A stretch of DNA of 59,212 nucleotides from IMG/VR virus record IMGVR_UViG_3300020391_000001, positions 1 through 59,212 of that record. One strand, written 5' to 3'. The notes under the pieces were generated by a model, which saw only the letters and a program-made list of their open reading frames with translations, was not told the origin of the DNA and searched no databases. A program made the position numbers and the translations under genes. Origin of the DNA: a virus. This document shows, piece after piece, positions 1 through 59,212 of the stretch. Every line of letters begins with the position of its first letter. The first letter of the stretch is position 1.

Positions 1-77
1 GGTAACATGAGATTTAAAGCTAGAGAAAGATACTCTTTTGGATTCTCTGATCCAAGATGTATTTTTGGTAACGGAAA
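1..77. repeat. Terminal direct repeat (left copy), circular overlap
   Basis: Bases 1-77 are identical to 59136-59212. The repeat lies inside the major capsid gene and keeps its reading frame. This is what an assembler leaves when it closes a circular contig, and 77 is a common k-mer length. It is probably an assembly overlap from a circular or circularly permuted genome rather than a biological terminal repeat. Confidence 0.95.
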
Positions 78-93
78 TTTACCAACTAGTTAA
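1..93 (+). CDS. Major capsid protein, C-terminal end (continues from right edge)
   Basis: These 30 codons and a TAA stop are the tail of the gene that begins at 58311. The frame starts at base 1, and the first 25 codons duplicate the codons at the right edge. The peptide ends GNLPTS. Joined across the circular junction the protein is 305 residues. See the entry at 58311 for the function. Confidence 0.9.
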   Translation, partial: GNMRFKARERYSFGFSDPRCIFGNGNLPTS

Positions 94-114
94 TAGTCTT
101 TAAAATATTATATT

Positions 115-150
115 AAAGGGCGGTGTATTAATTTGCACTGCCCTTTTTTT
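115..150 (+). terminator. Rho-independent terminator after the capsid gene
   Basis: The arms AAAGGGCGGTG (115-125) and CACTGCCCTTT (136-146) form an 11-bp stem with one G-U pair around a 10-nt loop. A run of T continues to 151. It stands 21 bases after the capsid stop and should end the strongly expressed capsid transcript. Confidence 0.9.
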
Positions 151-151
151 T

Positions 152-688
152 ATGTTAGACAAATTTATGCAAATATCCATGGAGTTAGATGAAAAAATAG
201 AAAGAAGTTATTTTTTTATAAAAGGCCACATAGATATAAATTGTGATTATTTCATTGAAAAAATAAAACGTGGTGTTGAAGAAAATGGAAATATGAGCCA
301 CAAAACAAATCTTGAAGGTAAAATGACTTCATGGAATTATTTTAATAATGATGAAAATTTTAGAAAATATATAATAAATTTTAATAGACACATGGATAAA
401 AATTATAAGTTACCCTTTTATGCTTTGGAAGATTCATGGGGATTTATAAACTCACCAGGAGATAAAACAAAATATCACTCTCACTACAAATCTATTTATT
501 CTGGAGTTATTTATTTAAATCATTGTGCACAGCCCTTATTATTTAATGAAATAAAACAAAAAATTGTTCCTGAACCAGGTTCTTTTGCAATTTTTTCATC
601 ATGGTTGACTCATGGTTGTGATATAAATGACACTAATATTAACAAATTTGGAATTAGTTTTAATATGAGTGAAAGCAATCGTTGGTAG
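152..688 (+). CDS. 2OG-Fe(II) oxygenase family protein
   Basis: 178 residues. The C-terminal half has the double-stranded beta-helix signature of the 2OG-FeII_Oxy_5 type common in marine phages: a YHSHYKSIYSGVIYL block (metal His region), then PEPGSFAIFSSWLTHGCD with the distal His, then FGISFNMS, where Lys stands in for the usual 2OG-binding Arg. The family hydroxylates an unknown substrate using Fe(II), 2-oxoglutarate and O2. The first ATG abuts the T-run of the capsid terminator and has no Shine-Dalgarno. ATGs at 167 and 179 are alternative starts. It sits as cargo between the capsid and decoration genes, and its own promoter is not clear. Confidence 0.75.
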   Translation: MLDKFMQISMELDEKIERSYFFIKGHIDINCDYFIEKIKRGVEENGNMSHKTNLEGKMTSWNYFNNDENFRKYIINFNRHMDKNYKLPFYALEDSWGFINSPGDKTKYHSHYKSIYSGVIYLNHCAQPLLFNEIKQKIVPEPGSFAIFSSWLTHGCDINDTNINKFGISFNMSESNRW

Positions 689-717
689 TTTACCATTTAA
701 AATTTTTATCGTATAAT
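689..717 (+). promoter_or_regulatory. Sigma-70-like promoter for the decoration/lysis operon
   Basis: TTTACC (689-694), a 17-bp spacer and a perfect TATAAT (712-717). It begins right at the stop of the oxygenase gene and gives a leader of about 80 nt before the gene at 805. Confidence 0.65.
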
Positions 718-737
718 AAAAACACCTAGAATAATTT

Positions 738-780
738 ATTATGTCGACTGGCTAGGCAGACGGTATAGAGACGACATAAT
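738..780 (+). promoter_or_regulatory. Stem-loop in the 5' leader of the decoration gene
   Basis: ATTATGTCG (738-746) pairs perfectly with CGACATAAT (772-780), a 9-bp stem enclosing 25 nt. It lies between the promoter at 689-717 and the AAAGGAG ribosome binding site of the gene at 805. It could stabilise a highly expressed mRNA or control its translation. There is no T-run, so it is not a classical terminator. Confidence 0.5.
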
Positions 781-804
781 TAACGCTATACAAAGGAGAA
801 AATT

Positions 805-1350
805 ATGGCTAACACAACATTTTCGGGACCGGTACGATCGGAGAACGGTTTTATTGGAGCAACGAAAAACGCATCTACAGGTGCTTTTACAAATGTATTT
901 GCAATTAGTTCAACAGGTGCTTACACAGGTACAAAACTTGTTGCACAAGGAACTGCAGACGTAATCGTAGCATCAACAGCTGGAACGACTGAGGTACAAT
1001 TCTCTCAGCCAGACAATTCAATTATTACTTCAATTGATATTGTTTGTACTTCCGCACCAACATTAACAGGAGCTGGTGACATTGGTTTCAAAGTTGGAAC
1101 TGCAACAGGCGGAGCACAATTAGTGGCTGCTATTACAGATGAAATTCTTGATGGTGGAACTACTGTTCCTGCAGGAGCTGGTTACAACTTGACTTTAATA
1201 AATACTACTGGAAGTGATGCATCACCTGCAGCATCTCCAGCGGCTAACGTTTCTGGTGCAGCAAGAAATATTTTCTTGCAAATTACAAATACTGTAAACG
1301 CATCAGCTAACGGTAACTTTAGATTTATTATTAACATTCAACAGTTTTAA
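805..1350 (+). CDS. Putative capsid decoration / virion surface protein
   Basis: 181 residues, rich in Thr, Ala, Ser and Gly with almost no charged residues, and predicted all-beta. No signal peptide or membrane segment. It starts 11 bases after AAAGGAG and is the first gene of its operon, with a strong promoter and a structured leader. In the circular genome it lies just after the capsid gene and one cargo gene. Composition, position and strong expression signals suggest a capsid or tail surface protein. No family is recognised with certainty. Confidence 0.5.
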   Translation: MANTTFSGPVRSENGFIGATKNASTGAFTNVFAISSTGAYTGTKLVAQGTADVIVASTAGTTEVQFSQPDNSIITSIDIVCTSAPTLTGAGDIGFKVGTATGGAQLVAAITDEILDGGTTVPAGAGYNLTLINTTGSDASPAASPAANVSGAARNIFLQITNTVNASANGNFRFIINIQQF

Positions 1351-1362
1351 TAAATAAAACTA

Positions 1363-1382
1363 GTGGCTCCTTCGGGAGCCAC
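1363..1382 (+). promoter_or_regulatory. Perfect UUCG-type hairpin between virion genes
   Basis: GTGGCTCC, TTCG, GGAGCCAC: an 8-bp perfect stem closed by a TTCG tetraloop, 12 bases after the stop of the upstream gene. There is no T-run, so it more likely protects a 3' end or attenuates readthrough than terminates fully. Confidence 0.7.
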
Positions 1383-1400
1383 AAACAATAGGAGAAAATT

Positions 1401-1700
1401 ATGAGTGGTGGAGGAAGTTTTACATCAGATCAACTGTCGGTACACAAAGGAAGTGGTACCCATGTCATGATTACAGGCAGAGGAAGAATTACTAGCGTAC
1501 AAGCTAAAGGTCATGCAAGTGGTCAAGTTGAGTTTCATGATTGTGCTACTACAGGTGCTGTAGCATCAGGAAACTTAAAATTAAAATATGTTTTTGGCAC
1601 TGAAGGAATTGATATCTACATGCCTGGATCAGGTGTTTTATTTAAAGACGGTATTGTAGTAGTTGGGGCTAATACTTCAGTTACAATTACACATACGTAA
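1401..1700 (+). CDS. Small beta-rich virion-associated protein
   Basis: 99 residues, start supported by AGGAG 8 bases upstream. The N terminus is SGGGSFTSDQ, followed by alternating polar and hydrophobic stretches with many Gly, Val and Thr, as in a small beta-barrel. It lies between the putative decoration gene and the basic protein at 1702, so a structural role is inferred from context. No family is recognised. Confidence 0.5.
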   Translation: MSGGGSFTSDQLSVHKGSGTHVMITGRGRITSVQAKGHASGQVEFHDCATTGAVASGNLKLKYVFGTEGIDIYMPGSGVLFKDGIVVVGANTSVTITHT

Positions 1701-1701
1701 G

Positions 1702-2391
1702 ATGAGTAAGCTTAAGCTAGGTATTGCAGGTTCTAAATTTGTTGGGACAAAAATAAAAGATCTAGCTAAAAAGCTTAAGAAAAAAAAATATACAAAGACT
1801 ACAAGAAAAAACTACGAAACAGCTCGAGGTTACAAAGTAGGTAAAAGTTTAAAACCTTATAATGTAAGAGCTGGTGCAAGAGATACTAAAGTTATACCGA
1901 CTAAAGCTCAATCTCAAAAAGGTAGTTCATTTAAACCTGTAAAATTAACAGGTATTCAAGGTCCTGCATCAGCAAAACTAACATCATCAGGAACTGCAGA
2001 ATCTTTGAGAGAAGATCTAATGAGAACGCATGGATATGGTCCTTCATTTAATGAATTAATACGATCAATAACTAAAAGAAGAAAAATGAAAGGTGGCATA
2101 TTAAAATTAAAAAGAGGTGGAGATAATATGCCTGCTCGGAACAAAAAAAATTTTAGACCAACAGAAAAAGGTGCTGGTATGACTGCTGCTGGCGTTGCTG
2201 CATACAGAAGAGCAAACCCTGGATCTAAATTAAAGACTGCAGTAACAGGAAAAGTAAAACCAGGATCTAAAGCTGCTAAAAGGCGAAAATCGTTTTGTGC
2301 TCGTAGTGCAGGACAAATGAAAAAATTTCCAAAGGCTGCAAAAGATCCTAATTCAAGACTTAGACAAGCGAGACGAAGATGGAAATGTTAA
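1702..2391 (+). CDS. Basic protein with C-terminal DUF6321-like domain
   Basis: Start taken at ATG 1702, right after the previous stop; an in-frame ATG at 1663 lies inside the upstream gene. 229 residues, very Lys/Arg-rich. The last ~90 residues match the DUF6321-type family of marine phages: GAGMTAAGVAAYRRANPGSK, KPGSKAAKRRKSFCAR, and a final RRWKC. An in-frame ATG at 2128, preceded by GAGGTGG at 2114-2120, would make the 87-residue domain alone, which is the usual size of the family. The gene may thus give two products. A nucleic-acid-binding or packaged role is inferred from charge. Confidence 0.65.
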   Translation: MSKLKLGIAGSKFVGTKIKDLAKKLKKKKYTKTTRKNYETARGYKVGKSLKPYNVRAGARDTKVIPTKAQSQKGSSFKPVKLTGIQGPASAKLTSSGTAESLREDLMRTHGYGPSFNELIRSITKRRKMKGGILKLKRGGDNMPARNKKNFRPTEKGAGMTAAGVAAYRRANPGSKLKTAVTGKVKPGSKAAKRRKSFCARSAGQMKKFPKAAKDPNSRLRQARRRWKC

Positions 2392-2525
2392 CGCAGATTA
2401 TTAGAAAATTTCTAGGATATGATATACTCGACAAAAGAATAAGAATATTAGAAAGAAAAAACTATTGGAGAGAAAAATATAAAAATGGCATATCTAAACG
2501 CAAACATTCCTCCAATATATTGTAA
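2379..2525 (+). CDS. Small hypothetical basic protein
   Basis: 48 residues starting within the end of the previous gene (a second ATG at 2385 is equally possible) and overlapping the next gene by 41 bases. The N-terminal part is amphipathic (LTQIIRKFLGYDILDKRIRI) and the end is basic. Small overlapping genes are the rule here, but coding cannot be proved by eye. Confidence 0.35.
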   Translation: MEMLTQIIRKFLGYDILDKRIRILERKNYWREKYKNGISKRKHSSNIL

Positions 2526-3126
2526 ATTAAGAAAGGAGTATCTGTATGATCTCAAACAACATCACGGAGAAAGTGAAGAATGTGTTATCTTCGCTGTTAC
2601 ATCTATTTCGGGGAGGGCTCTCCTATTTAACATCATGTTACCCAACGGTGCGTGCTATTGGCGTTTGCCTATCTCAGCGTTTTTCCAAAAACATTATGAT
2701 AGAGCCTCTGTGCCGGATATGCAGACGCACGAGCTGGAACTGTGGAACAGTTTTAGTTACTGGCCTAGTGTTACTTGCTTTGATTGGTTGGATGGTGTAA
2801 GCGGAAAATTTTTAGGTCTAGATAAAAAATTCTACCATGGAAAATATTTATTTACGATTGATTGGGCTCACCCAGACGTCAACATCTTGGATGTTGAACA
2901 TTCTGAAATACCTCAAGAGCACAAGTGTGCGCATATATTGGCTCTTAATAACGGGAATTTTGCAGCTCAGCCTAATAACCGTCTTCTTTGGCACATTAAT
3001 AGCTACACTACTGATAACAGCTGGCCTGATTACAAAGTCCAAACTACATATTGGGACGCGGAGGATAACGATATGGTTACAGAAGACAGCGATAAAATGT
3101 TCTATGAAATGGAAAAAAAAGAATGA
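2485..3126 (+). CDS. Conserved marine-phage protein, function unknown
   Basis: 213 residues, rich in aromatic residues and His (CYWRLPISAFF, FDWLDGVSGKFLGLDKKFYHG, FTIDWAHPD), with an acidic C terminus. It resembles an unnamed family I associate with pelagic podoviruses near capsid and lysis genes. It has no membrane segment. GGAGAG lies about 15 bases upstream, a weak ribosome site. The gene overlaps its neighbours on both sides, so it belongs to the operon running from 805 to 5121. Confidence 0.6.
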   Translation: MAYLNANIPPIYCKLRKEYLYDLKQHHGESEECVIFAVTSISGRALLFNIMLPNGACYWRLPISAFFQKHYDRASVPDMQTHELELWNSFSYWPSVTCFDWLDGVSGKFLGLDKKFYHGKYLFTIDWAHPDVNILDVEHSEIPQEHKCAHILALNNGNFAAQPNNRLLWHINSYTTDNSWPDYKVQTTYWDAEDNDMVTEDSDKMFYEMEKKE

Positions 3127-3218
3127 TTGACAAATTAATATATAAATTTTTTGGTGTACTAGACAAGGCATGCTCATTCATAGATAATCTTTTCAAATCA
3201 AGAAAGAAAAAAAAATGA
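3123..3218 (+). CDS. Small amphipathic basic peptide
   Basis: 31 residues; starts by ATGA overlap with the previous stop and ends by ATGA overlap with the next gene. It has an amphipathic N terminus (MIDKLIYKFFGVLDKACSF) and a KSRKKKK tail. The tight coupling on both sides supports translation. It may be membrane-associated given the lysis genes that follow, which is inference. Confidence 0.45.
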   Translation: MIDKLIYKFFGVLDKACSFIDNLFKSRKKKK

Positions 3219-3550
3219 ATTTAGCAGATTTACTTAAGAAAAACATAGTTATGGTTCCTGTTGTAGCTTCAGTTTTAGTTGGAACATTCACAGGTGTAAA
3301 ATACATTGTTAATTTAACAGATACTATTAATGCAAACCAAGCACAGATACGTGAATTAAAGACTATGGAGTTGGAAAATATACAGAGAGATATGAAGGTT
3401 TTAACTGACAATGTAAATACTGTAATTGCAAAATTAGAAAGAGCTGAAGGCACATGGGAAATGGCCGAAAACTTATATGAAGTTCTAGCTGATAAAGTCA
3501 GACAAATGGAATACGATATAAAAGATTTAAATAGGGAAATTAATTATTAG
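3215..3550 (+). CDS. Membrane protein with coiled coil (lysis region, possible spanin/holin partner)
   Basis: 111 residues. One membrane segment at residues ~11-30 (VMVPVVASVLVGTFTGVKYIV) is followed by a long heptad-rich helix of charged residues to the C terminus. This is the N-in/C-out plan of inner-membrane spanin subunits and of some holin-associated proteins. It is followed by a secreted protein, a second protein of the same plan (4101) and an M15 endolysin (4645), so a lysis role is likely. Family not identified. Confidence 0.5.
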   Translation: MNLADLLKKNIVMVPVVASVLVGTFTGVKYIVNLTDTINANQAQIRELKTMELENIQRDMKVLTDNVNTVIAKLERAEGTWEMAENLYEVLADKVRQMEYDIKDLNREINY

Positions 3551-3558
3551 GATGAATT

Positions 3559-4101
3559 ATGGAGTTAGCCAAGATGAATTATTATTTTACAGGAATATTA
3601 ATTATCTTGCTATGCTTAATTGCATGGATAGGTCCTGCGTATCCTAGAAACGAATATCTTAACAACAGCGATAGATGTGGAGAGTTTGAAGCTCGTATAG
3701 AACAGTATCAGAATGATACAAATTACAATTCCTCTGGAAGCACAGATTATAATAATGAAAACTGGAGATTTAATTTAGGTTTTAGAAAATACTTAGGCAC
3801 AGATTGCAAAACGTCAAAAGAAAACATGCAATTAAAACAACAATTAGAGTTGATGAAAATGTGTAACAAAGTAAATAGAAACCCAAGTCTTGCACAAAAT
3901 CCAAACTTTACATTGTTAGTATCAAAATGCAGAGGGGTGATACCTCAAGCAGTTGAGACAGAAACCATGCCTACAGGCAGTTTATGGGATGAATTAAAAG
4001 AAGATTATATTGAAGAAAACCCAAAATCTAAGACTTTAGACAACAATAACAGTACATTGAAAATACCACCAGAGGGTTATATACTACCTAAACCAGAATA
4101 A
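3559..4101 (+). CDS. Secreted/periplasmic protein of the lysis cassette
   Basis: 180 residues. A hydrophobic N terminus (TGILIILLCLIAWIG) followed by a polar Asn/Ser-rich region reads as a signal peptide or anchor. AGGA precedes the ATG, and a second in-frame ATG at 3574 is possible. Several Cys (DRCGEF, GTDCKT, MKMCNK, SKCRG) could form disulfides in the periplasm. Pro-rich C terminus. Linked by a one-base stop/start overlap to 4101. It resembles an uncharacterised marine phage family. Confidence 0.55.
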   Translation: MELAKMNYYFTGILIILLCLIAWIGPAYPRNEYLNNSDRCGEFEARIEQYQNDTNYNSSGSTDYNNENWRFNLGFRKYLGTDCKTSKENMQLKQQLELMKMCNKVNRNPSLAQNPNFTLLVSKCRGVIPQAVETETMPTGSLWDELKEDYIEENPKSKTLDNNNSTLKIPPEGYILPKPE

Positions 4102-4433
4102 TGAAAGTAAACGACAATACATCTATATCAATGCCAATAAGAAATATGTTGGCTATTATTGCAGCGGTAGCTGTAGGTGCGTGGGCATACTTTGGTGTAA
4201 TCGAAAGATTAAATAAATTAGAAACATCAGACACCCTTTTTCAAGCTGATTTGCTCAAGAAGGCAGAGCAAGAACCAAAAAATTTAGAAATGTATATGCT
4301 TATAGAACACCTTGCAGGACAAATTGAAAAAATTGAAGAAGAAATACAGGCATCTAGATATAACAAAGTAAACATAGACCACTTAAAAGAACAAGTGGAT
4401 ATGTTACAGAAAAAAGCAAATGGTAATAACTAA
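4101..4433 (+). CDS. Membrane protein with coiled coil, second of the lysis cassette
   Basis: 110 residues with one membrane segment at ~15-34 (MLAIIAAVAVGAWAYFGVI), then a charged heptad-rich helix (LAGQIEKIEEEIQASR, LKEQVDMLQKK). The architecture matches the protein at 3215 although the sequences differ. It joins its neighbours by TAATG overlaps. A spanin-like or holin-accessory role next to the endolysin is inferred. Confidence 0.5.
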   Translation: MKVNDNTSISMPIRNMLAIIAAVAVGAWAYFGVIERLNKLETSDTLFQADLLKKAEQEPKNLEMYMLIEHLAGQIEKIEEEIQASRYNKVNIDHLKEQVDMLQKKANGNN

Positions 4434-4645
4434 TGGTCGAAACTGTATTTGCATTGTTAATGATCATAGAACATGAGATAAAAGAACACCGTATACAGGA
4501 GTCACTTAGCATGTGTTTGAAACGTAAGAGGGTTGCAGAAAGGCAATTAAAAAATAAAACTATTAGTTACAAGTGTATAAAGAGCAAAGCAGAAATAGAA
4601 TTATACCAGGGTGAAAAATCAATAAAAAAATTAATATTAGAATAA
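4433..4645 (+). CDS. Small conserved phage protein of the lysis cassette
   Basis: 70 residues. Hydrophobic N terminus (VETVFALLMII) then a basic region with two Cys (SLSMCLKRKR, SYKCIKSKAEIE). It resembles a short family often found just before endolysins in marine phages. Coupled by TAATG to both neighbours. Function unknown; membrane or periplasmic location is possible. Confidence 0.5.
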   Translation: MVETVFALLMIIEHEIKEHRIQESLSMCLKRKRVAERQLKNKTISYKCIKSKAEIELYQGEKSIKKLILE

Positions 4646-5121
4646 TGAAACTAACACGTAATTTTAGCCTACAAGAACTTACCAAGTCGGATACTGCAAT
4701 ACGTAAAGGTATAGACAATGAACCTAACGCTGACCAAATAGATAAATTAAAAACTCTTTGTGAAAAAATTTTACAACCAGTACGTGACCAGTTTGGCAGG
4801 GTAAAAGTGACTAGCGGTTTTCGTAGTCCAGAATTGTGTGTGGCCATAGGATCGAGTTTGACCAGCCAACATTCAAAGGCAGAGGCGGTTGATTTCGAAG
4901 TATTAGGTGTAGACAATGCAGAGGTTGCTGATTGGGTTTATGCAAACTGTGAAACAGATCAGCTGATTCTCGAATACTATACGCCTGGAGAACCTAACTC
5001 GGGATGGATACACGCGAGCTACATACCTTTCCAACCAAGAGCTCAATACATGAGAGCATACAAAGAAGAAGGCAAAACAAAATATAAACCAATAACTGGC
5101 AAAGCTGTAGATTTAGTGTAA
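4645..5121 (+). CDS. Endolysin, M15-family zinc peptidase
   Basis: 158 residues, the usual length for phage single-domain M15 endopeptidases, which cut peptidoglycan cross-links at the end of infection. The zinc site is visible: SGFRSPEL (57-64), SQHSKAEAVDFE with His76 and Asp83, and GWIHASY with His123. Ala79 replaces the Gly often seen in the SxHxxG motif. No signal peptide, so release needs a holin or the membrane proteins upstream. Last gene of the 805-5121 operon. Confidence 0.88.
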   Translation: MKLTRNFSLQELTKSDTAIRKGIDNEPNADQIDKLKTLCEKILQPVRDQFGRVKVTSGFRSPELCVAIGSSLTSQHSKAEAVDFEVLGVDNAEVADWVYANCETDQLILEYYTPGEPNSGWIHASYIPFQPRAQYMRAYKEEGKTKYKPITGKAVDLV

Positions 5122-5124
5122 AAA
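5096..5124 (+). promoter_or_regulatory. Candidate promoter abutting the start of the 2OG oxygenase pair
   Basis: CTGGCA (5096-5101), 17 bp, TAAAAA (5119-5124), then 6 bases to ATG 5131. No Shine-Dalgarno is present, so transcription would begin at or next to the start codon. Weaker boxes than the comparable sites at 12062, 13481 and 53343. Confidence 0.4.
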
Positions 5125-5130
5125 TCTATT

Positions 5131-5643
5131 ATGCAAATAATAGATAATTTTCTAGAGCCAGAACTATACGAAAATATTTCTAATTTTTTAAAATCCCATA
5201 ATACTAATTGGTGGTTTCAAAAAGACGATTCTTACGCAAGTCTAACTAAAAACAAAAATGGTTTTTTTGAATTTGTTTTTTATAATTATAGACGACCACT
5301 AAGTCCAAAATTTAACGATTTGATTGAACCTGTGTTAACAAAATTAGAAGTAGATGCGTGTATTCAAGTAAGAGCAAATTTAGTTGTAAGGGATAAAGAC
5401 ACAATCGAGTGTGCTTGGCATACTGACGGACAAAATCCAGCTGCAACAACAGGTATTTTATATTTAACGAATTGTAATGCAAAAACTGTATTAAGCACAA
5501 AAGAGGGTGAGGTGTTTGTTGATAGTAAAGAAAATAGGATGTTATTATTTCCTCAAACAACTAGACACAAGGTAATATATCAAACAGATGTCCACAAAAG
5601 ATATATAGTAAATTTTAATTATTTTGGAAAATTATGCAAATAA
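5131..5643 (+). CDS. 2OG-Fe(II) oxygenase, first of a tandem pair
   Basis: 170 residues. The complete catalytic set is visible: HTD near residue 98 in ECAWHTDG, the distal His in TTRHKVIYQ and the 2OG-binding Arg in HKRYIVNFNYFG. The N terminus MQIIDNFLEP is shared with its downstream paralogue. The family oxidises unknown small molecules or protein side chains. The start has no ribosome binding site but a promoter-like pair directly upstream. It ends in a 10-base overlap with the paralogue, whose start repeats the same ATGCAAATAATAG sequence. Confidence 0.8.
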   Translation: MQIIDNFLEPELYENISNFLKSHNTNWWFQKDDSYASLTKNKNGFFEFVFYNYRRPLSPKFNDLIEPVLTKLEVDACIQVRANLVVRDKDTIECAWHTDGQNPAATTGILYLTNCNAKTVLSTKEGEVFVDSKENRMLLFPQTTRHKVIYQTDVHKRYIVNFNYFGKLCK

Positions 5644-6143
5644 TAGATAATTATCTTGAACCTACTATGTATAAAAATATTTCTGATTTTTTAAAATCAA
5701 ATGAAACTAATTGGTTTTTATCAAGTTTTGACACCCAAAATTTCACTAAGAACAAAAATGGTTTTTTTGAACATTTTTTTTATGATAACAACCAACCCTC
5801 ATGTCCAAAATTTTTTGATTTAATTATACCTATTTTGAAAAAATTAAAATCAACTGCTCCTATTCGAGTAAGAGCCAATCTATCTTTAAGAGATATAGAT
5901 ACCGTTGAATCTGGTTGGCACATGGATGGATACCATTCAGCTGCAACTACAGGTATTTTGTATTTAACATCATGCAATGGAAAGACTGTAGTGAAAACAA
6001 AAGATGGCGATGTATTTGTTGACAGCGTGGAAAATAGAATGTTATTATTTCCACAAAAAACTGAACATAAAATAGTATATCAAACAGACGTGCATGAGAG
6101 ATATTTAATTAATTTTAACTTTTTTGGAGAATTATGCCAATAG
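5634..6143 (+). CDS. 2OG-Fe(II) oxygenase, second of a tandem pair
   Basis: 169 residues and clearly a duplicate of the preceding gene: same length, same N terminus, long shared blocks (TKNKNGFFE, AATTGILYLT, ENRMLLFPQ, YQTDVH). The metal and cosubstrate residues are kept: HMD in SGWHMDGY, His in KTEHKIVYQ and Arg in HERYLINFN. Divergence is greatest between the catalytic motifs, as expected if the copies took different substrates. Translationally coupled to the first copy. Confidence 0.8.
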   Translation: MQIIDNYLEPTMYKNISDFLKSNETNWFLSSFDTQNFTKNKNGFFEHFFYDNNQPSCPKFFDLIIPILKKLKSTAPIRVRANLSLRDIDTVESGWHMDGYHSAATTGILYLTSCNGKTVVKTKDGDVFVDSVENRMLLFPQKTEHKIVYQTDVHERYLINFNFFGELCQ

Positions 6144-6265
6144 GAAGAAGTCAAATAAGAAAACAAGTTGAAGGCAAGCTAAGAGGTGCAAGAGATGAAA
6201 AAAAGAAGAAAAAACGTGTTCTTGCCAAATTATATAGCAAAAAGTCTAAGGTCTTCAAAATTTAG
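6134..6265 (+). CDS. Small basic protein
   Basis: 43 residues, MPIGRSQIRKQVEGKLRGA at the N terminus followed by a Lys-rich stretch (DEKKKKKRV). It overlaps the oxygenase stop by 10 bases. Very similar short basic proteins occur beside tail-connector genes of marine podoviruses, from memory. Nucleic-acid binding is plausible from charge only. Confidence 0.55.
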   Translation: MPIGRSQIRKQVEGKLRGARDEKKKKKRVLAKLYSKKSKVFKI

Positions 6266-6282
6266 TCAAAAAGTGATACAAT
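6254..6282 (+). promoter_or_regulatory. Extended -10 promoter for the connector/tail operon
   Basis: TTCAAA (6254-6259), 17 bp, TACAAT (6277-6282) with a TGA just before it giving an extended -10 (TGATACAAT). The leader of about 25 nt carries AAAGGA ahead of ATG 6316. Confidence 0.65.
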
Positions 6283-6315
6283 CTAAGAAATTGTATAACC
6301 GTAAAAAGGATAATA

Positions 6316-7011
6316 ATGGCGACTTCAGGAACTGCTAGTTTTGATTTATCAATAGAAGAAATAATTCAAGAGGCATACGAAAGATGTGGTATGACTACAA
6401 CTAGTGGTCATAGTCTTAAATCAGCTAGGATAAGTTTAAATTTATTATTTGCAGAATGGGCTAACAGAGGTATTCACCTTTGGAAAGTTTCACTTACCGA
6501 AGTTGCATTAGTTTCAGGAGTTGCACAATATGCTGTAGCTGACACAATTAGCGATGTTTTAGAGGCTTACATATCTTCAACATCTTTAGTTTCTGATAAT
6601 GCTAATACACAAGATGTTTCACTTACAAAAATAGATAGATCCGCTTATGCTGCATTACCAAATAAATTAGCAACAGGACAACCATCTCAGTATTATGTAG
6701 ATAGACAAACAACGCCTCAAATACTTTTGTATCAAGCACCCGACTTGAATACTTACACGACTTTAAAATTTTATGCTATTAACAGAATACAAGATGCAGG
6801 AATTTACACAAATGAAGCAGATGTAGTTTTTAGATTTTTACCTTGTATGGTATCAGGATTAGCTTATTACCTAGCTATGAAAAATTCACCACAGCTAGTG
6901 CAACAAAATAAATTAATATATGAAGACCAATTAAAAAGAGCATTAGATGAAGATGGTCAAAGAGCTTCAACATATATTACACCACAATCTTTTTATCCAA
7001 GTGGAGTTTAA
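6316..7011 (+). CDS. Head-tail connector / tail accessory factor (P22 gp4-like)
   Basis: 231 residues. The N terminus (IEEIIQEAYERCGM, SLKSARISLNLLFAEWANRG, HLWKV) is the hallmark of the P22 gp4-type family, which forms the ring below the portal and seals packaged DNA. First gene after an extended -10 promoter and with a good AAAGGA ribosome site. It leads a run of tail genes with almost no spacing, as expected of a connector. Confidence 0.75.
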   Translation: MATSGTASFDLSIEEIIQEAYERCGMTTTSGHSLKSARISLNLLFAEWANRGIHLWKVSLTEVALVSGVAQYAVADTISDVLEAYISSTSLVSDNANTQDVSLTKIDRSAYAALPNKLATGQPSQYYVDRQTTPQILLYQAPDLNTYTTLKFYAINRIQDAGIYTNEADVVFRFLPCMVSGLAYYLAMKNSPQLVQQNKLIYEDQLKRALDEDGQRASTYITPQSFYPSGV

Positions 7012-7013
7012 TT

Positions 7014-7478
7014 ATGGCAAAATACGCAACAGGTAAAAGATCACAATCAATATCAGATAGATCTGGAATGGCTTTTCCATACACAGAAATGGTTAAGGAA
7101 TGGAATGGTTCGTTAGTTCATTATTCTGAATTTGAACCTAAGCATCCACAGATAAGAAGAAAACATGTTACTGCTGATGCGATAGCTCTACAAAATTCTA
7201 GAAATATGAAATTTCAACAACCAATTCAACCATTTATAAATAATAATACAAGTGATGTAACTATATCAAGCTCTGGTGGCACGATGGTTGGTATAGCTAA
7301 TTTAACTTTACCTGGTGATTTTGCATTTAAAACACAAGATTTTAAAATTACAAGAGTAATTAATGGTGTCCAAGTGACTTCAGTCTTACATAGTATGATA
7401 CCAGAAGATCCCTCATTACAAAATAGAAGAAGAGAATTGTTATCTTTAATAGGCAGCGTGGAGGTAAGTATTACATAA
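7014..7478 (+). CDS. Conserved structural protein, unknown role
   Basis: 154 residues. Polar N terminus (MAKYATGKRSQSISDRSGMAF) with a YTEMVKEWNGSLVHYSEFEPKHPQIRR block typical of an unnamed family found between connector genes in marine podoviruses. The C-terminal half looks beta-rich. It lies two bases after the gp4-like gene and overlaps the next start by one base. A connector or tail-hub role is inferred from position. Confidence 0.6.
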   Translation: MAKYATGKRSQSISDRSGMAFPYTEMVKEWNGSLVHYSEFEPKHPQIRRKHVTADAIALQNSRNMKFQQPIQPFINNNTSDVTISSSGGTMVGIANLTLPGDFAFKTQDFKITRVINGVQVTSVLHSMIPEDPSLQNRRRELLSLIGSVEVSIT

Positions 7479-8140
7479 TGGCCATTTCTCATGCAAATTT
7501 TTTAACACAAATTAGGAACTATACAGAGGTCAGTAATACTGTCCTATCTGATTCACAAATACAAGAATTCTTAAGAAACGTTGAGTTAGATGTTGCTGGT
7601 AAAGTTGATTACGATGATCTTCGTAAATATGCTAATTCTAGTTTTACTGCAGGAAATCGTGCGGTTTCTTTACCCTCAGATGCATTAGTTTTAAGATCTG
7701 TTGAACGTGTGGATGGAAGTGGTAATAGAAGTTTCTTAGAAAAAAGAGATACTAGTTTTATATCTGAATTTAATGGAACAGGAGCACAAGGCACTCCAAA
7801 ATATTTTGCTAATTGGGATGAATTTAATATTATTGTTGCACCGGTTCCCGCAACAGCTGACACAGTGCAAATAAACTATATAAAAGATCCACCAGAATTT
7901 ACATCATCAAATCAAACGTATTTAGCTAATTATCAAGAATCAATGTTATTACATGGTGTCTTAGCTGAATGTTTTAGATTTTTAAAAGGACCTATGGATA
8001 TGTACAAGCTCTATGAAAGTAAGTATAATGAAGAGGTACAAAATTTTGCCCTACAACAAATGGGTAGAAGAAGACGAGCTGAGTATGATGATGGAGTTCC
8101 AAGAATTAAAATTCCTAGTCCTACTCCTAACACAAATTAA
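7478..8140 (+). CDS. Phage adaptor / connector-like protein
   Basis: 220 residues. The start (FLTQIRNYTEV, LSDSQIQEFLRNVELDVAGK) and the middle (LPSDALVLRSVERVDGSG, RDTSFISEFNGTGAQGTPKYF) match the phage adaptor family that joins the portal ring to the tail. Starts by a TAATG overlap with the preceding gene. A Pro/Arg-rich tail (GRRRRAEYDDGVPRIKIP) follows. Confidence 0.65.
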   Translation: MAISHANFLTQIRNYTEVSNTVLSDSQIQEFLRNVELDVAGKVDYDDLRKYANSSFTAGNRAVSLPSDALVLRSVERVDGSGNRSFLEKRDTSFISEFNGTGAQGTPKYFANWDEFNIIVAPVPATADTVQINYIKDPPEFTSSNQTYLANYQESMLLHGVLAECFRFLKGPMDMYKLYESKYNEEVQNFALQQMGRRRRAEYDDGVPRIKIPSPTPNTN

Positions 8141-8154
8141 AAAGGAGGCCAATT

Positions 8155-8598
8155 ATGGCAATAACAACAAACGCAATATGTGATTCTTTTAAGAAACAAT
8201 TGCTACAAGCGAAACATGACTTTGATACATCATCTGACACTTACAAGTTAGCGATGTACACAAGTTCTGCAACTTTAGGGAAATCAACAACTAATTATGC
8301 AACAGCTAATGAAGTATCTTCATCTGGTTATTCTGCAGGTGGTAAAGCACTTGTTAATCAAGGTGTCAAAGTTTCATCTTCAGTAGCTATTACTGATTTT
8401 GCTGATTTATCATTTGTAGGTGTAACTCTTACGGCTAGAGGAGCTTTAATTTACAACACAACGACTGACGGTGGTTCTGGAACTACAGACGCTGTTGCTG
8501 TTTTAGATTTTGGTGGCGATAAGACTGCTACATCAGGAACTTTTACAATTCAGTTTCCTGCGTTCACAACAGCAGCTTCTATATTAAGATTAGCATAA
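8155..8598 (+). CDS. Virion structural protein, beta-rich
   Basis: 147 residues with a strong AAAGGAGG site. The N terminus ICDSFKKQLLQAKHDFD and KLAMYTSSATLGKSTTNY are characteristic of a widespread but unnamed marine phage tail protein. The remainder is Thr/Ser/Gly-rich. It sits between the adaptor and the large repetitive tail protein, so a tail component is likely. Confidence 0.6.
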   Translation: MAITTNAICDSFKKQLLQAKHDFDTSSDTYKLAMYTSSATLGKSTTNYATANEVSSSGYSAGGKALVNQGVKVSSSVAITDFADLSFVGVTLTARGALIYNTTTDGGSGTTDAVAVLDFGGDKTATSGTFTIQFPAFTTAASILRLA

Positions 8599-8615
8599 TT
8601 TAAGGTCCTGGTGCT

Positions 8616-10304
8616 ATGGCTTTACAAACATATACGGTAACCGTAGCATCAGGAAATGCCTATGGGGGAGGCACAGGTAATGTTTATTACCTAGATGGAG
8701 CAAGAAATTCTACTGGACCAGGCACCATATCGTGGGTTCAAGGTGCAACACTTAGATTCAACCAAAACGATTATACAAATGCTAATCACCCACTAATTTT
8801 TTCGTCAACAACAAGTCAATCTGATTACTTAACATCTGGTGTTACTTATTACTTAGATGGAGTTACAACATATTCTAATTACGTTAACACCACCAACTTT
8901 AATGCAGCTACAGTACGATACGTTGAAGTAACTCCATCCTCGCAAACAGATTTTTATTATCTTTGTTACATCCATGGTATTGGTATGGGTGGTATTTTCG
9001 ATATCACTTCAACCACATGGGGAGCATTAACATGGGGTGAGGGTTTATGGAGTCAACAAGGAAACATGGATGTATCTGTTTCTGGTATGTCACTTACATC
9101 TGCAATCGGTAGTGAAACGGTTTCAGCTAATGCTGATGTAAGCGTATCTGGAATATCTCTTACTTCCACAATAGGTACAGCTCTTGGTTTTTCTCTACAC
9201 ACTGAAGTTGTAACAGGACAATCTGCAAGTGCATCAGTAAGTTCAGTGGTTGCAGGTACTGGAGATATTGTAGGATTATCAGCTGCAGGTCAATTGACTT
9301 CATCAATTGGATCAGTGACAGCCACTGGTGTAATTCAAGTTGGATGGGGTGGAGATACTTGGGGTGAAAACGAATGGGGAGATCTTTCTGGATCTAATCC
9401 TATAGCAGTTGGATCACAAGCATCTTTTTCTATTGGTGCCTTAGCAAGCGTTACTGGAAATGCTGATGTATCTGTAACAGGAATATCTTTGACATCTACT
9501 ATAGGTGCTAATATTTCTGGAACATCACATACTCAAATTGTAACTGGCCAACAATTAACAATGTCTTCTGAATCAAGCGTGGTCGATATAGGTGTGCCTG
9601 TTACTGGTATTTCATCAACTATGACTGCAGGTCAAACAACAATTGATCCTGAATTTTTAGTAGGAATAGGATGGGGTAGAGATACTTGGGGTAATCAAAG
9701 TTGGGGTCAAGCAGATTCAGTTGCTGCAAGTGGTCAAGTTTTAACGTCAGCAATTGGAAGCACTTCTGTTGTAACTGATGTAAGTGTTTCTGTTTCTGGT
9801 CAATCAATCGGAATGACGTTTGGAGTTTACTCAACATCTGCAGATTTTAATTTATCAGTAACTGTAGCTGAACACACACTTAACTCATCATTAGGATCTT
9901 TTTCATTAGAACAAACAACTAATGAATCTATTAGTGGCCAATCTGTAAGCACTTCAATTGGAGATCCAGTTGCAGGTTTATTCTTAGATGTTCCTGTAAC
10001 ATCACCTTCTATGTCATTGAGCTTAGGAACTCAAACACTAGAACAAAATACGGTAGAATCCCCTAGTGGTAATCAAGCAACTATGTCAATAGGAGCAGCT
10101 GTAGCTGTGCCTAGTGTAGAGGTTAACGTTACAGGTTCATCAATTACTGCATCTTTAGGAGAAGAAGCTACTGTAGCAAGTTCTGTCGTAACTCCAACAG
10201 GCATAGAATTGACAGCATCAATAGGAAGCGTTAATATAACTGCGTGGTCTGAAATAGACCTAGGAGTATCAAATACTTGGACAGAGGTTGATTTAGCTGC
10301 CTAG
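8616..10304 (+). CDS. Repetitive tail protein with N-terminal cupredoxin-like domain
   Basis: 562 residues. Residues ~20-130 look like a cupredoxin: NHPL with His58, then YYLCYIHGIGM with Cys117, His120 and Met124, the type-I copper ligand set. After a Trp-Gly-rich link come about a dozen degenerate repeats of roughly 25-45 residues with the core (V/S)SG(I/Q)SLTSTIG. Two further Trp-Gly inserts (GWGGDTWGENEWG, GWGRDTWGNQSWG) interrupt them. The end, NTWTEVDLAA, is typical of marine phage tail proteins. Likely an extended beta fibre on the virion. Copper binding is inferred from residues only. Confidence 0.7.
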   Translation: MALQTYTVTVASGNAYGGGTGNVYYLDGARNSTGPGTISWVQGATLRFNQNDYTNANHPLIFSSTTSQSDYLTSGVTYYLDGVTTYSNYVNTTNFNAATVRYVEVTPSSQTDFYYLCYIHGIGMGGIFDITSTTWGALTWGEGLWSQQGNMDVSVSGMSLTSAIGSETVSANADVSVSGISLTSTIGTALGFSLHTEVVTGQSASASVSSVVAGTGDIVGLSAAGQLTSSIGSVTATGVIQVGWGGDTWGENEWGDLSGSNPIAVGSQASFSIGALASVTGNADVSVTGISLTSTIGANISGTSHTQIVTGQQLTMSSESSVVDIGVPVTGISSTMTAGQTTIDPEFLVGIGWGRDTWGNQSWGQADSVAASGQVLTSAIGSTSVVTDVSVSVSGQSIGMTFGVYSTSADFNLSVTVAEHTLNSSLGSFSLEQTTNESISGQSVSTSIGDPVAGLFLDVPVTSPSMSLSLGTQTLEQNTVESPSGNQATMSIGAAVAVPSVEVNVTGSSITASLGEEATVASSVVTPTGIELTASIGSVNITAWSEIDLGVSNTWTEVDLAA

Positions 10305-10316
10305 TTCATGTAAAAT
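10288..10316 (+). promoter_or_regulatory. Promoter for the tail fibre gene
   Basis: TTGATT (10288-10293), 17 bp, TAAAAT (10311-10316). It overlaps the end of the upstream tail gene. A short leader with AAGGAG precedes ATG 10342. Confidence 0.55.
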
Positions 10317-10341
10317 ATAAAGTAATTAAGGAGAATTTTTT

Positions 10342-11571
10342 ATGGCATCAACTTACTCAAGTGATCTTAAATTAGAATTAATGGCTACCGGTGAAAACGC
10401 TGGTACATGGGGAGATAAAACAAATACCAATTTAAATTTAGTGCAACAAGCAGTTGCAGGTTTTGAGCAAGTAACACTTTCAAGTGGTGGTACTTTAGCT
10501 CTTGCAATGTCTGACGGTGCAATATCAAACGCTAGAAATTTAGTAATTAAATTTGCGACAGCATCAATTGCTGCAAGTACAGTTTGTACAATACCAGATT
10601 CAATCGAAAAATTTTATATTTTTGATGCAACAGGATTAACAAATCCAACAAACCTTACAATTAAAACTGCATCAGGAACAGGATTTACTTTAGACCAAGC
10701 AAAAATTTATGCAGCTTATTCAGATGGAACTAACCTGAATGAAATTTCTTTAGATACTTTGGGTGGAACTGTTGCAGCAGCAAATTTAACAGGCACAATC
10801 GCAACTGCACAAATCGCTGATGATGCTGTAACTTTTGCAAAAATGCAAGACACTACAACTGCAAATAGAGTTTTAGGAGCAGCCTCTGCTGGAACTATTG
10901 GTGAAGTACAAGTTGCTACTGATATGATTGCTGATGACGCTGTTACTGCAGACAAACTAGCAAACACTTCTGTTACTGCAGCATCATATACAACGGCTGA
11001 TATAACTGTTGATGCTCAAGGAAGAATTACTGCAGCTTCATCTGGGTCTGGAGGTGGAGGAGCAACTCTATTTAGATTAGTAGCTAATAGCGGAAATGGA
11101 ACTTTAACAACACAAGCAAATTCAACTGGATTAGGCGCATTCATCGGCGGCGCGGGCGGCGGAGGCGGCGGCGGAAATGTTAACAACTATCATAATGGAG
11201 GCACTGGAGGAAGCGGTGGTTTTGGCTACTACAATCTTACTGTAGCAGGAAGCACTGGATATGCTTATTCGGTCGGATCTGGCGGTAGTGGAGGAAATTA
11301 TAACAATGGAGTAGGTTGGGGTAACGCTGGTAGTGCTGGCGGGAGTTCAACTTTAGCTCACGCTAATGGAACTGCAACTGTTACTGGAGGAAATGGCGGA
11401 AATGGTGCTCAAAATGGAAACGGAAGCAGTGGAAGTAGTGGAAGTGCTTCTGGATCTTTTACAAATGATAATTTTTTTGACATGACTACAGGCAGTGGTG
11501 GAAATGGCGGAGGTACTTATCAGGGCGGAGGCTCTGGCGGATCTGGAAAAATAGTAGTAATGGAAGGTTAA
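10342..11571 (+). CDS. Tail fibre with glycine-rich tip
   Basis: 409 residues. The N terminus (STYSSDLKLELMATGENAGTWGDKTNTN) is the conserved anchor of many marine phage fibres. The middle carries ADDAVT-type repeats (IADDAVTFAKM, IADDAVTADKL). From about residue 235 to the end it is a Gly/Ser/Asn-rich domain (GGAGGGGGGGNV, NGNGSSGSSGSASG) like the poly-glycine adhesin tips of T-even gp38 proteins. It should bind the host surface. The Gly-rich coding stretch is far richer in G+C than its surroundings, because of the codons needed and perhaps recombination. Confidence 0.8.
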   Translation: MASTYSSDLKLELMATGENAGTWGDKTNTNLNLVQQAVAGFEQVTLSSGGTLALAMSDGAISNARNLVIKFATASIAASTVCTIPDSIEKFYIFDATGLTNPTNLTIKTASGTGFTLDQAKIYAAYSDGTNLNEISLDTLGGTVAAANLTGTIATAQIADDAVTFAKMQDTTTANRVLGAASAGTIGEVQVATDMIADDAVTADKLANTSVTAASYTTADITVDAQGRITAASSGSGGGGATLFRLVANSGNGTLTTQANSTGLGAFIGGAGGGGGGGNVNNYHNGGTGGSGGFGYYNLTVAGSTGYAYSVGSGGSGGNYNNGVGWGNAGSAGGSSTLAHANGTATVTGGNGGNGAQNGNGSSGSSGSASGSFTNDNFFDMTTGSGGNGGGTYQGGGSGGSGKIVVMEG

Positions 11572-11572
11572 T

Positions 11573-12046
11573 ATGGCAAGTTTTATTTTTAATAAAGATC
11601 AAGCAAAAAATCAATCTACACTTGAAAGAATATGTCAAAGCGATGATGATTTACAATATTATTCTTCAAGTGATGTTAGTGACATTGTAACAGTAAGTGC
11701 AGAAGATTTTGCAAAAGTAAAAAATAACAATTGTATGATAGAATCACATGATGGAAATAATTTTACCTGGTTTGATCATGTAACATATGATACTTCTGTT
11801 CCTGTTTCTGAACGAGATACTAAAGAAATTTTGGGAGTTTATTTAAGTCATTTAGTTAAAGCAATAGATGAGTGGTTAGTTGAATTTCCATCACATGCAA
11901 AAACTTCAGAGTGGCAAAGTTACAGAGATTATTGTAATAATTTTGATGTTGATTCAATTAGTTATCCATTAGATAAGACATGGGAACAGTATTGTGCTGA
12001 CAATTCTATAAGCTATAAAAATATATTGGAATTACCTACAAATTAA
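11573..12046 (+). CDS. Fibre-adjacent hypothetical protein (possible assembly factor)
   Basis: 157 residues, acidic, soluble, rich in Asp, Tyr and Trp (EWLVEFPSHAKTSEWQSYRDY, WEQYCADNS). It follows the fibre stop by one base, with AAGG just before. Proteins of this size next to fibres often chaperone fibre assembly, but I do not recognise a named family. Confidence 0.45.
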   Translation: MASFIFNKDQAKNQSTLERICQSDDDLQYYSSSDVSDIVTVSAEDFAKVKNNNCMIESHDGNNFTWFDHVTYDTSVPVSERDTKEILGVYLSHLVKAIDEWLVEFPSHAKTSEWQSYRDYCNNFDVDSISYPLDKTWEQYCADNSISYKNILELPTN

Positions 12047-12054
12047 ATTATAAC
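12026..12054 (+). promoter_or_regulatory. Promoter abutting ATG 12062 (leaderless candidate)
   Basis: TTGGAA (12026-12031), 17 bp, TATAAC (12049-12054), then 7 bases to ATG 12062. No Shine-Dalgarno. The expected transcription start coincides with the start codon. Confidence 0.55.
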
Positions 12055-12061
12055 ATCTTTG

Positions 12062-12787
12062 ATGTTAACTAAGATAATTGAATTTAGTGCACCTAAAGAC
12101 TATGTAAAGGTTGAAGAAAATTTACCAGTACCAATAAAAACAAATCTACCTGCATGGTTTAAAAATTTATCTAATTCAGATGATGACATGACAATTAAAA
12201 AATGCATGCCATTTTTACAAACTTTAACGTCTGGTTATCTCTTAAAAACCCCAATCGATATTGAAATTAAACATAATTTTAAAAACGATCAAGGTGAAAG
12301 ACGTACATTTTTTAATACTCGTATGGCACAGGAAGCAAAAGGTAACATAAATATAAATACCCATGGACATGCACATTCTTTTACCCAACTTAAAAACTCA
12401 CCTTTTATTAAAAAAAATTTAGATTTTGATATTTATAAAATTTTAAATCCTTGGAAAATAAAAACACCGAAAGGTTATTCTTGTTTATGTTTACCTCCAC
12501 TTAATAATAGAGATGATAGATTTGAAATATTTTCAGGGATCGTTGAAACTGATGCACATGAAATAGAAATTAATTTTCCCTTTTGTGTCAACGGAGATAA
12601 ATACCCGGTTTTGAATACTACCATTAAAAAAGGAACACCCTATGTTCAAATAATACCATTTAAAAGAGATAACTGGAGCATAAAAATTTCTGAAAATATA
12701 AATGGTATGCAAAACCATTTTTCTTTTCTTACGTGGGCAAAAAAATTATATAAAGAAAAACTTTGGAAAAAAACAAGCTGGAAGTAA
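12062..12787 (+). CDS. Conserved marine-phage protein of unknown function
   Basis: 241 residues from ATG 12062; a TTG two codons earlier is less likely. Blocks such as PAWFKNL, IKKCMPFLQTLTSGYLL, KTPKGYSCLCLPPLN, GIVETDAHEIEINFPF and KGTPYVQIIPFKRDNW match a family seen in many cyanophages and pelagiphages, whose function is unknown to me. It is soluble and probably beta-rich. It has its own promoter set against the start codon, and the 77-residue gene at 12788 follows directly, as it often does in relatives. Confidence 0.6.
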   Translation: MLTKIIEFSAPKDYVKVEENLPVPIKTNLPAWFKNLSNSDDDMTIKKCMPFLQTLTSGYLLKTPIDIEIKHNFKNDQGERRTFFNTRMAQEAKGNININTHGHAHSFTQLKNSPFIKKNLDFDIYKILNPWKIKTPKGYSCLCLPPLNNRDDRFEIFSGIVETDAHEIEINFPFCVNGDKYPVLNTTIKKGTPYVQIIPFKRDNWSIKISENINGMQNHFSFLTWAKKLYKEKLWKKTSWK

Positions 12788-13021
12788 ATGAAATTTTTAC
12801 AATATAAAGATGGCTCTTGCGATATTACTTTTACTGATGTTGAAATAGATGTAATAAACAAAAACAAAAAATTACATTTGACGAGCACTTCACTAAGACA
12901 TTTTGGAAATAATTTAATGAATATCGTTGTAGAACTAAATGATTTGTTGCCTGAAGAGGATAAAATTATTGGTACAGACAGCAATGAAATAAACACTGAA
13001 AATGATAAGAATACAAAATAA
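12788..13021 (+). CDS. Small conserved phage protein
   Basis: 77 residues starting at the first base after the preceding stop, so translation is coupled. Sequence features: FLQYKDGSCDITFTDVEIDVINK and FGNNLMNIVVELNDLLPEE, ending in an acidic tail. Soluble, no known domain. It overlaps the next gene by 20 bases. Confidence 0.55.
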   Translation: MKFLQYKDGSCDITFTDVEIDVINKNKKLHLTSTSLRHFGNNLMNIVVELNDLLPEEDKIIGTDSNEINTENDKNTK

Positions 13022-13460
13022 TTTTTTAAATAATATTGATTTTAATAAGATTGAAAATTTAATAAATCATTTACACTTTAAAATTAATGGTGATTCAAAC
13101 CAACTTTTTATGTACCATGTATTTTTTAATCAAAAAATATCAAGTCCTTTTTTTCATGTAGTTAAACCCCTAGTGGAAGATATTGAAAAATTAGAATCTA
13201 TTATTTTATATATAGTACCTGCCTCAACTAAAAATAAAATTATATTTAAAGAAATTATAGAACCATTAAATATAAAAAACACTACAACATCTATTTATTT
13301 TATAAATAAAAATAATGGCTACCTTAAATTTTTTGGTTTAAATGATATTTACCCTGAGCAAAATAGAATTTTTACATTTGATTCTAATTTTAAAATAGAA
13401 AATAATACCTGCACAGACGCTGTGTTTAAGGGGTTTATAGAGGTAGTTAACACTAAATAA
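13002..13460 (+). CDS. 2OG-Fe(II) oxygenase-fold protein lacking the catalytic residues
   Basis: 152 residues. The fold markers of the marine phage 2OG family are present: FLNNIDFNKIENL at the start, TTSIYFINKNNGYLKFF in the core, NRIFTFDSNFK and NNTCTD near the end. The HxD expected just before TTSIYF is replaced by NIKN. The distal His expected after FDSN is missing (FKIEN), and the cosubstrate Arg near the C terminus is absent. Unless I misalign it, the protein cannot bind iron in the usual way. It may be a decayed copy or a binding protein. Overlaps the preceding gene by 20 bases. Confidence 0.6.
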   Translation: MIRIQNNFLNNIDFNKIENLINHLHFKINGDSNQLFMYHVFFNQKISSPFFHVVKPLVEDIEKLESIILYIVPASTKNKIIFKEIIEPLNIKNTTTSIYFINKNNGYLKFFGLNDIYPEQNRIFTFDSNFKIENNTCTDAVFKGFIEVVNTK

Positions 13461-13475
13461 AATTAATGATATAAT
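13447..13475 (+). promoter_or_regulatory. Strong extended -10 promoter abutting the nozzle gene
   Basis: TTAACA (13447-13452), 17 bp, TATAAT (13470-13475) preceded by TGA, giving an extended -10. Only 5 bases separate it from ATG 13481 and there is no Shine-Dalgarno. The mRNA is expected to be leaderless. Confidence 0.7.
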
Positions 13476-13480
13476 ATTGT

Positions 13481-15640
13481 ATGCCATTAACAAAAGTAAA
13501 TATAGCTCCAGGTTTCAATAAACAACTTACCCAAACAGGTGCGGAGGGTAAATGGACTGATGGTGATTTTGTGAGATTTAGATATGGATTGCCAGAAAAA
13601 ATTGGAGGTTGGGAACAATTATTAGAAAGCACTTTAGTAGGTGCAGCAAGAGAACAATTTATTTGGGCTGATTTAGATGGAAGAAAATACTCTGCAATAG
13701 GAACTAACAAAGTATTAGTCGTTTATTATGAGGGAGCTTTTTTTGACATAACACCTCTAGGCACAGCTTTAACTGGATGTACTTTTGATACTGTTAATAC
13801 CTCAGCAACAGTAACTGTAAACAAACCAGCACATGGTCTAGAGCCGGGAGACATATTTATTTTTTCATCAGTAACCCCTCCATCAGGTGCGGGATATACT
13901 GCAGCAAATTTCACAACAAACCCTTTTCAAGTAATAACCGTTCCAGGTAGTGATGAATTTACTATTACAATGGCTAGCGCAGCAGGGACAACGGTCAACG
14001 GATCGGGTTCTGCAACAGTCACACCGTATATAAAACCAGGAGCTTTAGGTTCAACATTTGGATTTGGATGGGGCACAGGTCTTTGGGGTGGTGGTCAACA
14101 AGTATTTAGCACTCTTAACGGAGCACTACTAGATGACACTGCGGGGACCGGAGGATCGGGAACTTCAATTACCTTAACATCAACAGCAAATTTTCCAGCA
14201 ACTGGCACAATAAAAGTTGGGGCTGAATTTATTTCTTACACAGGAATATCAACTAACGATCTAACAGGTATCACAAGAGCCGCAGCAGGGACAAGAAGTG
14301 CGCATTCTAGTGGTGCTGGAGTTGAAGCATTTACTGGATGGGGCGTAGAATCATTATCTCAAACATTAACAGTAGATCCTGCCTCATGGTCTTTAGATAA
14401 TTTTGGTGAACAACTTATTGCAACAATAAAAAATGGACAGTCTTTTTCTTGGAACCCAATTAATTCAAATGCAAATGCATTAAATACTAGAGCTGTACTT
14501 ATATCAAATGCTCCTACCGCATCTGTTATGTCTTTAGTTTCAGATCGTGATAGGCACTTAATTATGTTAGGAACAGAAACAACTATTGGCACGCCAGGCT
14601 CACAAGATAAAATGTTTATAAGATTTTCTGATCAAGAAGATATTACTGATTATACTCCAACCTCTGTTAATACTGCTGGTACATTTAGATTAGACTCAGG
14701 TACAAAAATAGTAGGAGCAATTAAAGGTAAAGATTATACTTTCATTGTGACAGATAATGCTGCATATGTAATGCAATTTGTAGGACCGCCTTTTACATTT
14801 TCTATTAGACAGGTTGGATCTAATTGTGGATGTATAGGGCAACACGCAATAAAATATGTAAATGGAATAGTTTATTGGATGGGTGAGTCAGGTGGTTTCT
14901 TTGTTTATGATGGAACTGTCAAATCATTACCTTGTGCAGTTGAAGATTTTGTATTTACAACAAAGAATGGTAATAACTTAGGAATAAATTATTCAGCTGG
15001 CGAATCAGTTTATGTTGGCCTAAATCATTTATACGAAGAAATATGTTGGTACTATCCACAAGCAACCTCTGATTTTAATAACAGATATGTTTGTTACAAT
15101 TACCAAGACGGAACTTGGGTTACTGGATCTTTATCTAGAACGACTTGGGTAGATGCAAATTTATATGATAATCCATACGCGACAGAATTTACATCTACAG
15201 GTGTTCCTACGTTTCCTACTATACAAGGTGTAACAAATATAAATGGATCAACTAAGTATTTTGAACACGAAAAAGGTGTTAACGAAGTTGACACTGCTGG
15301 AAATAAAACAGCTATACCTGCCTTTATTGAATCTGGAGATTTTAGTTTAAATCCTGATGGTACTAATGGTGAATTTTTTATGAGTATGCGAAGATTTGTA
15401 CCCGATTTTAAAACTATAGAGGGTGACGCACAAGTAACCATATTATTAAGAGACTTCCCAAGTGATACAGAAGTATCATCTCCTTTAGGACCTTTTACGG
15501 TTACCGGATCAACACAAAAAGTGGACACTAGGGCAAGAGCTAGATTTGCAAGTTTAAAAATAGCTAACACATCAACAGACCAAAATTGGAGGTTTGGTAC
15601 TTTTAGGGCTGATGTACAACTTGATGGAATGAGGGGATGA
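13481..15640 (+). CDS. Tail nozzle / DNA stabilisation-like protein
   Basis: 719 residues. The N terminus (KVNIAPGFNKQLTQTGAEGKWTDGDFVRFRYGLPEKIGGWEQL) is the hallmark of a large marine podovirus tail protein that I compare to the P22 gp10-type nozzle and stabilisation proteins. Downstream it is beta-rich, with DRDRHLIMLGTE and YWMGESGGFFVYDGTVKSLP motifs like a propeller. It probably forms the lower tail tube. Its start codon has no ribosome site but lies 5 bases past a near-consensus promoter. It overlaps the next gene by 4 bases. Confidence 0.7.
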   Translation: MPLTKVNIAPGFNKQLTQTGAEGKWTDGDFVRFRYGLPEKIGGWEQLLESTLVGAAREQFIWADLDGRKYSAIGTNKVLVVYYEGAFFDITPLGTALTGCTFDTVNTSATVTVNKPAHGLEPGDIFIFSSVTPPSGAGYTAANFTTNPFQVITVPGSDEFTITMASAAGTTVNGSGSATVTPYIKPGALGSTFGFGWGTGLWGGGQQVFSTLNGALLDDTAGTGGSGTSITLTSTANFPATGTIKVGAEFISYTGISTNDLTGITRAAAGTRSAHSSGAGVEAFTGWGVESLSQTLTVDPASWSLDNFGEQLIATIKNGQSFSWNPINSNANALNTRAVLISNAPTASVMSLVSDRDRHLIMLGTETTIGTPGSQDKMFIRFSDQEDITDYTPTSVNTAGTFRLDSGTKIVGAIKGKDYTFIVTDNAAYVMQFVGPPFTFSIRQVGSNCGCIGQHAIKYVNGIVYWMGESGGFFVYDGTVKSLPCAVEDFVFTTKNGNNLGINYSAGESVYVGLNHLYEEICWYYPQATSDFNNRYVCYNYQDGTWVTGSLSRTTWVDANLYDNPYATEFTSTGVPTFPTIQGVTNINGSTKYFEHEKGVNEVDTAGNKTAIPAFIESGDFSLNPDGTNGEFFMSMRRFVPDFKTIEGDAQVTILLRDFPSDTEVSSPLGPFTVTGSTQKVDTRARARFASLKIANTSTDQNWRFGTFRADVQLDGMRG

Positions 15641-16209
15641 TGGATCCAATAGAAGCACAAATTCAAGCACAACTTAATAATATAAAAAATCAACAAGGCT
15701 TTTCTAATTATACACCGTCTTTTGAACAAAACTTACAACCACAAGGTATTGCGCCTCTTATAAATTCTGATATGCAAAATAATTTTGTTATGGGACCAGT
15801 GCAAATTGATCCAAAAGAAGTTGCAGAAAATATTATTAAAAATCAAGCTGTTAAATTTGCTAGTCGCAAATTAGGTTTAGGTCAGATTGGACAAAATGTA
15901 TTGGGTTCTATGGTTGGTCTTTCTTCTGTGCCTTTTGCACCATTAACTGCTGTAAGTGCTTTAACAGGAGTATCATCAGGAATAGCAAATGTTTTGAGAA
16001 ACAAAAGAGTGAAAAAAGCAATCATGAGAGATGTAAATAGAGACAAACAAGGAGACATCACAACAGTTAATTTGCAAAATAAAGGAAGCCCTAACCCTTA
16101 TAGTGGAGGCAGTGGTGGAGTTCAATCTGGAATGGCTTCACAAGGTCAAAAAGATGCTGGTCCTGGTTTTAGTGGAAGTGGTTCTGCTGCAGAGATGGGA
16201 AGTTTTTAA
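15637..16209 (+). CDS. Virion-associated protein, probably internal or tail
   Basis: 190 residues. Gln/Asn-rich N terminus, a central helical region with a hydrophobic Gly-rich stretch (VLGSMVGLSSVPFAPLTAVSALTGVSSGIANVLRNKRVKK), and a Gly/Ser-rich C terminus. This resembles small internal or tail proteins of marine podoviruses. Starts four bases before the end of the nozzle gene. Confidence 0.5.
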   Translation: MMDPIEAQIQAQLNNIKNQQGFSNYTPSFEQNLQPQGIAPLINSDMQNNFVMGPVQIDPKEVAENIIKNQAVKFASRKLGLGQIGQNVLGSMVGLSSVPFAPLTAVSALTGVSSGIANVLRNKRVKKAIMRDVNRDKQGDITTVNLQNKGSPNPYSGGSGGVQSGMASQGQKDAGPGFSGSGSAAEMGSF

Positions 16210-16373
16210 TGGCTAGAGTAGATATTGTTATACCTGAACCAACGCCACAGTACACTGCAGAGAATCAAAGACAGGTGACTCAGTCTTTACGAACGATGCA
16301 AGATAAGTTAAACACTTCATATCAACAAGAATTAAAAAATGAACAAGATACTTTTACTTTCTTTTTATCATGA
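16209..16373 (+). CDS. Small conserved virion-region protein
   Basis: 54 residues: MARVDIVIPEPTPQYTAENQ, then RQVTQSLRTMQDKLNTSYQQE, a short helix, and a hydrophobic TFTFFLS end. Proteins with this PEPTP...ENQRQ pattern recur next to nozzle genes in marine phages. Starts by TAATG overlap with the previous stop and ends by ATGA overlap with the next gene. Confidence 0.6.
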   Translation: MARVDIVIPEPTPQYTAENQRQVTQSLRTMQDKLNTSYQQELKNEQDTFTFFLS

Positions 16374-16711
16374 CAATACAATATAAAAACCAAGGAATTA
16401 ATTTAAGCACTACTGGAACTACGAGTGTTTTTACAGCACCCTCTGATGCAACTATATTAATTAAACAGGTACAAGTAAATAATGGTTCTACAGGAGCTGT
16501 AAATTTAAGTGTTCAAGTTACTGACACATCAGCGTCAACAACATTTAGAATTTTCAATCAATCTTTGACTGCTTCCTCAACTACAGATATTATAAACCAC
16601 ACTCTAATACTAGAAGCTAGTGATATTTTAAAAATGACAGCTGGTACAGCAGATGAAATACAAGGTATAATTTCTTATGCTCAGCTAGATAGATCACAGG
16701 AAAATGGCTAA
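16370..16711 (+). CDS. Small beta-rich virion protein
   Basis: 113 residues, Thr/Ser-rich, with repeated short strands (TGTTSVFTAPSDATILIKQVQV, GAVNLSVQVTDTSAS). It looks like a single beta-sandwich of the kind used in tail tips or decorations. Coupled by ATGA to the gene before. No named family. Confidence 0.5.
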   Translation: MTIQYKNQGINLSTTGTTSVFTAPSDATILIKQVQVNNGSTGAVNLSVQVTDTSASTTFRIFNQSLTASSTTDIINHTLILEASDILKMTAGTADEIQGIISYAQLDRSQENG

Positions 16712-16838
16712 ACGTACATTTAAACATTTTACACCCAGACCAAAACCAAAAAAACGAATAAGACAGCACAAAAAAAATCTTTCAAAATCCGAAAAAAGAA
16801 GTTATAAGAAGTACAACAGACAAGGAAGACCACAATGA
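16704..16838 (+). CDS. Very basic small protein
   Basis: 44 residues, over a third Lys/Arg (MAKRTFKHFTPRPKPKKRIR at the start). It overlaps the previous gene by 8 bases and the next by 4. Similar short basic proteins occur here in related phages. DNA binding or packaging is plausible from charge only. Confidence 0.55.
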   Translation: MAKRTFKHFTPRPKPKKRIRQHKKNLSKSEKRSYKKYNRQGRPQ

Positions 16839-17035
16839 GTGATTTACCAAGAATACCAGCTGAAGCTAAAGAAATTATTAAACACAAAAGAACAGGAAAA
16901 GTTTATGATACTAAAGCTTCCTTTGATGCTGATGTTGCTGATCCCAATACTGATACTACTCAAGATGATTTTAGGCAAGACTTAGAAATCACCGTAACTA
17001 GAGCAGGAGTAATGGGTGCTAAAACAAAGGAATAA
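16835..17035 (+). CDS. Small acidic protein
   Basis: 66 residues. LPRIPAEAKEIIKHKRTGKVYDTKASFDADVADPNTDTTQDDFRQDLEITV looks like a short soluble beta protein with a Lys-rich N half and an acidic C half. Coupled to its neighbours by ATGA and TAATG overlaps. The pattern resembles a family seen near nozzle and glycosyltransferase genes. Function unknown. Confidence 0.5.
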   Translation: MSDLPRIPAEAKEIIKHKRTGKVYDTKASFDADVADPNTDTTQDDFRQDLEITVTRAGVMGAKTKE

Positions 17036-17964
17036 TGAAACCTAGAGGCGCAACAGAACTTCAACATGAGCTATTAGAAAAATATGTTTCAAAAGATTTA
17101 CTAGATAAATTTCAAATCTGCACATCAATTCCTGGTAAAGTACCGTTAGATCCAAATAAAATTAATATACTCTGGCAAAAGAACTCTTGGGATCAACCAA
17201 ATTTCCAATGGTTTTTTAGAGATAAAACAAAACATAATGATTATGATTGGTATGTTTTTAATTCACATTGGAACTATGAAAAGTTTAGATATTTTTTTCA
17301 AATACCTGAAGATAAATGTATTGTTATAAAGAATGGTGCTACTCATTTTCCTAAAAGAAAAATATACAAAAAGGGAGATCCAATAAGAATAATACATCAT
17401 TGCACTCCTTGGAGAGGATTAAATGTTTTATTATTGGCTATGCAATATGTAAGAAGTCAACATATAACACTTGATGTATACAGTTCAAATGAAGTATATG
17501 GATCTGAATTTGCAAATAGAGTAAACAAAGATACCAAAGATTTAATTGACCAAGCAAAAAAATTACCAAACGTAAATTACATAGGTCATAAACCGAATGA
17601 ATATATACTAGAGCATATGTCTAATTATGATTTATTTGTGTATCCCTCAATATTTGAAGAAACATTCTGTGCCTCAGCTTTAGAAGCACTTGCTGCAGGT
17701 CTTCATGTAATTACTACAAACTTTGGAGCACTGCCAGAAACTTGTGCTGAATGGCCTATATATGTAAATTATTCTAAAAATTTTGAGCTACTAGCCACAA
17801 GTATTGCTGGAGCGATTGAAATAGCAGGACAGTATTTGCATACGGATACAATACAAAATCATTTAAATGAACAACAAAAATATTATAAAAATTTTTATAG
17901 TTGGGATAAGAAAGCTATAGAATGGGAAAATTTTTTGAAAGGAGCCCTAAGTGTCAAGCAGTAA
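17035..17964 (+). CDS. Glycosyltransferase, GT-B fold (GT4-like)
   Basis: 309 residues. The C-terminal half has the GT-B nucleotide-sugar site: IRIIHHCTPWRGLNVLLLAM, LPNVNYIGHKPNEYILEHM and then YPSIFEETFCASALEALAAG with the E-x7-E pair, followed by HVITTNFGALPE. This is a retaining-type sugar transferase. AAAGGA precedes the start, which overlaps the previous stop. It is paired with a second glycosyltransferase within the virion gene arc, so it may glycosylate virion proteins or host surface sugars. The acceptor cannot be told. Confidence 0.8.
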   Translation: MKPRGATELQHELLEKYVSKDLLDKFQICTSIPGKVPLDPNKINILWQKNSWDQPNFQWFFRDKTKHNDYDWYVFNSHWNYEKFRYFFQIPEDKCIVIKNGATHFPKRKIYKKGDPIRIIHHCTPWRGLNVLLLAMQYVRSQHITLDVYSSNEVYGSEFANRVNKDTKDLIDQAKKLPNVNYIGHKPNEYILEHMSNYDLFVYPSIFEETFCASALEALAAGLHVITTNFGALPETCAEWPIYVNYSKNFELLATSIAGAIEIAGQYLHTDTIQNHLNEQQKYYKNFYSWDKKAIEWENFLKGALSVKQ

Positions 17965-18826
17965 ATACATTAATGAAGATACATATCAAACATTACAAGA
18001 AGTAAACATAGAAACACAATCTGATTATGAAAAAGCGATAGAGCCGTTGTGGAAAGAAAATAAAGACCAGTTTAAAGATATAGAAATATTTGTAGCTACG
18101 CCAGTGCATAGTGAGGTTTCTATACATTATACTCAAGCTTTAATTGAATTTCAACAAGAGTGTTTTCAAAAAAAACTTAAAGTATCTTTTCATTTAATTA
18201 AATCATCATTAGTAACTCAAGGAAGAAATTTATCTGTGGCTGGTTTTTTAGGCTCAAAAGCAACACATTTGTTATTTATTGATTCTGACATTTATTTTCA
18301 AGGTAAATCAATATTCGCTATGCTAAAAGCAGACAAAGATATTATTTCTGTGCCTTACCCACTTAAAACTTTAATGTGGGATAAGGCTTTTGAAAAAATG
18401 AAACAAGGGAAAATCAAATCACCAGATGATATAAGAAAATCATTACATACATATCCAATGAAAGTCCCTGATCCAAACGATATTAAATTAAATAAAGGTG
18501 TAATGGAGGTAACAGACTCTCCTACAGGATGTATGCTAATTAAAAGAGAAGTTATAGATAAAATGATACAAAAATATCCTGACAAAGAGATAGTGCAAAA
18601 GACAGTAATAAACGGAAAATTTGTCAATAAACCTAATATGTGGAACTTTTTTGATACACTACATGACCCTAAAGAGAAAACCTATAATGGTGAGGATTTT
18701 GCCTTTTGCAAATTATGGAGAGACTTAGGTGGTAAATGCTTTGCTTATGTAAACGATTCTATTGTCCATATTGGTGAGCATCAATATCACGGCAGATTTT
18801 ATGATGAGTTGATATCAGCTAAGTAA
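17951..18826 (+). CDS. Glycosyltransferase, GT-A fold (GT2-like)
   Basis: 291 residues from a GTG start with GAAAGGAG upstream, overlapping the previous gene by 14 bases. DIEIFVATPVHSEV is the first strand, LVTQGRNLSVAGFLGS follows, and LLFIDSDIYF carries the DxD (Asp111, Asp113) that binds metal and nucleotide sugar. SPTGCMLIKREVIDKM and GEDFAFCKLWRDLGGK are the usual acceptor-side motifs of this phage family. It probably acts with the GT-B enzyme upstream. Confidence 0.8.
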   Translation: MSSSKYINEDTYQTLQEVNIETQSDYEKAIEPLWKENKDQFKDIEIFVATPVHSEVSIHYTQALIEFQQECFQKKLKVSFHLIKSSLVTQGRNLSVAGFLGSKATHLLFIDSDIYFQGKSIFAMLKADKDIISVPYPLKTLMWDKAFEKMKQGKIKSPDDIRKSLHTYPMKVPDPNDIKLNKGVMEVTDSPTGCMLIKREVIDKMIQKYPDKEIVQKTVINGKFVNKPNMWNFFDTLHDPKEKTYNGEDFAFCKLWRDLGGKCFAYVNDSIVHIGEHQYHGRFYDELISAK

Positions 18827-18844
18827 AATGGTATTATTAAAGAC

Positions 18845-18856
18845 TTAAGATCTTAA
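18845..18856. other. 12-bp perfect palindrome between operons
   Basis: TTAAGATCTTAA lies between the glycosyltransferase stop and the ribosome site of the gene at 18872. It may be an operator or part of a weak hairpin. It is AT-rich, so chance is possible. Confidence 0.3.
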
Positions 18857-18871
18857 AAGGAGAATTTAATA

Positions 18872-19858
18872 GTGATACAATTTTTACCCTACGCATTAGC
18901 AGCATACGGAGGAGTTCAAGGATTTAGACAAGCAAGAGATTCAGGAGCATCAGGATTAGGAAGAATTTTAGGTGGAGCTTTAGGTGCTTTTTCTGGATAC
19001 AACTTAGGTCAAGTTGGAGGTTTTGCAAGAAATGCTGGTTTTGGCTCTACTGTTCCAAGCATTACACAATTCGGACCTTTACAAGCTTTAGCAGGTAAAG
19101 TACCTGGAATTCCAAGAGTTAATCCATTGCCAGGAGATGACATTGGTACAGTTTCTGCTTCTGAAGAAATACAAAAATTACAAGGCAGAGATAGAGGTAT
19201 CATTGATATTCTTACTAGAAAAAAAGGCACTGAAGAATATGATCCAGTTAAAATAGCAGCACTCGCTGGAGGTATACCTTTTGCGATGGGTGCATTTGAT
19301 AATCAGCCGACTGATATTTTTATGCCTGGATATAATGTAAATTATTTAAATTTAAGAGACAAAAGACCCGCCTATACTTATATAGATCCAACTACAGGGC
19401 AAGAAAAAGCATACGAAAAAGTTTATGCACCAGAAGAAGCAGGTAAGGATGATCGTCAAATAGGCCCTTATTCTATGATTCAACAAAGACTTAAATCTGG
19501 TGGATTAGCAGAAATAAAAAAATTTAATGAGGGAGGTATTAATTATCTTCCATCGAAAATGACTCATGATGAAAATGACTCTAATAATTATGTTAGAGCA
19601 ACAGGATATGTTGAAGACGGAGCAGGAGTAGGTGATAAAGACGAGGATACAATGTTAGCTCAATTAGCAGACGGCGAGTTTGTAACAAGAGCAGATGGAG
19701 TATTAGGTGCTGGAATCATAGCTGGAGCTAATCCAAGCAGCATGAAAGACATGCGAGAAAAAGGTGCCCAATATTTCTATGAACAACAAAGAAGATACAA
19801 ACGTGTCTTTGATTTAATTAAGGATAGAAATGGCATCAGCAAACAAAAAACGAATTAA
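18872..19858 (+). CDS. Internal virion protein with conserved GEFVTRADGVLGAG motif
   Basis: 328 residues from a GTG start with AAAAGGAG. The N terminus is a Gly/Ala-rich hydrophobic region (IQFLPYALAAYGGVQGF, ILGGALGAFSGYNLGQVGG), able to insert in membranes. The C-terminal part carries VEDGAGVGDKDEDTMLAQLADGEFVTRADGVLGAG, a motif shared by many phage internal proteins, then a charged helix. First of a set of large internal proteins (18872-26496) that probably are ejected with DNA. Confidence 0.6.
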   Translation: MIQFLPYALAAYGGVQGFRQARDSGASGLGRILGGALGAFSGYNLGQVGGFARNAGFGSTVPSITQFGPLQALAGKVPGIPRVNPLPGDDIGTVSASEEIQKLQGRDRGIIDILTRKKGTEEYDPVKIAALAGGIPFAMGAFDNQPTDIFMPGYNVNYLNLRDKRPAYTYIDPTTGQEKAYEKVYAPEEAGKDDRQIGPYSMIQQRLKSGGLAEIKKFNEGGINYLPSKMTHDENDSNNYVRATGYVEDGAGVGDKDEDTMLAQLADGEFVTRADGVLGAGIIAGANPSSMKDMREKGAQYFYEQQRRYKRVFDLIKDRNGISKQKTN

Positions 19859-20294
19859 ACCTCTTGTAAGCATTCTACCTCTTGAACCAAAAGATATAGA
19901 AACTTTTTGGCCCCTAGCAGAATTTATGGTTACTGAAGCATTAGCTTATTCTGGAAAATATGCAGATGCAAAATGGGTTCATGATGAATTAAAAAAAGAC
20001 CTAATGCAATGTTGGATTATGTTTGGTTCTGATGAAGATGAAGAAAACAAAGTGTTTGGAGTATGTGTTGGAAGAATAGGTGTATTGCCTAACTTTAATC
20101 AATATGAGATTGTAATATGTACAGGCAAAAGAAGAGATTTATGGGAAGATAATTTAGTTAAAACAATTACTGATTTTGCTTTAGTAAACAGTTGCAAAAG
20201 ATTAAGCATTATGGCTAGACCTGGCTGGGAAAGAGTATCAAAACAGTGGGGTTGGAAAAAGAAACATGTACAATTAGAAAAATGGATAGGATAA
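19830..20294 (+). CDS. GNAT-fold acetyltransferase-like virion protein
   Basis: 154 residues. NKVFGVCVGRIGVLPNFNQYEIVICTGKRRDLWEDNLVKTITDFALVNSCKRLSIMARPGWERVSKQWGWKKKHVQLEKWI follows the GNAT strand order, ending in the GW-x-LEK pattern. The acetyl-CoA loop (Q/RxxGxG/A) is not evident. Homologues sit in the internal-virion cluster of many podoviruses, so it may be structural rather than enzymatic. Overlaps the preceding gene by 29 bases. Confidence 0.55.
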   Translation: MASANKKRIKPLVSILPLEPKDIETFWPLAEFMVTEALAYSGKYADAKWVHDELKKDLMQCWIMFGSDEDEENKVFGVCVGRIGVLPNFNQYEIVICTGKRRDLWEDNLVKTITDFALVNSCKRLSIMARPGWERVSKQWGWKKKHVQLEKWIG

Positions 20295-20298
20295 AATT

Positions 20299-21153
20299 AT
20301 GAGTTTTTTTGGAGGAGGAAGATCACAACAGGCTGCAACACCAAGTTCTCAAACACAGTTTGTTAGAGAGGCTCCGGGTATAGAAGAAAGAAAAATCGAA
20401 TTGATGGATATTGCTCGTCAAGTGGCGCAGCAACCAATAAATTTGCCTGACTTTCAAGTTGCTGGCTTAGGTGCTTTAGAACGACAGGGTGTGACAGCAT
20501 CGGGCACAACTGGTGTGGGTGCTCCAACAGTACAAGCAGGTATAAATCAAGTAACAGGAGCTGCAGCTCCTATAAGTTCAGCTCAAATATCTCAATTTTT
20601 AAATCCTTATCAGCAATATGTAACTGATGAGATTGCAAGACAATCAGGTATTATGTCTAATCAGATCGCAGCAAATGCTGTAGGTGCTGGAGCCTTTGGT
20701 GGTGGTAGAGAAGGAGTTCAACAAGCAGAATTACAAAATAGAACTTTAGATGCAATGGGTAGAGCTCAAGCGCAGGGTTTTAATACAGCTTTAGGTGCAG
20801 CTCAAAGACAACAAGCAATTGGATTACAAGCGGGGCAGCAATTAGGTCAATTAGGATTAGGCCAACAACAGATGGCTCAGGGTGACATAAATCAATTATT
20901 TGCAGCAGGTGGCGTGCAAAGACAACTTGCACAACAAGCGTTAGATGCTCAAAGACAATCTACTTTACAACAACAGTTTGAACCATTCCAAAGAGCAGAA
21001 TTTTTAGCTAACTTATATGCAGCAGGTCCAAAATCACAATCTACAGTAACTTTAGGTACAGCACCAAGCACTAGTCCTTTAGCACAAGCGGTTGGAACAG
21101 GAATAGGTGCTTTTGCAGCTTATCAAGGTGTAAATCAAAATAAAACTAATTAG
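20299..21153 (+). CDS. Internal virion protein, Gln/Ala-rich
   Basis: 284 residues. The FFGGGRSQQAATP start, LNPYQQYVTDEIARQ and GAGAFGGGREGVQQAEL are typical of a podovirus internal protein. A long Gln/Ala/Gly-rich helical stretch spans ~135-235 (AQRQQAIGLQAGQQLGQLGLGQQQ). A hydrophobic C terminus ends in GTGIGAFAAYQG. Expected to lie inside the capsid and to take part in DNA ejection. Confidence 0.65.
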   Translation: MSFFGGGRSQQAATPSSQTQFVREAPGIEERKIELMDIARQVAQQPINLPDFQVAGLGALERQGVTASGTTGVGAPTVQAGINQVTGAAAPISSAQISQFLNPYQQYVTDEIARQSGIMSNQIAANAVGAGAFGGGREGVQQAELQNRTLDAMGRAQAQGFNTALGAAQRQQAIGLQAGQQLGQLGLGQQQMAQGDINQLFAAGGVQRQLAQQALDAQRQSTLQQQFEPFQRAEFLANLYAAGPKSQSTVTLGTAPSTSPLAQAVGTGIGAFAAYQGVNQNKTN

Positions 21154-21160
21154 GAGGTCT

Positions 21161-23380
21161 ATGTCCATAAACAAAGTTTTAAATAGACCAATGTTTAGAC
21201 GGGAGGCTTTGAAAAAAGGTCATCTAAAACCTATTAAAGCGCGAACAGGGAGAAGTATTATTGGTCCTATGAGACCTCCAGTTCCTGCTTTGATACCTCA
21301 AGGCACAATGGGAACAATGGTTGGACCTTCTTACAATAATGCATTAGCTTTAAGAGCTCAACCAAACTTTATGGAAAGAATGGGGTCTAGACTAAGAGGC
21401 TTTGGAAGAGGAGTTTTAAGTCTTCCTGCACTAGGAGGCTATTATGCAGGAGATCAAGTAGCACAAGGATTAGGTATCCAAGACCCTATAGGTAGAACAG
21501 GTTTTGGTTTAGGAGGTGGTATTGCTGCATCTAGAGCACTGCCTGCTCTTGCTGGTATTGGAATGATACCTAGCGCGGTAGGATTAGCTACTATAGCTGG
21601 AGTACAAAATAGAGTACAGGCCGGTATAGATGAGAGAAAAAGAATTAACGCTATGTCCCCTAAAGAAAGAGCAGATTTTGAAAGACAAAATAGATTAAAG
21701 GCTACTGATATTATTAGTGAGGGTGTAAGTGATCAAGATATTTTTGGCAGATTTGATCCAAAAACTTTAGACGATATTGTAAAAAGTAATGAAAAAACAA
21801 AATTAAGAAGAGGAGTTAAAAGAGGTCAGACATCACCTAAATCTCAAGTAGCTGACATTGCTACAGAGCCACAAAACACAACTAGATTTGGTAAAAAAAA
21901 TGTAATTGATACGGCTAAAATTGCTGAAAATGCAATCGGACCAAATCCAAATATTAACTTCCCAATGCAACCGGACACCGGAACAAAATTAGTTGCAGAG
22001 AAACCAGAGGAAGAAAAAGATGCTTTTGGTTTTACAAAAACAAAAACAAAAGAAAACACAAAAGCTGATGAAGATGCAGTAAATTCTACATCACCATTTG
22101 CAGAACAAATAAAATTAGCTAGGGAAATAGCAAAAGAAATGAGAGTAGGTAAAACTTCAAATGCAAATTTAGTGTTTTTAACTAATTTAGCATCTGGCTT
22201 ATTGACAGGAACTACTAAAAGATCAGGTGTGGGAGGTGCTTTAGAAGTATTTGGCCAAGCTTTAGGACCAGCAGTAAATAACATGGTGATGGTAAAAATG
22301 AAAGAGGATGAACTAGAACAAAATCTTCTTGGTAGAGCCCTAGAGTTTTCTACAGATTATTTAAAAGCACAAAATGAAGCTTTTGAAATGCCAGATACAG
22401 AAGAAGTTGGCGTTGTTCAAATAACAAATAGAAACGGAAGAATAGTAAATATTCCAGGCAGAAGATTAAAGGATGGAACACTTCAAAGAGCCACAGGAGA
22501 AGTTGATGGAAATGGTGTAAATATTTATAGAACTGTAGATCCATCCCTAAATTTTATTGCCAATAAAGACCAAAATAAAGAAACATTAGAATTAGCAAAA
22601 GATATTGCAGGTAAATATGCAGCGGTAAATTTAATTAACAGAAGCTTAGGAATTATTACAGAAGGTGGTGCCGATGCTGGTGTTGTTGGTGCTTTTGGAC
22701 TTTATGGTGGTCGTTTAACTGAAGCTCTAGGAGATGTATTTAGTTTTGCAAAAGTAAGTGGATCAGATAAATCAGAAATAAAAGCTGCTGGTAAAGCTAT
22801 GTTTAATATTGAACAAAAGAAAGTAGCTAATGCTTTAGTAGCAAGTGGAGAATTTGAAACTGCAAACGATGCACTAAAATACTTAAACGGTAAAACAGGT
22901 TTAGGTAATTTTGAAAGAAACTATAATGATTCAATTAGAAATGCTAAGAAGAGATTAAAAGATGGAAGCACACTAGATTACGAAAGACTTGCTATTAATG
23001 AAACAGTTCTTGTTTACAAATTAGCAAACTCATTAAAGTCTAAAGATAGATTGACACAAAAGGATATTGAGATGGCCAAAGGTCTTGTAAAAGTATTCCC
23101 ATTATTAAGAGGTGAGAAAAATGTTATTGCTTCACTTACTGCTACGGCTGAAACTATTTTAGATGATATTAAGCAACAAGAACGACTTTATGAACGTGCT
23201 GGTGGTAATTCACAATATTTATTAAATGAAAGAAAAGCTTATGGATTATTACCGTCTGGAGCTACTTTAAATGACTTGAGTGATTTTGATAGTAAATTAT
23301 TTAGACAAAGACAAAAAGAATTAAAAGATATGACAATAGAAGATTTTGAAAAAGTTTTTCCACCGGAGTTTTTTAAATAA
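21161..23380 (+). CDS. Large internal virion / ejection protein
   Basis: 739 residues with a strong AGGAGG site. Basic N terminus (MSINKVLNRPMFRREALKKGHLKPIKAR), a Gly/Ala-rich hydrophobic region at ~80-150, a charged low-complexity linker at ~275-310 (KTKTKENTKADEDAVNSTS) and a helical C-terminal half. Size, order and composition match the ejection proteins of T7/P22-like phages. No enzymatic motif seen. The 14-base CCGGACA-type motif discussed elsewhere lies in this gene at 21969. Confidence 0.6.
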   Translation: MSINKVLNRPMFRREALKKGHLKPIKARTGRSIIGPMRPPVPALIPQGTMGTMVGPSYNNALALRAQPNFMERMGSRLRGFGRGVLSLPALGGYYAGDQVAQGLGIQDPIGRTGFGLGGGIAASRALPALAGIGMIPSAVGLATIAGVQNRVQAGIDERKRINAMSPKERADFERQNRLKATDIISEGVSDQDIFGRFDPKTLDDIVKSNEKTKLRRGVKRGQTSPKSQVADIATEPQNTTRFGKKNVIDTAKIAENAIGPNPNINFPMQPDTGTKLVAEKPEEEKDAFGFTKTKTKENTKADEDAVNSTSPFAEQIKLAREIAKEMRVGKTSNANLVFLTNLASGLLTGTTKRSGVGGALEVFGQALGPAVNNMVMVKMKEDELEQNLLGRALEFSTDYLKAQNEAFEMPDTEEVGVVQITNRNGRIVNIPGRRLKDGTLQRATGEVDGNGVNIYRTVDPSLNFIANKDQNKETLELAKDIAGKYAAVNLINRSLGIITEGGADAGVVGAFGLYGGRLTEALGDVFSFAKVSGSDKSEIKAAGKAMFNIEQKKVANALVASGEFETANDALKYLNGKTGLGNFERNYNDSIRNAKKRLKDGSTLDYERLAINETVLVYKLANSLKSKDRLTQKDIEMAKGLVKVFPLLRGEKNVIASLTATAETILDDIKQQERLYERAGGNSQYLLNERKAYGLLPSGATLNDLSDFDSKLFRQRQKELKDMTIEDFEKVFPPEFFK

Positions 23381-26300
23381 TGAGCCAATTTATAGATAAT
23401 TTACAAAAAAAATTAGATAGTAACACTATAAATCCTAATGATTTAACTAATGATCAAAGAATGATTATTGATGAATTAATCAGAAGAGGAGAGTTAAAAG
23501 GCCCAACGATGGAGCAACTTGGTGAAATGCGTGAAGGAGCGACTGAAGAGATTGTTTCAGAAAGAGAATTTTTACAAGATCCATTAAAAGCAGCAACAGG
23601 AGTAGGTCAACCTACTTATGAACTTACTGGAGATATTGCAGGTAGTATATATCCATACGTTGCAAATAGAAAAAAAATATTTAGAGCTGCTAAAGAGGGA
23701 ACCTTATTGGGTAAAGGTCCAGGTTTTTTTGCTAAGTCTGCAATAAATGTTGCGGATAAATTACCTGGTAGATTTAAATTTTTTGGTAGTGCTTTAAAAG
23801 GTATAGGCAGACTTGTAGATCCATTATCTAGAGCATACAGAGGACCATTGCTTAAAACAGAGGTACAATCTGTTTTAGGAGGCACAGTTGGTGCAGGTGT
23901 TGGAGCGTTTACTTATGATACACTCAATGAGCAAGCAGGTGTTGAGATTGCATCAGCTTTAGCTGATGACCTATCAGAAATTCCAGAGGGAGATGTAGAA
24001 AGAGATCAACTTACAAATACAGCTGTTGCTATGAAGAATGCTATGCTGTGGAATACAGGAGCTTCATTATTATCTCCATTTTTATTCAGTCCTATAAGCA
24101 AAGGTATAAGAAATCTTTTTGGAACTGTAGGACCAAAACAAAAAGAATTAGCACAATTTGCAAGAGACAAAGGTTTACCATTACCATTGCTATCTGGATT
24201 AAAAGAAGGACAGGGTACTTTTTCAGGTCTTGGTAGAAATTATTTTAAATTTATGGGTGTATTTCCATTAGTAGCTCCTATTGGTAAGGTTGCTAAATCA
24301 GAAGCAGAGATTGCGGGTGGTAAAAGATATCTTTCAGACCTACAAGCATATTCTCCATTACTTAAAGTTAGTGCAATTAATTCATCTGTAAGACAACAAG
24401 CAGAAAAAGTATTTATCGAAAATGTAGATTTATATAATAGTGCCTATAAAACTTTTGATAATTTAGCTGCAACTTCAGGTAACCCAAGAATAATAAAATT
24501 AGAAAAAACACAAAAAGCTGCAAGAGAATTTTTAGATGAAAATGTAGCTCAGTTTCCTGAGTTTGAAACTTATATACAAGGTTTCGGTGATTTAAAACCA
24601 ATGGATATTGAAAAAGTATTGACTCTACAAGGAGATCCTATCAATTTATTTATGAAGGCTATGATAGGTATAAGAGATGGGTTAATTACACCAAAACAAT
24701 ACAAAGGTGTGATGACAATGCTTAACAATGCCATAGAGGGTAGTAGATATTCAACATTAAAAAATAATATGTTTATCATGAGAGAGGCTATGGAAACTGA
24801 CTTTGCTAAATTTGGTGAAGATATTTACAATCCAGGTAAGTATTTAGAAGACGAAGGTATCAAAGCAACTTACGATACTATAGCTGCACAAAGTGGTAAA
24901 CCTCTAGCAGATCAATACATACAACAAAATATTAAAGCTGCTGAACAATTAAAAGGTCAACTTTTAAAAGCAAATAAAATATTTGCAGACGTACAGGGTT
25001 TTTACCAGCTATCACCATTAGTAAGAAGTCTCAAAAAATTTGATAGAAATGCATTTACAGCTAAAAGTCTTGAAGGATTTCAAGGTGCAGGTACACAATA
25101 CAGAGATCAATTTTTTAAGGATCTAGGTCAAAATGTTTTCGAAAATGATTCTGTAGATGCAGTAGTACAGTTTAAAAAATTAATTGGAGCCGAACCATCA
25201 AGAGAAATAGGTGCAAAAGCCACACAAGGTGGTAAGGATTTATTTAGAGCTGTGCAAGCTAAATATGCGTTTAACAAATTCTTGAGAGCATTTAGTAGTC
25301 CATCAGATGCAGGTGCTAAATCAGTATGGAATTTTATAGATGAAGATTCATCTATAAATGCAGGTGCTTCATATTTATCTGATACATTAAAAGTTATGAC
25401 AAGAGATCAAAAAAGAAATTTAAAAGATTTTAGTATCGAAAGTGTAAAAAGAAACAACGGTATATTCAATACAACAGAATTAAAATTTGGTGGAGATGAC
25501 TTTGCTGAGTTTAGTGCAGATAAATTTATGGCTTCTTTCGGTATTAAAAATTCTTTTGATGAGGGAGGTAGAAGAAAAATACAATATATGCTTGGTGACA
25601 AAGGCGCACAAGAATTTTATAATTTTGCATCGTATATGAAAGCAATTGGTGAAACAAAACTATCTGATCCATCTCAGTTTTTAGCTAGAAGACTTACACT
25701 AGGTGGTGGTATTGCAGGTGGATTAATATTTGGTGCACCTGGTCTATTAGCCTCTGCTGCATTACTATTATTATCTAGAAGAGCAGGACAAATATTGACT
25801 GATCCTGTAGCATTAAGAGCTATGAATGATGCCTTGTTACCTGATGAAACACTTAAATTATTAAGAGGTGAAAAATTAGGAACTGGTACAATAAAAGCAA
25901 CGTTTTTACCTGGGAGAGATTATTATTCAGGCAGAAGTGTTCAAACCATAGTAGATGCTTTAAAGACAAATACTATACTTGGTAAGACAAAAGCTGTGAC
26001 TGAATCTGCTATGAAGCTTGGAATGACAAGAAAAAGAGATGCATTGGCAAGACTTATTAATTATTTAGGAGAAGAAGACAAGGATATACCTAAAGTTGAT
26101 CCAAATACTATTAGCGAGGCTGAGATAATAGAAAGAATATCTAATCTACCTATGTCCATACCAGAACCTTTATTTAAAGATAACATACCTCAAGTAGTAG
26201 AAGAAAATATGTTTGCTGATTTTAGTGAGTCATCTGGTGATGCACAAGAAGATAACAATCTAGTATCTATGATAAACAGATCCATACAAAATAATGCAAC

Positions 26301-26496
26301 TGTTGAGAGTGAAGAAGTAGAAAGAGATGCAGAAGAGTTTCAATCAGTAGTTGGTGATTTACAACTTCAAAACCCTGTTGCACAAACACCACAACAGAAC
26401 ACCGGACAAGTTACATCACAACAAGTGGCTGATTTATTTCCTAACGATCCAACTGCAATAGCTGCAGCTAGAAGAAGAGAAACACAAAATGTCTAA
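23380..26496 (+). CDS. Largest internal virion / ejection protein
   Basis: 1038 residues, the longest gene. Starts by TAATG overlap with the previous stop. Mostly helical, with membrane-compatible Gly/Ala segments at ~165-185 and ~780-800 (LGGGIAGGLIFGAPGLLASAALLLLSRR), and an acidic low-complexity C terminus. The plan is that of a gp16-like ejection protein that crosses the envelope during DNA entry. No transglycosylase catalytic motif is evident, so peptidoglycan cutting would have to come from another protein. Confidence 0.6.
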   Translation: MSQFIDNLQKKLDSNTINPNDLTNDQRMIIDELIRRGELKGPTMEQLGEMREGATEEIVSEREFLQDPLKAATGVGQPTYELTGDIAGSIYPYVANRKKIFRAAKEGTLLGKGPGFFAKSAINVADKLPGRFKFFGSALKGIGRLVDPLSRAYRGPLLKTEVQSVLGGTVGAGVGAFTYDTLNEQAGVEIASALADDLSEIPEGDVERDQLTNTAVAMKNAMLWNTGASLLSPFLFSPISKGIRNLFGTVGPKQKELAQFARDKGLPLPLLSGLKEGQGTFSGLGRNYFKFMGVFPLVAPIGKVAKSEAEIAGGKRYLSDLQAYSPLLKVSAINSSVRQQAEKVFIENVDLYNSAYKTFDNLAATSGNPRIIKLEKTQKAAREFLDENVAQFPEFETYIQGFGDLKPMDIEKVLTLQGDPINLFMKAMIGIRDGLITPKQYKGVMTMLNNAIEGSRYSTLKNNMFIMREAMETDFAKFGEDIYNPGKYLEDEGIKATYDTIAAQSGKPLADQYIQQNIKAAEQLKGQLLKANKIFADVQGFYQLSPLVRSLKKFDRNAFTAKSLEGFQGAGTQYRDQFFKDLGQNVFENDSVDAVVQFKKLIGAEPSREIGAKATQGGKDLFRAVQAKYAFNKFLRAFSSPSDAGAKSVWNFIDEDSSINAGASYLSDTLKVMTRDQKRNLKDFSIESVKRNNGIFNTTELKFGGDDFAEFSADKFMASFGIKNSFDEGGRRKIQYMLGDKGAQEFYNFASYMKAIGETKLSDPSQFLARRLTLGGGIAGGLIFGAPGLLASAALLLLSRRAGQILTDPVALRAMNDALLPDETLKLLRGEKLGTGTIKATFLPGRDYYSGRSVQTIVDALKTNTILGKTKAVTESAMKLGMTRKRDALARLINYLGEEDKDIPKVDPNTISEAEIIERISNLPMSIPEPLFKDNIPQVVEENMFADFSESSGDAQEDNNLVSMINRSIQNNATVESEEVERDAEEFQSVVGDLQLQNPVAQTPQQNTGQVTSQQVADLFPNDPTAIAAARRRETQNV

Positions 26497-26677
26497 AGAA
26501 GCATTAAATAAAATAGAAGCTCATGAAAAGCTTTGCCGAATCATGCAAAAACAAACGCATGATAAGATAAATAATTTAGAAAAATCAGTTAGTAGATTAG
26601 AAAAGATTTTGTTGACTTCCGCAGGTGTATTAATTACAGGTATGGCATCAGTCATAATTGTATTGATTACTAGATGA
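26489..26677 (+). CDS. XhlA-like holin-accessory membrane protein
   Basis: 62 residues: a coiled-coil stretch (HDKINNLEKSVSRLEKILLTS) followed by one C-terminal membrane segment (GVLITGMASVIIVLI) and a final Arg. This is the plan of the haemolysin XhlA family that works with holins, although no holin is adjacent. Overlaps both neighbours by a few bases. It could equally be a membrane anchor for the nuclease that follows. Confidence 0.5.
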   Translation: MSKEALNKIEAHEKLCRIMQKQTHDKINNLEKSVSRLEKILLTSAGVLITGMASVIIVLITR

Positions 26678-27354
26678 AACTAATAAAAAAATATCCTTAC
26701 AAACATTACAATAGATTCTCAGACACAACCGGAAGAAAATATTTAGTGGATAATATAAAAGTTCCAAGCGTGACAACTATATTGAGTGCAACTAAAGATA
26801 AACGTTTCTTAGAAAATTGGAGACGTAAAGTTGGAGATGCAGAAGCAGATAGAATAATGAAACAAGCATCAACAATAGGAACCGAAATGCATCAAGTATT
26901 AGAATATAAATTAAATGGTCAAGGATATTATAATGCCATGGAGGAGGGAACTAAACCAAGAATGATGGCTAAAACAATTTTAGATAATATTAAATTAGGT
27001 GAAATATGGGGTAATGAAATAAGTTTGGAATATAAAAATAAATTTGCAGGCACGTGTGATCTCACAGCAATCTGTTATGGAAAGCCAAGTATAGTGGACT
27101 GGAAACAAACTAACAAACCTAAAAAAGAAGAATGGGTTGAAGATTATAAATTACAACTTGGTGCTTACTATTTAGCACATACAAAAAATTATGGACCTAT
27201 TGAACAAGGTGTCATATCTATGTGTACCAGAGATTTACAATACCAAGAATTTAAACTTAATGAACCTCAATTAAAAGAATATGGAGATAAATTTTTAGAA
27301 AGAGTTGAGACTTTTAATAAAATTATAAAAAATGAAAGTTCTAATAGCATGTGA
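26674..27354 (+). CDS. PD-(D/E)XK nuclease, RecB/Cas4-like
   Basis: 226 residues. VPSVTTILSAT and TIGTEMHQVLE (His73) open the domain. FAGTCDL holds Asp129, IVDWKQTNK holds Asp142-x-Lys144, and YKLQLGAYYLA holds the Gln161-x3-Tyr165 motif of RecB-type exonucleases. It probably degrades or processes DNA ends during recombination or host DNA breakdown. First gene of the DNA-metabolism arc, coupled by ATGA to the gene before. Confidence 0.8.
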   Translation: MKLIKKYPYKHYNRFSDTTGRKYLVDNIKVPSVTTILSATKDKRFLENWRRKVGDAEADRIMKQASTIGTEMHQVLEYKLNGQGYYNAMEEGTKPRMMAKTILDNIKLGEIWGNEISLEYKNKFAGTCDLTAICYGKPSIVDWKQTNKPKKEEWVEDYKLQLGAYYLAHTKNYGPIEQGVISMCTRDLQYQEFKLNEPQLKEYGDKFLERVETFNKIIKNESSNSM

Positions 27355-27913
27355 ATACTCTGGAACAGTCAGAGACGCATTTACAAAAAAAGGTCACGAA
27401 GCTGTAAGTTGTGATGTAATTCCAACTGAATCTCCGGGTAAACATATTCAAGATGATGTTTTAAATCATTTATATAAAGATTGGGATTTAATTATAGCTC
27501 ATCCACCTTGTACTTATTTATCAAACGCAGGTGCAAGACATTTATATCCTAAAGGTAAACTAAACCAAAATAGATATAAGAAAGGTTTAGAGGCTAAAAA
27601 ATTTTTTATGTGTTTTCATAATTTAGATTGCAAAGTTGCAATAGAAAATCCTGTTCCTTCCACTATATTTGAGTTGCCAAAATATAATCAAATAATACAA
27701 CCTTATGAATATGGACATCCCTTTCAGAAAAAAACTTGTTTGTGGTTAAAGAATTTACCTAAATTAAATCCAACTAATATTATGAAATTAAAAGAAAGCT
27801 CTAAAGTGCCTGGTAATTGGTTTAATAAAGGTGGTAAAGAAAGACAAAAAAATAGAGCTAAATTTTTTTCTGGAGTAGCTGAAGCTATGGCAGATCAATG
27901 GGGTTCTTTATAA
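27332..27913 (+). CDS. C5-cytosine methyltransferase-like protein (short, no evident target domain)
   Basis: 193 residues. The N terminus has a Rossmann start (KVLIACEYSGTVRDAF, GHEAVSCDVIP) and IIAHPPCTYLSNAG with the Pro-Pro-Cys (58-60) of motif IV, whose Cys attacks cytosine in true enzymes. Further motifs (VAIENPVPSTIFELP, PYEYGHPFQKKTCLWLKNLP) match a phage family annotated as DNA cytosine methyltransferase. There is no clear target-recognition domain and it is half the usual length. It may methylate DNA with loose specificity or modify nucleotides. Overlaps the nuclease gene by 23 bases and meets the helicase gene tail to tail. Confidence 0.7.
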   Translation: MKVLIACEYSGTVRDAFTKKGHEAVSCDVIPTESPGKHIQDDVLNHLYKDWDLIIAHPPCTYLSNAGARHLYPKGKLNQNRYKKGLEAKKFFMCFHNLDCKVAIENPVPSTIFELPKYNQIIQPYEYGHPFQKKTCLWLKNLPKLNPTNIMKLKESSKVPGNWFNKGGKERQKNRAKFFSGVAEAMADQWGSL

Positions 27914-29335
27914 TAACCAGCTTTTAAGATCTTCTTCACCCAATGTTTTAGCAGCAAGCTTACCTTTATTAATAAGTGATTTCATAATTGCTTCATCAAG
28001 AGTATTCCTAGCAACAATGTCTATGTAAACAACAGTTCCTTTTTGTCCAAGTCTGTGAGCTCTATCCTCTGATTGCATTCTTACCTCTAAGTTATATGAG
28101 TTTGAATAATAGATAACAGTATTACAAGCGGTAAGAGTAAGACCAAAACCCCCAGTAGTAGGATTAGCAACCATGAAACGACAGCTGTCATCATTCTGTA
28201 TGCGATCTACTGCATTTTTCCTATCTTCAACACTGACGTCACCATAAATAAAAACAGTGGATTCTTTACCATACTTAGCTATCAAAAAATCTTTTATTTC
28301 ATGGATATTATATAAATAATTAGCCCAAATAATTACTTTACCATCTGTTTCTTCTAAAGTTTCTTCCAATGCATTAAGCTTAGATTTATGTAATTGAAGT
28401 ATTTTACCATCGTCATCTTTAGTAAACCCATTGCAAACTTGATGCAACTTAATTATTTCAGTCAATTTATTAGAAAAAGATATAGTGCTATCTTCTACAA
28501 TAGCTAAAGCATGTATTCTAAGTTTTTCATAAATTTTTTTACCCTCACCATCTAATTCAATATATCTTTTAGACCTTACCTTCGGTTTTAGATCTAAACA
28601 TTGATCTTTTCTAATCCGAGTTGCAAATAGTTTCATCTTTTCTTCTAATTCCTCTAATCTTTTGTAGTATTTAGGAACCGATATGTATCTTCCAGAACCG
28701 ACTGGTATATCAGTCATTTCAGCGTATCTGTTACGAAAAGCCAAATAACTATGAAAACCTAATAATTCTGGACTTAAGAACTGACATTGTGTAAATAGAT
28801 CCAATGGAGATTTTGTTATTGGGGATCCTGTTAATATACGCTTTATATGACATAATTTTCCTAGTGATAAAATGTTTTTTGTTCGTTTTGCTGATCTGTT
28901 TTTTATTGTGGTTGATTCATCCAATGCTACAAAATTTAATTTATTTTTTCTGAGATAATCAATACAACCTTCATAACCACGTTTTGTAGATAGTGCCTCT
29001 ACATTGATTAGAAAGATTCTAAGGTGGGGTGATTCGTTTAATTTATAATAATCTTTGGATTTATCTATATTCCATTTATAAATTTTGTATTTTACTTGAT
29101 CAGGCATATGTGTTTCTATTTCAGATTGCCAATTCGTATAAACTGTTTTTGGTGCTATAATTAATGCAGATAGTATTTTTCTTTGAAAATATAAAAAAGC
29201 TATATTATCAATAGTTACTTTAGTTTTACCTGTACCCATTTCCATAAAATAAGCCCAGTTGTTTTTTTCAGCTGATTCTTTAAGAGCATTTCTTTGATGC
29301 TCGTAAGGCATCGTCTTATACGGATATATCCACAT
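27908..29335 (-). CDS. SNF2-family DEAD-like helicase
   Basis: 475 residues from the ATG at 29335; a TTG at 29371 would add 12 residues. SF2 motifs are in order: MPYEHQRNAL (Q-like), MGTGKTK (I), LSALIIAPKTVYTNW (Ia), VALDESTTIKN (II), ILTGSPITKSPLDLFTQ (III), VIIWANYL (IV), NPTTGGFGLTLTACN (V) and QSEDRAHRLGQKGTVVYID (VI, SNF2 type). It probably remodels or unwinds DNA at replication or recombination. It is the only long gene on this strand in the replication arc. No Shine-Dalgarno precedes the ATG; TATAAA lies 9 bases upstream. Confidence 0.85.
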   Translation of the reverse strand: MWIYPYKTMPYEHQRNALKESAEKNNWAYFMEMGTGKTKVTIDNIAFLYFQRKILSALIIAPKTVYTNWQSEIETHMPDQVKYKIYKWNIDKSKDYYKLNESPHLRIFLINVEALSTKRGYEGCIDYLRKNKLNFVALDESTTIKNRSAKRTKNILSLGKLCHIKRILTGSPITKSPLDLFTQCQFLSPELLGFHSYLAFRNRYAEMTDIPVGSGRYISVPKYYKRLEELEEKMKLFATRIRKDQCLDLKPKVRSKRYIELDGEGKKIYEKLRIHALAIVEDSTISFSNKLTEIIKLHQVCNGFTKDDDGKILQLHKSKLNALEETLEETDGKVIIWANYLYNIHEIKDFLIAKYGKESTVFIYGDVSVEDRKNAVDRIQNDDSCRFMVANPTTGGFGLTLTACNTVIYYSNSYNLEVRMQSEDRAHRLGQKGTVVYIDIVARNTLDEAIMKSLINKGKLAAKTLGEEDLKSWLL

Positions 29336-29403
29336 CAAAAACTTTTTATATTTTTTAATTGCAAAGATCAATTAAATAATTTAAGGACGCATAGGAGGAA
29401 AAT

Positions 29404-29943
29404 ATGGATATAGAAAAAATGTCTAAATTAGACATTAGTCAAGATAGTGTTAAATCTATTTCTGACAAATGCAACAATCTTAAAAGTTTAAATTTACAAA
29501 TAAAGCAAGAAGAAGAAAAACTTTCATTGCTCAAACATAAAGCTAGAGACATGGAAGAGAGAATAATTCCAGAGATGATGCAGGAAGCTGGTGTATCTTT
29601 GTTGAAGTTAAGTGATGGTTCGACAGTAGAAGTCAAACCTTTTTATGCAGCAAAAATTCCTGAATCAAGAGTTGACGAAGCCTTTTCATGGTTAAGAAAT
29701 AGAGGTTATGAGGATTTAATTAAGAACACCATAACTGCATCTTTCGGAAGAGGACAAGACAATCAAGTCTCGGAACTAATAAAAGTTTGTGACGATAATG
29801 GTTTTGCTTACAACAAAAAAGAAAAAGTAGAACCTATGACGTTAAAAGCTTTTGTTAGAGAACAGGTCGAAGGTGGAAAAGAATTACCTTTTGATTTGTT
29901 CGGTGTGTACATCGCAAATAAAACTAAGATAACGAACAAATAA
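29404..29943 (+). CDS. Hypothetical coiled-coil protein of the replication module
   Basis: 179 residues with a strong AGGAGG site. Residues ~15-60 form a coiled coil (CNNLKSLNLQIKQEEEKLSLLKHKARDMEERIIPEMMQEAGV). The C-terminal part is a small mixed domain (FSWLRNRGYEDLIKNTITASFGRG, PMTLKAFVREQVEGGKELPFDLFGVY). The family is common in marine phages just before the ssDNA-binding-like gene. Role unknown; a replication partner is inferred. Confidence 0.55.
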   Translation: MDIEKMSKLDISQDSVKSISDKCNNLKSLNLQIKQEEEKLSLLKHKARDMEERIIPEMMQEAGVSLLKLSDGSTVEVKPFYAAKIPESRVDEAFSWLRNRGYEDLIKNTITASFGRGQDNQVSELIKVCDDNGFAYNKKEKVEPMTLKAFVREQVEGGKELPFDLFGVYIANKTKITNK

Positions 29944-29954
29944 TAGGTAACAAT

Positions 29955-30749
29955 ATGAAAATAAGAGACGGACAATCGAACGAAGTAGCGATTAAAAAAG
30001 AAGCAGGAGCACTTGCATCAGTTGATATTGAACAATTTGCTGATTCTGGTTTTGATAATGTAGATTCAAAGAGTTTAGCATTACCATTCCTTAAAGTTCT
30101 TGGTCAATTATCACCACAAGTAACTATGGGTGATAGTAATTTTATAGAGGAGGCAAGACCAGGAATGATTTATAATACAGTGACTGATCAACTATTTGAT
30201 GGTTCAAAAGGTATTAAGGTTATACCTTGTTATTATAAGTTGGAGTACATTGAATGGAGAGATAGAGGCCAGGAGGGTAGCTCTGCTCCAATAAATGTAT
30301 ATCCTGCAGACTCAGACATTATGAGTAAAACCACTAGAGGTGATGATGGTAAAGATAGACTTGAAAACGGTAATTACATCGAGGAGACAGCCTCTCACTA
30401 TGTAATGATTGTAGAAGAGGATAAATCATCAACAGCTTTAATTACTATGAAATCCACACAAAGAAAAAAATCAAAGAAGTGGAATTCAATGATGATGTCT
30501 TTAAGGCAGAAAAAAAAGGATGGCAAAGGATTCTTTAAACCTGCTCCATTTACTCAAAACTACTTGATGAAGACAGTTCTAGAGAAGAACAATCTTGGAT
30601 CATGGTATGGTTGGGAGATTGAGCATATAGGCACTGTGGAGAGCGAAGAAACAATAAAAGCAGCTTTTGAGTTTTATGGAACTTGTAAAAAAGGTGCAGT
30701 TAAAGTTAACCACGGAAAAGAAGAATCGGTAGAAAAAACTCCATTTTAA
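29955..30749 (+). CDS. Putative single-stranded DNA-binding protein
   Basis: 264 residues. SLALPFLKVLGQLSPQV, ARPGMIYNTVTDQLFDGSKGIKVIPCYYKLEYIEWRDRG and SHYVMIVEEDKSSTALITMKSTQRKKSKKWNSMMM define a family in which the middle can form an OB-like barrel, and the end is charged and flexible (EEVEK-like, ending TPF). It lies directly before the primase, which fits an SSB or recombination mediator. The function is inferred from context and family memory. Confidence 0.55.
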   Translation: MKIRDGQSNEVAIKKEAGALASVDIEQFADSGFDNVDSKSLALPFLKVLGQLSPQVTMGDSNFIEEARPGMIYNTVTDQLFDGSKGIKVIPCYYKLEYIEWRDRGQEGSSAPINVYPADSDIMSKTTRGDDGKDRLENGNYIEETASHYVMIVEEDKSSTALITMKSTQRKKSKKWNSMMMSLRQKKKDGKGFFKPAPFTQNYLMKTVLEKNNLGSWYGWEIEHIGTVESEETIKAAFEFYGTCKKGAVKVNHGKEESVEKTPF

Positions 30750-30750
30750 T

Positions 30751-32322
30751 ATGGACCTACTTGACAAGACCCTGGAGGAGTTTGTAGAACTCTTTCAGGG
30801 ATCTTCTACATATTTTGGATGTTCTGCTCCTACTGGAAATAAAAATTCTAAAGGTAAAGCTGAGTTTAAACATTGGGTTGAACCTAAACCTATGACAAAG
30901 GATCATTGGGTTCAACACTTAAAAGGAGAAGCTTACTATGGATCAGTTCCCATTCGAGATGATAATACATGTAGTTGGGGGGTCATCGATGTTGATCGTT
31001 ATAATATACGCCATCAAGACGTTATATCCGTTATTCGTAAAAGAAAATACCCACTCGTCCCATTCAGATCAAAATCCAACGGACTCCATTTAATTTTATT
31101 TATCAAGGGTGTTGTTGAAGCATCTTCAATGAGAAAAAAATTAATTGAGATTGCGTCTGATTTAGGTATCAACGACACAACCACAGATATTTTTCCTGCA
31201 CAAGATGAAGTAGATTTAACTCCTGATGACTGGGATGAAAAAAGAAAAGGCAATTTCGTTAACCTTCCATATCAAAAAGCAAACATTCCTACACGAGTTG
31301 CAATGGATGATGAGTGTCAATCGATTAAAATAGAAGATCTATATAAGTTTGTTACAAAGTTTAGACTTACACCAGAAGAATTTAAAAAAATAAAAATATT
31401 TCAAGATGATGAAACAAAAGACTACCCACCTTGTGTTGTAAATTTTATGAAGAATAAAGTACAGAAAGGTGAGGGAAGAAATGATGCTATGTTTAATGTA
31501 GCAGTGTTAGCTAAAAAAATTAACCCAGATCCTGTTATGTATCAAGAGTGGACAAGAGACATGATGGATAAGGTTTGTAGTGAAAAACTTCACCCAAAAG
31601 AATTACAAAATATTTTTAAGGGTGTGGAAAACAAAGAGTATGCTTATAAATGTAAAACTTCTATTGCACGAATGCATTGTGTATCAAGTGAGTGTATTAG
31701 AAGAAAGCTTGGAATAGGTGCAAACGAGGCCTTGCCAGAAGTTGGTAAACTAATTAAAGTAAATTCATATCCAGAACCTTATTGGATACTACCTATTCAA
31801 GGTAAATCAATTAGACTATCAACAAAACAATTATATCAACAGCAACTATTAGGAGAACAGCTTTTAAATTATGATATTGTATGGCGACCCTTGAAGCCAA
31901 CTAAAAGAGATCCAGACCCTTATAGAGATTGGCTAGATGAACTTATTCAAAATAAACAAGACATGGAAGGATTTGATGCAGGAGAAGAAAGCAGCGATGT
32001 GTTTAATTCTAGGATGTCTAGATTTTTAGAAGACGTTGAAGATACTACAGAATTTGACCAGATTGATTCTGGTAATATATGGCGTGATGAAACAGAAATG
32101 CGTTTTAAATTAGAAACGTTTAGAGCATTTATGAAAAAAATGAGTTACAATTGGAATGAAAAAGAGTGCACAAGATTTTTAGAACAAGGTGGAGCAAAAC
32201 CAAAAGCCAAATTCAAAGGATTGCAATCAAGGCATTGGGTTGTTGTTTTACCAAAACAAAGCGAACATAAAAATAAAGATGTCAAATTTACTAAAGCAAA
32301 GGCTGCGTGGGAAGACAATTAA
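30751..32322 (+). CDS. Archaeo-eukaryotic-type (AEP) primase
   Basis: 523 residues. The AEP core is near the N terminus: WGVIDVDRYN with Asp80-x-Asp82 (metal), FRSKSNGLHLILF with the Ser...His113 motif, then GNFVNLPYQ. This is like the AEP domains of TOTE-type and phage primases. The C-terminal ~250 residues are helical and may include a PriCT-type domain (GEGRNDAMFNVAVLAKKI) and Cys residues (YKCKTSIARMHCVSSECIRRK) that could bind zinc. It should lay primers for the polymerase at 34827. No DnaG or DnaB is present. Confidence 0.75.
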   Translation: MDLLDKTLEEFVELFQGSSTYFGCSAPTGNKNSKGKAEFKHWVEPKPMTKDHWVQHLKGEAYYGSVPIRDDNTCSWGVIDVDRYNIRHQDVISVIRKRKYPLVPFRSKSNGLHLILFIKGVVEASSMRKKLIEIASDLGINDTTTDIFPAQDEVDLTPDDWDEKRKGNFVNLPYQKANIPTRVAMDDECQSIKIEDLYKFVTKFRLTPEEFKKIKIFQDDETKDYPPCVVNFMKNKVQKGEGRNDAMFNVAVLAKKINPDPVMYQEWTRDMMDKVCSEKLHPKELQNIFKGVENKEYAYKCKTSIARMHCVSSECIRRKLGIGANEALPEVGKLIKVNSYPEPYWILPIQGKSIRLSTKQLYQQQLLGEQLLNYDIVWRPLKPTKRDPDPYRDWLDELIQNKQDMEGFDAGEESSDVFNSRMSRFLEDVEDTTEFDQIDSGNIWRDETEMRFKLETFRAFMKKMSYNWNEKECTRFLEQGGAKPKAKFKGLQSRHWVVVLPKQSEHKNKDVKFTKAKAAWEDN

Positions 32323-33889
32323 GATCTTTGGACCACCAGGCACAGGAAAAACAGAGAATCTTTTGAAGCGTGTAAAACGTTATCTAAAAAAAGGTTATTC
32401 ACCTGATGAAATATGTTACGTGTCTTTTACAAATAAAGCTGTCAATGAATGTGTAAGTAGAGTTAGACAAAAGTTCAAAGATTATGATGAAGATGCTTTT
32501 AAATATTTTAGAACTCTGCATTCGTTAGCAAGACAACAATTTGCTGAGATACCTGTGTTAGATCCAAAAGCAGATTTATTAATGTTTCATACACAATACG
32601 GGACTGTCAAAGTAGGTTACAAAGATACTTGGGATGATCAAAAAGTTTATAACAATTGGTCTCTTCAGATATATGACAGGGCAAGAAACATGAAAGTAGA
32701 TCCTGTGTGGTTATATAAACAACAACCTAGGAAGAATGTTAGGTTACAACAATTTAAATCTATTATTGCAGGATATGAACAATTTAAAACTATGGAATTA
32801 GAAAACGGACAACGGACACCAGATAGACTAGATTTTACTGATATGGTTCACAAATTTATAACTGATGGGCTTGTCATGCCTTTCAAGGTATTGATGGTTG
32901 ATGAAGCTCAAGATCTTACACCTCTACAATGGGACATGGTTGTTAAAATGTCTGAGGGTGTTGAACGAGTCTACATTGCAGGAGATGATGATCAAGCAAT
33001 TTACGAATGGAATGGTGCTGATGTTGTTCTATTCCAAACCTTTCCTGGCAGATCTTTGGTGTTAAAAAAATCTGTAAGACTTAATAAAAATATACATTTC
33101 TTTTCTAAATGTTTGTTAAATTCTATGGGTGATAACAGAGTGCCAAAAGAATTTTATTCTAACGATAAGGATGGTGCAGTGTATAGGTGGAATGGTTTAA
33201 AGAAAGTACCCTGGGACATGGATGGTAGTTGGATGGTGCTTGCAAGAATAAATGATGTAAAAAAAGAATTACAGACAGAGGCTAAAAATTTAGGATTGTA
33301 TTACCAAGATCAGAAAAACAATAAATCATTTGACCCGAATCAGTTTTATGCAATACAGCATTGGGAAAAAATTTGTGAGGGTGGCAGCGTTAATCGTGAA
33401 GAAGCTACAACCATGTATGAGTATTTACTAAACATAGACCACGGCTACCGGTCAACGGACAGTAAAAAATGGAGTTTTGCACACCCAAATCAAGTATTTA
33501 CTTTTGACGAATTACACTTAAGATGTGGTATGCGTGATGAAAAAGGTCCATGGAATCAAGTGTTTAAAAGAAAATTTAAAGATAAAGATAAGCAATACTT
33601 TCAAAAACTTATGGGTGAAGGCGTAGATCTAACACAACCACCTAAAATTATTATTGATACAATACACCAAGTAAAAGGTGGAGAGGCAGATAATGTTGTC
33701 CTGGCAAGTAAATGTAATTTCCCATCTCACTTCGATAAAAAAAATTTAGCAGATAAAATAAAAGAACTTAGAGTTTGGTATACAGGTGCTACAAGATCGA
33801 AACAAACGTTACATTTGTTAGGAACTTATCATCAATATAATTTTCCGTTAGGTAAATATTTCAAACAATATGAGGCAAACTATGTTTAG
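32279..33889 (+). CDS. UvrD/RecD-like SF1 helicase
   Basis: 536 residues from ATG 32279; upstream in-frame codons lie inside the primase gene. GPPGTGKT (18-25) is the Walker A, ICYVSFTNKAVNECVSRV motif Ia, LMVDEAQDLTPLQW motif II, YIAGDDDQAIYEWNGAD motif III, IIDTIHQVKGGEADNVVL motif V and RVWYTGATRSKQTLHLL motif VI. It is an SF1A translocase, and with no DnaB present it is the best candidate for the replicative helicase. Overlaps the primase by 44 bases. Confidence 0.85.
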   Translation: MSNLLKQRLRGKTIKIFGPPGTGKTENLLKRVKRYLKKGYSPDEICYVSFTNKAVNECVSRVRQKFKDYDEDAFKYFRTLHSLARQQFAEIPVLDPKADLLMFHTQYGTVKVGYKDTWDDQKVYNNWSLQIYDRARNMKVDPVWLYKQQPRKNVRLQQFKSIIAGYEQFKTMELENGQRTPDRLDFTDMVHKFITDGLVMPFKVLMVDEAQDLTPLQWDMVVKMSEGVERVYIAGDDDQAIYEWNGADVVLFQTFPGRSLVLKKSVRLNKNIHFFSKCLLNSMGDNRVPKEFYSNDKDGAVYRWNGLKKVPWDMDGSWMVLARINDVKKELQTEAKNLGLYYQDQKNNKSFDPNQFYAIQHWEKICEGGSVNREEATTMYEYLLNIDHGYRSTDSKKWSFAHPNQVFTFDELHLRCGMRDEKGPWNQVFKRKFKDKDKQYFQKLMGEGVDLTQPPKIIIDTIHQVKGGEADNVVLASKCNFPSHFDKKNLADKIKELRVWYTGATRSKQTLHLLGTYHQYNFPLGKYFKQYEANYV

Positions 33890-34085
33890 ACGATTAATAC
33901 TAGATGCGTTAGAAGATAGATACAACGCACAAATATCAGAGGCAGAGGCTACACTAAAAATTTATTTAGAAAAACCTGTAGCTATAGGAGAACATCCACA
34001 ACACGTTGATGAAGCAGATAAACTTATAGAAAAAATTTGTAATGCTGAGGAAAAATTAAGAACTTTACAGGCATTTAAATTATGA
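33882..34085 (+). CDS. Small helical hypothetical protein
   Basis: 67 residues from ATG 33882, which overlaps the helicase stop; an ATG at 33870 is also possible. FRRLILDALEDRYNAQISEAEATLKIYLEKPVAIGEHPQHVDEADKLIEKICNAEEKL predicts a helical hairpin with an inserted Pro-His loop. Coupled by ATGA to the next gene. Short homologues accompany replication genes in marine phages. Confidence 0.6.
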   Translation: MFRRLILDALEDRYNAQISEAEATLKIYLEKPVAIGEHPQHVDEADKLIEKICNAEEKLRTLQAFKL

Positions 34086-34327
34086 GTGATAGAGATATGT
34101 TCGAAGATGCTTTTCCGCAAGATAAGCAAGTTGGGGGCAGTCATTATAAATTTTTTGAAATACAACCCTATGAGTTTATATCAAAAAACAAACTTTCTTT
34201 TTTTCAAGGTAACGTAATAAAATATGTCTGTAGATATTTATTTAAAAATAAAATTGAGGATCTTCAAAAAATTAAACATTATTGTGATTTAGAAATTTTG
34301 AGGCTAAAGGATGATAAAAAAAAATAA
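34082..34327 (+). CDS. DUF3310 protein
   Basis: 81 residues with the full DUF3310 signature: VGGSHYKFFEIQPYEFISKNKLSFFQGNVIKYVCRYLFKNKIEDLQKIKHYCDLEI. The family is widespread in phages beside nucleotide and replication genes; a nucleotide-binding or kinase-related role has been suggested but is not established. Overlaps both neighbours. Confidence 0.88.
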   Translation: MSDRDMFEDAFPQDKQVGGSHYKFFEIQPYEFISKNKLSFFQGNVIKYVCRYLFKNKIEDLQKIKHYCDLEILRLKDDKKK

Positions 34328-34481
34328 CAATGCACCATGGGCCAATATGAAATTAATGACTTCAATCAAAGAAACTCATTACAAATGGTGTAAAGACAAT
34401 GGAAGAGATACAAGTTGGTATAAAGAATTAAAAAAAGAATTGTTATATGGGAAAGAAAAAAAACGATCTAGTAAGATGTGA
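34311..34481 (+). CDS. Small basic hypothetical protein
   Basis: 56 residues, overlapping the DUF3310 gene by 17 bases and the next by 35. NAPWANMKLMTSIKETHYKWCKDNGRDTSWYKELKKELLYG has evenly spaced aromatic and Lys residues. Part of a chain of five very short overlapping genes up to the polymerase. Confidence 0.4.
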   Translation: MIKKNNNAPWANMKLMTSIKETHYKWCKDNGRDTSWYKELKKELLYGKEKKRSSKM

Positions 34482-34620
34482 AAAGTGTAATCAACAAATT
34501 GCTATAATAATTTATGAATTATGTTATTTGTGTGCTGATTGTGCATTATTTAATATGGGAATACCTTTTAAAAAAATTATGGCTATTGAAGACAAAGGCT
34601 TAAGTAAGAGAAAACAATGA
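34447..34620 (+). CDS. Small zinc-finger-like protein
   Basis: 57 residues. RCEKCNQQ (CxxC) and YLCADCALF with ELCYLC supply two to three Cys pairs, enough for one zinc site. A basic tail follows (KGLSKRKQ). It overlaps the genes on both sides. It could be a small DNA-binding or anti-host factor; no family is recognised. Confidence 0.45.
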   Translation: MGKKKNDLVRCEKCNQQIAIIIYELCYLCADCALFNMGIPFKKIMAIEDKGLSKRKQ

Positions 34621-34712
34621 CAATTGGATATGGTTTAGGAATGTTAGGCATAAGTATAATTGCGTTAGCTATTGGAGCTACAATAGCTTATCTTATTATA
34701 AAAAAATTATGA
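34617..34712 (+). CDS. Micro membrane protein
   Basis: 31 residues, nearly all one hydrophobic segment (TIGYGLGMLGISIIALAIG, then ATIAYLII) ending KKL. Coupled by ATGA overlaps on both sides, which supports translation. It could be a small holin-like or superinfection protein, especially with a lipoprotein next to it. Confidence 0.4.
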   Translation: MTIGYGLGMLGISIIALAIGATIAYLIIKKL

Positions 34713-34843
34713 TCCACAAATTTAAATTTATTATTGTGGCCCTTGTATTTTGTTTGAGTCTATTAGGCTGCATAAAAGATTATGACATAAACCCAACAAC
34801 AACTATTATAAGAACATTAATCAAACATGACTCATCAACTTAA
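34709..34843 (+). CDS. Small lipoprotein
   Basis: 44 residues with a lipoprotein signal: basic start (MIHKFKF), hydrophobic core (IIVALVFCLSLLGC) and an LLGC lipobox with Cys21. The mature part is only ~24 residues. This resembles an Rz1-type outer-membrane spanin or a superinfection-exclusion lipoprotein. It overlaps the polymerase gene by 17 bases in another frame. Confidence 0.5.
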   Translation: MIHKFKFIIVALVFCLSLLGCIKDYDINPTTTIIRTLIKHDSST

Positions 34844-36695
34844 TTTTATTTATAACGATAGCGATTGGATAGCACCTGCAGAATATCCTGATTTATCAAA
34901 AGCAACAGAAATAGCGATTGATTTAGAAACAAAAGATCCAAACATAAAAACAAAAGGACCAGGCTGGGCTACGTTTGATGGCCAAATAGTGGGTTTTGCA
35001 GTAGCTGCACTTGGTCAACAATGGTATTTTCCTATCGCACATGATGCAGGAGGCAATATGGATTTATCTATCACCTGCGCATTTATGCAGGACATTTTAA
35101 GATTACCAGCAACCAAAATTTTTCATAATGCAAGTTATGATGTGGGTTGGTTATTAGTAAATGGTTTTGAGATAAGAGGTAAAATTGTTGACACGATGAT
35201 TGCTGCAGCTTTAATTAACGAAAACAGATTTAGTTTTAGTCTGAATGCGTGTGCTAAAGATTATTTAGGTGAAATTAAAAATGAAACTTTTTTAAATGAA
35301 AAAGCTAAAGAGTGGGGTATAGATCCAAAAGCTGATTTGTGGAAACTACCTGCTGGTTACGTTGGTTTTTATGCCGAGCAGGATGCAGGACTTACTTTAA
35401 GATTATGGGAAAGATTTAAATCCGAGATATCTAAACAAAGTTTGAATGATGTTTGGGATATGGAAATGGAATTACTACCTATTTTAATTGAGACAAGAAG
35501 AACAGGAATAAGAGTTGACGAAGCACAAGCTGCTAAGTTAAAAAAGGAATTCAAACAGAAAGAGTCTGAGGTTTTATATCAAATAAAATCTCAGACCACA
35601 CTTGATGTAGATATATGGGCAGCAAGAAGTGTTGCTCAAGTGTTTGACAGGATAGGCGTTGAGTACCCACGGACACCAAAAAGTGATGAGCCAAGTTTTA
35701 CCCAAAACTGGTTAGTAAACTGTGATAACCCGATAGCCCAACTAATAAGAGAAGCAAGAGAAATAAATAAATTCCATTCAACATTCATAGACTCCATTCA
35801 ACGTTATGTTCATAAAGGTAGAATACATTCGGAAATAAATCAACTAAGATCTGATCAAGGAGGAACAGTGTCTGGTAGACTATCTTATTCAAATCCCAAC
35901 CTGCAGCAGATACCAGCTCGTAATAAAGAATTTGGAAATAAAATTAGAAGTTTGTTTCTACCTGAAGAAGGTAGGCAATGGGGTAGTTTCGACTACTCAC
36001 AACAAGAGCCTAGGCTTGTTGCTCACTACGCTGCATCGGTAGACAATACGTTTGAAGGTGCAGCGGAGTTTATCGAAGCTTACAAAAACGAATCAGCTGA
36101 TTTTCACCAAATAGTGGCTAATATGGCAGAAATAACAAGAACTCAGGCTAAAACTATTAATCTAGGGCTATTTTATGGTATGGGAAAGGCTAAATTAGGT
36201 AAAGAATTAGGCATTTCTAAGGATAAAGCTGAAAATTTGCTAAGACAATACGGAGAAAGAGTGCCTTTTGTTAAAAGATTAGCAACTGATGTGTCTAACT
36301 CTGCCTCAAAGTATGGCTTTATTCGAACAATAAAGGGTCGTAAATGCCGATTTGATATGTGGGAGCCCTCTACCTTCGGAATGAACAAAGCGATGCAATA
36401 CGAGGAGGCTAAGGCCATATATGGTAATAACATTAGAAGAGCCTTTACTTATAAGGCCTTAAATAGACTAATTCAAGGATCTGCTGCTGATCAAACAAAA
36501 CAAGCTATGATTAATTGTTACAAAGCAGGCTTCAAACCACTTTTACAAATTCATGATGAATTATGTTTTTCATTAAATAATGAAAATGATATAACACAAG
36601 TAAAGGAGATAATGGAAAATGCAATTGAAACACTTAAAGTCCCAAGCAAAGTCGATGTCGCGATCGGTAAAAGCTGGGGTGAAGCCAAAGAATAA
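34827..36695 (+). CDS. polA: DNA polymerase, family A with 3'-5' exonuclease
   Basis: 622 residues. Exonuclease motifs: Asp32/Glu34 (IDLET), Asp105 (NASYD) and YAEQD with Asp186. Polymerase motif A FDYSQQEPR (Asp389), motif B RTQAKTINLGLFYG (Lys442) and motif C QIHDEL (Asp577). Leu446 stands at the E. coli Phe762 position, a variant reported as common in marine viruses and linked with slower or more accurate synthesis and possibly temperate life. No DnaJ-like insert is seen. No Shine-Dalgarno; it starts inside the lipoprotein gene. This is the phage replicative polymerase. Confidence 0.95.
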   Translation: MTHQLNFIYNDSDWIAPAEYPDLSKATEIAIDLETKDPNIKTKGPGWATFDGQIVGFAVAALGQQWYFPIAHDAGGNMDLSITCAFMQDILRLPATKIFHNASYDVGWLLVNGFEIRGKIVDTMIAAALINENRFSFSLNACAKDYLGEIKNETFLNEKAKEWGIDPKADLWKLPAGYVGFYAEQDAGLTLRLWERFKSEISKQSLNDVWDMEMELLPILIETRRTGIRVDEAQAAKLKKEFKQKESEVLYQIKSQTTLDVDIWAARSVAQVFDRIGVEYPRTPKSDEPSFTQNWLVNCDNPIAQLIREAREINKFHSTFIDSIQRYVHKGRIHSEINQLRSDQGGTVSGRLSYSNPNLQQIPARNKEFGNKIRSLFLPEEGRQWGSFDYSQQEPRLVAHYAASVDNTFEGAAEFIEAYKNESADFHQIVANMAEITRTQAKTINLGLFYGMGKAKLGKELGISKDKAENLLRQYGERVPFVKRLATDVSNSASKYGFIRTIKGRKCRFDMWEPSTFGMNKAMQYEEAKAIYGNNIRRAFTYKALNRLIQGSAADQTKQAMINCYKAGFKPLLQIHDELCFSLNNENDITQVKEIMENAIETLKVPSKVDVAIGKSWGEAKE

Positions 36696-36762
36696 AAAAG
36701 AACTTGAGGGATATTACTTTGACGGCAAGAAGTTACATGTCTTATATAAAACAAAACGTTAA
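36619..36762 (+). CDS. Small basic protein overlapping the polymerase end
   Basis: 47 residues in a different frame from the polymerase; ATG 36655 would give 35 residues. The part beyond the polymerase stop reads KKELEGYYFDGKKLHVLYKT, which looks like a genuine small beta protein. Its last four bases overlap the convergent gene at 36759. Confidence 0.45.
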   Translation: MQLKHLKSQAKSMSRSVKAGVKPKNKKELEGYYFDGKKLHVLYKTKR

Positions 36763-36872
36763 TCTTCTTTTGTATCTTCTTCCTGTTGTTCTTCTTTTTC
36801 TAATTCCTTTTCTGCTTCTTCTCTCAATTTTCTTAGTTCTTTATAATAGTTTGGGTGTTTCCATTCAAACAT
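36759..36872 (-). CDS. Small acidic coiled-coil protein
   Basis: 37 residues starting at 36872: FEWKHPNYYKELRKLREEAE and then a Glu/Lys-rich end (ELEKEEQQEEDTKED). A good ribosome site (AAGGAGAG) and an extended -10 promoter (36905-36910) lie upstream, so it is likely expressed despite its size. Its charge suits a DNA-mimic or anti-host factor, which is speculation. Confidence 0.55.
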   Translation of the reverse strand: MFEWKHPNYYKELRKLREEAEKELEKEEQQEEDTKED

Positions 36873-36904
36873 TTTTGCTCTCCTTATTTTTTTTTTTATT
36901 ACCT

Positions 36905-36910
36905 ATTATA
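36905..36910 (-). promoter_or_regulatory. Extended -10 promoter for the small acidic gene
   Basis: On the - strand the sequence is TGGTATAAT, a TGn-extended perfect -10. No good -35 is seen at 17 bp, as is usual for extended -10 promoters. The leader to 36872 holds a poly-A stretch and AAGGAGAG. The remaining gap to 37001 holds a TCGCA/TGCGA inverted repeat with a 16-nt loop (36963-36988) and nothing else I can name. Confidence 0.6.
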
Positions 36911-37001
36911 CCACGAGCAAATTTTAAGATTTTTATTTTATTGAATAGTAGACGACTCACAATCGCAGGGGTTCAATACTGGATGCGACAACGAATGCTT
37001 T

Positions 37002-37478
37002 TTAATGTTTTTCAAAATTTATTTTAAAAGCTAGTGAAATTCGTACTCCTTCGATAGGTGCAACACCTTTGTGTAATTTTTTAGAATCAAAAATTATTAA
37101 TCTATTTTGAACAAATTTAATTACTTCTTCATCTTTGATAATAAATTGACCTTTCTCTTTCAAATTTTCGCTTACCATTAATAAACAAGTAACATCACAC
37201 TTATCATAGTGAAAGGAACCTTCCATGTTTGGATGTTGAATATTTGCATAAACTTCATCTATTAAAATATTTTTAGTAAAAAAATTTTTTAATTTACTTA
37301 TTAAGTAAAGACTAAATGGTTCATAAGTGTTTAATTTAGAAATATAAAAATAATTGTTCTTATCCCCTGAATGAGACCTTTGACAAAAAAAATGAGGAGC
37401 AGAGTGTAGAAAAAAAGAATGTAAAAAATTAATTAAATCTTTTTCCAACCAATCGTCTATAATTTGAGTTTTAATCAT
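37002..37478 (-). CDS. 2OG-Fe(II) oxygenase (fourth intact type)
   Basis: 158 residues. The facial triad is visible: HYD in GSFHYDKCDVTCLLMVS, the distal His in FDSKKLHKGVAPIEG, and the Arg in GVRISLAFKINF. It is closer to prolyl-hydroxylase-like phage enzymes than to the pair at 5131. Part of the short - strand block. The start lacks a Shine-Dalgarno; an A+T-rich -10-like sequence lies 4-10 bases upstream. Confidence 0.75.
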   Translation of the reverse strand: MIKTQIIDDWLEKDLINFLHSFFLHSAPHFFCQRSHSGDKNNYFYISKLNTYEPFSLYLISKLKNFFTKNILIDEVYANIQHPNMEGSFHYDKCDVTCLLMVSENLKEKGQFIIKDEEVIKFVQNRLIIFDSKKLHKGVAPIEGVRISLAFKINFEKH

Positions 37479-37530
37479 TTTTATTTAGAGCGCATTAGTC
37501 TTAGGAAGAAAATTAGTTTTTTTAAAAAGC

Positions 37531-37719
37531 TTAACCTGCTTTTCGTAAAAGATCAACTTTTGCATCAATAACACTTTGTTCATTGATTTTGACCTTTACA
37601 TCTTTAAGTTCAATGTCGATCCACTTCATGTCAGTAGTCACTCTACCCTGAGACAATGCCTGTGTTGCCCACTTGGATTCCAACTGAAGTTTTTTCGCCA
37701 CTAGTTGTTGTAGAGACAT
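37531..37719 (-). CDS. Small hypothetical protein, - strand operon
   Basis: 62 residues, charged and helical at the start (SLQQLVAKKLQLESKWATQAL), then a beta-rich part (TTDMKWIDIELKDVKVKIN). It overlaps the next upstream gene by 77 bases in another frame. No family recognised. Confidence 0.5.
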   Translation of the reverse strand: MSLQQLVAKKLQLESKWATQALSQGRVTTDMKWIDIELKDVKVKINEQSVIDAKVDLLRKAG

Positions 37720-37909
37720 CTCTATCTACCTCTTCAAAGGTTAAGATTAAAATGTTGGGATCATGGAAACCAGCACCTTCAATCTCTGTTACAACTCTTG
37801 AATCAACCCTTTTTAAAAAACACTCAAGAGCGGCCTCATCGTTCTCAGCCTCAAGCATCTCATTAATATATATATTTTTATAGTTTGCTTGGACGCGATA
37901 TAGCTTCAT
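37643..37909 (-). CDS. Small hypothetical protein, - strand operon
   Basis: 88 residues. KLYRVQANYKNIYINEMLEAENDEAALECFLKRV resembles a small alpha/beta sensor-like fold. The C-terminal Ser/Thr/Gly-rich tail is encoded over the start of the gene at 37531-37719. One of the two may end or start elsewhere. Confidence 0.5.
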   Translation of the reverse strand: MKLYRVQANYKNIYINEMLEAENDEAALECFLKRVDSRVVTEIEGAGFHDPNILILTFEEVDRDVSTTTSGEKTSVGIQVGNTGIVSG

Positions 37910-37944
37910 GGAGTATTATATAACAAAATGTGACCACATTGCAA

Positions 37945-38220
37945 CTATGTAGCTTTGCCTTTTGGTTTTGGGGGTGGGACGACAGGTTCTTTTAATTCAA
38001 TTGGTTTGCATTCAAATTTTATAGCTATTCTGCTATTTTCTATATACTCACTGGTAAAGTCTTCAATTCGCTCTAATTCTCTAAAAGTGCCATAGGCAAT
38101 ACGATAACCAAATTCTATGCATTCTGTATGAGTATTAAAAGAATGCCCAGTGTAATTGTATGACGGACACTGGCCACTAAGCATAGAGCACATATATAAA
38201 ACCATGTAAAATTTAGTCAT
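37945..38220 (-). CDS. Small, possibly exported hypothetical protein
   Basis: 91 residues. A short hydrophobic N terminus (TKFYMVLYMCSMLSG), four Cys in the mature part region (GQCPSY, TECIEF, FECKPI) and a Pro-rich end (VVPPPKPKGKAT) suggest export or disulfides. AAGGA precedes the start. First gene of the - strand block, reading from the divergent promoter near 38250. Confidence 0.55.
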   Translation of the reverse strand: MTKFYMVLYMCSMLSGQCPSYNYTGHSFNTHTECIEFGYRIAYGTFRELERIEDFTSEYIENSRIAIKFECKPIELKEPVVPPPKPKGKAT

Positions 38221-38227
38221 AATATCC

Positions 38228-38255
38228 TTGCATATCCCATGAAAATAATTATATT
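38228..38255. promoter_or_regulatory. Divergent promoter region
   Basis: On the + strand, TTGCAT (38228-38233), 16 bp, TATATT (38250-38255) faces the genes from 38291. On the - strand a perfect TATAAT (complement of 38248-38253) faces the gene at 38220. The two -10 boxes overlap, so the two directions may compete. Confidence 0.55.
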
Positions 38256-38290
38256 AGGAGTATTAATAATAATAACAAAGAGGAGGCCGC

Positions 38291-38554
38291 ATGGCAATAG
38301 TGACAAACAGTTCAACATCAAGCACGGTTAAATATCAAGAACCACTTAAACTAACACCAGACCTTGAAGCCACAGATTTAGATGTAGCATTAGATAATCT
38401 TGCAAAAACTTTGGCAGGACTTTTAAAAAACATGGATGAGTTACAAACTAATCTGACTAAACTTACAGAACAAAATAAAAGATTAAAAAAAGCTGTGGTG
38501 CAATTATCAGATAGTCCAATGCAAGATTTGGAGAAGATACTTAATGAAAAGTAA
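38291..38554 (+). CDS. Small coiled-coil hypothetical protein
   Basis: 87 residues with a strong GAGGAGG site. Residues ~35-75 are a heptad helix (LDNLAKTLAGLLKNMDELQTNLTKLTEQNKRLKKAVVQL). The polar N terminus may be disordered. First gene of a + strand run of small accessory genes. Confidence 0.6.
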   Translation: MAIVTNSSTSSTVKYQEPLKLTPDLEATDLDVALDNLAKTLAGLLKNMDELQTNLTKLTEQNKRLKKAVVQLSDSPMQDLEKILNEK

Positions 38555-38798
38555 ATCCGAAACTTTTAAAAATTGGTGTCAACAGGTTGACAAGATTTTA
38601 GATCAATTACCTGCGCATGCAGTTAGTGGGCAACCATTAGAATATGCAGATGACGATTTTCAAAATTGTATGAAAAGATTACAACAATGTTCATTAAAGT
38701 TTGAAGATATGCCTATCTATATAATTAATGAAAAGGTAGCATCTGAACTTGTATATGATCAATTAAAAGGATTAGAAGATGAACAACCTGATTATTAA
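38544..38798 (+). CDS. Small acidic hypothetical protein
   Basis: 84 residues, overlapping the previous gene by 11 bases. KSKSETFKNWCQQVDKILDQLPAHA and QNCMKRLQQCSLKFEDMPIYIINEKVASELVYDQLKG are mostly helical. No family recognised. Confidence 0.5.
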   Translation: MKSKSETFKNWCQQVDKILDQLPAHAVSGQPLEYADDDFQNCMKRLQQCSLKFEDMPIYIINEKVASELVYDQLKGLEDEQPDY

Positions 38799-38886
38799 AA
38801 CAATTATTTGTGCATTGTTGTTTTTAATACCAGCGAAAATTTTATTAGTAATTTTTGGTGGTTTGTATTACATAACATTTTTTTAA
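38779..38886 (+). CDS. Micro membrane protein with two hydrophobic segments
   Basis: 35 residues: IIKTIICALLFLIPAKILLV and then IFGGLYYITFF, enough for one long or two short membrane passes. Starts 20 bases before the previous stop. Small membrane proteins among early genes can be holin-like or exclusion factors; no specific evidence. Confidence 0.4.
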   Translation: MNNLIIKTIICALLFLIPAKILLVIFGGLYYITFF

Positions 38887-38895
38887 GGAGAAAAT

Positions 38896-39108
38896 ATGGA
38901 CATAAACAAATGGAAGTCTTGTGCAGTTGATATCGAATCATATACAATAATTAGAGCGATGGGTTCAAATGGTTTTAGAAGACCAGGCAATATGATTGCA
39001 AAGTTGGTAGACGAAGAGATTAAGAAGATAGCAAAGAAAGAGGGCATACCTTATGCTAAAATGAAAGAGAACTTACTTAATCAAGGAAAGAAACTCTTGA
39101 ATGGGTAA
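38896..39108 (+). CDS. Small hypothetical protein, possibly DNA-binding
   Basis: 70 residues with AAGGAG upstream and a terminator directly after. A WKSCAVDIESYTIIRAMG start and two helices (GNMIAKLVDEEIKKIAKKEGIPYAKMKENLLNQGKKLL) suit a ribbon-helix-helix or small helical regulator. Family uncertain. Confidence 0.5.
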   Translation: MDINKWKSCAVDIESYTIIRAMGSNGFRRPGNMIAKLVDEEIKKIAKKEGIPYAKMKENLLNQGKKLLNG

Positions 39109-39123
39109 TAGCCTCCACTGGCG

Positions 39124-39154
39124 AAAAGGGGTCGGGAGACTGGCCCTTTTTTTT
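39124..39154 (+). terminator. Rho-independent terminator
   Basis: AAAAGGGGTC (39124-39133) can pair with GGCCCTTTT (39142-39150) with one mismatch or bulge, around GGGAGACT, and a T-run follows to 39154. It closes the small-gene operon 38291-39108. The remaining ~135 bases before 39292 hold a weak AAGTG/CACTT hairpin and no clear promoter. Confidence 0.75.
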
Positions 39155-39291
39155 CTTGCAATTAAATTTCAAATAAAATAATAATCAATTACGTATTCCT
39201 AAGCCTAAATGAGATAAGTGGGGCTTTCAAAACACTTTATTTTCACCGAACAACGAATCATAAAATTAACTTTTAATAAAAGGATTATTTT

Positions 39292-39543
39292 GTGGGTAAA
39301 GCTGTAAAAAAAGGCAGCGAAGAAGCATTAAATCAAGCTTTGGACAAGCTAGTAATGGTGTGTCCAAATAAAAAAACTTATGATGAGTTAACAAGTTTGA
39401 TGTTTCAGTTGTATTGTGGAAATGACTTTGGTTTAGGAAATTTTAGTCTTTCTTTCCTTGATAAGATCGAGGATAGATGGCGATCAGGACGTAAAACTGC
39501 TGCGCAAGCTAAAGGCATAAAACTGGTCGTTAAAAATGTATAA
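39292..39543 (+). CDS. Small hypothetical protein
   Basis: 83 residues from a GTG start with AAAAGGA upstream. GSEEALNQALDKLVMVCPNKKTYDELTSLMFQLYCGNDFGLGNFSLSFLDKIEDRWRSGRKTA is helical with a basic end. No family recognised. Its stop codon lies in the left arm of the inverted repeat at 39541. Confidence 0.5.
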   Translation: MGKAVKKGSEEALNQALDKLVMVCPNKKTYDELTSLMFQLYCGNDFGLGNFSLSFLDKIEDRWRSGRKTAAQAKGIKLVVKNV

Positions 39544-39588
39544 CCACGGTGTAATTTTTCCATATCATCTTTTCCCGCATCGTGGTTA
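39541..39588 (+). promoter_or_regulatory. Inverted repeat spanning stop and start codons
   Basis: TAACCACG (39541-39548) and CGTGGTTA (39581-39588) form a perfect 8-bp stem around 32 nt. The upstream stop codon is in one arm, and the candidate GTG/ATG starts of the next gene are in or beside the other, so folding could hide the start. It could regulate translation of the gene at 39588. Confidence 0.45.
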
Positions 39589-39815
39589 TGCGAATGAATA
39601 CAAAAGTCTCTAATAGATTATTAAAGCATTCTATTGTTCTGCTCACCGTTATGACAGGTGAAGAGAAGATGAACTATTTAGAACGTATGTGGGATTTGTA
39701 TATCGAGGTATACACCACTCCTAAATTTAGAAAAAAACCTTCACGGACTTATGAGATGGATAAATTAAAAGCTTATGACTTGTGCTCCAAGCTTACTAAA
39801 ATTTTTGGGCATTAA
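39588..39815 (+). CDS. Small basic hypothetical protein
   Basis: 75 residues if started at ATG 39588 (GTG 39582 and ATG 39594 are alternatives). TKVSNRLLKHSIVLLTVMTGEEKMNYLERMWDLYIEVYTTPKFRKKPSRTYEMDKLKAYDL is helical and basic. No clear ribosome site, and an inverted repeat covers the start. No family recognised. Confidence 0.45.
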   Translation: MRMNTKVSNRLLKHSIVLLTVMTGEEKMNYLERMWDLYIEVYTTPKFRKKPSRTYEMDKLKAYDLCSKLTKIFGH

Positions 39816-40200
39816 GTTGAGCCTAGAGATTACACGACCTAAAGCCTACGCTGAACAGAGATTGTTTCAGGCGATACTTGTGCAGGCCTTAGAAGATGCA
39901 ATTAATCCGTCTAATTTTAAAAAAGAAACGTATCATAAACATGATAGTCATTGTTGGTTTTTAAAAAATTCTGATGATTTTCAACGTGTGTGTTGGGGAG
40001 CTGAGATGGACCCAGACTTTGTACGTGGCGAATATAAGAAGTTGATTGAAATTGGTAAAATAAAGTTTACTAAATTACAATCTTCATGGATCCGTTATCG
40101 AGATTTGTATAAACGTTATCGTAATGCAAGTAATAAGGAAGAAAGAAGAGAGATTAGAAAATTAATTAATGAAGAAAATTTTGAAAGGTTAAAGGAGTAG
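39775..40200 (+). CDS. Hypothetical protein, conserved phage type
   Basis: 141 residues at most; the first 15-20 codons overlap the previous gene, so the true start may be later. EITRPKAYAEQRLFQAILVQALEDAI, HDSHCWFLKNSDDFQRVCWGAEMDPDFVRGEYKKL and a basic helical end form a pattern known from phage genomes, often upstream of terminase genes, with no known function. Followed by the iteron-bearing gap. Confidence 0.55.
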   Translation: MTCAPSLLKFLGIKLSLEITRPKAYAEQRLFQAILVQALEDAINPSNFKKETYHKHDSHCWFLKNSDDFQRVCWGAEMDPDFVRGEYKKLIEIGKIKFTKLQSSWIRYRDLYKRYRNASNKEERREIRKLINEENFERLKE

Positions 40201-40403
40201 TCACGGAGGTCTAATATATTTGATCCCTGGGGGAACTAACCAGAGAGCAAGTAAACCCCCAAGAATCGAGCAAAGAACGTGTATTAAACAAATAAACACA
40301 TATTCACTGTACACGAAAACCGGACACCGGACAAATAGAAAAATTTTACTATATAGATATCTCAGACTAATGATTAATAAAAAGTACCCCAGGGGGTAAA
40401 AGA

Positions 40404-40508
40404 GGTGTATCTGGTGTATCTAAACGTCTATTAGTCAATTATACCAATACTTTTAATCAATTTTAGTGGTGTATCTATGGTGTATCCGTGGTGTATCTAG
40501 GATACACC
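40404..40508. repeat. Iteron-like GGTGTATC repeat cluster
   Basis: Direct copies of GGTGTATC begin at 40404, 40413, 40468, 40479 and 40490, and an inverted copy lies at 40501-40508. The last three direct copies are 11 bp apart, one helical turn. The fifth and the inverted copy form a 10-bp perfect inverted repeat, GTGGTGTATC/GATACACCAC, with a 3-bp centre. Initiator and repressor sites look like this. I noticed no similar cluster elsewhere in the window. Confidence 0.8.
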
Positions 40509-40568
40509 ACTCTTGCGGGAACGCTATCGAAACTTTTTGGGGCTATTACTATAGGTTGAAATAATCTA

Positions 40569-40574
40569 TATAAT
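40569..40574 (+). promoter_or_regulatory. TATAAT box abutting ATG 40582
   Basis: Perfect -10 hexamer 7 bases before ATG 40582, which has no Shine-Dalgarno. The -35 is poor (TTACTA at about 17 bp), so an activator bound at the nearby repeats might be needed. It is a leaderless candidate. Confidence 0.45.
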
Positions 40575-40581
40575 AAAAATT

Positions 40582-40746
40582 ATGAACAAAAAACAAATTT
40601 ACGTTGTAGATATGATGAATCGATTCGGTAAGGATCGAATCAGAAGAGCATTAACTCAAAGAAGATTTAAAAATAAAAAAAAAGTTGAAGAACGTAAAAC
40701 AGGGCAAAAGAATTTTGGATTTAAAAAAGGTGGTATGAATAAATAA
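40582..40746 (+). CDS. Small basic protein before the small terminase
   Basis: 54 residues: IYVVDMMNRFGKDRIRRALTQRRF then a Lys/Arg-rich part and FGFKKGGMNK. The first half could be a helix-turn-helix-like unit. Starts without a ribosome site just after a TATAAT box and ends in a TAATG overlap with the terminase. A DNA-binding role at the adjacent repeats is a reasonable guess only. Confidence 0.5.
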   Translation: MNKKQIYVVDMMNRFGKDRIRRALTQRRFKNKKKVEERKTGQKNFGFKKGGMNK

Positions 40747-41276
40747 TGCCTGGTGGACTTAAAAAGAAATCATTAAGAACTGAACTTGATCTAACTCCTA
40801 AACAAAAAATGTTTGTAGAGATATACGTAAAAGATTGGGGATCAATTACACAAGCTGAAGCACTTAAACGTGCAGGCTATGTTTGTACTAATGAAAGAGA
40901 TTATGGATCTGTTGCATCTAGAATGTTATCCAGAAAGCATAGTCCACATATTGCAAATTATTTTGATAAATTATTTGATCTTGAAAAAAAGAAATACGAG
41001 AGTGACAACTTAAGAAGATTTAAAAGATTAGAACGAATTTCTGACAAAGCTGAGAAAGATAAACAATACGCTGCTGCTATAAATGCTGAATATAGATCAG
41101 GTCAATTAGCAGGCGCATATGTAGATCGTAAAGAAGTAACTGTCAGTGGTTTGGAGGGTATGTCACGTGAACAACTTGAGAAAAAACTTGAGGAACTGTC
41201 AAACAAGATCGATGGATACAACGCTAAAACAATCGAGATTGAGTCAGAGGACGTTACAGCAATTGAAAAAGGCTAG
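40746..41276 (+). CDS. Terminase small subunit
   Basis: 176 residues. LDLTPKQKMFVEIYVKDWGSITQAEALKRAGYVC is the N-terminal helix-turn-helix of the Terminase_2-type small subunit, with VASRMLSRKHSPHIANYFDKL next, a charged helical core, and GLEGMSREQLEKKLEELSNKI as the oligomerisation helix. It should recognise the packaging site and feed DNA to TerL at 44330. Unusually about 3 kb of other genes and repeats separates the two subunits. Confidence 0.8.
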   Translation: MPGGLKKKSLRTELDLTPKQKMFVEIYVKDWGSITQAEALKRAGYVCTNERDYGSVASRMLSRKHSPHIANYFDKLFDLEKKKYESDNLRRFKRLERISDKAEKDKQYAAAINAEYRSGQLAGAYVDRKEVTVSGLEGMSREQLEKKLEELSNKIDGYNAKTIEIESEDVTAIEKG

Positions 41277-41359
41277 CTGGTCTGATTGGTTAGACGCATT
41301 CAATCAAGTACATAACTCTACAATGTTTACATCTGTAGGTAAGATTAAGGTTGAGATTG

Positions 41360-41659
41360 ATGATTAGAAAAAGAATTGCGATGCCAAAGAAAGTTAAACA
41401 GGAGATTGATAAGTATCCAATGGTTTCTGTTGAATGGTTCGATATCGTTTCGGATTCTTCGTGGTCTTCGTTTTCAGATGTAAAGAAAGCCAAGCTAGCT
41501 ACTTGCATAACCAAAGGTCACCTTCTCTCCCAGGCAAAAGGTGTTACAAGAATTTTTGGAGATTATTCTTATAACGATAATAAAACAGAGATAGAATCAA
41601 TTGGTAATACAACTCTTATTCCTAATTCTGTAATTAAAGAAATCAAAAAACTTACTTAA
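41360..41659 (+). CDS. Small conserved phage protein
   Basis: 99 residues from ATG 41360 (an in-frame TTG lies 9 bases earlier). KYPMVSVEWFDIVSDSSWSS, KAKLATCITKGHLLSQAKG and NTTLIPNSVIKEIKKL match a small barrel-like family found in many phages beside VRR-NUC nucleases, from memory. Soluble; function unknown. Confidence 0.6.
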   Translation: MIRKRIAMPKKVKQEIDKYPMVSVEWFDIVSDSSWSSFSDVKKAKLATCITKGHLLSQAKGVTRIFGDYSYNDNKTEIESIGNTTLIPNSVIKEIKKLT

Positions 41660-41661
41660 TC

Positions 41662-42069
41662 ATGAGTAATAAAAATGGGGAGTCTAGGCTATGGCAAAAG
41701 GTAAAAAAAGGACTGACTGATTGCTTTCTAACTCGCATAGAATCTAGCACAATTAATGGTATACCTGATATTCATGCAGTCATGAATTCTGAAATTTTTT
41801 GGATTGAACTTAAATCAGATTCATTAAGTTATCCTAAGCTAAATAAGTGGCAAATTGTTTGGATCAACAAATATATTAGGACAGGTGGTAAGGTAATTAT
41901 CTTCAAAGAGACCCTCTTGCAGAAGTCTCTTAAACTGTACAGACCGGTGTCCGTGTTTACTGATCCTCGTACCCTCGTTGCATTTGCCTCTTTCTCGTTC
42001 CCGTTACAATGGCCACTGGTCCAGCAGGCGATGCTAACGGAGCTGGGACGGCAGCCCGATGCAGCATGA
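41662..42069 (+). CDS. VRR-NUC domain nuclease
   Basis: 135 residues. GIPDIHAVMNSEIFWIELKSD holds the PD...ExK nuclease core (Asp in PDIH, Glu and Lys in IELK), and LSYPKLNKWQIVWINKYIRTGGKVIIF is the rest of the VRR-NUC fold. The family cuts branched DNA. Residues beyond ~100 (from about 41960) are encoded inside the GC-rich repeat island and look unrelated to the domain, so the original C terminus may have been replaced by inserted repeat sequence. Confidence 0.8.
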   Translation: MSNKNGESRLWQKVKKGLTDCFLTRIESSTINGIPDIHAVMNSEIFWIELKSDSLSYPKLNKWQIVWINKYIRTGGKVIIFKETLLQKSLKLYRPVSVFTDPRTLVAFASFSFPLQWPLVQQAMLTELGRQPDAA

Positions 42070-42173
42070 TCCTCGTTCTCGTTCCCTGGCCACTGAACTT
42101 TTCCCTCTTTGTTTGTTCAGTGGCCTGGGATCCAGCAGCAGGTGATACCGAAGCTCGTTCTCGTTCTCGGTAA
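42009..42173 (+). CDS. Possible micro-protein within the repeat island
   Basis: 54 residues: Gly/Ala-rich start (MATGPAGDANGAGTAARCS), a hydrophobic stretch able to span a membrane (ILVLVPWPLNFSLFVCSVAW) and DPAAGDTEARSRSR. There is no ribosome site. The frame is made of repeat sequence, so coding is doubtful. It is recorded because the DPAA(G/A)D peptide recurs in the gene at 42379. Confidence 0.2.
   Translation: MATGPAGDANGAGTAARCSMILVLVPWPLNFSLFVCSVAWDPAAGDTEARSRSR
42088..42125. repeat. Perfect 11-bp inverted repeat in the island
   Basis: GGCCACTGAAC (42088-42098) and GTTCAGTGGCC (42115-42125) enclose a 16-nt pyrimidine-rich loop. Beyond one mismatch the stem continues with CC/GG. It is one of the strongest hairpins in the window and has no T-run. 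Confidence 0.85.
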
Positions 42174-42295
42174 CCAGCAAATGTCGTTTCTCGTTCAAGG
42201 AACTGGTGAGCCAGCAGCAGCACGAAGCTGGGGCTACCCCGTCAGGAGCTGATAGCTGGTATGAACTGCTACGTTAAAAATACTTCGTTGGGCTA

Positions 42296-42324
42296 TTGAC
42301 ATGTATCCCATGATATCTTATATG
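42296..42324 (+). promoter_or_regulatory. Promoter with consensus -35 inside the island
   Basis: Perfect TTGACA (42296-42301), 17 bp, TATATG (42319-42324). A leader of about 45 nt with AAAGGAG leads to ATG 42379. It is the only perfect -35 I found. Confidence 0.7.
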
Positions 42325-42378
42325 TATAGTTTCCCCTCAGCAGGGCGAACTACAGTTAACAAACAAAGGAGAAAAGAT

Positions 42379-42594
42379 ATGAAGCTCGGAAAATTAATTA
42401 AGAAACTTAACAAGGAAAACTCACCGCCGGATGGTTGGTCCGCTACAGATGCTGTAGACAAACCTGAAGGAGGCAAAGTATACGCACTAACTGGATCTCG
42501 GGGCTCGCGCTGCATTGCAAACGGTAATACTTGGGCCGAGTCTGAGGTGAAGGATCCAGCAGCAGCTGATGCTGGAGAAGCTAAGTGGGACTAG
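42379..42594 (+). CDS. Small hypothetical protein ending in a repeat-derived tail
   Basis: 71 residues with AAAGGAG upstream; the longer in-frame start at 42301 lies in the promoter. KLGKLIKKLNKENSPPDGW is basic, GGKVYALTGSRGSRCIANGNTW is a possible beta unit, and the end EVKDPAAADAGEAKW is encoded by unit 4 of the GC-rich repeats. It has its own good promoter. Function unknown; the C-terminal tail shows the repeat entering a coding frame. Confidence 0.6.
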   Translation: MKLGKLIKKLNKENSPPDGWSATDAVDKPEGGKVYALTGSRGSRCIANGNTWAESEVKDPAAADAGEAKWD

Positions 42595-42770
42595 TTCTCG
42601 CTTACCTGTGCATGCTGTTCCTTTTCCCAAACTTTACTTTACTGGTATCAGGACTCCTGCTACTCTCGCTCGTTGGTATCCTGTGACGCCGTCCTCGTCT
42701 CGTTCTAGAAGACTGGCTGGGCAGCACACGGATCCATCAGAAGCTGGGGCTTTCACAGAAGTTCAGGTTC
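42540..42770. repeat. GC-rich hairpin-repeat island, right part (units 4-5)
   Basis: Unit 4 core 42552-42580 folds as TCCAGCA/TGCTGGA. Unit 5 spans ~42660-42755, with CTCGTCTCGTTCT and then GGATCCATCAGAAGCTGGGGC. Together with the left part, this gives five imperfect copies in ~800 bp. From 42595 to 42868 I see no credible gene on either strand. Confidence 0.7.
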
Positions 42771-42781
42771 GGGTTTTGCAG

Positions 42782-42798
42782 TTTAGAATGATTCTAAA
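42782..42798. promoter_or_regulatory. 17-bp perfect palindrome, operator candidate
   Basis: TTTAGAAT-G-ATTCTAAA. It lies 9 bp upstream of a promoter-like pair, TTGCAA (42808-42813), 16 bp, TAAGAT (42830-42835), that faces the gene at 42869. The placement suits a regulator site. Confidence 0.5.
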
Positions 42799-42807
42799 AG
42801 ATAATTG

Positions 42808-42835
42808 TTGCAATGGTCATGGGATTTGATAAGAT
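42808..42835 (+). promoter_or_regulatory. Promoter candidate for 42869-43512
   Basis: TTGCAA, 16-bp spacer, TAAGAT, followed by a leader with AAAGGAAAGG before ATG 42869. It shares the TTGCA(A/T)-16 bp layout of the promoters at 38228 and 43517. Confidence 0.45.
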
Positions 42836-42868
42836 GAAGTTGTCTAATAAATAAAGGAAAGGAAATTT

Positions 42869-43294
42869 ATGGGATTAGATCAACACGCACATCTTCGTGG
42901 TCATAAGGTAGATTGGGAGAAATACTATGAAGATGATAAAGAGGAAAACGAAAAAGTTTTTGTGTGGAGAAAACACGCAAGACTTCAACAGTTCATGTCA
43001 ACTAAATGGAATGAACAAAACACTAACCACGAACATAAAGGAATGCTTTCACATCTCGGTTTTAATGGAGATGATGACAGTCCTGTTTATATAACAGAAG
43101 AGGTGGCGAAAGAGTTAGCCGAACAAATCCAAGAGGGGTACAAGGATTATGTTGCCGAAGATGGTTTCTTCTGGGGTCAGCAGTTCCAAGAGGAAAGTGT
43201 TAAAGAATACAAGGAACAAGACATCAAGTTCCTAAAGTTTTGTCAACAAGCGATCAATGATAAAAAGGTCGTTGAATATTGGTGTAGTTGGTAA
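42869..43294 (+). CDS. Conserved phage protein (MGLDQ family)
   Basis: 141 residues. MGLDQHAHLRGHKVDW, WRKHARLQQFM, LSHLGFNGDDDSPVYITEEV, DGFFWGQQFQEESVKEYKEQD and a final YWCSW match a family in many cyanophages and other tailed phages, sometimes labelled phosphoglycerate kinase without clear support. No catalytic motif is known to me. Good ribosome site. Confidence 0.75.
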   Translation: MGLDQHAHLRGHKVDWEKYYEDDKEENEKVFVWRKHARLQQFMSTKWNEQNTNHEHKGMLSHLGFNGDDDSPVYITEEVAKELAEQIQEGYKDYVAEDGFFWGQQFQEESVKEYKEQDIKFLKFCQQAINDKKVVEYWCSW

Positions 43295-43512
43295 TGGCTA
43301 AAAAATTTAAAAAAGACGAGGCGACAGATGTCGCCTCGTTCTCGACAAAGAAAGACAAACTTAAGATTACTAAGCTAGAGCGTGGCACGGCGCAGCAAGA
43401 TGCGTTCTTAAATTATATAATTAAATCGATTGGAGATGACAAAGATGTAAGTATTAGTATTGAGGGAGGTAAAAGAATACCTATTAAAGACTTAAAAAAA
43501 AAAATTAATTAA
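43294..43512 (+). CDS. Small basic protein carrying an inserted palindrome
   Basis: 72 residues from ATG 43294, overlapping the previous stop. The codons for DEATDVAS (43315-43338) contain an 11-bp perfect palindrome (43316-43339) followed by CTCGTTCTCG, the signature of the GC-rich island. The rest (KLKITKLERGTAQQDAFLNYIIKSIGDDKDVSISIEGGKRIPIKDLKKK) is a normal AT-rich small protein. Function unknown. Confidence 0.6.
   Translation: MAKKFKKDEATDVASFSTKKDKLKITKLERGTAQQDAFLNYIIKSIGDDKDVSISIEGGKRIPIKDLKKKIN
43316..43339. repeat. In-gene perfect palindrome (11 + 2 + 11)
   Basis: ACGAGGCGACA (43316-43326), GA, TGTCGCCTCGT (43329-43339), inside the gene at 43294. GC-rich, and continuous with CTCGTTCTCG as in the island to the left. 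Confidence 0.85.
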
Positions 43513-43516
43513 GGGG

Positions 43517-43544
43517 TTGCATAAGATGAGATAAGATATATATT
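43517..43544 (+). promoter_or_regulatory. Promoter for the two genes before the large terminase
   Basis: TTGCAT (43517-43522), 16 bp, TATATT (43539-43544). Both hexamers and the spacing are identical to the + promoter at 38228, which makes a shared (early?) promoter class likely. AGAGG lies ahead of ATG 43574. Confidence 0.6.
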
Positions 43545-43573
43545 CTTACTGTCAAACAAACAAAGAGGTAAAA

Positions 43574-43897
43574 ATGGCAAATGCAATAAAAAAGTTAAGG
43601 CAAGATGAAAAGAAAGTAGTTCTTGCTTATGCTCAGTTAAAGCTAAAGTCTAATAGACTTGCTAAAGAGTTAGACACAATGAAACAGAATGTTGTTGATG
43701 TGTTTAATAGATCAAACCAAAACTTAATCATAGTTCAAGATGAACATGGAAATAGTTTTGGCTTACAAAAAATAAATCGAAAGAGAAAGAAATTTGAAAC
43801 TGCTAATTTCAAAATTGCTCATAATGATTTATTCAACAAGTTCTGTACTGAATTAGAGTACAGCGAATATAAAGCGATAGGGGATAACAATGCCTAA
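43574..43897 (+). CDS. Hypothetical coiled-coil protein
   Basis: 107 residues. ANAIKKLRQDEKKVVLAYAQLKLKSNRLAKELDTMKQNVVDVF is one long helix, then VQDEHGNSFGLQKINRKRKKFETANFKIAHNDLFNKFC. It resembles the Gp157-like or small phage regulators in layout, but the identity is uncertain. Overlaps the next gene by 8 bases. Confidence 0.5.
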   Translation: MANAIKKLRQDEKKVVLAYAQLKLKSNRLAKELDTMKQNVVDVFNRSNQNLIIVQDEHGNSFGLQKINRKRKKFETANFKIAHNDLFNKFCTELEYSEYKAIGDNNA

Positions 43898-44150
43898 TAA
43901 TGATTTAATTAATATCGCTAACGTGTTAAGTGAAAGACTTAACACGTCAACACCAACCTCATTAGCTGATATGGTTATTGAGAATGGTCAAAAGAAACAA
44001 CTCAATTATGAGATTATGTTCCAACTATTAATGGGCGAATGTGAAAAGCATATACTCGAGAACGTTGGTAATCCTGTTGTTGATGAGTTCAAGGATAATG
44101 TACTAAAGAAATTTAGCACATTAGTTCAAGCCTTACACTCCCAAGAATAA
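43890..44150 (+). CDS. Small hypothetical protein with an internal mRNA hairpin
   Basis: 86 residues, acidic and helical (LINIANVLSERLNTSTPTSLADMVIENGQKKQLNYEIMFQLLMGE). Codons 11-19 contain a perfect 11-bp inverted repeat (43921-43947). It could slow or control translation. No family recognised. Confidence 0.5.
   Translation: MPNNDLINIANVLSERLNTSTPTSLADMVIENGQKKQLNYEIMFQLLMGECEKHILENVGNPVVDEFKDNVLKKFSTLVQALHSQE
43921..43947. repeat. Perfect 11-bp inverted repeat inside a gene
   Basis: ACGTGTTAAGT (43921-43931), loop GAAAG, ACTTAACACGT (43937-43947), near the start of the gene at 43890. Perfect stem with a short loop; either a strong mRNA hairpin or a protein-binding palindrome. Confidence 0.85.
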
Positions 44151-44159
44151 TAATAAACA

Positions 44160-44207
44160 ACCAATGGCGTTATAACTAACGCCATTGGTCTAGCCTGTTA
44201 GAAGGCT
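44160..44207 (+). promoter_or_regulatory. Perfect 12-bp hairpin plus second hairpin upstream of terL
   Basis: ACCAATGGCGTT (44160-44171), loop ATAACT, AACGCCATTGGT (44178-44189), then AGCCT/AGGCT (44192-44196 with 44203-44207). No T-run follows. It may end transcripts from the left with protein help or stabilise them. The rest of the gap to 44329 contains short GC-rich stretches (for example CGCTAGGCG) but no tRNA that I can fold. Confidence 0.7.
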
Positions 44208-44286
44208 CATTTCATTTATAAAAATCAAAAAAGCAGGTAGAAGTTACAGGTCACGCACACGACTGTGGCAACGCTAGGCGAACGGG

Positions 44287-44314
44287 TTTACAAAGTAGGA
44301 TATATAAATATACT
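44287..44314 (+). promoter_or_regulatory. Late promoter candidate upstream of terL
   Basis: TTTACA (44287-44292), 16 bp, TATACT (44309-44314). If used, the leader to ATG 44330 would be only about 9 nt, and the AAGGA (44315-44319) would lie before the transcription start. Other -10 choices nearby (TATAAA) are possible. Confidence 0.4.
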
Positions 44315-44329
44315 AAGGACCCAAACGGT

Positions 44330-45808
44330 ATGAAAATTGAAAACCTTACTGAGGAAGAATTAAAAGATATTATTCTAAAAAAACAATTAGAGTGGATCAA
44401 GTTATGCCAGGATAATTTTTTGGTATTTGCTGAATCTGTTTGGCAGGATTTTATTTATAGAAAAACAAAGGACCCAAAGAAATACGGGCACCATCAAATT
44501 ATTTCTGAAGCGTTTCAAGATATTGCAGATGGAGACGCAAAGAGGCTCATAATCAATATGCCTCCACGACATACTAAATCAGAATTTGCATCTTATTTAT
44601 TTCCTGCTTGGTATGTTGGAAAGTATCCAAAGAAAAAAATAATGCAGGTATCACACAACGCTGAACTTGCTTCAAGGTTCGGTAGCAAAGTTCGGAACTT
44701 AATGAACACCAAAGAGTATAAAGAGATATTTGGAAATGTTACACTTAGAGAAGATAGTAAAGCAAAAGGTAGGTGGGAAACCAATCACGGTGGTGAATAC
44801 TTTGCAGCGGGTGTAGGCGGTTCGATTACAGGACGAGGGGCCGATTTGCTTATTATCGATGATCCACATACTGAGCAAGATTCTATGTCTGACTCAGCTA
44901 TGGAACGTGCTTATGAATGGTATAACTCTGGACCTAGACAACGTTTACAGCCAGGCGGAAGAATTTTGGTAGTCATGACACGATGGGCTACTGATGATTT
45001 GACAGGAAGATTAGTGAAGGCTCAAGGAGAGGTAAAAGCGGATCAGTGGAAAGTAATTTCTTTTCCTGCAATCATGCCCAACGATAAACCAGTTTGGCCT
45101 GAGTATTGGAGTAAAGATGATTTAGATTCTGTGAAAGCCTCAATCTCTACAAAAAATTGGAATGCACAGTATATGCAGGACCCAACCTCAGAGGAGGGTG
45201 CAATTATAAAAAGGGATTGGTGGCAGGATTATGATAAGGAGTATCTTCCAAAACTGCTACACGTGATACAATCCTATGATACTGCATTTTCTAAAAAAGA
45301 ATCCGCTGATTACTCTGCTATTACTACGTGGGGTATCTTTGAACCTGTACAAGGCTACGAAAAATGCATAATTCTTCTTGATGCTATGAAGGGTAGATAT
45401 GATTTTCCAGATTTAAAAAATGTTGCTTTAGAACAATATAATTATTGGGAACCTGAAACAGTTATTATTGAGGCCAAAGCTTCAGGACAACCTTTGATAC
45501 ATGAGCTTAGACGTGCAGGCATTCCTGTAGTTGATTTTGTGCCAGCTCGTGGAAGAGACAAGCATACACGTATTAATAGCTGTGCACCTGTATTTGAGTC
45601 TGGTATGGTGTTTGCACCTTTAGATGAACACTGGGCACAAGAAGTTATTGAGGAATGTGCATCTTTTCCTAATGGTCAGTATGATGACTATGTAGACAGT
45701 ATGACCCAAGCTGTGTTAAGATATAGGCAAGGTGGATTTGTTTCTACATATTCTGACGATTGGGATGATCCGCCAATGAAATTAGAAAAAGAGTATAAAT
45801 ATTATTAG
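44330..45808 (+). CDS. Terminase large subunit
   Basis: 492 residues. ATPase: MPPRHTKS (77-84, Walker A-like), IMQVSHNAELASRFG, LLIIDDPH (173-180, Walker B) and VMTRWATDDLTGRL (coupling). Nuclease: VIQSYDTAF with Asp317, TVIIEAKASGQPLI and, near the end, YDDYVDSMTQAVL. This is the motor that packages DNA through the portal at 48524 and cuts it. The cut type cannot be told from sequence; a pac-type headful would fit the circular assembly. Confidence 0.92.
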   Translation: MKIENLTEEELKDIILKKQLEWIKLCQDNFLVFAESVWQDFIYRKTKDPKKYGHHQIISEAFQDIADGDAKRLIINMPPRHTKSEFASYLFPAWYVGKYPKKKIMQVSHNAELASRFGSKVRNLMNTKEYKEIFGNVTLREDSKAKGRWETNHGGEYFAAGVGGSITGRGADLLIIDDPHTEQDSMSDSAMERAYEWYNSGPRQRLQPGGRILVVMTRWATDDLTGRLVKAQGEVKADQWKVISFPAIMPNDKPVWPEYWSKDDLDSVKASISTKNWNAQYMQDPTSEEGAIIKRDWWQDYDKEYLPKLLHVIQSYDTAFSKKESADYSAITTWGIFEPVQGYEKCIILLDAMKGRYDFPDLKNVALEQYNYWEPETVIIEAKASGQPLIHELRRAGIPVVDFVPARGRDKHTRINSCAPVFESGMVFAPLDEHWAQEVIEECASFPNGQYDDYVDSMTQAVLRYRQGGFVSTYSDDWDDPPMKLEKEYKYY

Positions 45809-45816
45809 GAGAACCT

Positions 45817-46605
45817 ATGGCACTAAAAGGTAACCAAAAGAAGATAGACAAAAATAATAATAACAGAATTGATGCTGAGGATTTCAAAATCTTAAAAGCA
45901 GAAAAAGCAAAAGGCAGAGGCATGGGTTTACAAGATGAGAAAGTAAAACCAGGTAAAGTTATGAAAGCAAGAGTTGGTAAATCTATTAAAAAGGACCCAA
46001 CAAAAACTGTAAATCCATTTGAAAAAAAAGCTAAAAAAATTAACAAAGTAAAAAAAATTATTAAAGGGGTTGGTAGACTTGGTATTGCAGGTGCAGCGTT
46101 GGGTGTGGCAGGAGCAGGTGCTGCTAAACTTGGACAAACTATTGGTAGAAAAATGACTGAGAAAAAAATGGGTGGTGGAATGATGAAGAAATATAAAAAA
46201 GGTGGAATGTCAGCTGGTGATAAGTTTAGTGCAAAGATAGATGGATTGCTTGACTCCTATAATGATAAAACAACTCCTATGAAAAAAGATAGAATCAAAC
46301 AGAAACTAAAAGCATCTGGAAAAATGGGTGGTGGAATGATGAACAAACCTATGCCTATGTATACTAAGGGTGGTGGTGCTGACACTGGAACTATGGGTGA
46401 AGCAAAAAGTAAACTATCTACAGCAATTGATGCTTTTGAAAGAAGAAGAAAAAATAAAAAATTAGAAGCACCTAAAAGAGGTCCAATGAAACCTGCAAAA
46501 GTCATGGGTGGCGGAATGATGATGAAGCCTATGGGTTACAAAGCAGGCAAATCTGTAAAAGCAAAATGCAAACTAGGTAGAAACAAACCTACAAAAATGT
46601 ACTAG
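45817..46605 (+). CDS. Lys-rich virion-region protein with EF-hand-like motif and GGGM repeats
   Basis: 262 residues with AGGAG upstream. Residues ~10-23 (KIDKNNNNRIDAEDFKIL) look like a calcium-binding EF-hand/dockerin loop. A hydrophobic Gly/Ala segment follows at ~88-110. Three MGGGMM repeats (about 116, 169 and 229) punctuate a Lys-rich low-complexity region, and the end is LGRNKPTKMY. Proteins of this kind sit between terL and portal in marine podoviruses; the role is unknown and possibly internal virion. Confidence 0.6.
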   Translation: MALKGNQKKIDKNNNNRIDAEDFKILKAEKAKGRGMGLQDEKVKPGKVMKARVGKSIKKDPTKTVNPFEKKAKKINKVKKIIKGVGRLGIAGAALGVAGAGAAKLGQTIGRKMTEKKMGGGMMKKYKKGGMSAGDKFSAKIDGLLDSYNDKTTPMKKDRIKQKLKASGKMGGGMMNKPMPMYTKGGGADTGTMGEAKSKLSTAIDAFERRRKNKKLEAPKRGPMKPAKVMGGGMMMKPMGYKAGKSVKAKCKLGRNKPTKMY

Positions 46606-46613
46606 GAGGGGCA

Positions 46614-48533
46614 ATGTCCCTAAAGGCATTACTTAGGTTCGGTAAAGAATTATTGAAGGCGAAGAAGCCTTCAGCAACACCGACCACCGGACAACAACAA
46701 AAGCAAATCACATACACTCCAAAACCATCACAGGCACAAGGACAAGAGTTAGCTGTACAAGAAATACGTAACCCACCTATAGTTTTAAAAAAAACTAAAC
46801 CATTACAGATGGGTGATGACACTGCACCTGCTTTTGGTTCATCGACATACGATTGGGCCATGAGAATTGGTAGAGGAAAGTATACAGCAGATGAATGGTT
46901 GAATCATTTAACTTCTACTAGAAAAGTAAACTTCAAAGTATTTGGTAAACCCTCAAGTAGAATAGAACGTGCAGAAAAAAGATTTAAATATGATTCAGGA
47001 CCCTTTGCAGGTAAAGAAGTAAATATTTCTAAAGATGAATTATTTGACACTAATCTTGCTGCCTTCAATGAAGCAGGAGATCTTACAGGTGGTTTATTAT
47101 TTGCAGCTAAAAAATTTGGTATCAAACTTGATGCAAATGAAGTAGGGGCGATGATTAAGCTAAATCCTCTTAATAGATTAAAACCAGTAGAGTTTGGGGT
47201 ATCTAAAGGTGCACAAGAAAATTTAGATGTAGCAGTAAAAAATATGGACAACGTGTTAGAAAATTTAAAACGAAAGTTTTCATCTGATGCTGATTTATCT
47301 GATGTTCTTGGACAAGCGGGATCTGCAGTTCGTGCAATTAAGATGGGTAACACAGATAAACAATATTTTAATAATTTAAGAGATGCTTTAAAAATGGTAA
47401 AAGCTAGACAAAATGTAGTGACCAGAGAAGAGGCAGCAACTTTAAATCAACTTGAGGCAAAACTTAATAATGCTGTAGGACCCCTGAGAGCTAATAAAAC
47501 AAAATATGGTGGCGAAACTAATTACACTTTACAAGGTGGTAAAAATTACAGAGAAACTGTTTTTACTTTAGATGAAGCTATTCCTACTAATAACAGGCCT
47601 TTTAATAAAGGTGGTCATTTTACAGAATCTCTTCCAGAAAATACTAATAATATTTATCATATAAGATATGATACTAGATTTACACCAGAGGGTAAAAAAG
47701 TATTTATGATTAATGAAATACAATCTGATGTTAACCAAAGTATTGCAAAGTCTTTGAGTAAATCACAACAACTTAATCCAGAAATAAGAATCAATCCTTT
47801 TCAAAAAGATATTGAACTATCTTTTATGTTAAACCAAAGAGGAAAGTTGACTAACGAATTATCTGAAGCTATTGCAAAGGGCGATCAAGGTTTAGTTAAT
47901 CAAATATCAAATGATCTTGGTAGAACATCACAGATTTTAAATCGACTTGGAGTAAGAAGCGGTAATCAAAAAGATTACTTCCCTTTAGTCGAAGCAGATC
48001 AATATGGAGATCATGCTTTAAAATATTTAATGAATAAAGCAGCTAGAGAGAATGTGGATTACGTAGCCGTTGCCCCGTTTGACAAATTAAGTTTTAGACA
48101 AGGTTATAAAGCTGGTAACGAAAGATTTTATGGATACGCATCTGGTAAGGGCATTAACAAAAGTGGTTCTGCAGTTATGCCAAATAATATGAAAAGGGCA
48201 GCAAGATTTTATAATTCTAAGGCAGGACCCATAAAAATTTCATTATCAGATCCATCAAAACCTTACAAAAGTATTTCACAAGATACCTTTAAATATCCTA
48301 AAGGTCACAAGTTATCTGGTAAAACTATCAATAGTAATTATCATAGTGAGGCTAGTAGTAACCCTTTTAAAGGATCTAAACAAATAACGACTAACAATCC
48401 CAACTTGTATTTTGATGGTTTTGCTATAGAAGTTAACTCCTTAATGAGAGGTACACAAAAAACCTACAAAGCTACAGGGGGACTTGTAGTAGATATATTT
48501 AAACCAATAAGGTACAATCAACCATGGCTGTAG
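46614..48533 (+). CDS. Large virion protein with polyvalent-protein-like domain
   Basis: 639 residues with GGAGGGG upstream. A disordered Pro/Gln-rich N terminus is followed by helices, then at ~360-520 VFMINEIQSDVNQSI, QKDYFPLVEADQYGDHALKYLMNKAARENVDYVAVAPFDKL and RFYGYASGKG. These match the EIQSD...-type large polyvalent protein-associated domains found in proteins injected by phages. It precedes the portal, overlapping it by 10 bases, and is probably a packaged protein delivered to the host. Confidence 0.6.
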   Translation: MSLKALLRFGKELLKAKKPSATPTTGQQQKQITYTPKPSQAQGQELAVQEIRNPPIVLKKTKPLQMGDDTAPAFGSSTYDWAMRIGRGKYTADEWLNHLTSTRKVNFKVFGKPSSRIERAEKRFKYDSGPFAGKEVNISKDELFDTNLAAFNEAGDLTGGLLFAAKKFGIKLDANEVGAMIKLNPLNRLKPVEFGVSKGAQENLDVAVKNMDNVLENLKRKFSSDADLSDVLGQAGSAVRAIKMGNTDKQYFNNLRDALKMVKARQNVVTREEAATLNQLEAKLNNAVGPLRANKTKYGGETNYTLQGGKNYRETVFTLDEAIPTNNRPFNKGGHFTESLPENTNNIYHIRYDTRFTPEGKKVFMINEIQSDVNQSIAKSLSKSQQLNPEIRINPFQKDIELSFMLNQRGKLTNELSEAIAKGDQGLVNQISNDLGRTSQILNRLGVRSGNQKDYFPLVEADQYGDHALKYLMNKAARENVDYVAVAPFDKLSFRQGYKAGNERFYGYASGKGINKSGSAVMPNNMKRAARFYNSKAGPIKISLSDPSKPYKSISQDTFKYPKGHKLSGKTINSNYHSEASSNPFKGSKQITTNNPNLYFDGFAIEVNSLMRGTQKTYKATGGLVVDIFKPIRYNQPWL

Positions 48534-50842
48534 AAAAAGTAACAGAAGAATTTAAAGAAGAGGCTCAGGTAGAACAACCTGAAGGTCTTCCAATTGATGT
48601 AGAAGTTGAAGGCGAAGAAGTTGTAGAAGAGGAAAGACCCCAAGACGATTTTAACGCAAACCTAGCATTAGGTATGGATGAACGTACCCTAAAAGATATG
48701 GGTATGGATCTTATACAAGAATATAAGAAAGATAAAACATCAAGAAAAGAATGGGAAGATGCATATATAAAAGGTTTAGATTTATTAGGCACAAAGTATC
48801 AAGAGGTAACAAAACCATTCAAAGGTGCATCCGGTGTCACGCATCCATTATTAGCTGAGTCTGTTACACAGTTCCAAGCACAAGCATACAAAGAGTTAGT
48901 CCCATCTGATGGGCCAGTTCGAACCCAGGTTGTAGGTGCAGTTACACCGGCCACCGAACAACAAGCAGACAGAGTAAAAGATTATATGAATTATCTTCTT
49001 ATGGAAGAGATGGAAGACTACACAACTGATATGGATCAGATGTTATTTTATTTACCATTGTCTGGATCTACTTTTAAAAAAATATATTACGATGCATTAC
49101 TAGATAGACCCGTATCAAAATTTATACCAGCAGAGGATTTGGTTGTTCCATATTATGCATCTGATCTTAAGGATTGTGAGAGAATAACTCACGTAATTAA
49201 AATGACAGCTAATGAAGTTACAAAAAAAATGGCTGCAGGCACTTACAGAGATATAGATTTAATAGATTCAAATAGTGAACCAGATCAAGTACAAAAGAAA
49301 TTAAATGAATTAGAAGGAGTCAAAGGCACAGGATCAGATTATCTGCACAATATTTTAGAAATGCATGTAGATTTAAATCTAGATGACTTTGAAGATTTTG
49401 ATGATAAAGCAAAAAAAATTAAAATTCCTTACATTGTAACAATCGATGAGGGATCTGGAGAAGTGTTATCTATTTATAGAAACTACAGACCCAATGATAT
49501 TACTTTTCAAAGAATAGAATACTTTGTCCACTATAAATTTTTACCTGGTTTAGGTTTCTATGGTTTTGGTTTGACACATATGATTGGTGGCTTATCACAA
49601 GCAGCAACTCAAGCACTTAGACAATTGATAGATGCAGGAACTTTAAAAAATTTACCTGCAGGATTTAAGTCAAGAGGTATGAGAGTAAGAGATGATGACC
49701 AACCTATACAGCCTGGAGAGTTTAGAGATGTGGATGCTCCTGGCGGAAACATCAGGGATCAATTTTTTAATCTACCATTTACAGAACCATCACCTACTTT
49801 ATACAACCTTATGGGTTTTGTAGTGCAAGCAGGACAAAAGTTTGCTGCCATAACTGATAACAATATAGGTAACGATCTACAAAACAGAGCTGTTGGCACT
49901 ACGATGGCTATGATGGAGCGTGGATCACGTGTTATGAGTGGTGTTCATAAGCGTTGTTACTATGCAATGAGGTTGGAATTCAAAATTTTAGCAAGAATTT
50001 GTGGAGAATCTTTACCACCTGTTTATCCATATGATGTTTATGGTGGCCCAAGAGAAATAAAACAATTAGATTTTGACAACAGAGTAGATATTTTACCTGT
50101 TGCTGATCCAAATATTATGAGTATGGCTCAAAGAGTTACACTTGCACAAGCACAATTACAGATTGCTCAGTCAAATCCACAACTTCACAACATACATGAA
50201 GCGTATAGACGTGTTTATGAAGCGTTAGGCACTAATCAAATAGAAGCTTTACTAAAACCACCACCAAAACAACCAGAACCTTTAGATCCTGCAAAAGAAA
50301 ATGCACGTGCTTTGCAAATGAAACTACTTACTGCGTTTGAATTTCAAGATCACGATGCTCATATTGCTGCTCACATGGCGTTCATGGCTACACGTATGGT
50401 GCAAATTAATCCACAAGTCTACGCTTTGATGCAATCGCACATATCAGATCATATTTCTTTCAAAGCAAAGGCAGAAGTAAAAGCAACAATGATGGAAAAT
50501 CCACAAATGCAACAGATGGCTCAAGGAGATCCACAACAATTTGAGATTATGTTTGAAGCAGAGGTAGCAAAAGCTGCTGCAAGGATTACGCAGGAGTTAG
50601 CACAAACTGAAATGCAGGCAAATGCTGCTAAACAAGACCCGTTAGTCAGAATCAAACAACAAGAAATTGATTTAAGAGCTATGGATCTTCAAAGAAAAGC
50701 TGAAGAAACTAAATTTAGAGCAGATCAAGAGAACCAAAGAGTTGCTGCACGTCTTGAGTACGATTATGATAGACTTGCTCAACAAGATGACCAGTCTGAG
50801 GACAGGTTAGACATAGCGAGACAGAAACTTGAAAAAAAATAG
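48524..50842 (+). CDS. Portal protein
   Basis: 772 residues, the P22-like long portal type. Acidic N terminus, then KDKTSRKEWEDAYIKGLDLLGTKYQ, GASGVTHPLLAESVTQFQAQAYKELVPSDGPVRTQVVG, a conserved core (FKKIYYDALLDRPVSKFIPAEDLVVPYYASDL, IGGLSQAATQALRQLIDAGTLKNLPAG) and a long Gln-rich helical barrel at the C terminus (~640-772). It forms the dodecameric DNA gate bound by TerL and the gp4-like connector. Confidence 0.9.
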   Translation: MAVEKVTEEFKEEAQVEQPEGLPIDVEVEGEEVVEEERPQDDFNANLALGMDERTLKDMGMDLIQEYKKDKTSRKEWEDAYIKGLDLLGTKYQEVTKPFKGASGVTHPLLAESVTQFQAQAYKELVPSDGPVRTQVVGAVTPATEQQADRVKDYMNYLLMEEMEDYTTDMDQMLFYLPLSGSTFKKIYYDALLDRPVSKFIPAEDLVVPYYASDLKDCERITHVIKMTANEVTKKMAAGTYRDIDLIDSNSEPDQVQKKLNELEGVKGTGSDYLHNILEMHVDLNLDDFEDFDDKAKKIKIPYIVTIDEGSGEVLSIYRNYRPNDITFQRIEYFVHYKFLPGLGFYGFGLTHMIGGLSQAATQALRQLIDAGTLKNLPAGFKSRGMRVRDDDQPIQPGEFRDVDAPGGNIRDQFFNLPFTEPSPTLYNLMGFVVQAGQKFAAITDNNIGNDLQNRAVGTTMAMMERGSRVMSGVHKRCYYAMRLEFKILARICGESLPPVYPYDVYGGPREIKQLDFDNRVDILPVADPNIMSMAQRVTLAQAQLQIAQSNPQLHNIHEAYRRVYEALGTNQIEALLKPPPKQPEPLDPAKENARALQMKLLTAFEFQDHDAHIAAHMAFMATRMVQINPQVYALMQSHISDHISFKAKAEVKATMMENPQMQQMAQGDPQQFEIMFEAEVAKAAARITQELAQTEMQANAAKQDPLVRIKQQEIDLRAMDLQRKAEETKFRADQENQRVAARLEYDYDRLAQQDDQSEDRLDIARQKLEKK

Positions 50843-51116
50843 AGATCCAAAAGTAGGAACTGGTAAAAAACCAAAAGGTTCAGATAGAAGATTATATACT
50901 GACGAGAATCCTAAAGACACAGTAAGAATAAAATTTAAAACACCTGCTGATGCAAGTGCTACAGTAGCAAAAGTTAAGCGTATTAACAAACCATTTGCTA
51001 GAAAAATACAAATTCTAACCGTTGGTGAACAAAGAGCTAAGGTTATGGGTAAGACAAGGGTAGCTTCAATATTTAAAGCAGGAAAAAATGCAATCAGAAA
51101 ATCAAAACAAGCGTAA
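50829..51116 (+). CDS. Small basic hypothetical protein
   Basis: 95 residues: KKNRDPKVGTGKKPKGSDRRLYTDENPKDTVRIKFKTPADASATVAKVKRINKPFARKIQILTVGEQRAKVMGKTRVASIFKAGKNA. Basic, beta-rich, soluble. It overlaps the portal end by 14 bases and the next gene by 29. Similar small basic genes follow portals in pelagic phages. Confidence 0.6.
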   Translation: MKKNRDPKVGTGKKPKGSDRRLYTDENPKDTVRIKFKTPADASATVAKVKRINKPFARKIQILTVGEQRAKVMGKTRVASIFKAGKNAIRKSKQA

Positions 51117-51252
51117 AGGGCTAAGTGGAGGTGTAAAATCAGGTCCACCACCTAAAAGAGGGCCCAACCCACAGGGACTAAAACGAAAGGAGTTTAAAAG
51201 TGTCAAAAAAAACACTAAAAAACTCATACGAAAGTCTCTCAGTAGAGTCTAA
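51088..51252 (+). CDS. Small basic protein with PPPKRGPNPQGL motif
   Basis: 54 residues. KSGPPPKRGPNPQGLKRK is a short motif I recognise from small proteins next to marine podovirus portals. The last third overlaps the endonuclease gene, so its C terminus may have been altered when that gene arrived. Function unknown. Confidence 0.5.
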   Translation: MQSENQNKRKGLSGGVKSGPPPKRGPNPQGLKRKEFKSVKKNTKKLIRKSLSRV

Positions 51253-51616
51253 ATTACTTTTTCTTGCTGGGATATTTGATGGAGAAGGAAGTTTTGGCAT
51301 TTGGTCAAAAGGTAAGGGTAGAAAAAAGGAATTTGCTTGTACTATTGAAATGACAGACAAAGATACCCTTCAAAAATTTTCAGATATGTTCGGTGGTCAG
51401 TTATTTTCATGTAAAACAAGAAAAGCACATCATACACCTACCTGGAGATGGAGACAAAACGGCTACAGGGCTTTTCAAATAATGGATAAAATGATAGAAT
51501 TTATGAGTAAACGAAGACAGGAGAAATATTATGTGGTTAAGCGCGATAAAATTGGCGGCACAAGCAGGTACGCACATATTCAAGAAGCGTCAAGAGACCA
51601 AGATGCTGATGGCTGA
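51200..51616 (+). CDS. LAGLIDADG homing endonuclease, free-standing
   Basis: 138 residues from a GTG start with GAAAGGAG. LAGIFDGEGSFGI (22-34) is the LAGLIDADG helix with its catalytic acid, and LQKFSDMFGGQLFSCKTRKAHHTPTWRWRQNGYRAFQIMDKM is the usual following fold. Only one motif, so it would act as a dimer and cut a long site in related phages lacking the insertion. It overlaps the genes on both sides (53 and 86 bases). No intron or intein is visible around it. Confidence 0.8.
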   Translation: MSKKTLKNSYESLSVESKLLFLAGIFDGEGSFGIWSKGKGRKKEFACTIEMTDKDTLQKFSDMFGGQLFSCKTRKAHHTPTWRWRQNGYRAFQIMDKMIEFMSKRRQEKYYVVKRDKIGGTSRYAHIQEASRDQDADG

Positions 51617-51917
51617 TGCACAGATGATGCATGCTAGAAAGATGGCCCAAGGTGAGGAAGCTTACCAGGGCAAATTATTAGAAGCTCGTCAGTCAGACTG
51701 GAAGGACGAGGCCGTTCTCATAATTTTAAGTTTGCCCGTGTTGGTGCTCGCGTACGCAGTCATATCGGATGATCCGACAGCGATGGACAAAGTAAAATTG
51801 TTCTTTGAGATGTTCTCGCAGCTTCCTTCATGGTTCACAAATTTGTGGATCTTGGTTGTAGCTTCAATATATGGTATAAAGGGTACACAAATATTCCGTA
51901 ACGGAGGAAAAAAATAA
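51531..51917 (+). CDS. Holin candidate (3TM GTA-holin-like)
   Basis: 128 residues with AGGAG upstream, starting within the endonuclease gene. A charged helical N half (KKRQETKMLMADAQMMHARKMAQGEEAYQGKLLEARQSDWKDE) is followed by two strong membrane segments (AVLIILSLPVLVLAYAVI and WFTNLWILVVASIYGI) and ends IFRNGGKK. It resembles the 3TM holin family of gene transfer agents and marine phages. The endolysin at 4645 would need such a protein, though it is far away. Confidence 0.6.
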   Translation: MWLSAIKLAAQAGTHIFKKRQETKMLMADAQMMHARKMAQGEEAYQGKLLEARQSDWKDEAVLIILSLPVLVLAYAVISDDPTAMDKVKLFFEMFSQLPSWFTNLWILVVASIYGIKGTQIFRNGGKK

Positions 51918-52363
51918 TGACTAAACTATGTCCTAGAGGTAAAGCTGCAGCGAAGCGAAAATTTAAAGTTTACCCGTCTGCATACGCGAATGCATACGCT
52001 AGCAAAATTTGTGCTGGTAAAATTAAAGATCCATCAGGTGTAAAAAGAAAAGATTTTAGAGGACCAAAACCAAGTGGTGCTAAAGTTGGAATGGCTGTGA
52101 CTGCAGGCTCACAATCAGCTACTGGTAGATTACAAAAATCAGGAATGGCTAAAGCTAAAAAAGGTAAGATGATGATTTTAATTGCAATTGGTAAACCTAA
52201 GAAAGCTGTAAAAAAAGCAAACAAAGGTGCGATTATGAAAGTTGCAAACAAATTAGAAAAAGCATCTAAAGCTCATGCAGGTCAAGCTAAAACTTTAAAA
52301 TCAATTAAAGTTAGAGGTGGCGGTATGGCAATGCAAGGAATGAATTTTAAAGGCGTATTCTAA
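51917..52363 (+). CDS. Basic virion-region protein ending in FKGVF
   Basis: 148 residues. LCPRGKAAAKRKFKVYPSAYANAYASKICAGK is a Cys-containing basic motif found in phage and large-virus proteins. The rest is Lys-rich, with a Lys/Ala-rich helix, and ends GGGMAMQGMNFKGVF. A related ending occurs in the protein at 52855. TAATG coupling on both sides. Possibly a packaged DNA-binding protein. Confidence 0.6.
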   Translation: MTKLCPRGKAAAKRKFKVYPSAYANAYASKICAGKIKDPSGVKRKDFRGPKPSGAKVGMAVTAGSQSATGRLQKSGMAKAKKGKMMILIAIGKPKKAVKKANKGAIMKVANKLEKASKAHAGQAKTLKSIKVRGGGMAMQGMNFKGVF

Positions 52364-52713
52364 TGTATAAGCGAGGTACTTGTTGGGAGGGCTATGTCCA
52401 AGCAGGTATGAAAAAAAAGGGAAACAAAATGGTTCCTAACTGTGTGCCCTCAAGTTCTGCGAAAAAAATGAAAGAAGGTGGATTAACAAAATGGTTCAAA
52501 CAGAAATGGGTAGATATTGGAAGCAAACGAGCAGATGGTTCATTCGCTCCTTGTGGCCGTTCAAAACAAAAAGCAGATGCGAAGAGAGCTTATCCAAAAT
52601 GCGTCCCACTTGCAAAAGCCACACGGATGACAAAAGGAGAACGGGCGAGTGCTGTCAGACGAAAAAGAGCAGCAGGTAACACAGGACCAAAACCAACTAA
52701 TGTGAGGACATAA
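52363..52713 (+). CDS. DUF5872-like Cys-containing basic protein
   Basis: 116 residues. TKWFKQKWVDIGSKRADGSFAPCGRSKQ, KRAYPKCVPLAKATRMTKGERASAVRRKRA fits the DUF5872-type family of phages and giant viruses, as I recall it. The N terminus (YKRGTCWEGYVQAGMKKKGNKMVPNCVP) is a second Cys-rich unit. Very basic, so nucleic-acid binding or packaging is likely. Function not established. Confidence 0.65.
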   Translation: MYKRGTCWEGYVQAGMKKKGNKMVPNCVPSSSAKKMKEGGLTKWFKQKWVDIGSKRADGSFAPCGRSKQKADAKRAYPKCVPLAKATRMTKGERASAVRRKRAAGNTGPKPTNVRT

Positions 52714-52714
52714 A

Positions 52715-52855
52715 ATGAAAATATGGAAATGGATTAAAAACTTATTTACACCGAAAAGAATAGAACCAACTATTAGTTCTGTTAAACCAAAGGTAGACTT
52801 AACAGGTCTTACAAAAGGTGATATAAAAAAATTAAAAGCGCAAGGAAAATTATAA
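52715..52855 (+). CDS. Small basic protein
   Basis: 46 residues: KIWKWIKNLFTPKRIEPTIS and VDLTGLTKGDIKKLKAQGKL. The amphipathic aromatic-basic N terminus could bind membranes or DNA. Starts just after the previous stop and ends in a TAATG overlap with the next gene. No family recognised. Confidence 0.5.
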   Translation: MKIWKWIKNLFTPKRIEPTISSVKPKVDLTGLTKGDIKKLKAQGKL

Positions 52856-53307
52856 TGACTATTGAAAAAAAAGGTCCAAGTAAACTATCCGCAGACAAAA
52901 CTGATAAAGCTATAAGAAAATTTGTTTTGGATAATCCAGTGTTAACTAGAACACAATCAGTAATTGACAAAATAGATAGAGCGAAAAAAAAAGGGACACT
53001 TCCAATTAAAAAAAATAAAGGCGGTGAAATGAAAGATCTGCCATCAGGTTTAAGAAAAGATACAACTACAAGTGCATATGGTGATGCTGGAAGAGGAAGA
53101 TCAGTCCCAGAGTTTTTAAAAGATAGTAAACCAAAAAGACCTCCTATAAGAACTAGACCAGGACAGAACCCAAAAGGAAAAAATGCTCCAATACTTGAGC
53201 GAGCTCCTAAAGAACTCTCTACTAGAAGAAAAAAAATGAAAGAGGGTGGTCTTTGTAGAGGTGCGGGTGCTGCTATTAAAGGCACTAAATTTGAAGGTGT
53301 TTTTTAA
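52855..53307 (+). CDS. Basic virion-region protein ending in FEGVF
   Basis: 150 residues. Lys/Arg/Pro-rich, low complexity, with an N-terminal helix (DKAIRKFVLDNPVLTRTQSVIDKIDRA) and the ending GGLCRGAGAAIKGTKFEGVF. The KG-x-x-F-x-GVF terminus is shared with the protein at 51917 and recurs in marine podovirus proteins, suggesting a sorting or docking tag. Last gene before the carbamoyltransferase promoter. Confidence 0.55.
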   Translation: MTIEKKGPSKLSADKTDKAIRKFVLDNPVLTRTQSVIDKIDRAKKKGTLPIKKNKGGEMKDLPSGLRKDTTTSAYGDAGRGRSVPEFLKDSKPKRPPIRTRPGQNPKGKNAPILERAPKELSTRRKKMKEGGLCRGAGAAIKGTKFEGVF

Positions 53308-53336
53308 TTTACATATCTTAAAAATATATTTATAAG
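53308..53336 (+). promoter_or_regulatory. Promoter abutting the carbamoyltransferase start
   Basis: TTTACA (53308-53313), 17 bp, TATAAG (53331-53336), then 6 bases to ATG 53343. No Shine-Dalgarno. Both hexamers match consensus at 5 of 6 positions. Leaderless mRNA expected. Confidence 0.65.
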
Positions 53337-53342
53337 TCGAGC

Positions 53343-54971
53343 ATGCGAGTGCTTGGAATATCCCCAATGCATGATAGCTCAGTAGCTATTGTACACAATG
53401 GTAACATAGAATATTTTTGTAAAGAGGAAAGACTTACAAGAAAAAAAAGAGAAGGTCACCCTTTCAAATCATTACAAAACGCTTTAGATCAAGCTAAAGG
53501 TGAAATAGATTATTTTGTAATTTCATCCCCAACTAAAAACGATACATTTAATTCATATTTGGAAGAACACCTGCTAAAAAAATTTAATAAAAAAGTAATA
53601 CGTCTTTGCGACCATCATCACTTAACACACGCAAGTTTATGTTTTTTTAATAGTGGTTTTGAAGATGCTTTAGTTGTTATAATTGATCGAAATGGTTCAC
53701 ATCATAAAAGATTAAGAGAGAGTGAAACAATTTTTGATTGCACTTACCCCAATAATTTTAAAACTATTTACAAATCTTTTTGGCTTGAAAAAATAGGTTT
53801 AGGAGAAGATTTATTAAATTTTGAGACTGTAAAAGAAATTTGTAAAGATTTTAATTGCGATATTGTTGCTGAAAGCACCATGAATATAACAAAAGTTTAT
53901 GAAAGTGCCACAACTTTAATTGGAGAAAATGTTTTAGAGAATGGCAAAACGATGGGTTTAGCCGCGTACGGTAAAAAAACAAATCAAACAAATTTGTTTG
54001 TTGATGGTGTGCCTAATACTAATTTGTTTATTTCAAATAATGATTATTTTCAAAGCGTGTTACAAAGAAAACATATAGAGAAAACAACATTCGACCTGAA
54101 AGAAGATGATTTTTCATTTTACGCAGATTATGCTTTTCATGTCCAGAAACAAACACAAGAAGAAGTATTAAGATTAGTAGAAAAATATTTAAGTAAAACA
54201 AATAAAAAAAATATTTGTCTTTCTGGTGGCTATGGTCTCAACGTAGTTACTAATGAATACCTAATTAAAATGTTACCGAATCATAATTTTTATTTTGAAC
54301 CTTTAGCAGATGATAGTGGTAATAGTATTGGTGCTGCAATGTGGATTTATAGATCTTTAACTAAAGACAAAAAAGTAAATAAATTAAAGCACACTTTTTT
54401 TAATAATAAAGATCAAGATATAAATATAAAAGGAATTAAAACTACACCACTTGAAATCGCCAAATTTTTAAACGATCAAAAGATAGTAGCTGTATTTAAT
54501 GGAAAAGCAGAAGCTGGACCTAGAGCTTTAGGAAACAGATCAATATTGTTTGACCCAAGAAACAGTTATGCAAAAATAATTGTGAACAAAGTAAAAAATA
54601 GAGAATGGTATAGACCTTTTGCAGCATCTATTCTTAAACCATATTTCAAAGAATATTTTGAAACTCATGGATTAAACGAATCTAAATTTATGACTATTTC
54701 TTTTCAAAGTAAAACTCAAAAAATTCCAGGTGTTATTCATGTAGATAATTCATGCAGAGTACAAACAGTTGATACTGACATACCACACTTTCACGCTTTG
54801 CTAGAAGAATTTAATAAAATCACTAAAATCCCTGTTTTATTAAATACAAGTTTTAACAAGGCTGGCGAGGCTCTTGTAGAGACTGTAGAAGACGCAATAT
54901 TTACATTTGAAAACTCAAAAATTGATATATTGTGGTTTCCTGAAAAAAATAAAATGTTAAAAAAAATATAA
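53343..54971 (+). CDS. Carbamoyltransferase, NodU/TobZ/CmcH family
   Basis: 542 residues, full length. The N-terminal Kae1-like domain has GISPMHDSSVAIVHNG, CDHHHLTHASLCFF (His91-93, His96, metal site) and KTMGLAAYG. The C-terminal carbamoyl-phosphate domain has AGPRALGNRSILFDPR, REWYRPFAASIL and VLLNTSFNKAGEALVETVEDAI. Such enzymes move a carbamoyl group to a hydroxyl on a sugar, antibiotic or, in some phages, hydroxymethylated cytosine. Cargo with its own promoter, followed at once by a methyltransferase. The substrate here is unknown. Confidence 0.88.
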   Translation: MRVLGISPMHDSSVAIVHNGNIEYFCKEERLTRKKREGHPFKSLQNALDQAKGEIDYFVISSPTKNDTFNSYLEEHLLKKFNKKVIRLCDHHHLTHASLCFFNSGFEDALVVIIDRNGSHHKRLRESETIFDCTYPNNFKTIYKSFWLEKIGLGEDLLNFETVKEICKDFNCDIVAESTMNITKVYESATTLIGENVLENGKTMGLAAYGKKTNQTNLFVDGVPNTNLFISNNDYFQSVLQRKHIEKTTFDLKEDDFSFYADYAFHVQKQTQEEVLRLVEKYLSKTNKKNICLSGGYGLNVVTNEYLIKMLPNHNFYFEPLADDSGNSIGAAMWIYRSLTKDKKVNKLKHTFFNNKDQDINIKGIKTTPLEIAKFLNDQKIVAVFNGKAEAGPRALGNRSILFDPRNSYAKIIVNKVKNREWYRPFAASILKPYFKEYFETHGLNESKFMTISFQSKTQKIPGVIHVDNSCRVQTVDTDIPHFHALLEEFNKITKIPVLLNTSFNKAGEALVETVEDAIFTFENSKIDILWFPEKNKMLKKI

Positions 54972-55547
54972 ATGATTCGTGGAGACAGCACAGAATACGA
55001 ACTCCTTAATAAATGGTGTGGAACCCTTCAATTTTTCGAAGAACCTAAATCTGTTACAACTTGTGAAATAGGAGTCAGAGAGGGACTAGGCTCAAAGGTT
55101 ATCATGATGGGTATAAGAGATAGAATTGGTAAAATACCTTATGAACACATTGGCATAGATCCATATAACGATTTAAAATATCAACATTACGATAATAGAG
55201 AACCAGAAACAGCAGATTATACAGATGACATGAGGTTACAAATGTTAAAAGATTTAGCTCATGAAAAAAATTTTAATTTTTATCATTTTACAGATCTACA
55301 GTTTATGAATTTATTTAATGCTACAGATAAAATTTTTGATTTAGTTCATTTTGATGGACCACATATGACAAGAGATGTTTTAAGAGAGTCTTTATGGTTT
55401 GCTGATAAAACTAGAAAAGGCACTAGATTTGTTTTTGATGATAGTCAATTTTTTGATATGGAAGTCGTAGCAAAAGCTTTAAGTTATTGGAATTTTCAAG
55501 TTTTTGAATCAGGTAAAAATAAAGTTTGCTTACAAAGAGAGGTGTAG
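54972..55547 (+). CDS. Class I SAM methyltransferase (Methyltransf_24-like)
   Basis: 191 residues starting at the base after the carbamoyltransferase stop. TTCEIGVREGLGS is the SAM-binding motif I (Glu32-x-Gly34), HIGIDPYND supplies the acidic residue of motif II, and FDLVHFDGPHMTRD matches the DGxH motif of small-molecule and sugar O-methyltransferases. It is likely to act with the carbamoyltransferase on one product, for example a sugar or a modified base. Confidence 0.7.
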   Translation: MIRGDSTEYELLNKWCGTLQFFEEPKSVTTCEIGVREGLGSKVIMMGIRDRIGKIPYEHIGIDPYNDLKYQHYDNREPETADYTDDMRLQMLKDLAHEKNFNFYHFTDLQFMNLFNATDKIFDLVHFDGPHMTRDVLRESLWFADKTRKGTRFVFDDSQFFDMEVVAKALSYWNFQVFESGKNKVCLQREV

Positions 55548-55765
55548 TGGATATTGATACAATATCATTAGTACAAAAAAAAATTAAAATTAATCTTCAA
55601 CGTCTAAAGGACAACGCTATATATGGTGTTGACACCATGGAGAAACTACAATATGTTAGGGGTCAAATCAGGTCTCTTGAAGACCTGCAACAGGATCTTA
55701 AAGACCTGCTGACAACAACGGAGTATGAAGATGAACAAGTCCACGGAGACACCGAAACGGACTGA
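55547..55765 (+). CDS. Small helical hypothetical protein
   Basis: 72 residues from a GTG at 55547 that overlaps the previous stop, with AGAGAGG upstream. DTISLVQKKIKINLQRLKDNAIYGVDTMEKLQYVRGQIRSLEDLQQDLKDLL is a helical, coiled-coil-like protein with an acidic end. It overlaps the GroES gene by 41 bases. This layout just before the co-chaperonin and scaffold suggests a head-assembly role. Confidence 0.55.
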   Translation: MDIDTISLVQKKIKINLQRLKDNAIYGVDTMEKLQYVRGQIRSLEDLQQDLKDLLTTTEYEDEQVHGDTETD

Positions 55766-56177
55766 AGCACTTCTGGATGCTTATAAAGCTAAAGAAGAAA
55801 TAGAAACAGTCCTAGATCCTAATGCGATCGATAAATCAACATTAGATAAATTACCAACACCAACTGGTTATAGAATTTTGGTACTGCCCTTTGCAGGACC
55901 TAAAAAAACTAAAGGTGGAATTCTTTTATCTGATACAACACAAGAGACCATACAAATGACAACAGTATGTGGCCTTGTGCTTAAAATGGGAGATCTTTGT
56001 TATCATGATAAAGATAAATTTCCAAAAGGACCATGGTGCAAACTAAATGATTGGATAATTTTTAGTAGGTACGCAGGTTCAAGATTCAAAATTGATGGAG
56101 GAGAAGTAAGAGTATTAAATGACGATGAAGTCATTTCTACAATTATAGATCCAAATGACATTTTGCACCATTACTAA
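55725..56177 (+). CDS. GroES-like co-chaperonin
   Basis: 150 residues. The last ~100 residues follow the GroES fold: TPTGYRILVLPFAGPKKTKGGILLSDTTQETIQMTTVCGLVLKMGD, with a mobile-loop region (TKGGILLSDTTQE), then GPWCKLNDWIIFSRYAGSRFKIDGGEVRVLNDDEVISTI. An N-terminal extension of ~40 residues is added. No GroEL is encoded, so it should pair with host GroEL, as T4 gp31 does, to fold the capsid protein encoded four genes downstream. Confidence 0.82.
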   Translation: MKMNKSTETPKRTEALLDAYKAKEEIETVLDPNAIDKSTLDKLPTPTGYRILVLPFAGPKKTKGGILLSDTTQETIQMTTVCGLVLKMGDLCYHDKDKFPKGPWCKLNDWIIFSRYAGSRFKIDGGEVRVLNDDEVISTIIDPNDILHHY

Positions 56178-56187
56178 GGAGGATTAA

Positions 56188-57189
56188 ATGGCTGAAGAAA
56201 ATAAAAGTCCAGAAGTTGAAATTGATACGGATGGCGTTAATGAAGAAACGATTAGTGTAGATGCACCCGAGGTATCTAATGAAGCGTTTGAAAAAAAACA
56301 AGAAGTAGATTTAGGCTACGTAGATGTAAGCTCTGGTGGCAAAAGTGCTAAAGAGTTATTACAAGAAACAAAAACAGAAGATGAAGAACCTAAGCCTGAA
56401 CCAAAATTTGAACAAAAAGAAGAAACAGAAGAAGATCCAGGTTTAGCTGAATATTCTGAAAAAGTTCAAAAAAGAATAAAAAAACTTACCTTTCAAGCAA
56501 AAGAAGCTGAACGTAGAGAAAAAGCAGCTGTAGAATATGCTAAAGGTTTGAAAAATAAGTATGAGAGTGCAGAAAAGAAATTTGAAGAGACTGACACTAA
56601 TTACTTAAATGAATATAAAGCTAGAATAGATTCAGAAAGAGAAAAAGCAAAATCTGAATTAAAAGCAGCTTTAGATGCACAAGATACAGATCAAATTTTA
56701 GAAGCACAAGATAAGCTTACAAAATTAGCTGTAGAAAACGAAAAAGTTTCTATGACTCTTGCAGATAAAGAGTCTAAGAAAAAAGAAGTTGAATCACAAC
56801 CTGCTCAACAAGCAGTAGAGACTCCTCAACCACCAATAAGTTCAAAAGCTCAGGAATGGGCTACTGATAATGAATGGTTCGGAAGTGACAGAGTCCTTAC
56901 GTCTGCTGCTATGGGAATACATGAAGATCTCTTAGGGGAGGGAATTGACGCGGAGAGTGATGAATACTATAATCAAATCAACAAACGTATGAAGGAGTAT
57001 TTCCCTCAGAAATTTGCCACTTCTACTGAAGAAAAAACTAAAGCTACACCCGTCCAAAACGTAGCTTCTGTAAGTAGAAGATCAGGTGGACGCAAGTCTG
57101 TGAAACTCACCAAATCGCAGGTAGTTATCGCTAAGAAATTAGGGGTGCCACTAGAGGAATACGCAAAATACGTGAAGGAAGGAGCCTAA
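56188..57189 (+). CDS. Capsid scaffolding protein
   Basis: 333 residues, AAGGAGG upstream. Acidic disordered N terminus, then a long charged coiled coil (~90-200: VQKRIKKLTFQAKEAERREKAAVEYAKGLKNKYE...), a Gln/Pro linker and a basic C terminus (RRSGGRKSVKLTKSQVVIAKKLGVPLEEYAKYVKEGA), the usual capsid-binding end. It lies two genes before the capsid. No protease is visible, so it is probably released intact. Confidence 0.8.
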   Translation: MAEENKSPEVEIDTDGVNEETISVDAPEVSNEAFEKKQEVDLGYVDVSSGGKSAKELLQETKTEDEEPKPEPKFEQKEETEEDPGLAEYSEKVQKRIKKLTFQAKEAERREKAAVEYAKGLKNKYESAEKKFEETDTNYLNEYKARIDSEREKAKSELKAALDAQDTDQILEAQDKLTKLAVENEKVSMTLADKESKKKEVESQPAQQAVETPQPPISSKAQEWATDNEWFGSDRVLTSAAMGIHEDLLGEGIDAESDEYYNQINKRMKEYFPQKFATSTEEKTKATPVQNVASVSRRSGGRKSVKLTKSQVVIAKKLGVPLEEYAKYVKEGA

Positions 57190-57190
57190 T

Positions 57191-57658
57191 ATGAATAAAG
57201 TTAAAACTTCACGCGAGTCTGAATCTAGAACTAAACTTTCTAGAAAGAAAGATTGGACTCCACCATCCAGTTTGGATGCGCCAGCTGCACCGATGGGTTA
57301 TGCCCACAGGTGGATAAGAACTTCTACGAATGGTTTTGAAGATCCAGGTAATGTTTCTAAAAAACTTAGAGAAGGTTGGGAATTTTTGAAAGCTGAAACA
57401 CTTTTAAGTGAAATAGGTGAACATGATTACCCTGTTATCCATGAAGGAAAACATGCTGGTCTAATCGGAATTGGTGGCCTTGTGTTGGCAAGGATACCGG
57501 AGGAGATATTGAAAAGTCGTGCTGAGTATTTTAGAAAAATTACTCAAGATAGAACAGACGCGATAGATCGGGATCTTATGAAGGAGCAACACCCGGACAT
57601 GCCTATCAATATTGATAGACAGTCTAGAGTTACCTTTGGTGGTAGTCGTAAAAAATAA
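57191..57658 (+). CDS. Conserved hypothetical head-region protein
   Basis: 155 residues. TPPSSLDAPAAPMGYAHRWIRTSTNGFEDPGNVSKKLREGWEFLKAE, IGGLVLARIPEEILKSRAEYFRKITQDR and INIDRQSRVTFGGSRKK match a family found between scaffold and capsid in marine podoviruses. Basic and mixed in fold. Probably a minor head component or assembly factor. Confidence 0.6.
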   Translation: MNKVKTSRESESRTKLSRKKDWTPPSSLDAPAAPMGYAHRWIRTSTNGFEDPGNVSKKLREGWEFLKAETLLSEIGEHDYPVIHEGKHAGLIGIGGLVLARIPEEILKSRAEYFRKITQDRTDAIDRDLMKEQHPDMPINIDRQSRVTFGGSRKK

Positions 57659-57717
57659 TTTTTTTGCATTACCTACCCGATGTAGCTTGGATTAATAAAC
57701 TATAAGGAGAAACAACA

Positions 57718-58293
57718 ATGGCTAATGTCGAAGAAAAGTTTGGTCTAAGACCATACAGAAAACTAGACGGTACACCTTTAGCTGGAGCTCAAAACAGATA
57801 TACGATTGCATCAGGATATGCAGACGCGATATTCCAAGGAGAAATGGTTGAACCATTAACTTCTGGAAATATCCAAAGACATGGTCCTAATACATCGGAC
57901 GCTGTTATTGGGGTCTTTAACGGATGTTTCTACACAGATCCAACTACTCAAAAGCCAACTTACAGTAACTATTATCCTGGTGGCATTGCTGCTAGCGATA
58001 TTACTGCATTCGTTATTGACGATCCAGATGCAGTATTTTTAGTTGATGCTGACGCGGCTTTCACTAGAGCAGATTTGTTTAAGAACTATTCTGTTACAAA
58101 CACTACTGGTGTTACACAAACAGGAATATCTAAACAGCAATTAGATGTAAGTGTATCAGGAACAGCAACTACTTTCGCTATTCAAGCGATTGATATTTGT
58201 CAAGATCCAGATAACTCTGACACGTCTGTTGCTAATGCAAATATTCTTGTTAGAATCAACAATCACTTCTTTAGAAGTGGTACAGGCTTGTAG
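57718..58293 (+). CDS. Probable head decoration / capsid-associated protein
   Basis: 191 residues with AAGGAG upstream. FGLRPYRKLDGTPLAGAQNRYTIASGYADAIFQGEMVEPL is typical of the beta-barrel protein just before the capsid gene in these phages, and the rest is beta-rich with Asp and Thr (FVIDDPDAVFLVDADAAF). It is likely a capsid decoration or stabilising protein made in large amounts. The 59 bases before it contain a T-run and no clear promoter. Confidence 0.6.
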   Translation: MANVEEKFGLRPYRKLDGTPLAGAQNRYTIASGYADAIFQGEMVEPLTSGNIQRHGPNTSDAVIGVFNGCFYTDPTTQKPTYSNYYPGGIAASDITAFVIDDPDAVFLVDADAAFTRADLFKNYSVTNTTGVTQTGISKQQLDVSVSGTATTFAIQAIDICQDPDNSDTSVANANILVRINNHFFRSGTGL

Positions 58294-58310
58294 GATAAAG
58301 GAGAATAACT

Positions 58311-59212
58311 ATGGCAATATCACGATCACAACTAGTTAAAGAACTAGAGCCAGGTTTGAATGCTTTATTCGGCCTGGAATATAGTCGTTATGAAAATCAG
58401 CATGCTGAAATTTTTGCGACTGAAACATCTGACAGAGCTTTTGAAGAAGAAGTAATGTTAAGCGGTTTCGCTTCTGCACCAACTAAACAAGAAGGTGCTG
58501 GAGTAGTGTTCGATCAAGCAGGTGAAACTTTCACAGCTAGATACAACCACGAAACAATAGCTTTAGCATTTGCTATTACTGAAGAAGCAATCGAAGACAA
58601 CCTATACGATAGACTTGCGGGCAGATACACAAGAGCTCTTGCAAGATCTATGGCAAATACGAAGCAAGTTAAAGCTGCTAATGTATTGAACAATGCGCAA
58701 GTATCTACTGTAACAGGTGGTGACGGAGTTTCATTAATTAATGCCTCCCACCCACTAGCTACTGGTGGTACTTTCTCAAATGTTCTTACAGTTGCTGCAG
58801 ATCTTAACGAAACTTCACTCGAGCAGTCATTAATTGACATTGCTGGATTTGTCGATGAAAGAGGCTTGAAAATAGCTTCTACTGGAAGAAAAATGATTAT
58901 TCCAAAAGAACTACAGTTCACTGCGGAAAGAATCATGAAATCTCCAATGAGACCGGCAACTGCAGACAATGACATTAATGCGATCAATAACATGGGAATG
59001 GTTCCTGAAGGTTACAGAGTTAATAACTTTTTAACTGACACAGACTCATTCTTCTTGTTAACTGATATACCAAACGGATTAAAAATGTTTGTTAGATCAC
59101 CGATCAAAACTGCTATGGAAGGTGACTTCGATACAGGTAACATGAGATTTAAAGCTAGAGAAAGATACTCTTTTGGATTCTCTGATCCAAGATGTATTTT
59201 TGGTAACGGAAA
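58311..59212 (+). CDS. Major capsid protein (Mu gpT-like), continues at base 1
   Basis: 300 residues plus two bases here, completed at 1-93 to give 305. KELEPGLNALFGLEYSRYENQHAEIF opens the protein, NHETIALAFAITEEAIEDNLYDRLAGRYTRALARSMANTKQVKAANVLN is the long spine helix, GGDGVSLINASHPLATGG and RGLKIASTGRKMIIPKELQFTAERIMKSPMRP follow, and RYSFGFSDPRCIFGNG ends it. This is an HK97-fold capsid subunit of the Mu gpT-like family. AAAGGAG supports the start. Its terminator is at 115. Confidence 0.88.
   Translation, partial: MAISRSQLVKELEPGLNALFGLEYSRYENQHAEIFATETSDRAFEEEVMLSGFASAPTKQEGAGVVFDQAGETFTARYNHETIALAFAITEEAIEDNLYDRLAGRYTRALARSMANTKQVKAANVLNNAQVSTVTGGDGVSLINASHPLATGGTFSNVLTVAADLNETSLEQSLIDIAGFVDERGLKIASTGRKMIIPKELQFTAERIMKSPMRPATADNDINAINNMGMVPEGYRVNNFLTDTDSFFLLTDIPNGLKMFVRSPIKTAMEGDFDTGNMRFKARERYSFGFSDPRCIFGNG
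59136..59212. repeat. Terminal direct repeat (right copy)
   Basis: Exact copy of bases 1-77, in frame within the major capsid gene. Removing one copy joins the two parts of that gene without a shift or stop. Confidence 0.95.

Follow-up and report, generated by a model that had tools for sequence, protein, structure and literature searches.

A region rich in G+C between the two terminase genes of an otherwise A+T-rich viral record (IMGVR_UViG_3300020391_000001, 59,212 bases; the whole of this stretch is referred to as the window) raises the question of what such an island does for the phage. The large terminase of the window shares 69% identity with its counterpart in Pelagibacter phage HTVC023P and 61% with the one in HTVC027P; as judged by this protein and by the gene order, the window is a member of the HTVC023P-type pelagiphages, a phage group that is very common in the ocean. 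A DNA similarity search against phage isolates gave no match to the window. The island itself is real: its G+C content is 0.48, compared to 0.34 window-wide, and the expected Terminase_2 and Terminase_6 genes are present on its two sides (Table 1). Relatives were gathered by searching with the nuclease and with the downstream 141-aa ORF, and only loci holding both were kept. This yielded 111 relatives (65 non-redundant) with the island in the identical position, flanked by the VRR-NUC-like gene and the 141-aa ORF. The G+C content of their islands is 0.44-0.52, versus 0.36-0.41 for the whole loci, and both the island length (872-3119 bp) and the cassette content differ among them. Two findings that would refute the sequence-only reading had been named beforehand. 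An assembly chimera is excluded, because the island occurs at the identical place in 111 relatives; nor is the island merely ordinary coding DNA. The best explanation is that this region, conserved yet fast-changing, serves regulation and houses cassettes in HTVC023P-type pelagiphages. Two parts of it can be told apart: a hairpin, termed H1, and an array of CTCGTT repeats.

Table 1. Positions of the features of the island and its surroundings in the window.
Feature	Position	Strand	Remark
Gene Y RBS, AACAAAGAGG	38274..38283	+	10-nt exact complement of H1 loop core
Gene Y, 87 aa	38291..38554	+	coiled-coil-like
Small terminase, Terminase_2	40746-41276		upstream of island
VRR-NUC-like (PD..ExK) nuclease gene	41662..42069	+	endonuclease and Holliday junction resolvase PHROGs; invariant PD..ExK
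G+C-rich island	41947..42868	.	between conserved core of VRR-NUC-like gene and 141-aa ORF
CTCGTT cluster 1	41973..41999	+	in nuclease coding tail
H1 RNA element, span of covariance model R1	42068..42149	+
CTCGTT cluster 2	42071..42083	+	part of H1 outer stem, 5' side
H1 5' arm, GGCCACTGAAC	42088..42098	+	compensatory changes
H1 loop, TTTTCCCTCTTTGTTT	42099..42114	+	16 nt
H1 loop core, CCTCTTTGTT	42104-42113	+	complements RBS of X and Y
H1 3' arm, GTTCAGTGGCC	42115..42125	+	compensatory changes
CTCGTT cluster 3	42153..42195	+
Island-type promoter	42296..42324	+	TTGACA, conserved TATCCCAT in spacer, TATATG-like -10
Gene B, 71-aa cassette protein	42379..42594	+	leader AACAAACAAAGGAG, 11-nt match to H1 loop region
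Possible small membrane protein	42585..42686	+	33 residues, hydrophobic, GTG start overlapping gene B end, unannotated; similar reading by eye in relatives
CTCGTT cluster 4	42668..42704	+
Gene X leader and RBS, AACAAACAAAGAGG	43555..43568	+	14-nt exact complement of H1 loop region
Gene X, 107 aa	43574..43897	+	without a known family; low-confidence predicted structure
Large terminase, Terminase_6	44330-45808		downstream of island

The repeats on which the sequence-only reading had been built were assessed by copy number and by folding. With at most 2 mismatches, CTCGTTCTCGTTC occurs in 5 copies in the window, all inside the island (0.58 expected; 5 copies were never reached in shuffles), and GATCCAGCAGCAG in 9 copies versus 0.52 expected, 4 of them inside the island. 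CCAGC...GCTGG cores are present in the island as well. Of the five hairpin units that had been described, the repeated sequences and the cores thus exist, but one hairpin only, H1, goes beyond chance. When the island was scanned for folding in windows of 120 nt, only those over H1 stood out (z -4.6), and the whole island as one structured RNA was rejected, H1 alone being structured beyond shuffles. The 11-bp perfect stem at 42088-42125 was described correctly, and the surrounding 82 nt fold at z -5.2. The CTCGTT-like head attributed to every unit did not hold up: the window has 4 CTCGTT clusters, and the core at 42553, inside gene B, is without one. It had also been proposed that the island replaces the C terminus of the VRR-NUC protein, which is wrong. 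The CTCGTT array begins within the final ~40 nuclease codons, which are conserved at the protein level; the pattern TDPRSL..SFSF..WP.VQ..L is kept in relatives, in frame to the stop. Pairwise counts of codons with a single difference gave 5631 synonymous versus 2877 nonsynonymous changes in this tail, and variation is greatest at codon position 3. The nuclease tail is coding and under purifying selection.

The best-supported feature of the locus had been missed: a conserved hairpin that is a plus-strand RNA and whose loop complements two ribosome-binding sites. H1 was seen by inspection in 64 of the 65 non-redundant islands. The RNA fold is conserved; in an alignment of 52 sequences, 94.3% of the cells are paired and 9 of 12 pairs show changes on both sides. 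The covariation score was 0.366, compared to 0.111 for shuffled alignments (0/500) and at most 0.091 for slid partners. The stems vary while the loop core CCTCTTTGTT is nearly invariant. The alignment has 29 U.G cells and 0 C.A cells, from which it follows that the folding molecule is the plus-strand RNA and not the minus strand or the DNA. This count also speaks against the alternative in which H1 would be a transcription terminator or a DNA cruciform and not an antisense RNA. The perfect 11-bp stem in the window would suit such an element, but neither structure needs a conserved 16-nt loop, no T-run follows H1, and the pairing across relatives has the bias of RNA; we therefore consider this alternative very unlikely. 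An intrinsic terminator in particular was rejected, H1 being absent from the terminator scan.

Covariance model R1 found one strong copy of H1 in the window (92 bits). In the stretches searched of HTVC023P, HTVC027P, 023Pt_psg01 and their relatives no strong copy was detected, and no Rfam family matches H1. A search by DNA pattern only yielded 67 further loci, in 66 of which the nuclease gene lies upstream at a distance of at most 300 nt. A mobile hairpin family was among the readings offered beforehand, and several related units within one island, some of them overlapping coding sequence, would fit a mobile or host-derived palindromic element family. That H1 or the units belong to such a family is scarcely credible, since H1 is essentially one per genome and fixed just after the nuclease gene, the dispersed copies expected of such an element were found neither in the genome nor in hosts, and a 20-mer of the repeat matched two unrelated bacterial genomes only, as chance predicts. 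Overall, the sequence comparisons indicate that H1 is an undescribed, structured and conserved RNA element of the plus strand.

The exact complement of the H1 loop core, AACAAAGAGG, has 2 sites on the plus strand of the 59-kb window (43559 and 38274), and both directly precede start codons, those of genes X and Y; 0.24 sites are expected on both strands. The match between loop and X leader is 14 nt long in the window and up to 16 nt in some relatives. The predicted structure of gene X was too poor for a fold search (mean pLDDT 69, pTM 0.31). The complementarity of the loop to the target ribosome-binding site is conserved, as would be expected of a c4-like antisense RNA. AAAGAGG is present in the X leader of 90 of 95 H1-bearing loci, and again in 35 of 37 readable leaders of the loci found by the H1 DNA pattern alone; the latter are partly other stretches of contigs seen before, and are thus independent in discovery but not wholly in descent. 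One group (L092/L107/L109) has one mismatch in the core. In L126, L127 and L129, the sole lineage of the clade without the H1 loop, the X leader is AAAAGGAG; the loss of both the loop and the matching leader is confined to this one lineage.

Energies of the loop-leader duplex were calculated as well, and averaged -18.1 kcal/mol versus -7.9 kcal/mol with shuffled leaders. By energy, the partners of the CU-rich loop also include purine-rich stretches other than start sites; on this measure alone the X leader ranks fourth on the plus strand, equalled by a few purine-rich stretches elsewhere. In the first set of loci, own loop-leader partners were better than permuted ones (p < 5e-5, with relatedness not removed). 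The fine co-change of loop and leader was not reproduced in the later, pattern-found set (p = 0.13), and it is therefore the conserved core match, not co-change, that carries the antisense case.

On these grounds H1 is, with moderate confidence, proposed to be an antisense RNA at the ribosome-binding sites of X and Y that blocks their translation. Transcripts running beyond the nuclease gene would carry H1, and its 16-nt loop would pair with the two sites over 10-16 nt, blocking or lowering translation; the action may extend, more weakly, to island cassette genes with AACAAAGGAG leaders. The proposal implies that H1 RNA would be made and would act as a repressor in trans or over a long range. 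If true, H1 would be the first regulatory RNA proposed for pelagiphages, as far as the literature was searched, and one with two named targets. The searched passages of two papers on HTVC023P-type pelagiphages (PMC9599517 and PMC12753301) make no mention of the island, the repeats or an RNA.

The promoter that had been noted between the units also proved to be a property of the island. The TTGACA box exists at 42296, and the promoter family TTGACA..TATCCCAT has 79 copies in the 65 islands and 0 in 377 kb of flanks. A consensus, TTGACAnnTATCCCATnrTrTCtTATAtg, is common to island genes of the window, L021, L015, L012 and L089, and the conserved spacer suggests that a dedicated regulator may act on these promoters. 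In the longer islands of L015, L031 and L012, one gene matches DUF7222 (Pfam E 4e-15) and another encodes a coiled coil (MAIDFDALDLVRGENKAR...). A palindrome, TTTAGAATnATTCTAAA (42780-42860), lies 5' of the 141-aa ORF promoter; it is kept in L002, L012, L021 and L109, is doubled in L012, and looks like an operator.

The second part of the island, the CTCGTT array, is strictly oriented. In the 65 non-redundant islands, CTCGTT has 909 copies versus 1 of AACGAG, its counterpart on the other strand, with ~20 expected from the flanks. Each of the 65 islands contains 6 to 23 copies, and related words such as CAGCAG and AGCTGG are likewise enriched. The copies form clusters with spacings of at most 34, separated by gaps of at least 62; spacings of 35 to 61 do not occur. 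Within the coding tail CTCGTT is found in all three frames (127, 59 and 9), indicating that the nucleotides and not the residues are kept. The sole plus-strand CTCGTT outside the island of the window, at 43335, follows a 10-bp hairpin (43310-43345) inside the ORF 43288-43512, and the array may thus extend past the island.

At the island position the sister clades have other words. GCTTG is found in HTVC027P and its relatives, GCTCGC or CGCTTG in most but not all members of the 023Pt_psg01 clade, and longer A+T-rich units in the HTVC023P clade. In L234, L224, L228 and L141, which belong to the HTVC023P clade, direct repeats of 30-40 bp (GCGTAAAGTTTGAGATTGCATGTG type) lie 3' of the nuclease gene and are preceded by a hairpin, the stem of which differs between L141 and L224 with the pairing kept. 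Strand counts of the motif were 380 plus versus 44 minus in the HTVC027P clade and 256 plus versus 30 minus in the psg clade (636 versus 74 in sum), whereas the longest island ORF of these two clades is on the minus strand in 36 of 42 loci. A gene of ~200 aa is conserved on the minus strand of their islands (L143:2172-2771 and L142:3534-4133); according to PMC12753301 it is gp33 in HTVC027P, expressed early to middle, and the two island genes gp33 and gp34 cluster separately by expression, at 6-9 hpi. The island is thus transcribed, on one strand or the other, in a relative that is without H1. Because the sister-clade motifs mostly keep their orientation although the island genes run opposite, the array suggests a directional DNA signal, which might be read by a phage protein and possibly serve packaging. 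HTVC023P and HTVC027P infect the same host strain, HTCC1062, and have unlike arrays; a host protein is therefore unlikely as the reader, and a Chi-like, host-read site was rejected on the same grounds.

A packaging role for the array, as offered by the sequence-only reading, is possible. The small terminase, whose gene lies just upstream, would then bind the array as a packaging start of the pac or cosB kind, and packaging would take its direction from the array, a reading that we put forward tentatively. Oriented repeats near terminase genes, as seen for pac or cosB sites, are present: the array lies between the two terminase genes, is strand-specific, and in the sister clades follows the direction of the terminases and not that of the island genes. 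The different motifs in two phages of one host point to a phage protein as the reader, and the pac site of SPP1 also has direct repeats (PMC4737164). Against this, the small terminases of the clades are related, a pac site of 0.9-3 kb would be long, a clear array is missing from some members of the psg clade, and the SF6 small terminase domain shows little preference for the pac repeats (PMC4737164). Breaks in contigs occur to both sides of the island, as strain variation predicts. The ends of 6 of 80 contigs fall within 100 nt of the nuclease core, and contig ends were rejected as a marker of the genome end, since repeats and strain variation account for this number equally well. HTVC023P (L141:400-640) has a CTAGGAAA repeat array directly upstream of its small terminase gene, which is another candidate packaging site.

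A recombination hot spot had also been proposed beforehand; the length variation of the island could mean that the array serves recombination or the exchange of cassettes, with repeats letting small promoter-gene cassettes come and go. The range of island sizes, the varying cassette genes, the island-specific promoters and the rise of repeat number with island length (r = 0.70) are in line with it. This reading leaves the one-strand orientation, the presence in all 65 islands and the replacement by other motifs in sister clades unexplained, and the length variation may be a result and not a purpose; we hold it to be rather unlikely. Somewhat less likely still is an action of the array at the RNA level, with the repeats serving as linkers bound by protein or as C-rich sites of the Rho type, and with H1 as part of the same long regulatory RNA. 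The array is C/T-rich, its strand in this clade is also that of H1 and the island genes, and CTCGTT contributes to the outer stem of H1. However, CTCGTT as a single-stranded RNA motif received little support, its sites being barely more unpaired than those of anagrams (0.445 versus 0.392); the remaining island is not structured beyond shuffles, and the sister-clade motif is off the coding strand of the island genes. Most likely, although still tentatively, the array would be a DNA site recognised by a protein of the phage, for instance the small terminase. The search for the packaging signal of these phages can start from it, and with its turnover between clades the co-evolution of small terminase and DNA site would become testable.

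The closest known parallel to the proposed action of H1 is the c4 antisense RNA of phages P1 and P7, which blocks ant (Citron and Schuster 1990, as summarised in PMC12197685). Like c4, which pairs around a ribosome-binding site and blocks translation, H1 would be a phage RNA of this action, and the complementary stretches of c4 are probably in loops as well. H1 differs in that it is unrelated to c4 in sequence, as far as Rfam shows, belongs to a marine phage group of the lytic type, and consists of one hairpin with one long loop; its putative targets are X and Y, not an antirepressor, and its function is inferred. Alphaproteobacteria have anti-Shine-Dalgarno small RNAs with CCUCCUCCC loops. 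The CCUCCUCCC motif is present in an sRNA survey (PMC3927594). Like H1, these RNAs present a C/U-rich loop on a stem that is complementary to the Shine-Dalgarno sequence; the H1 loop, in contrast, matches an extended, particular leader (AACAAAGAGG) and not a generic Shine-Dalgarno sequence, and H1 has no Rfam match. The CTCGTT array resembles the pac sites of SPP1 and SF6 (PMC4737164) in having direct repeats beside the small terminase gene, but it is much longer, lies 3' of the nuclease gene and overlaps coding DNA, and its packaging role is putative. That it represents a new kind of terminase-linked recognition array is a doubtful possibility. Overall, H1 is an undescribed RNA element that would have a known mode of action, located beside an oriented repeat array that turns over unusually between clades.
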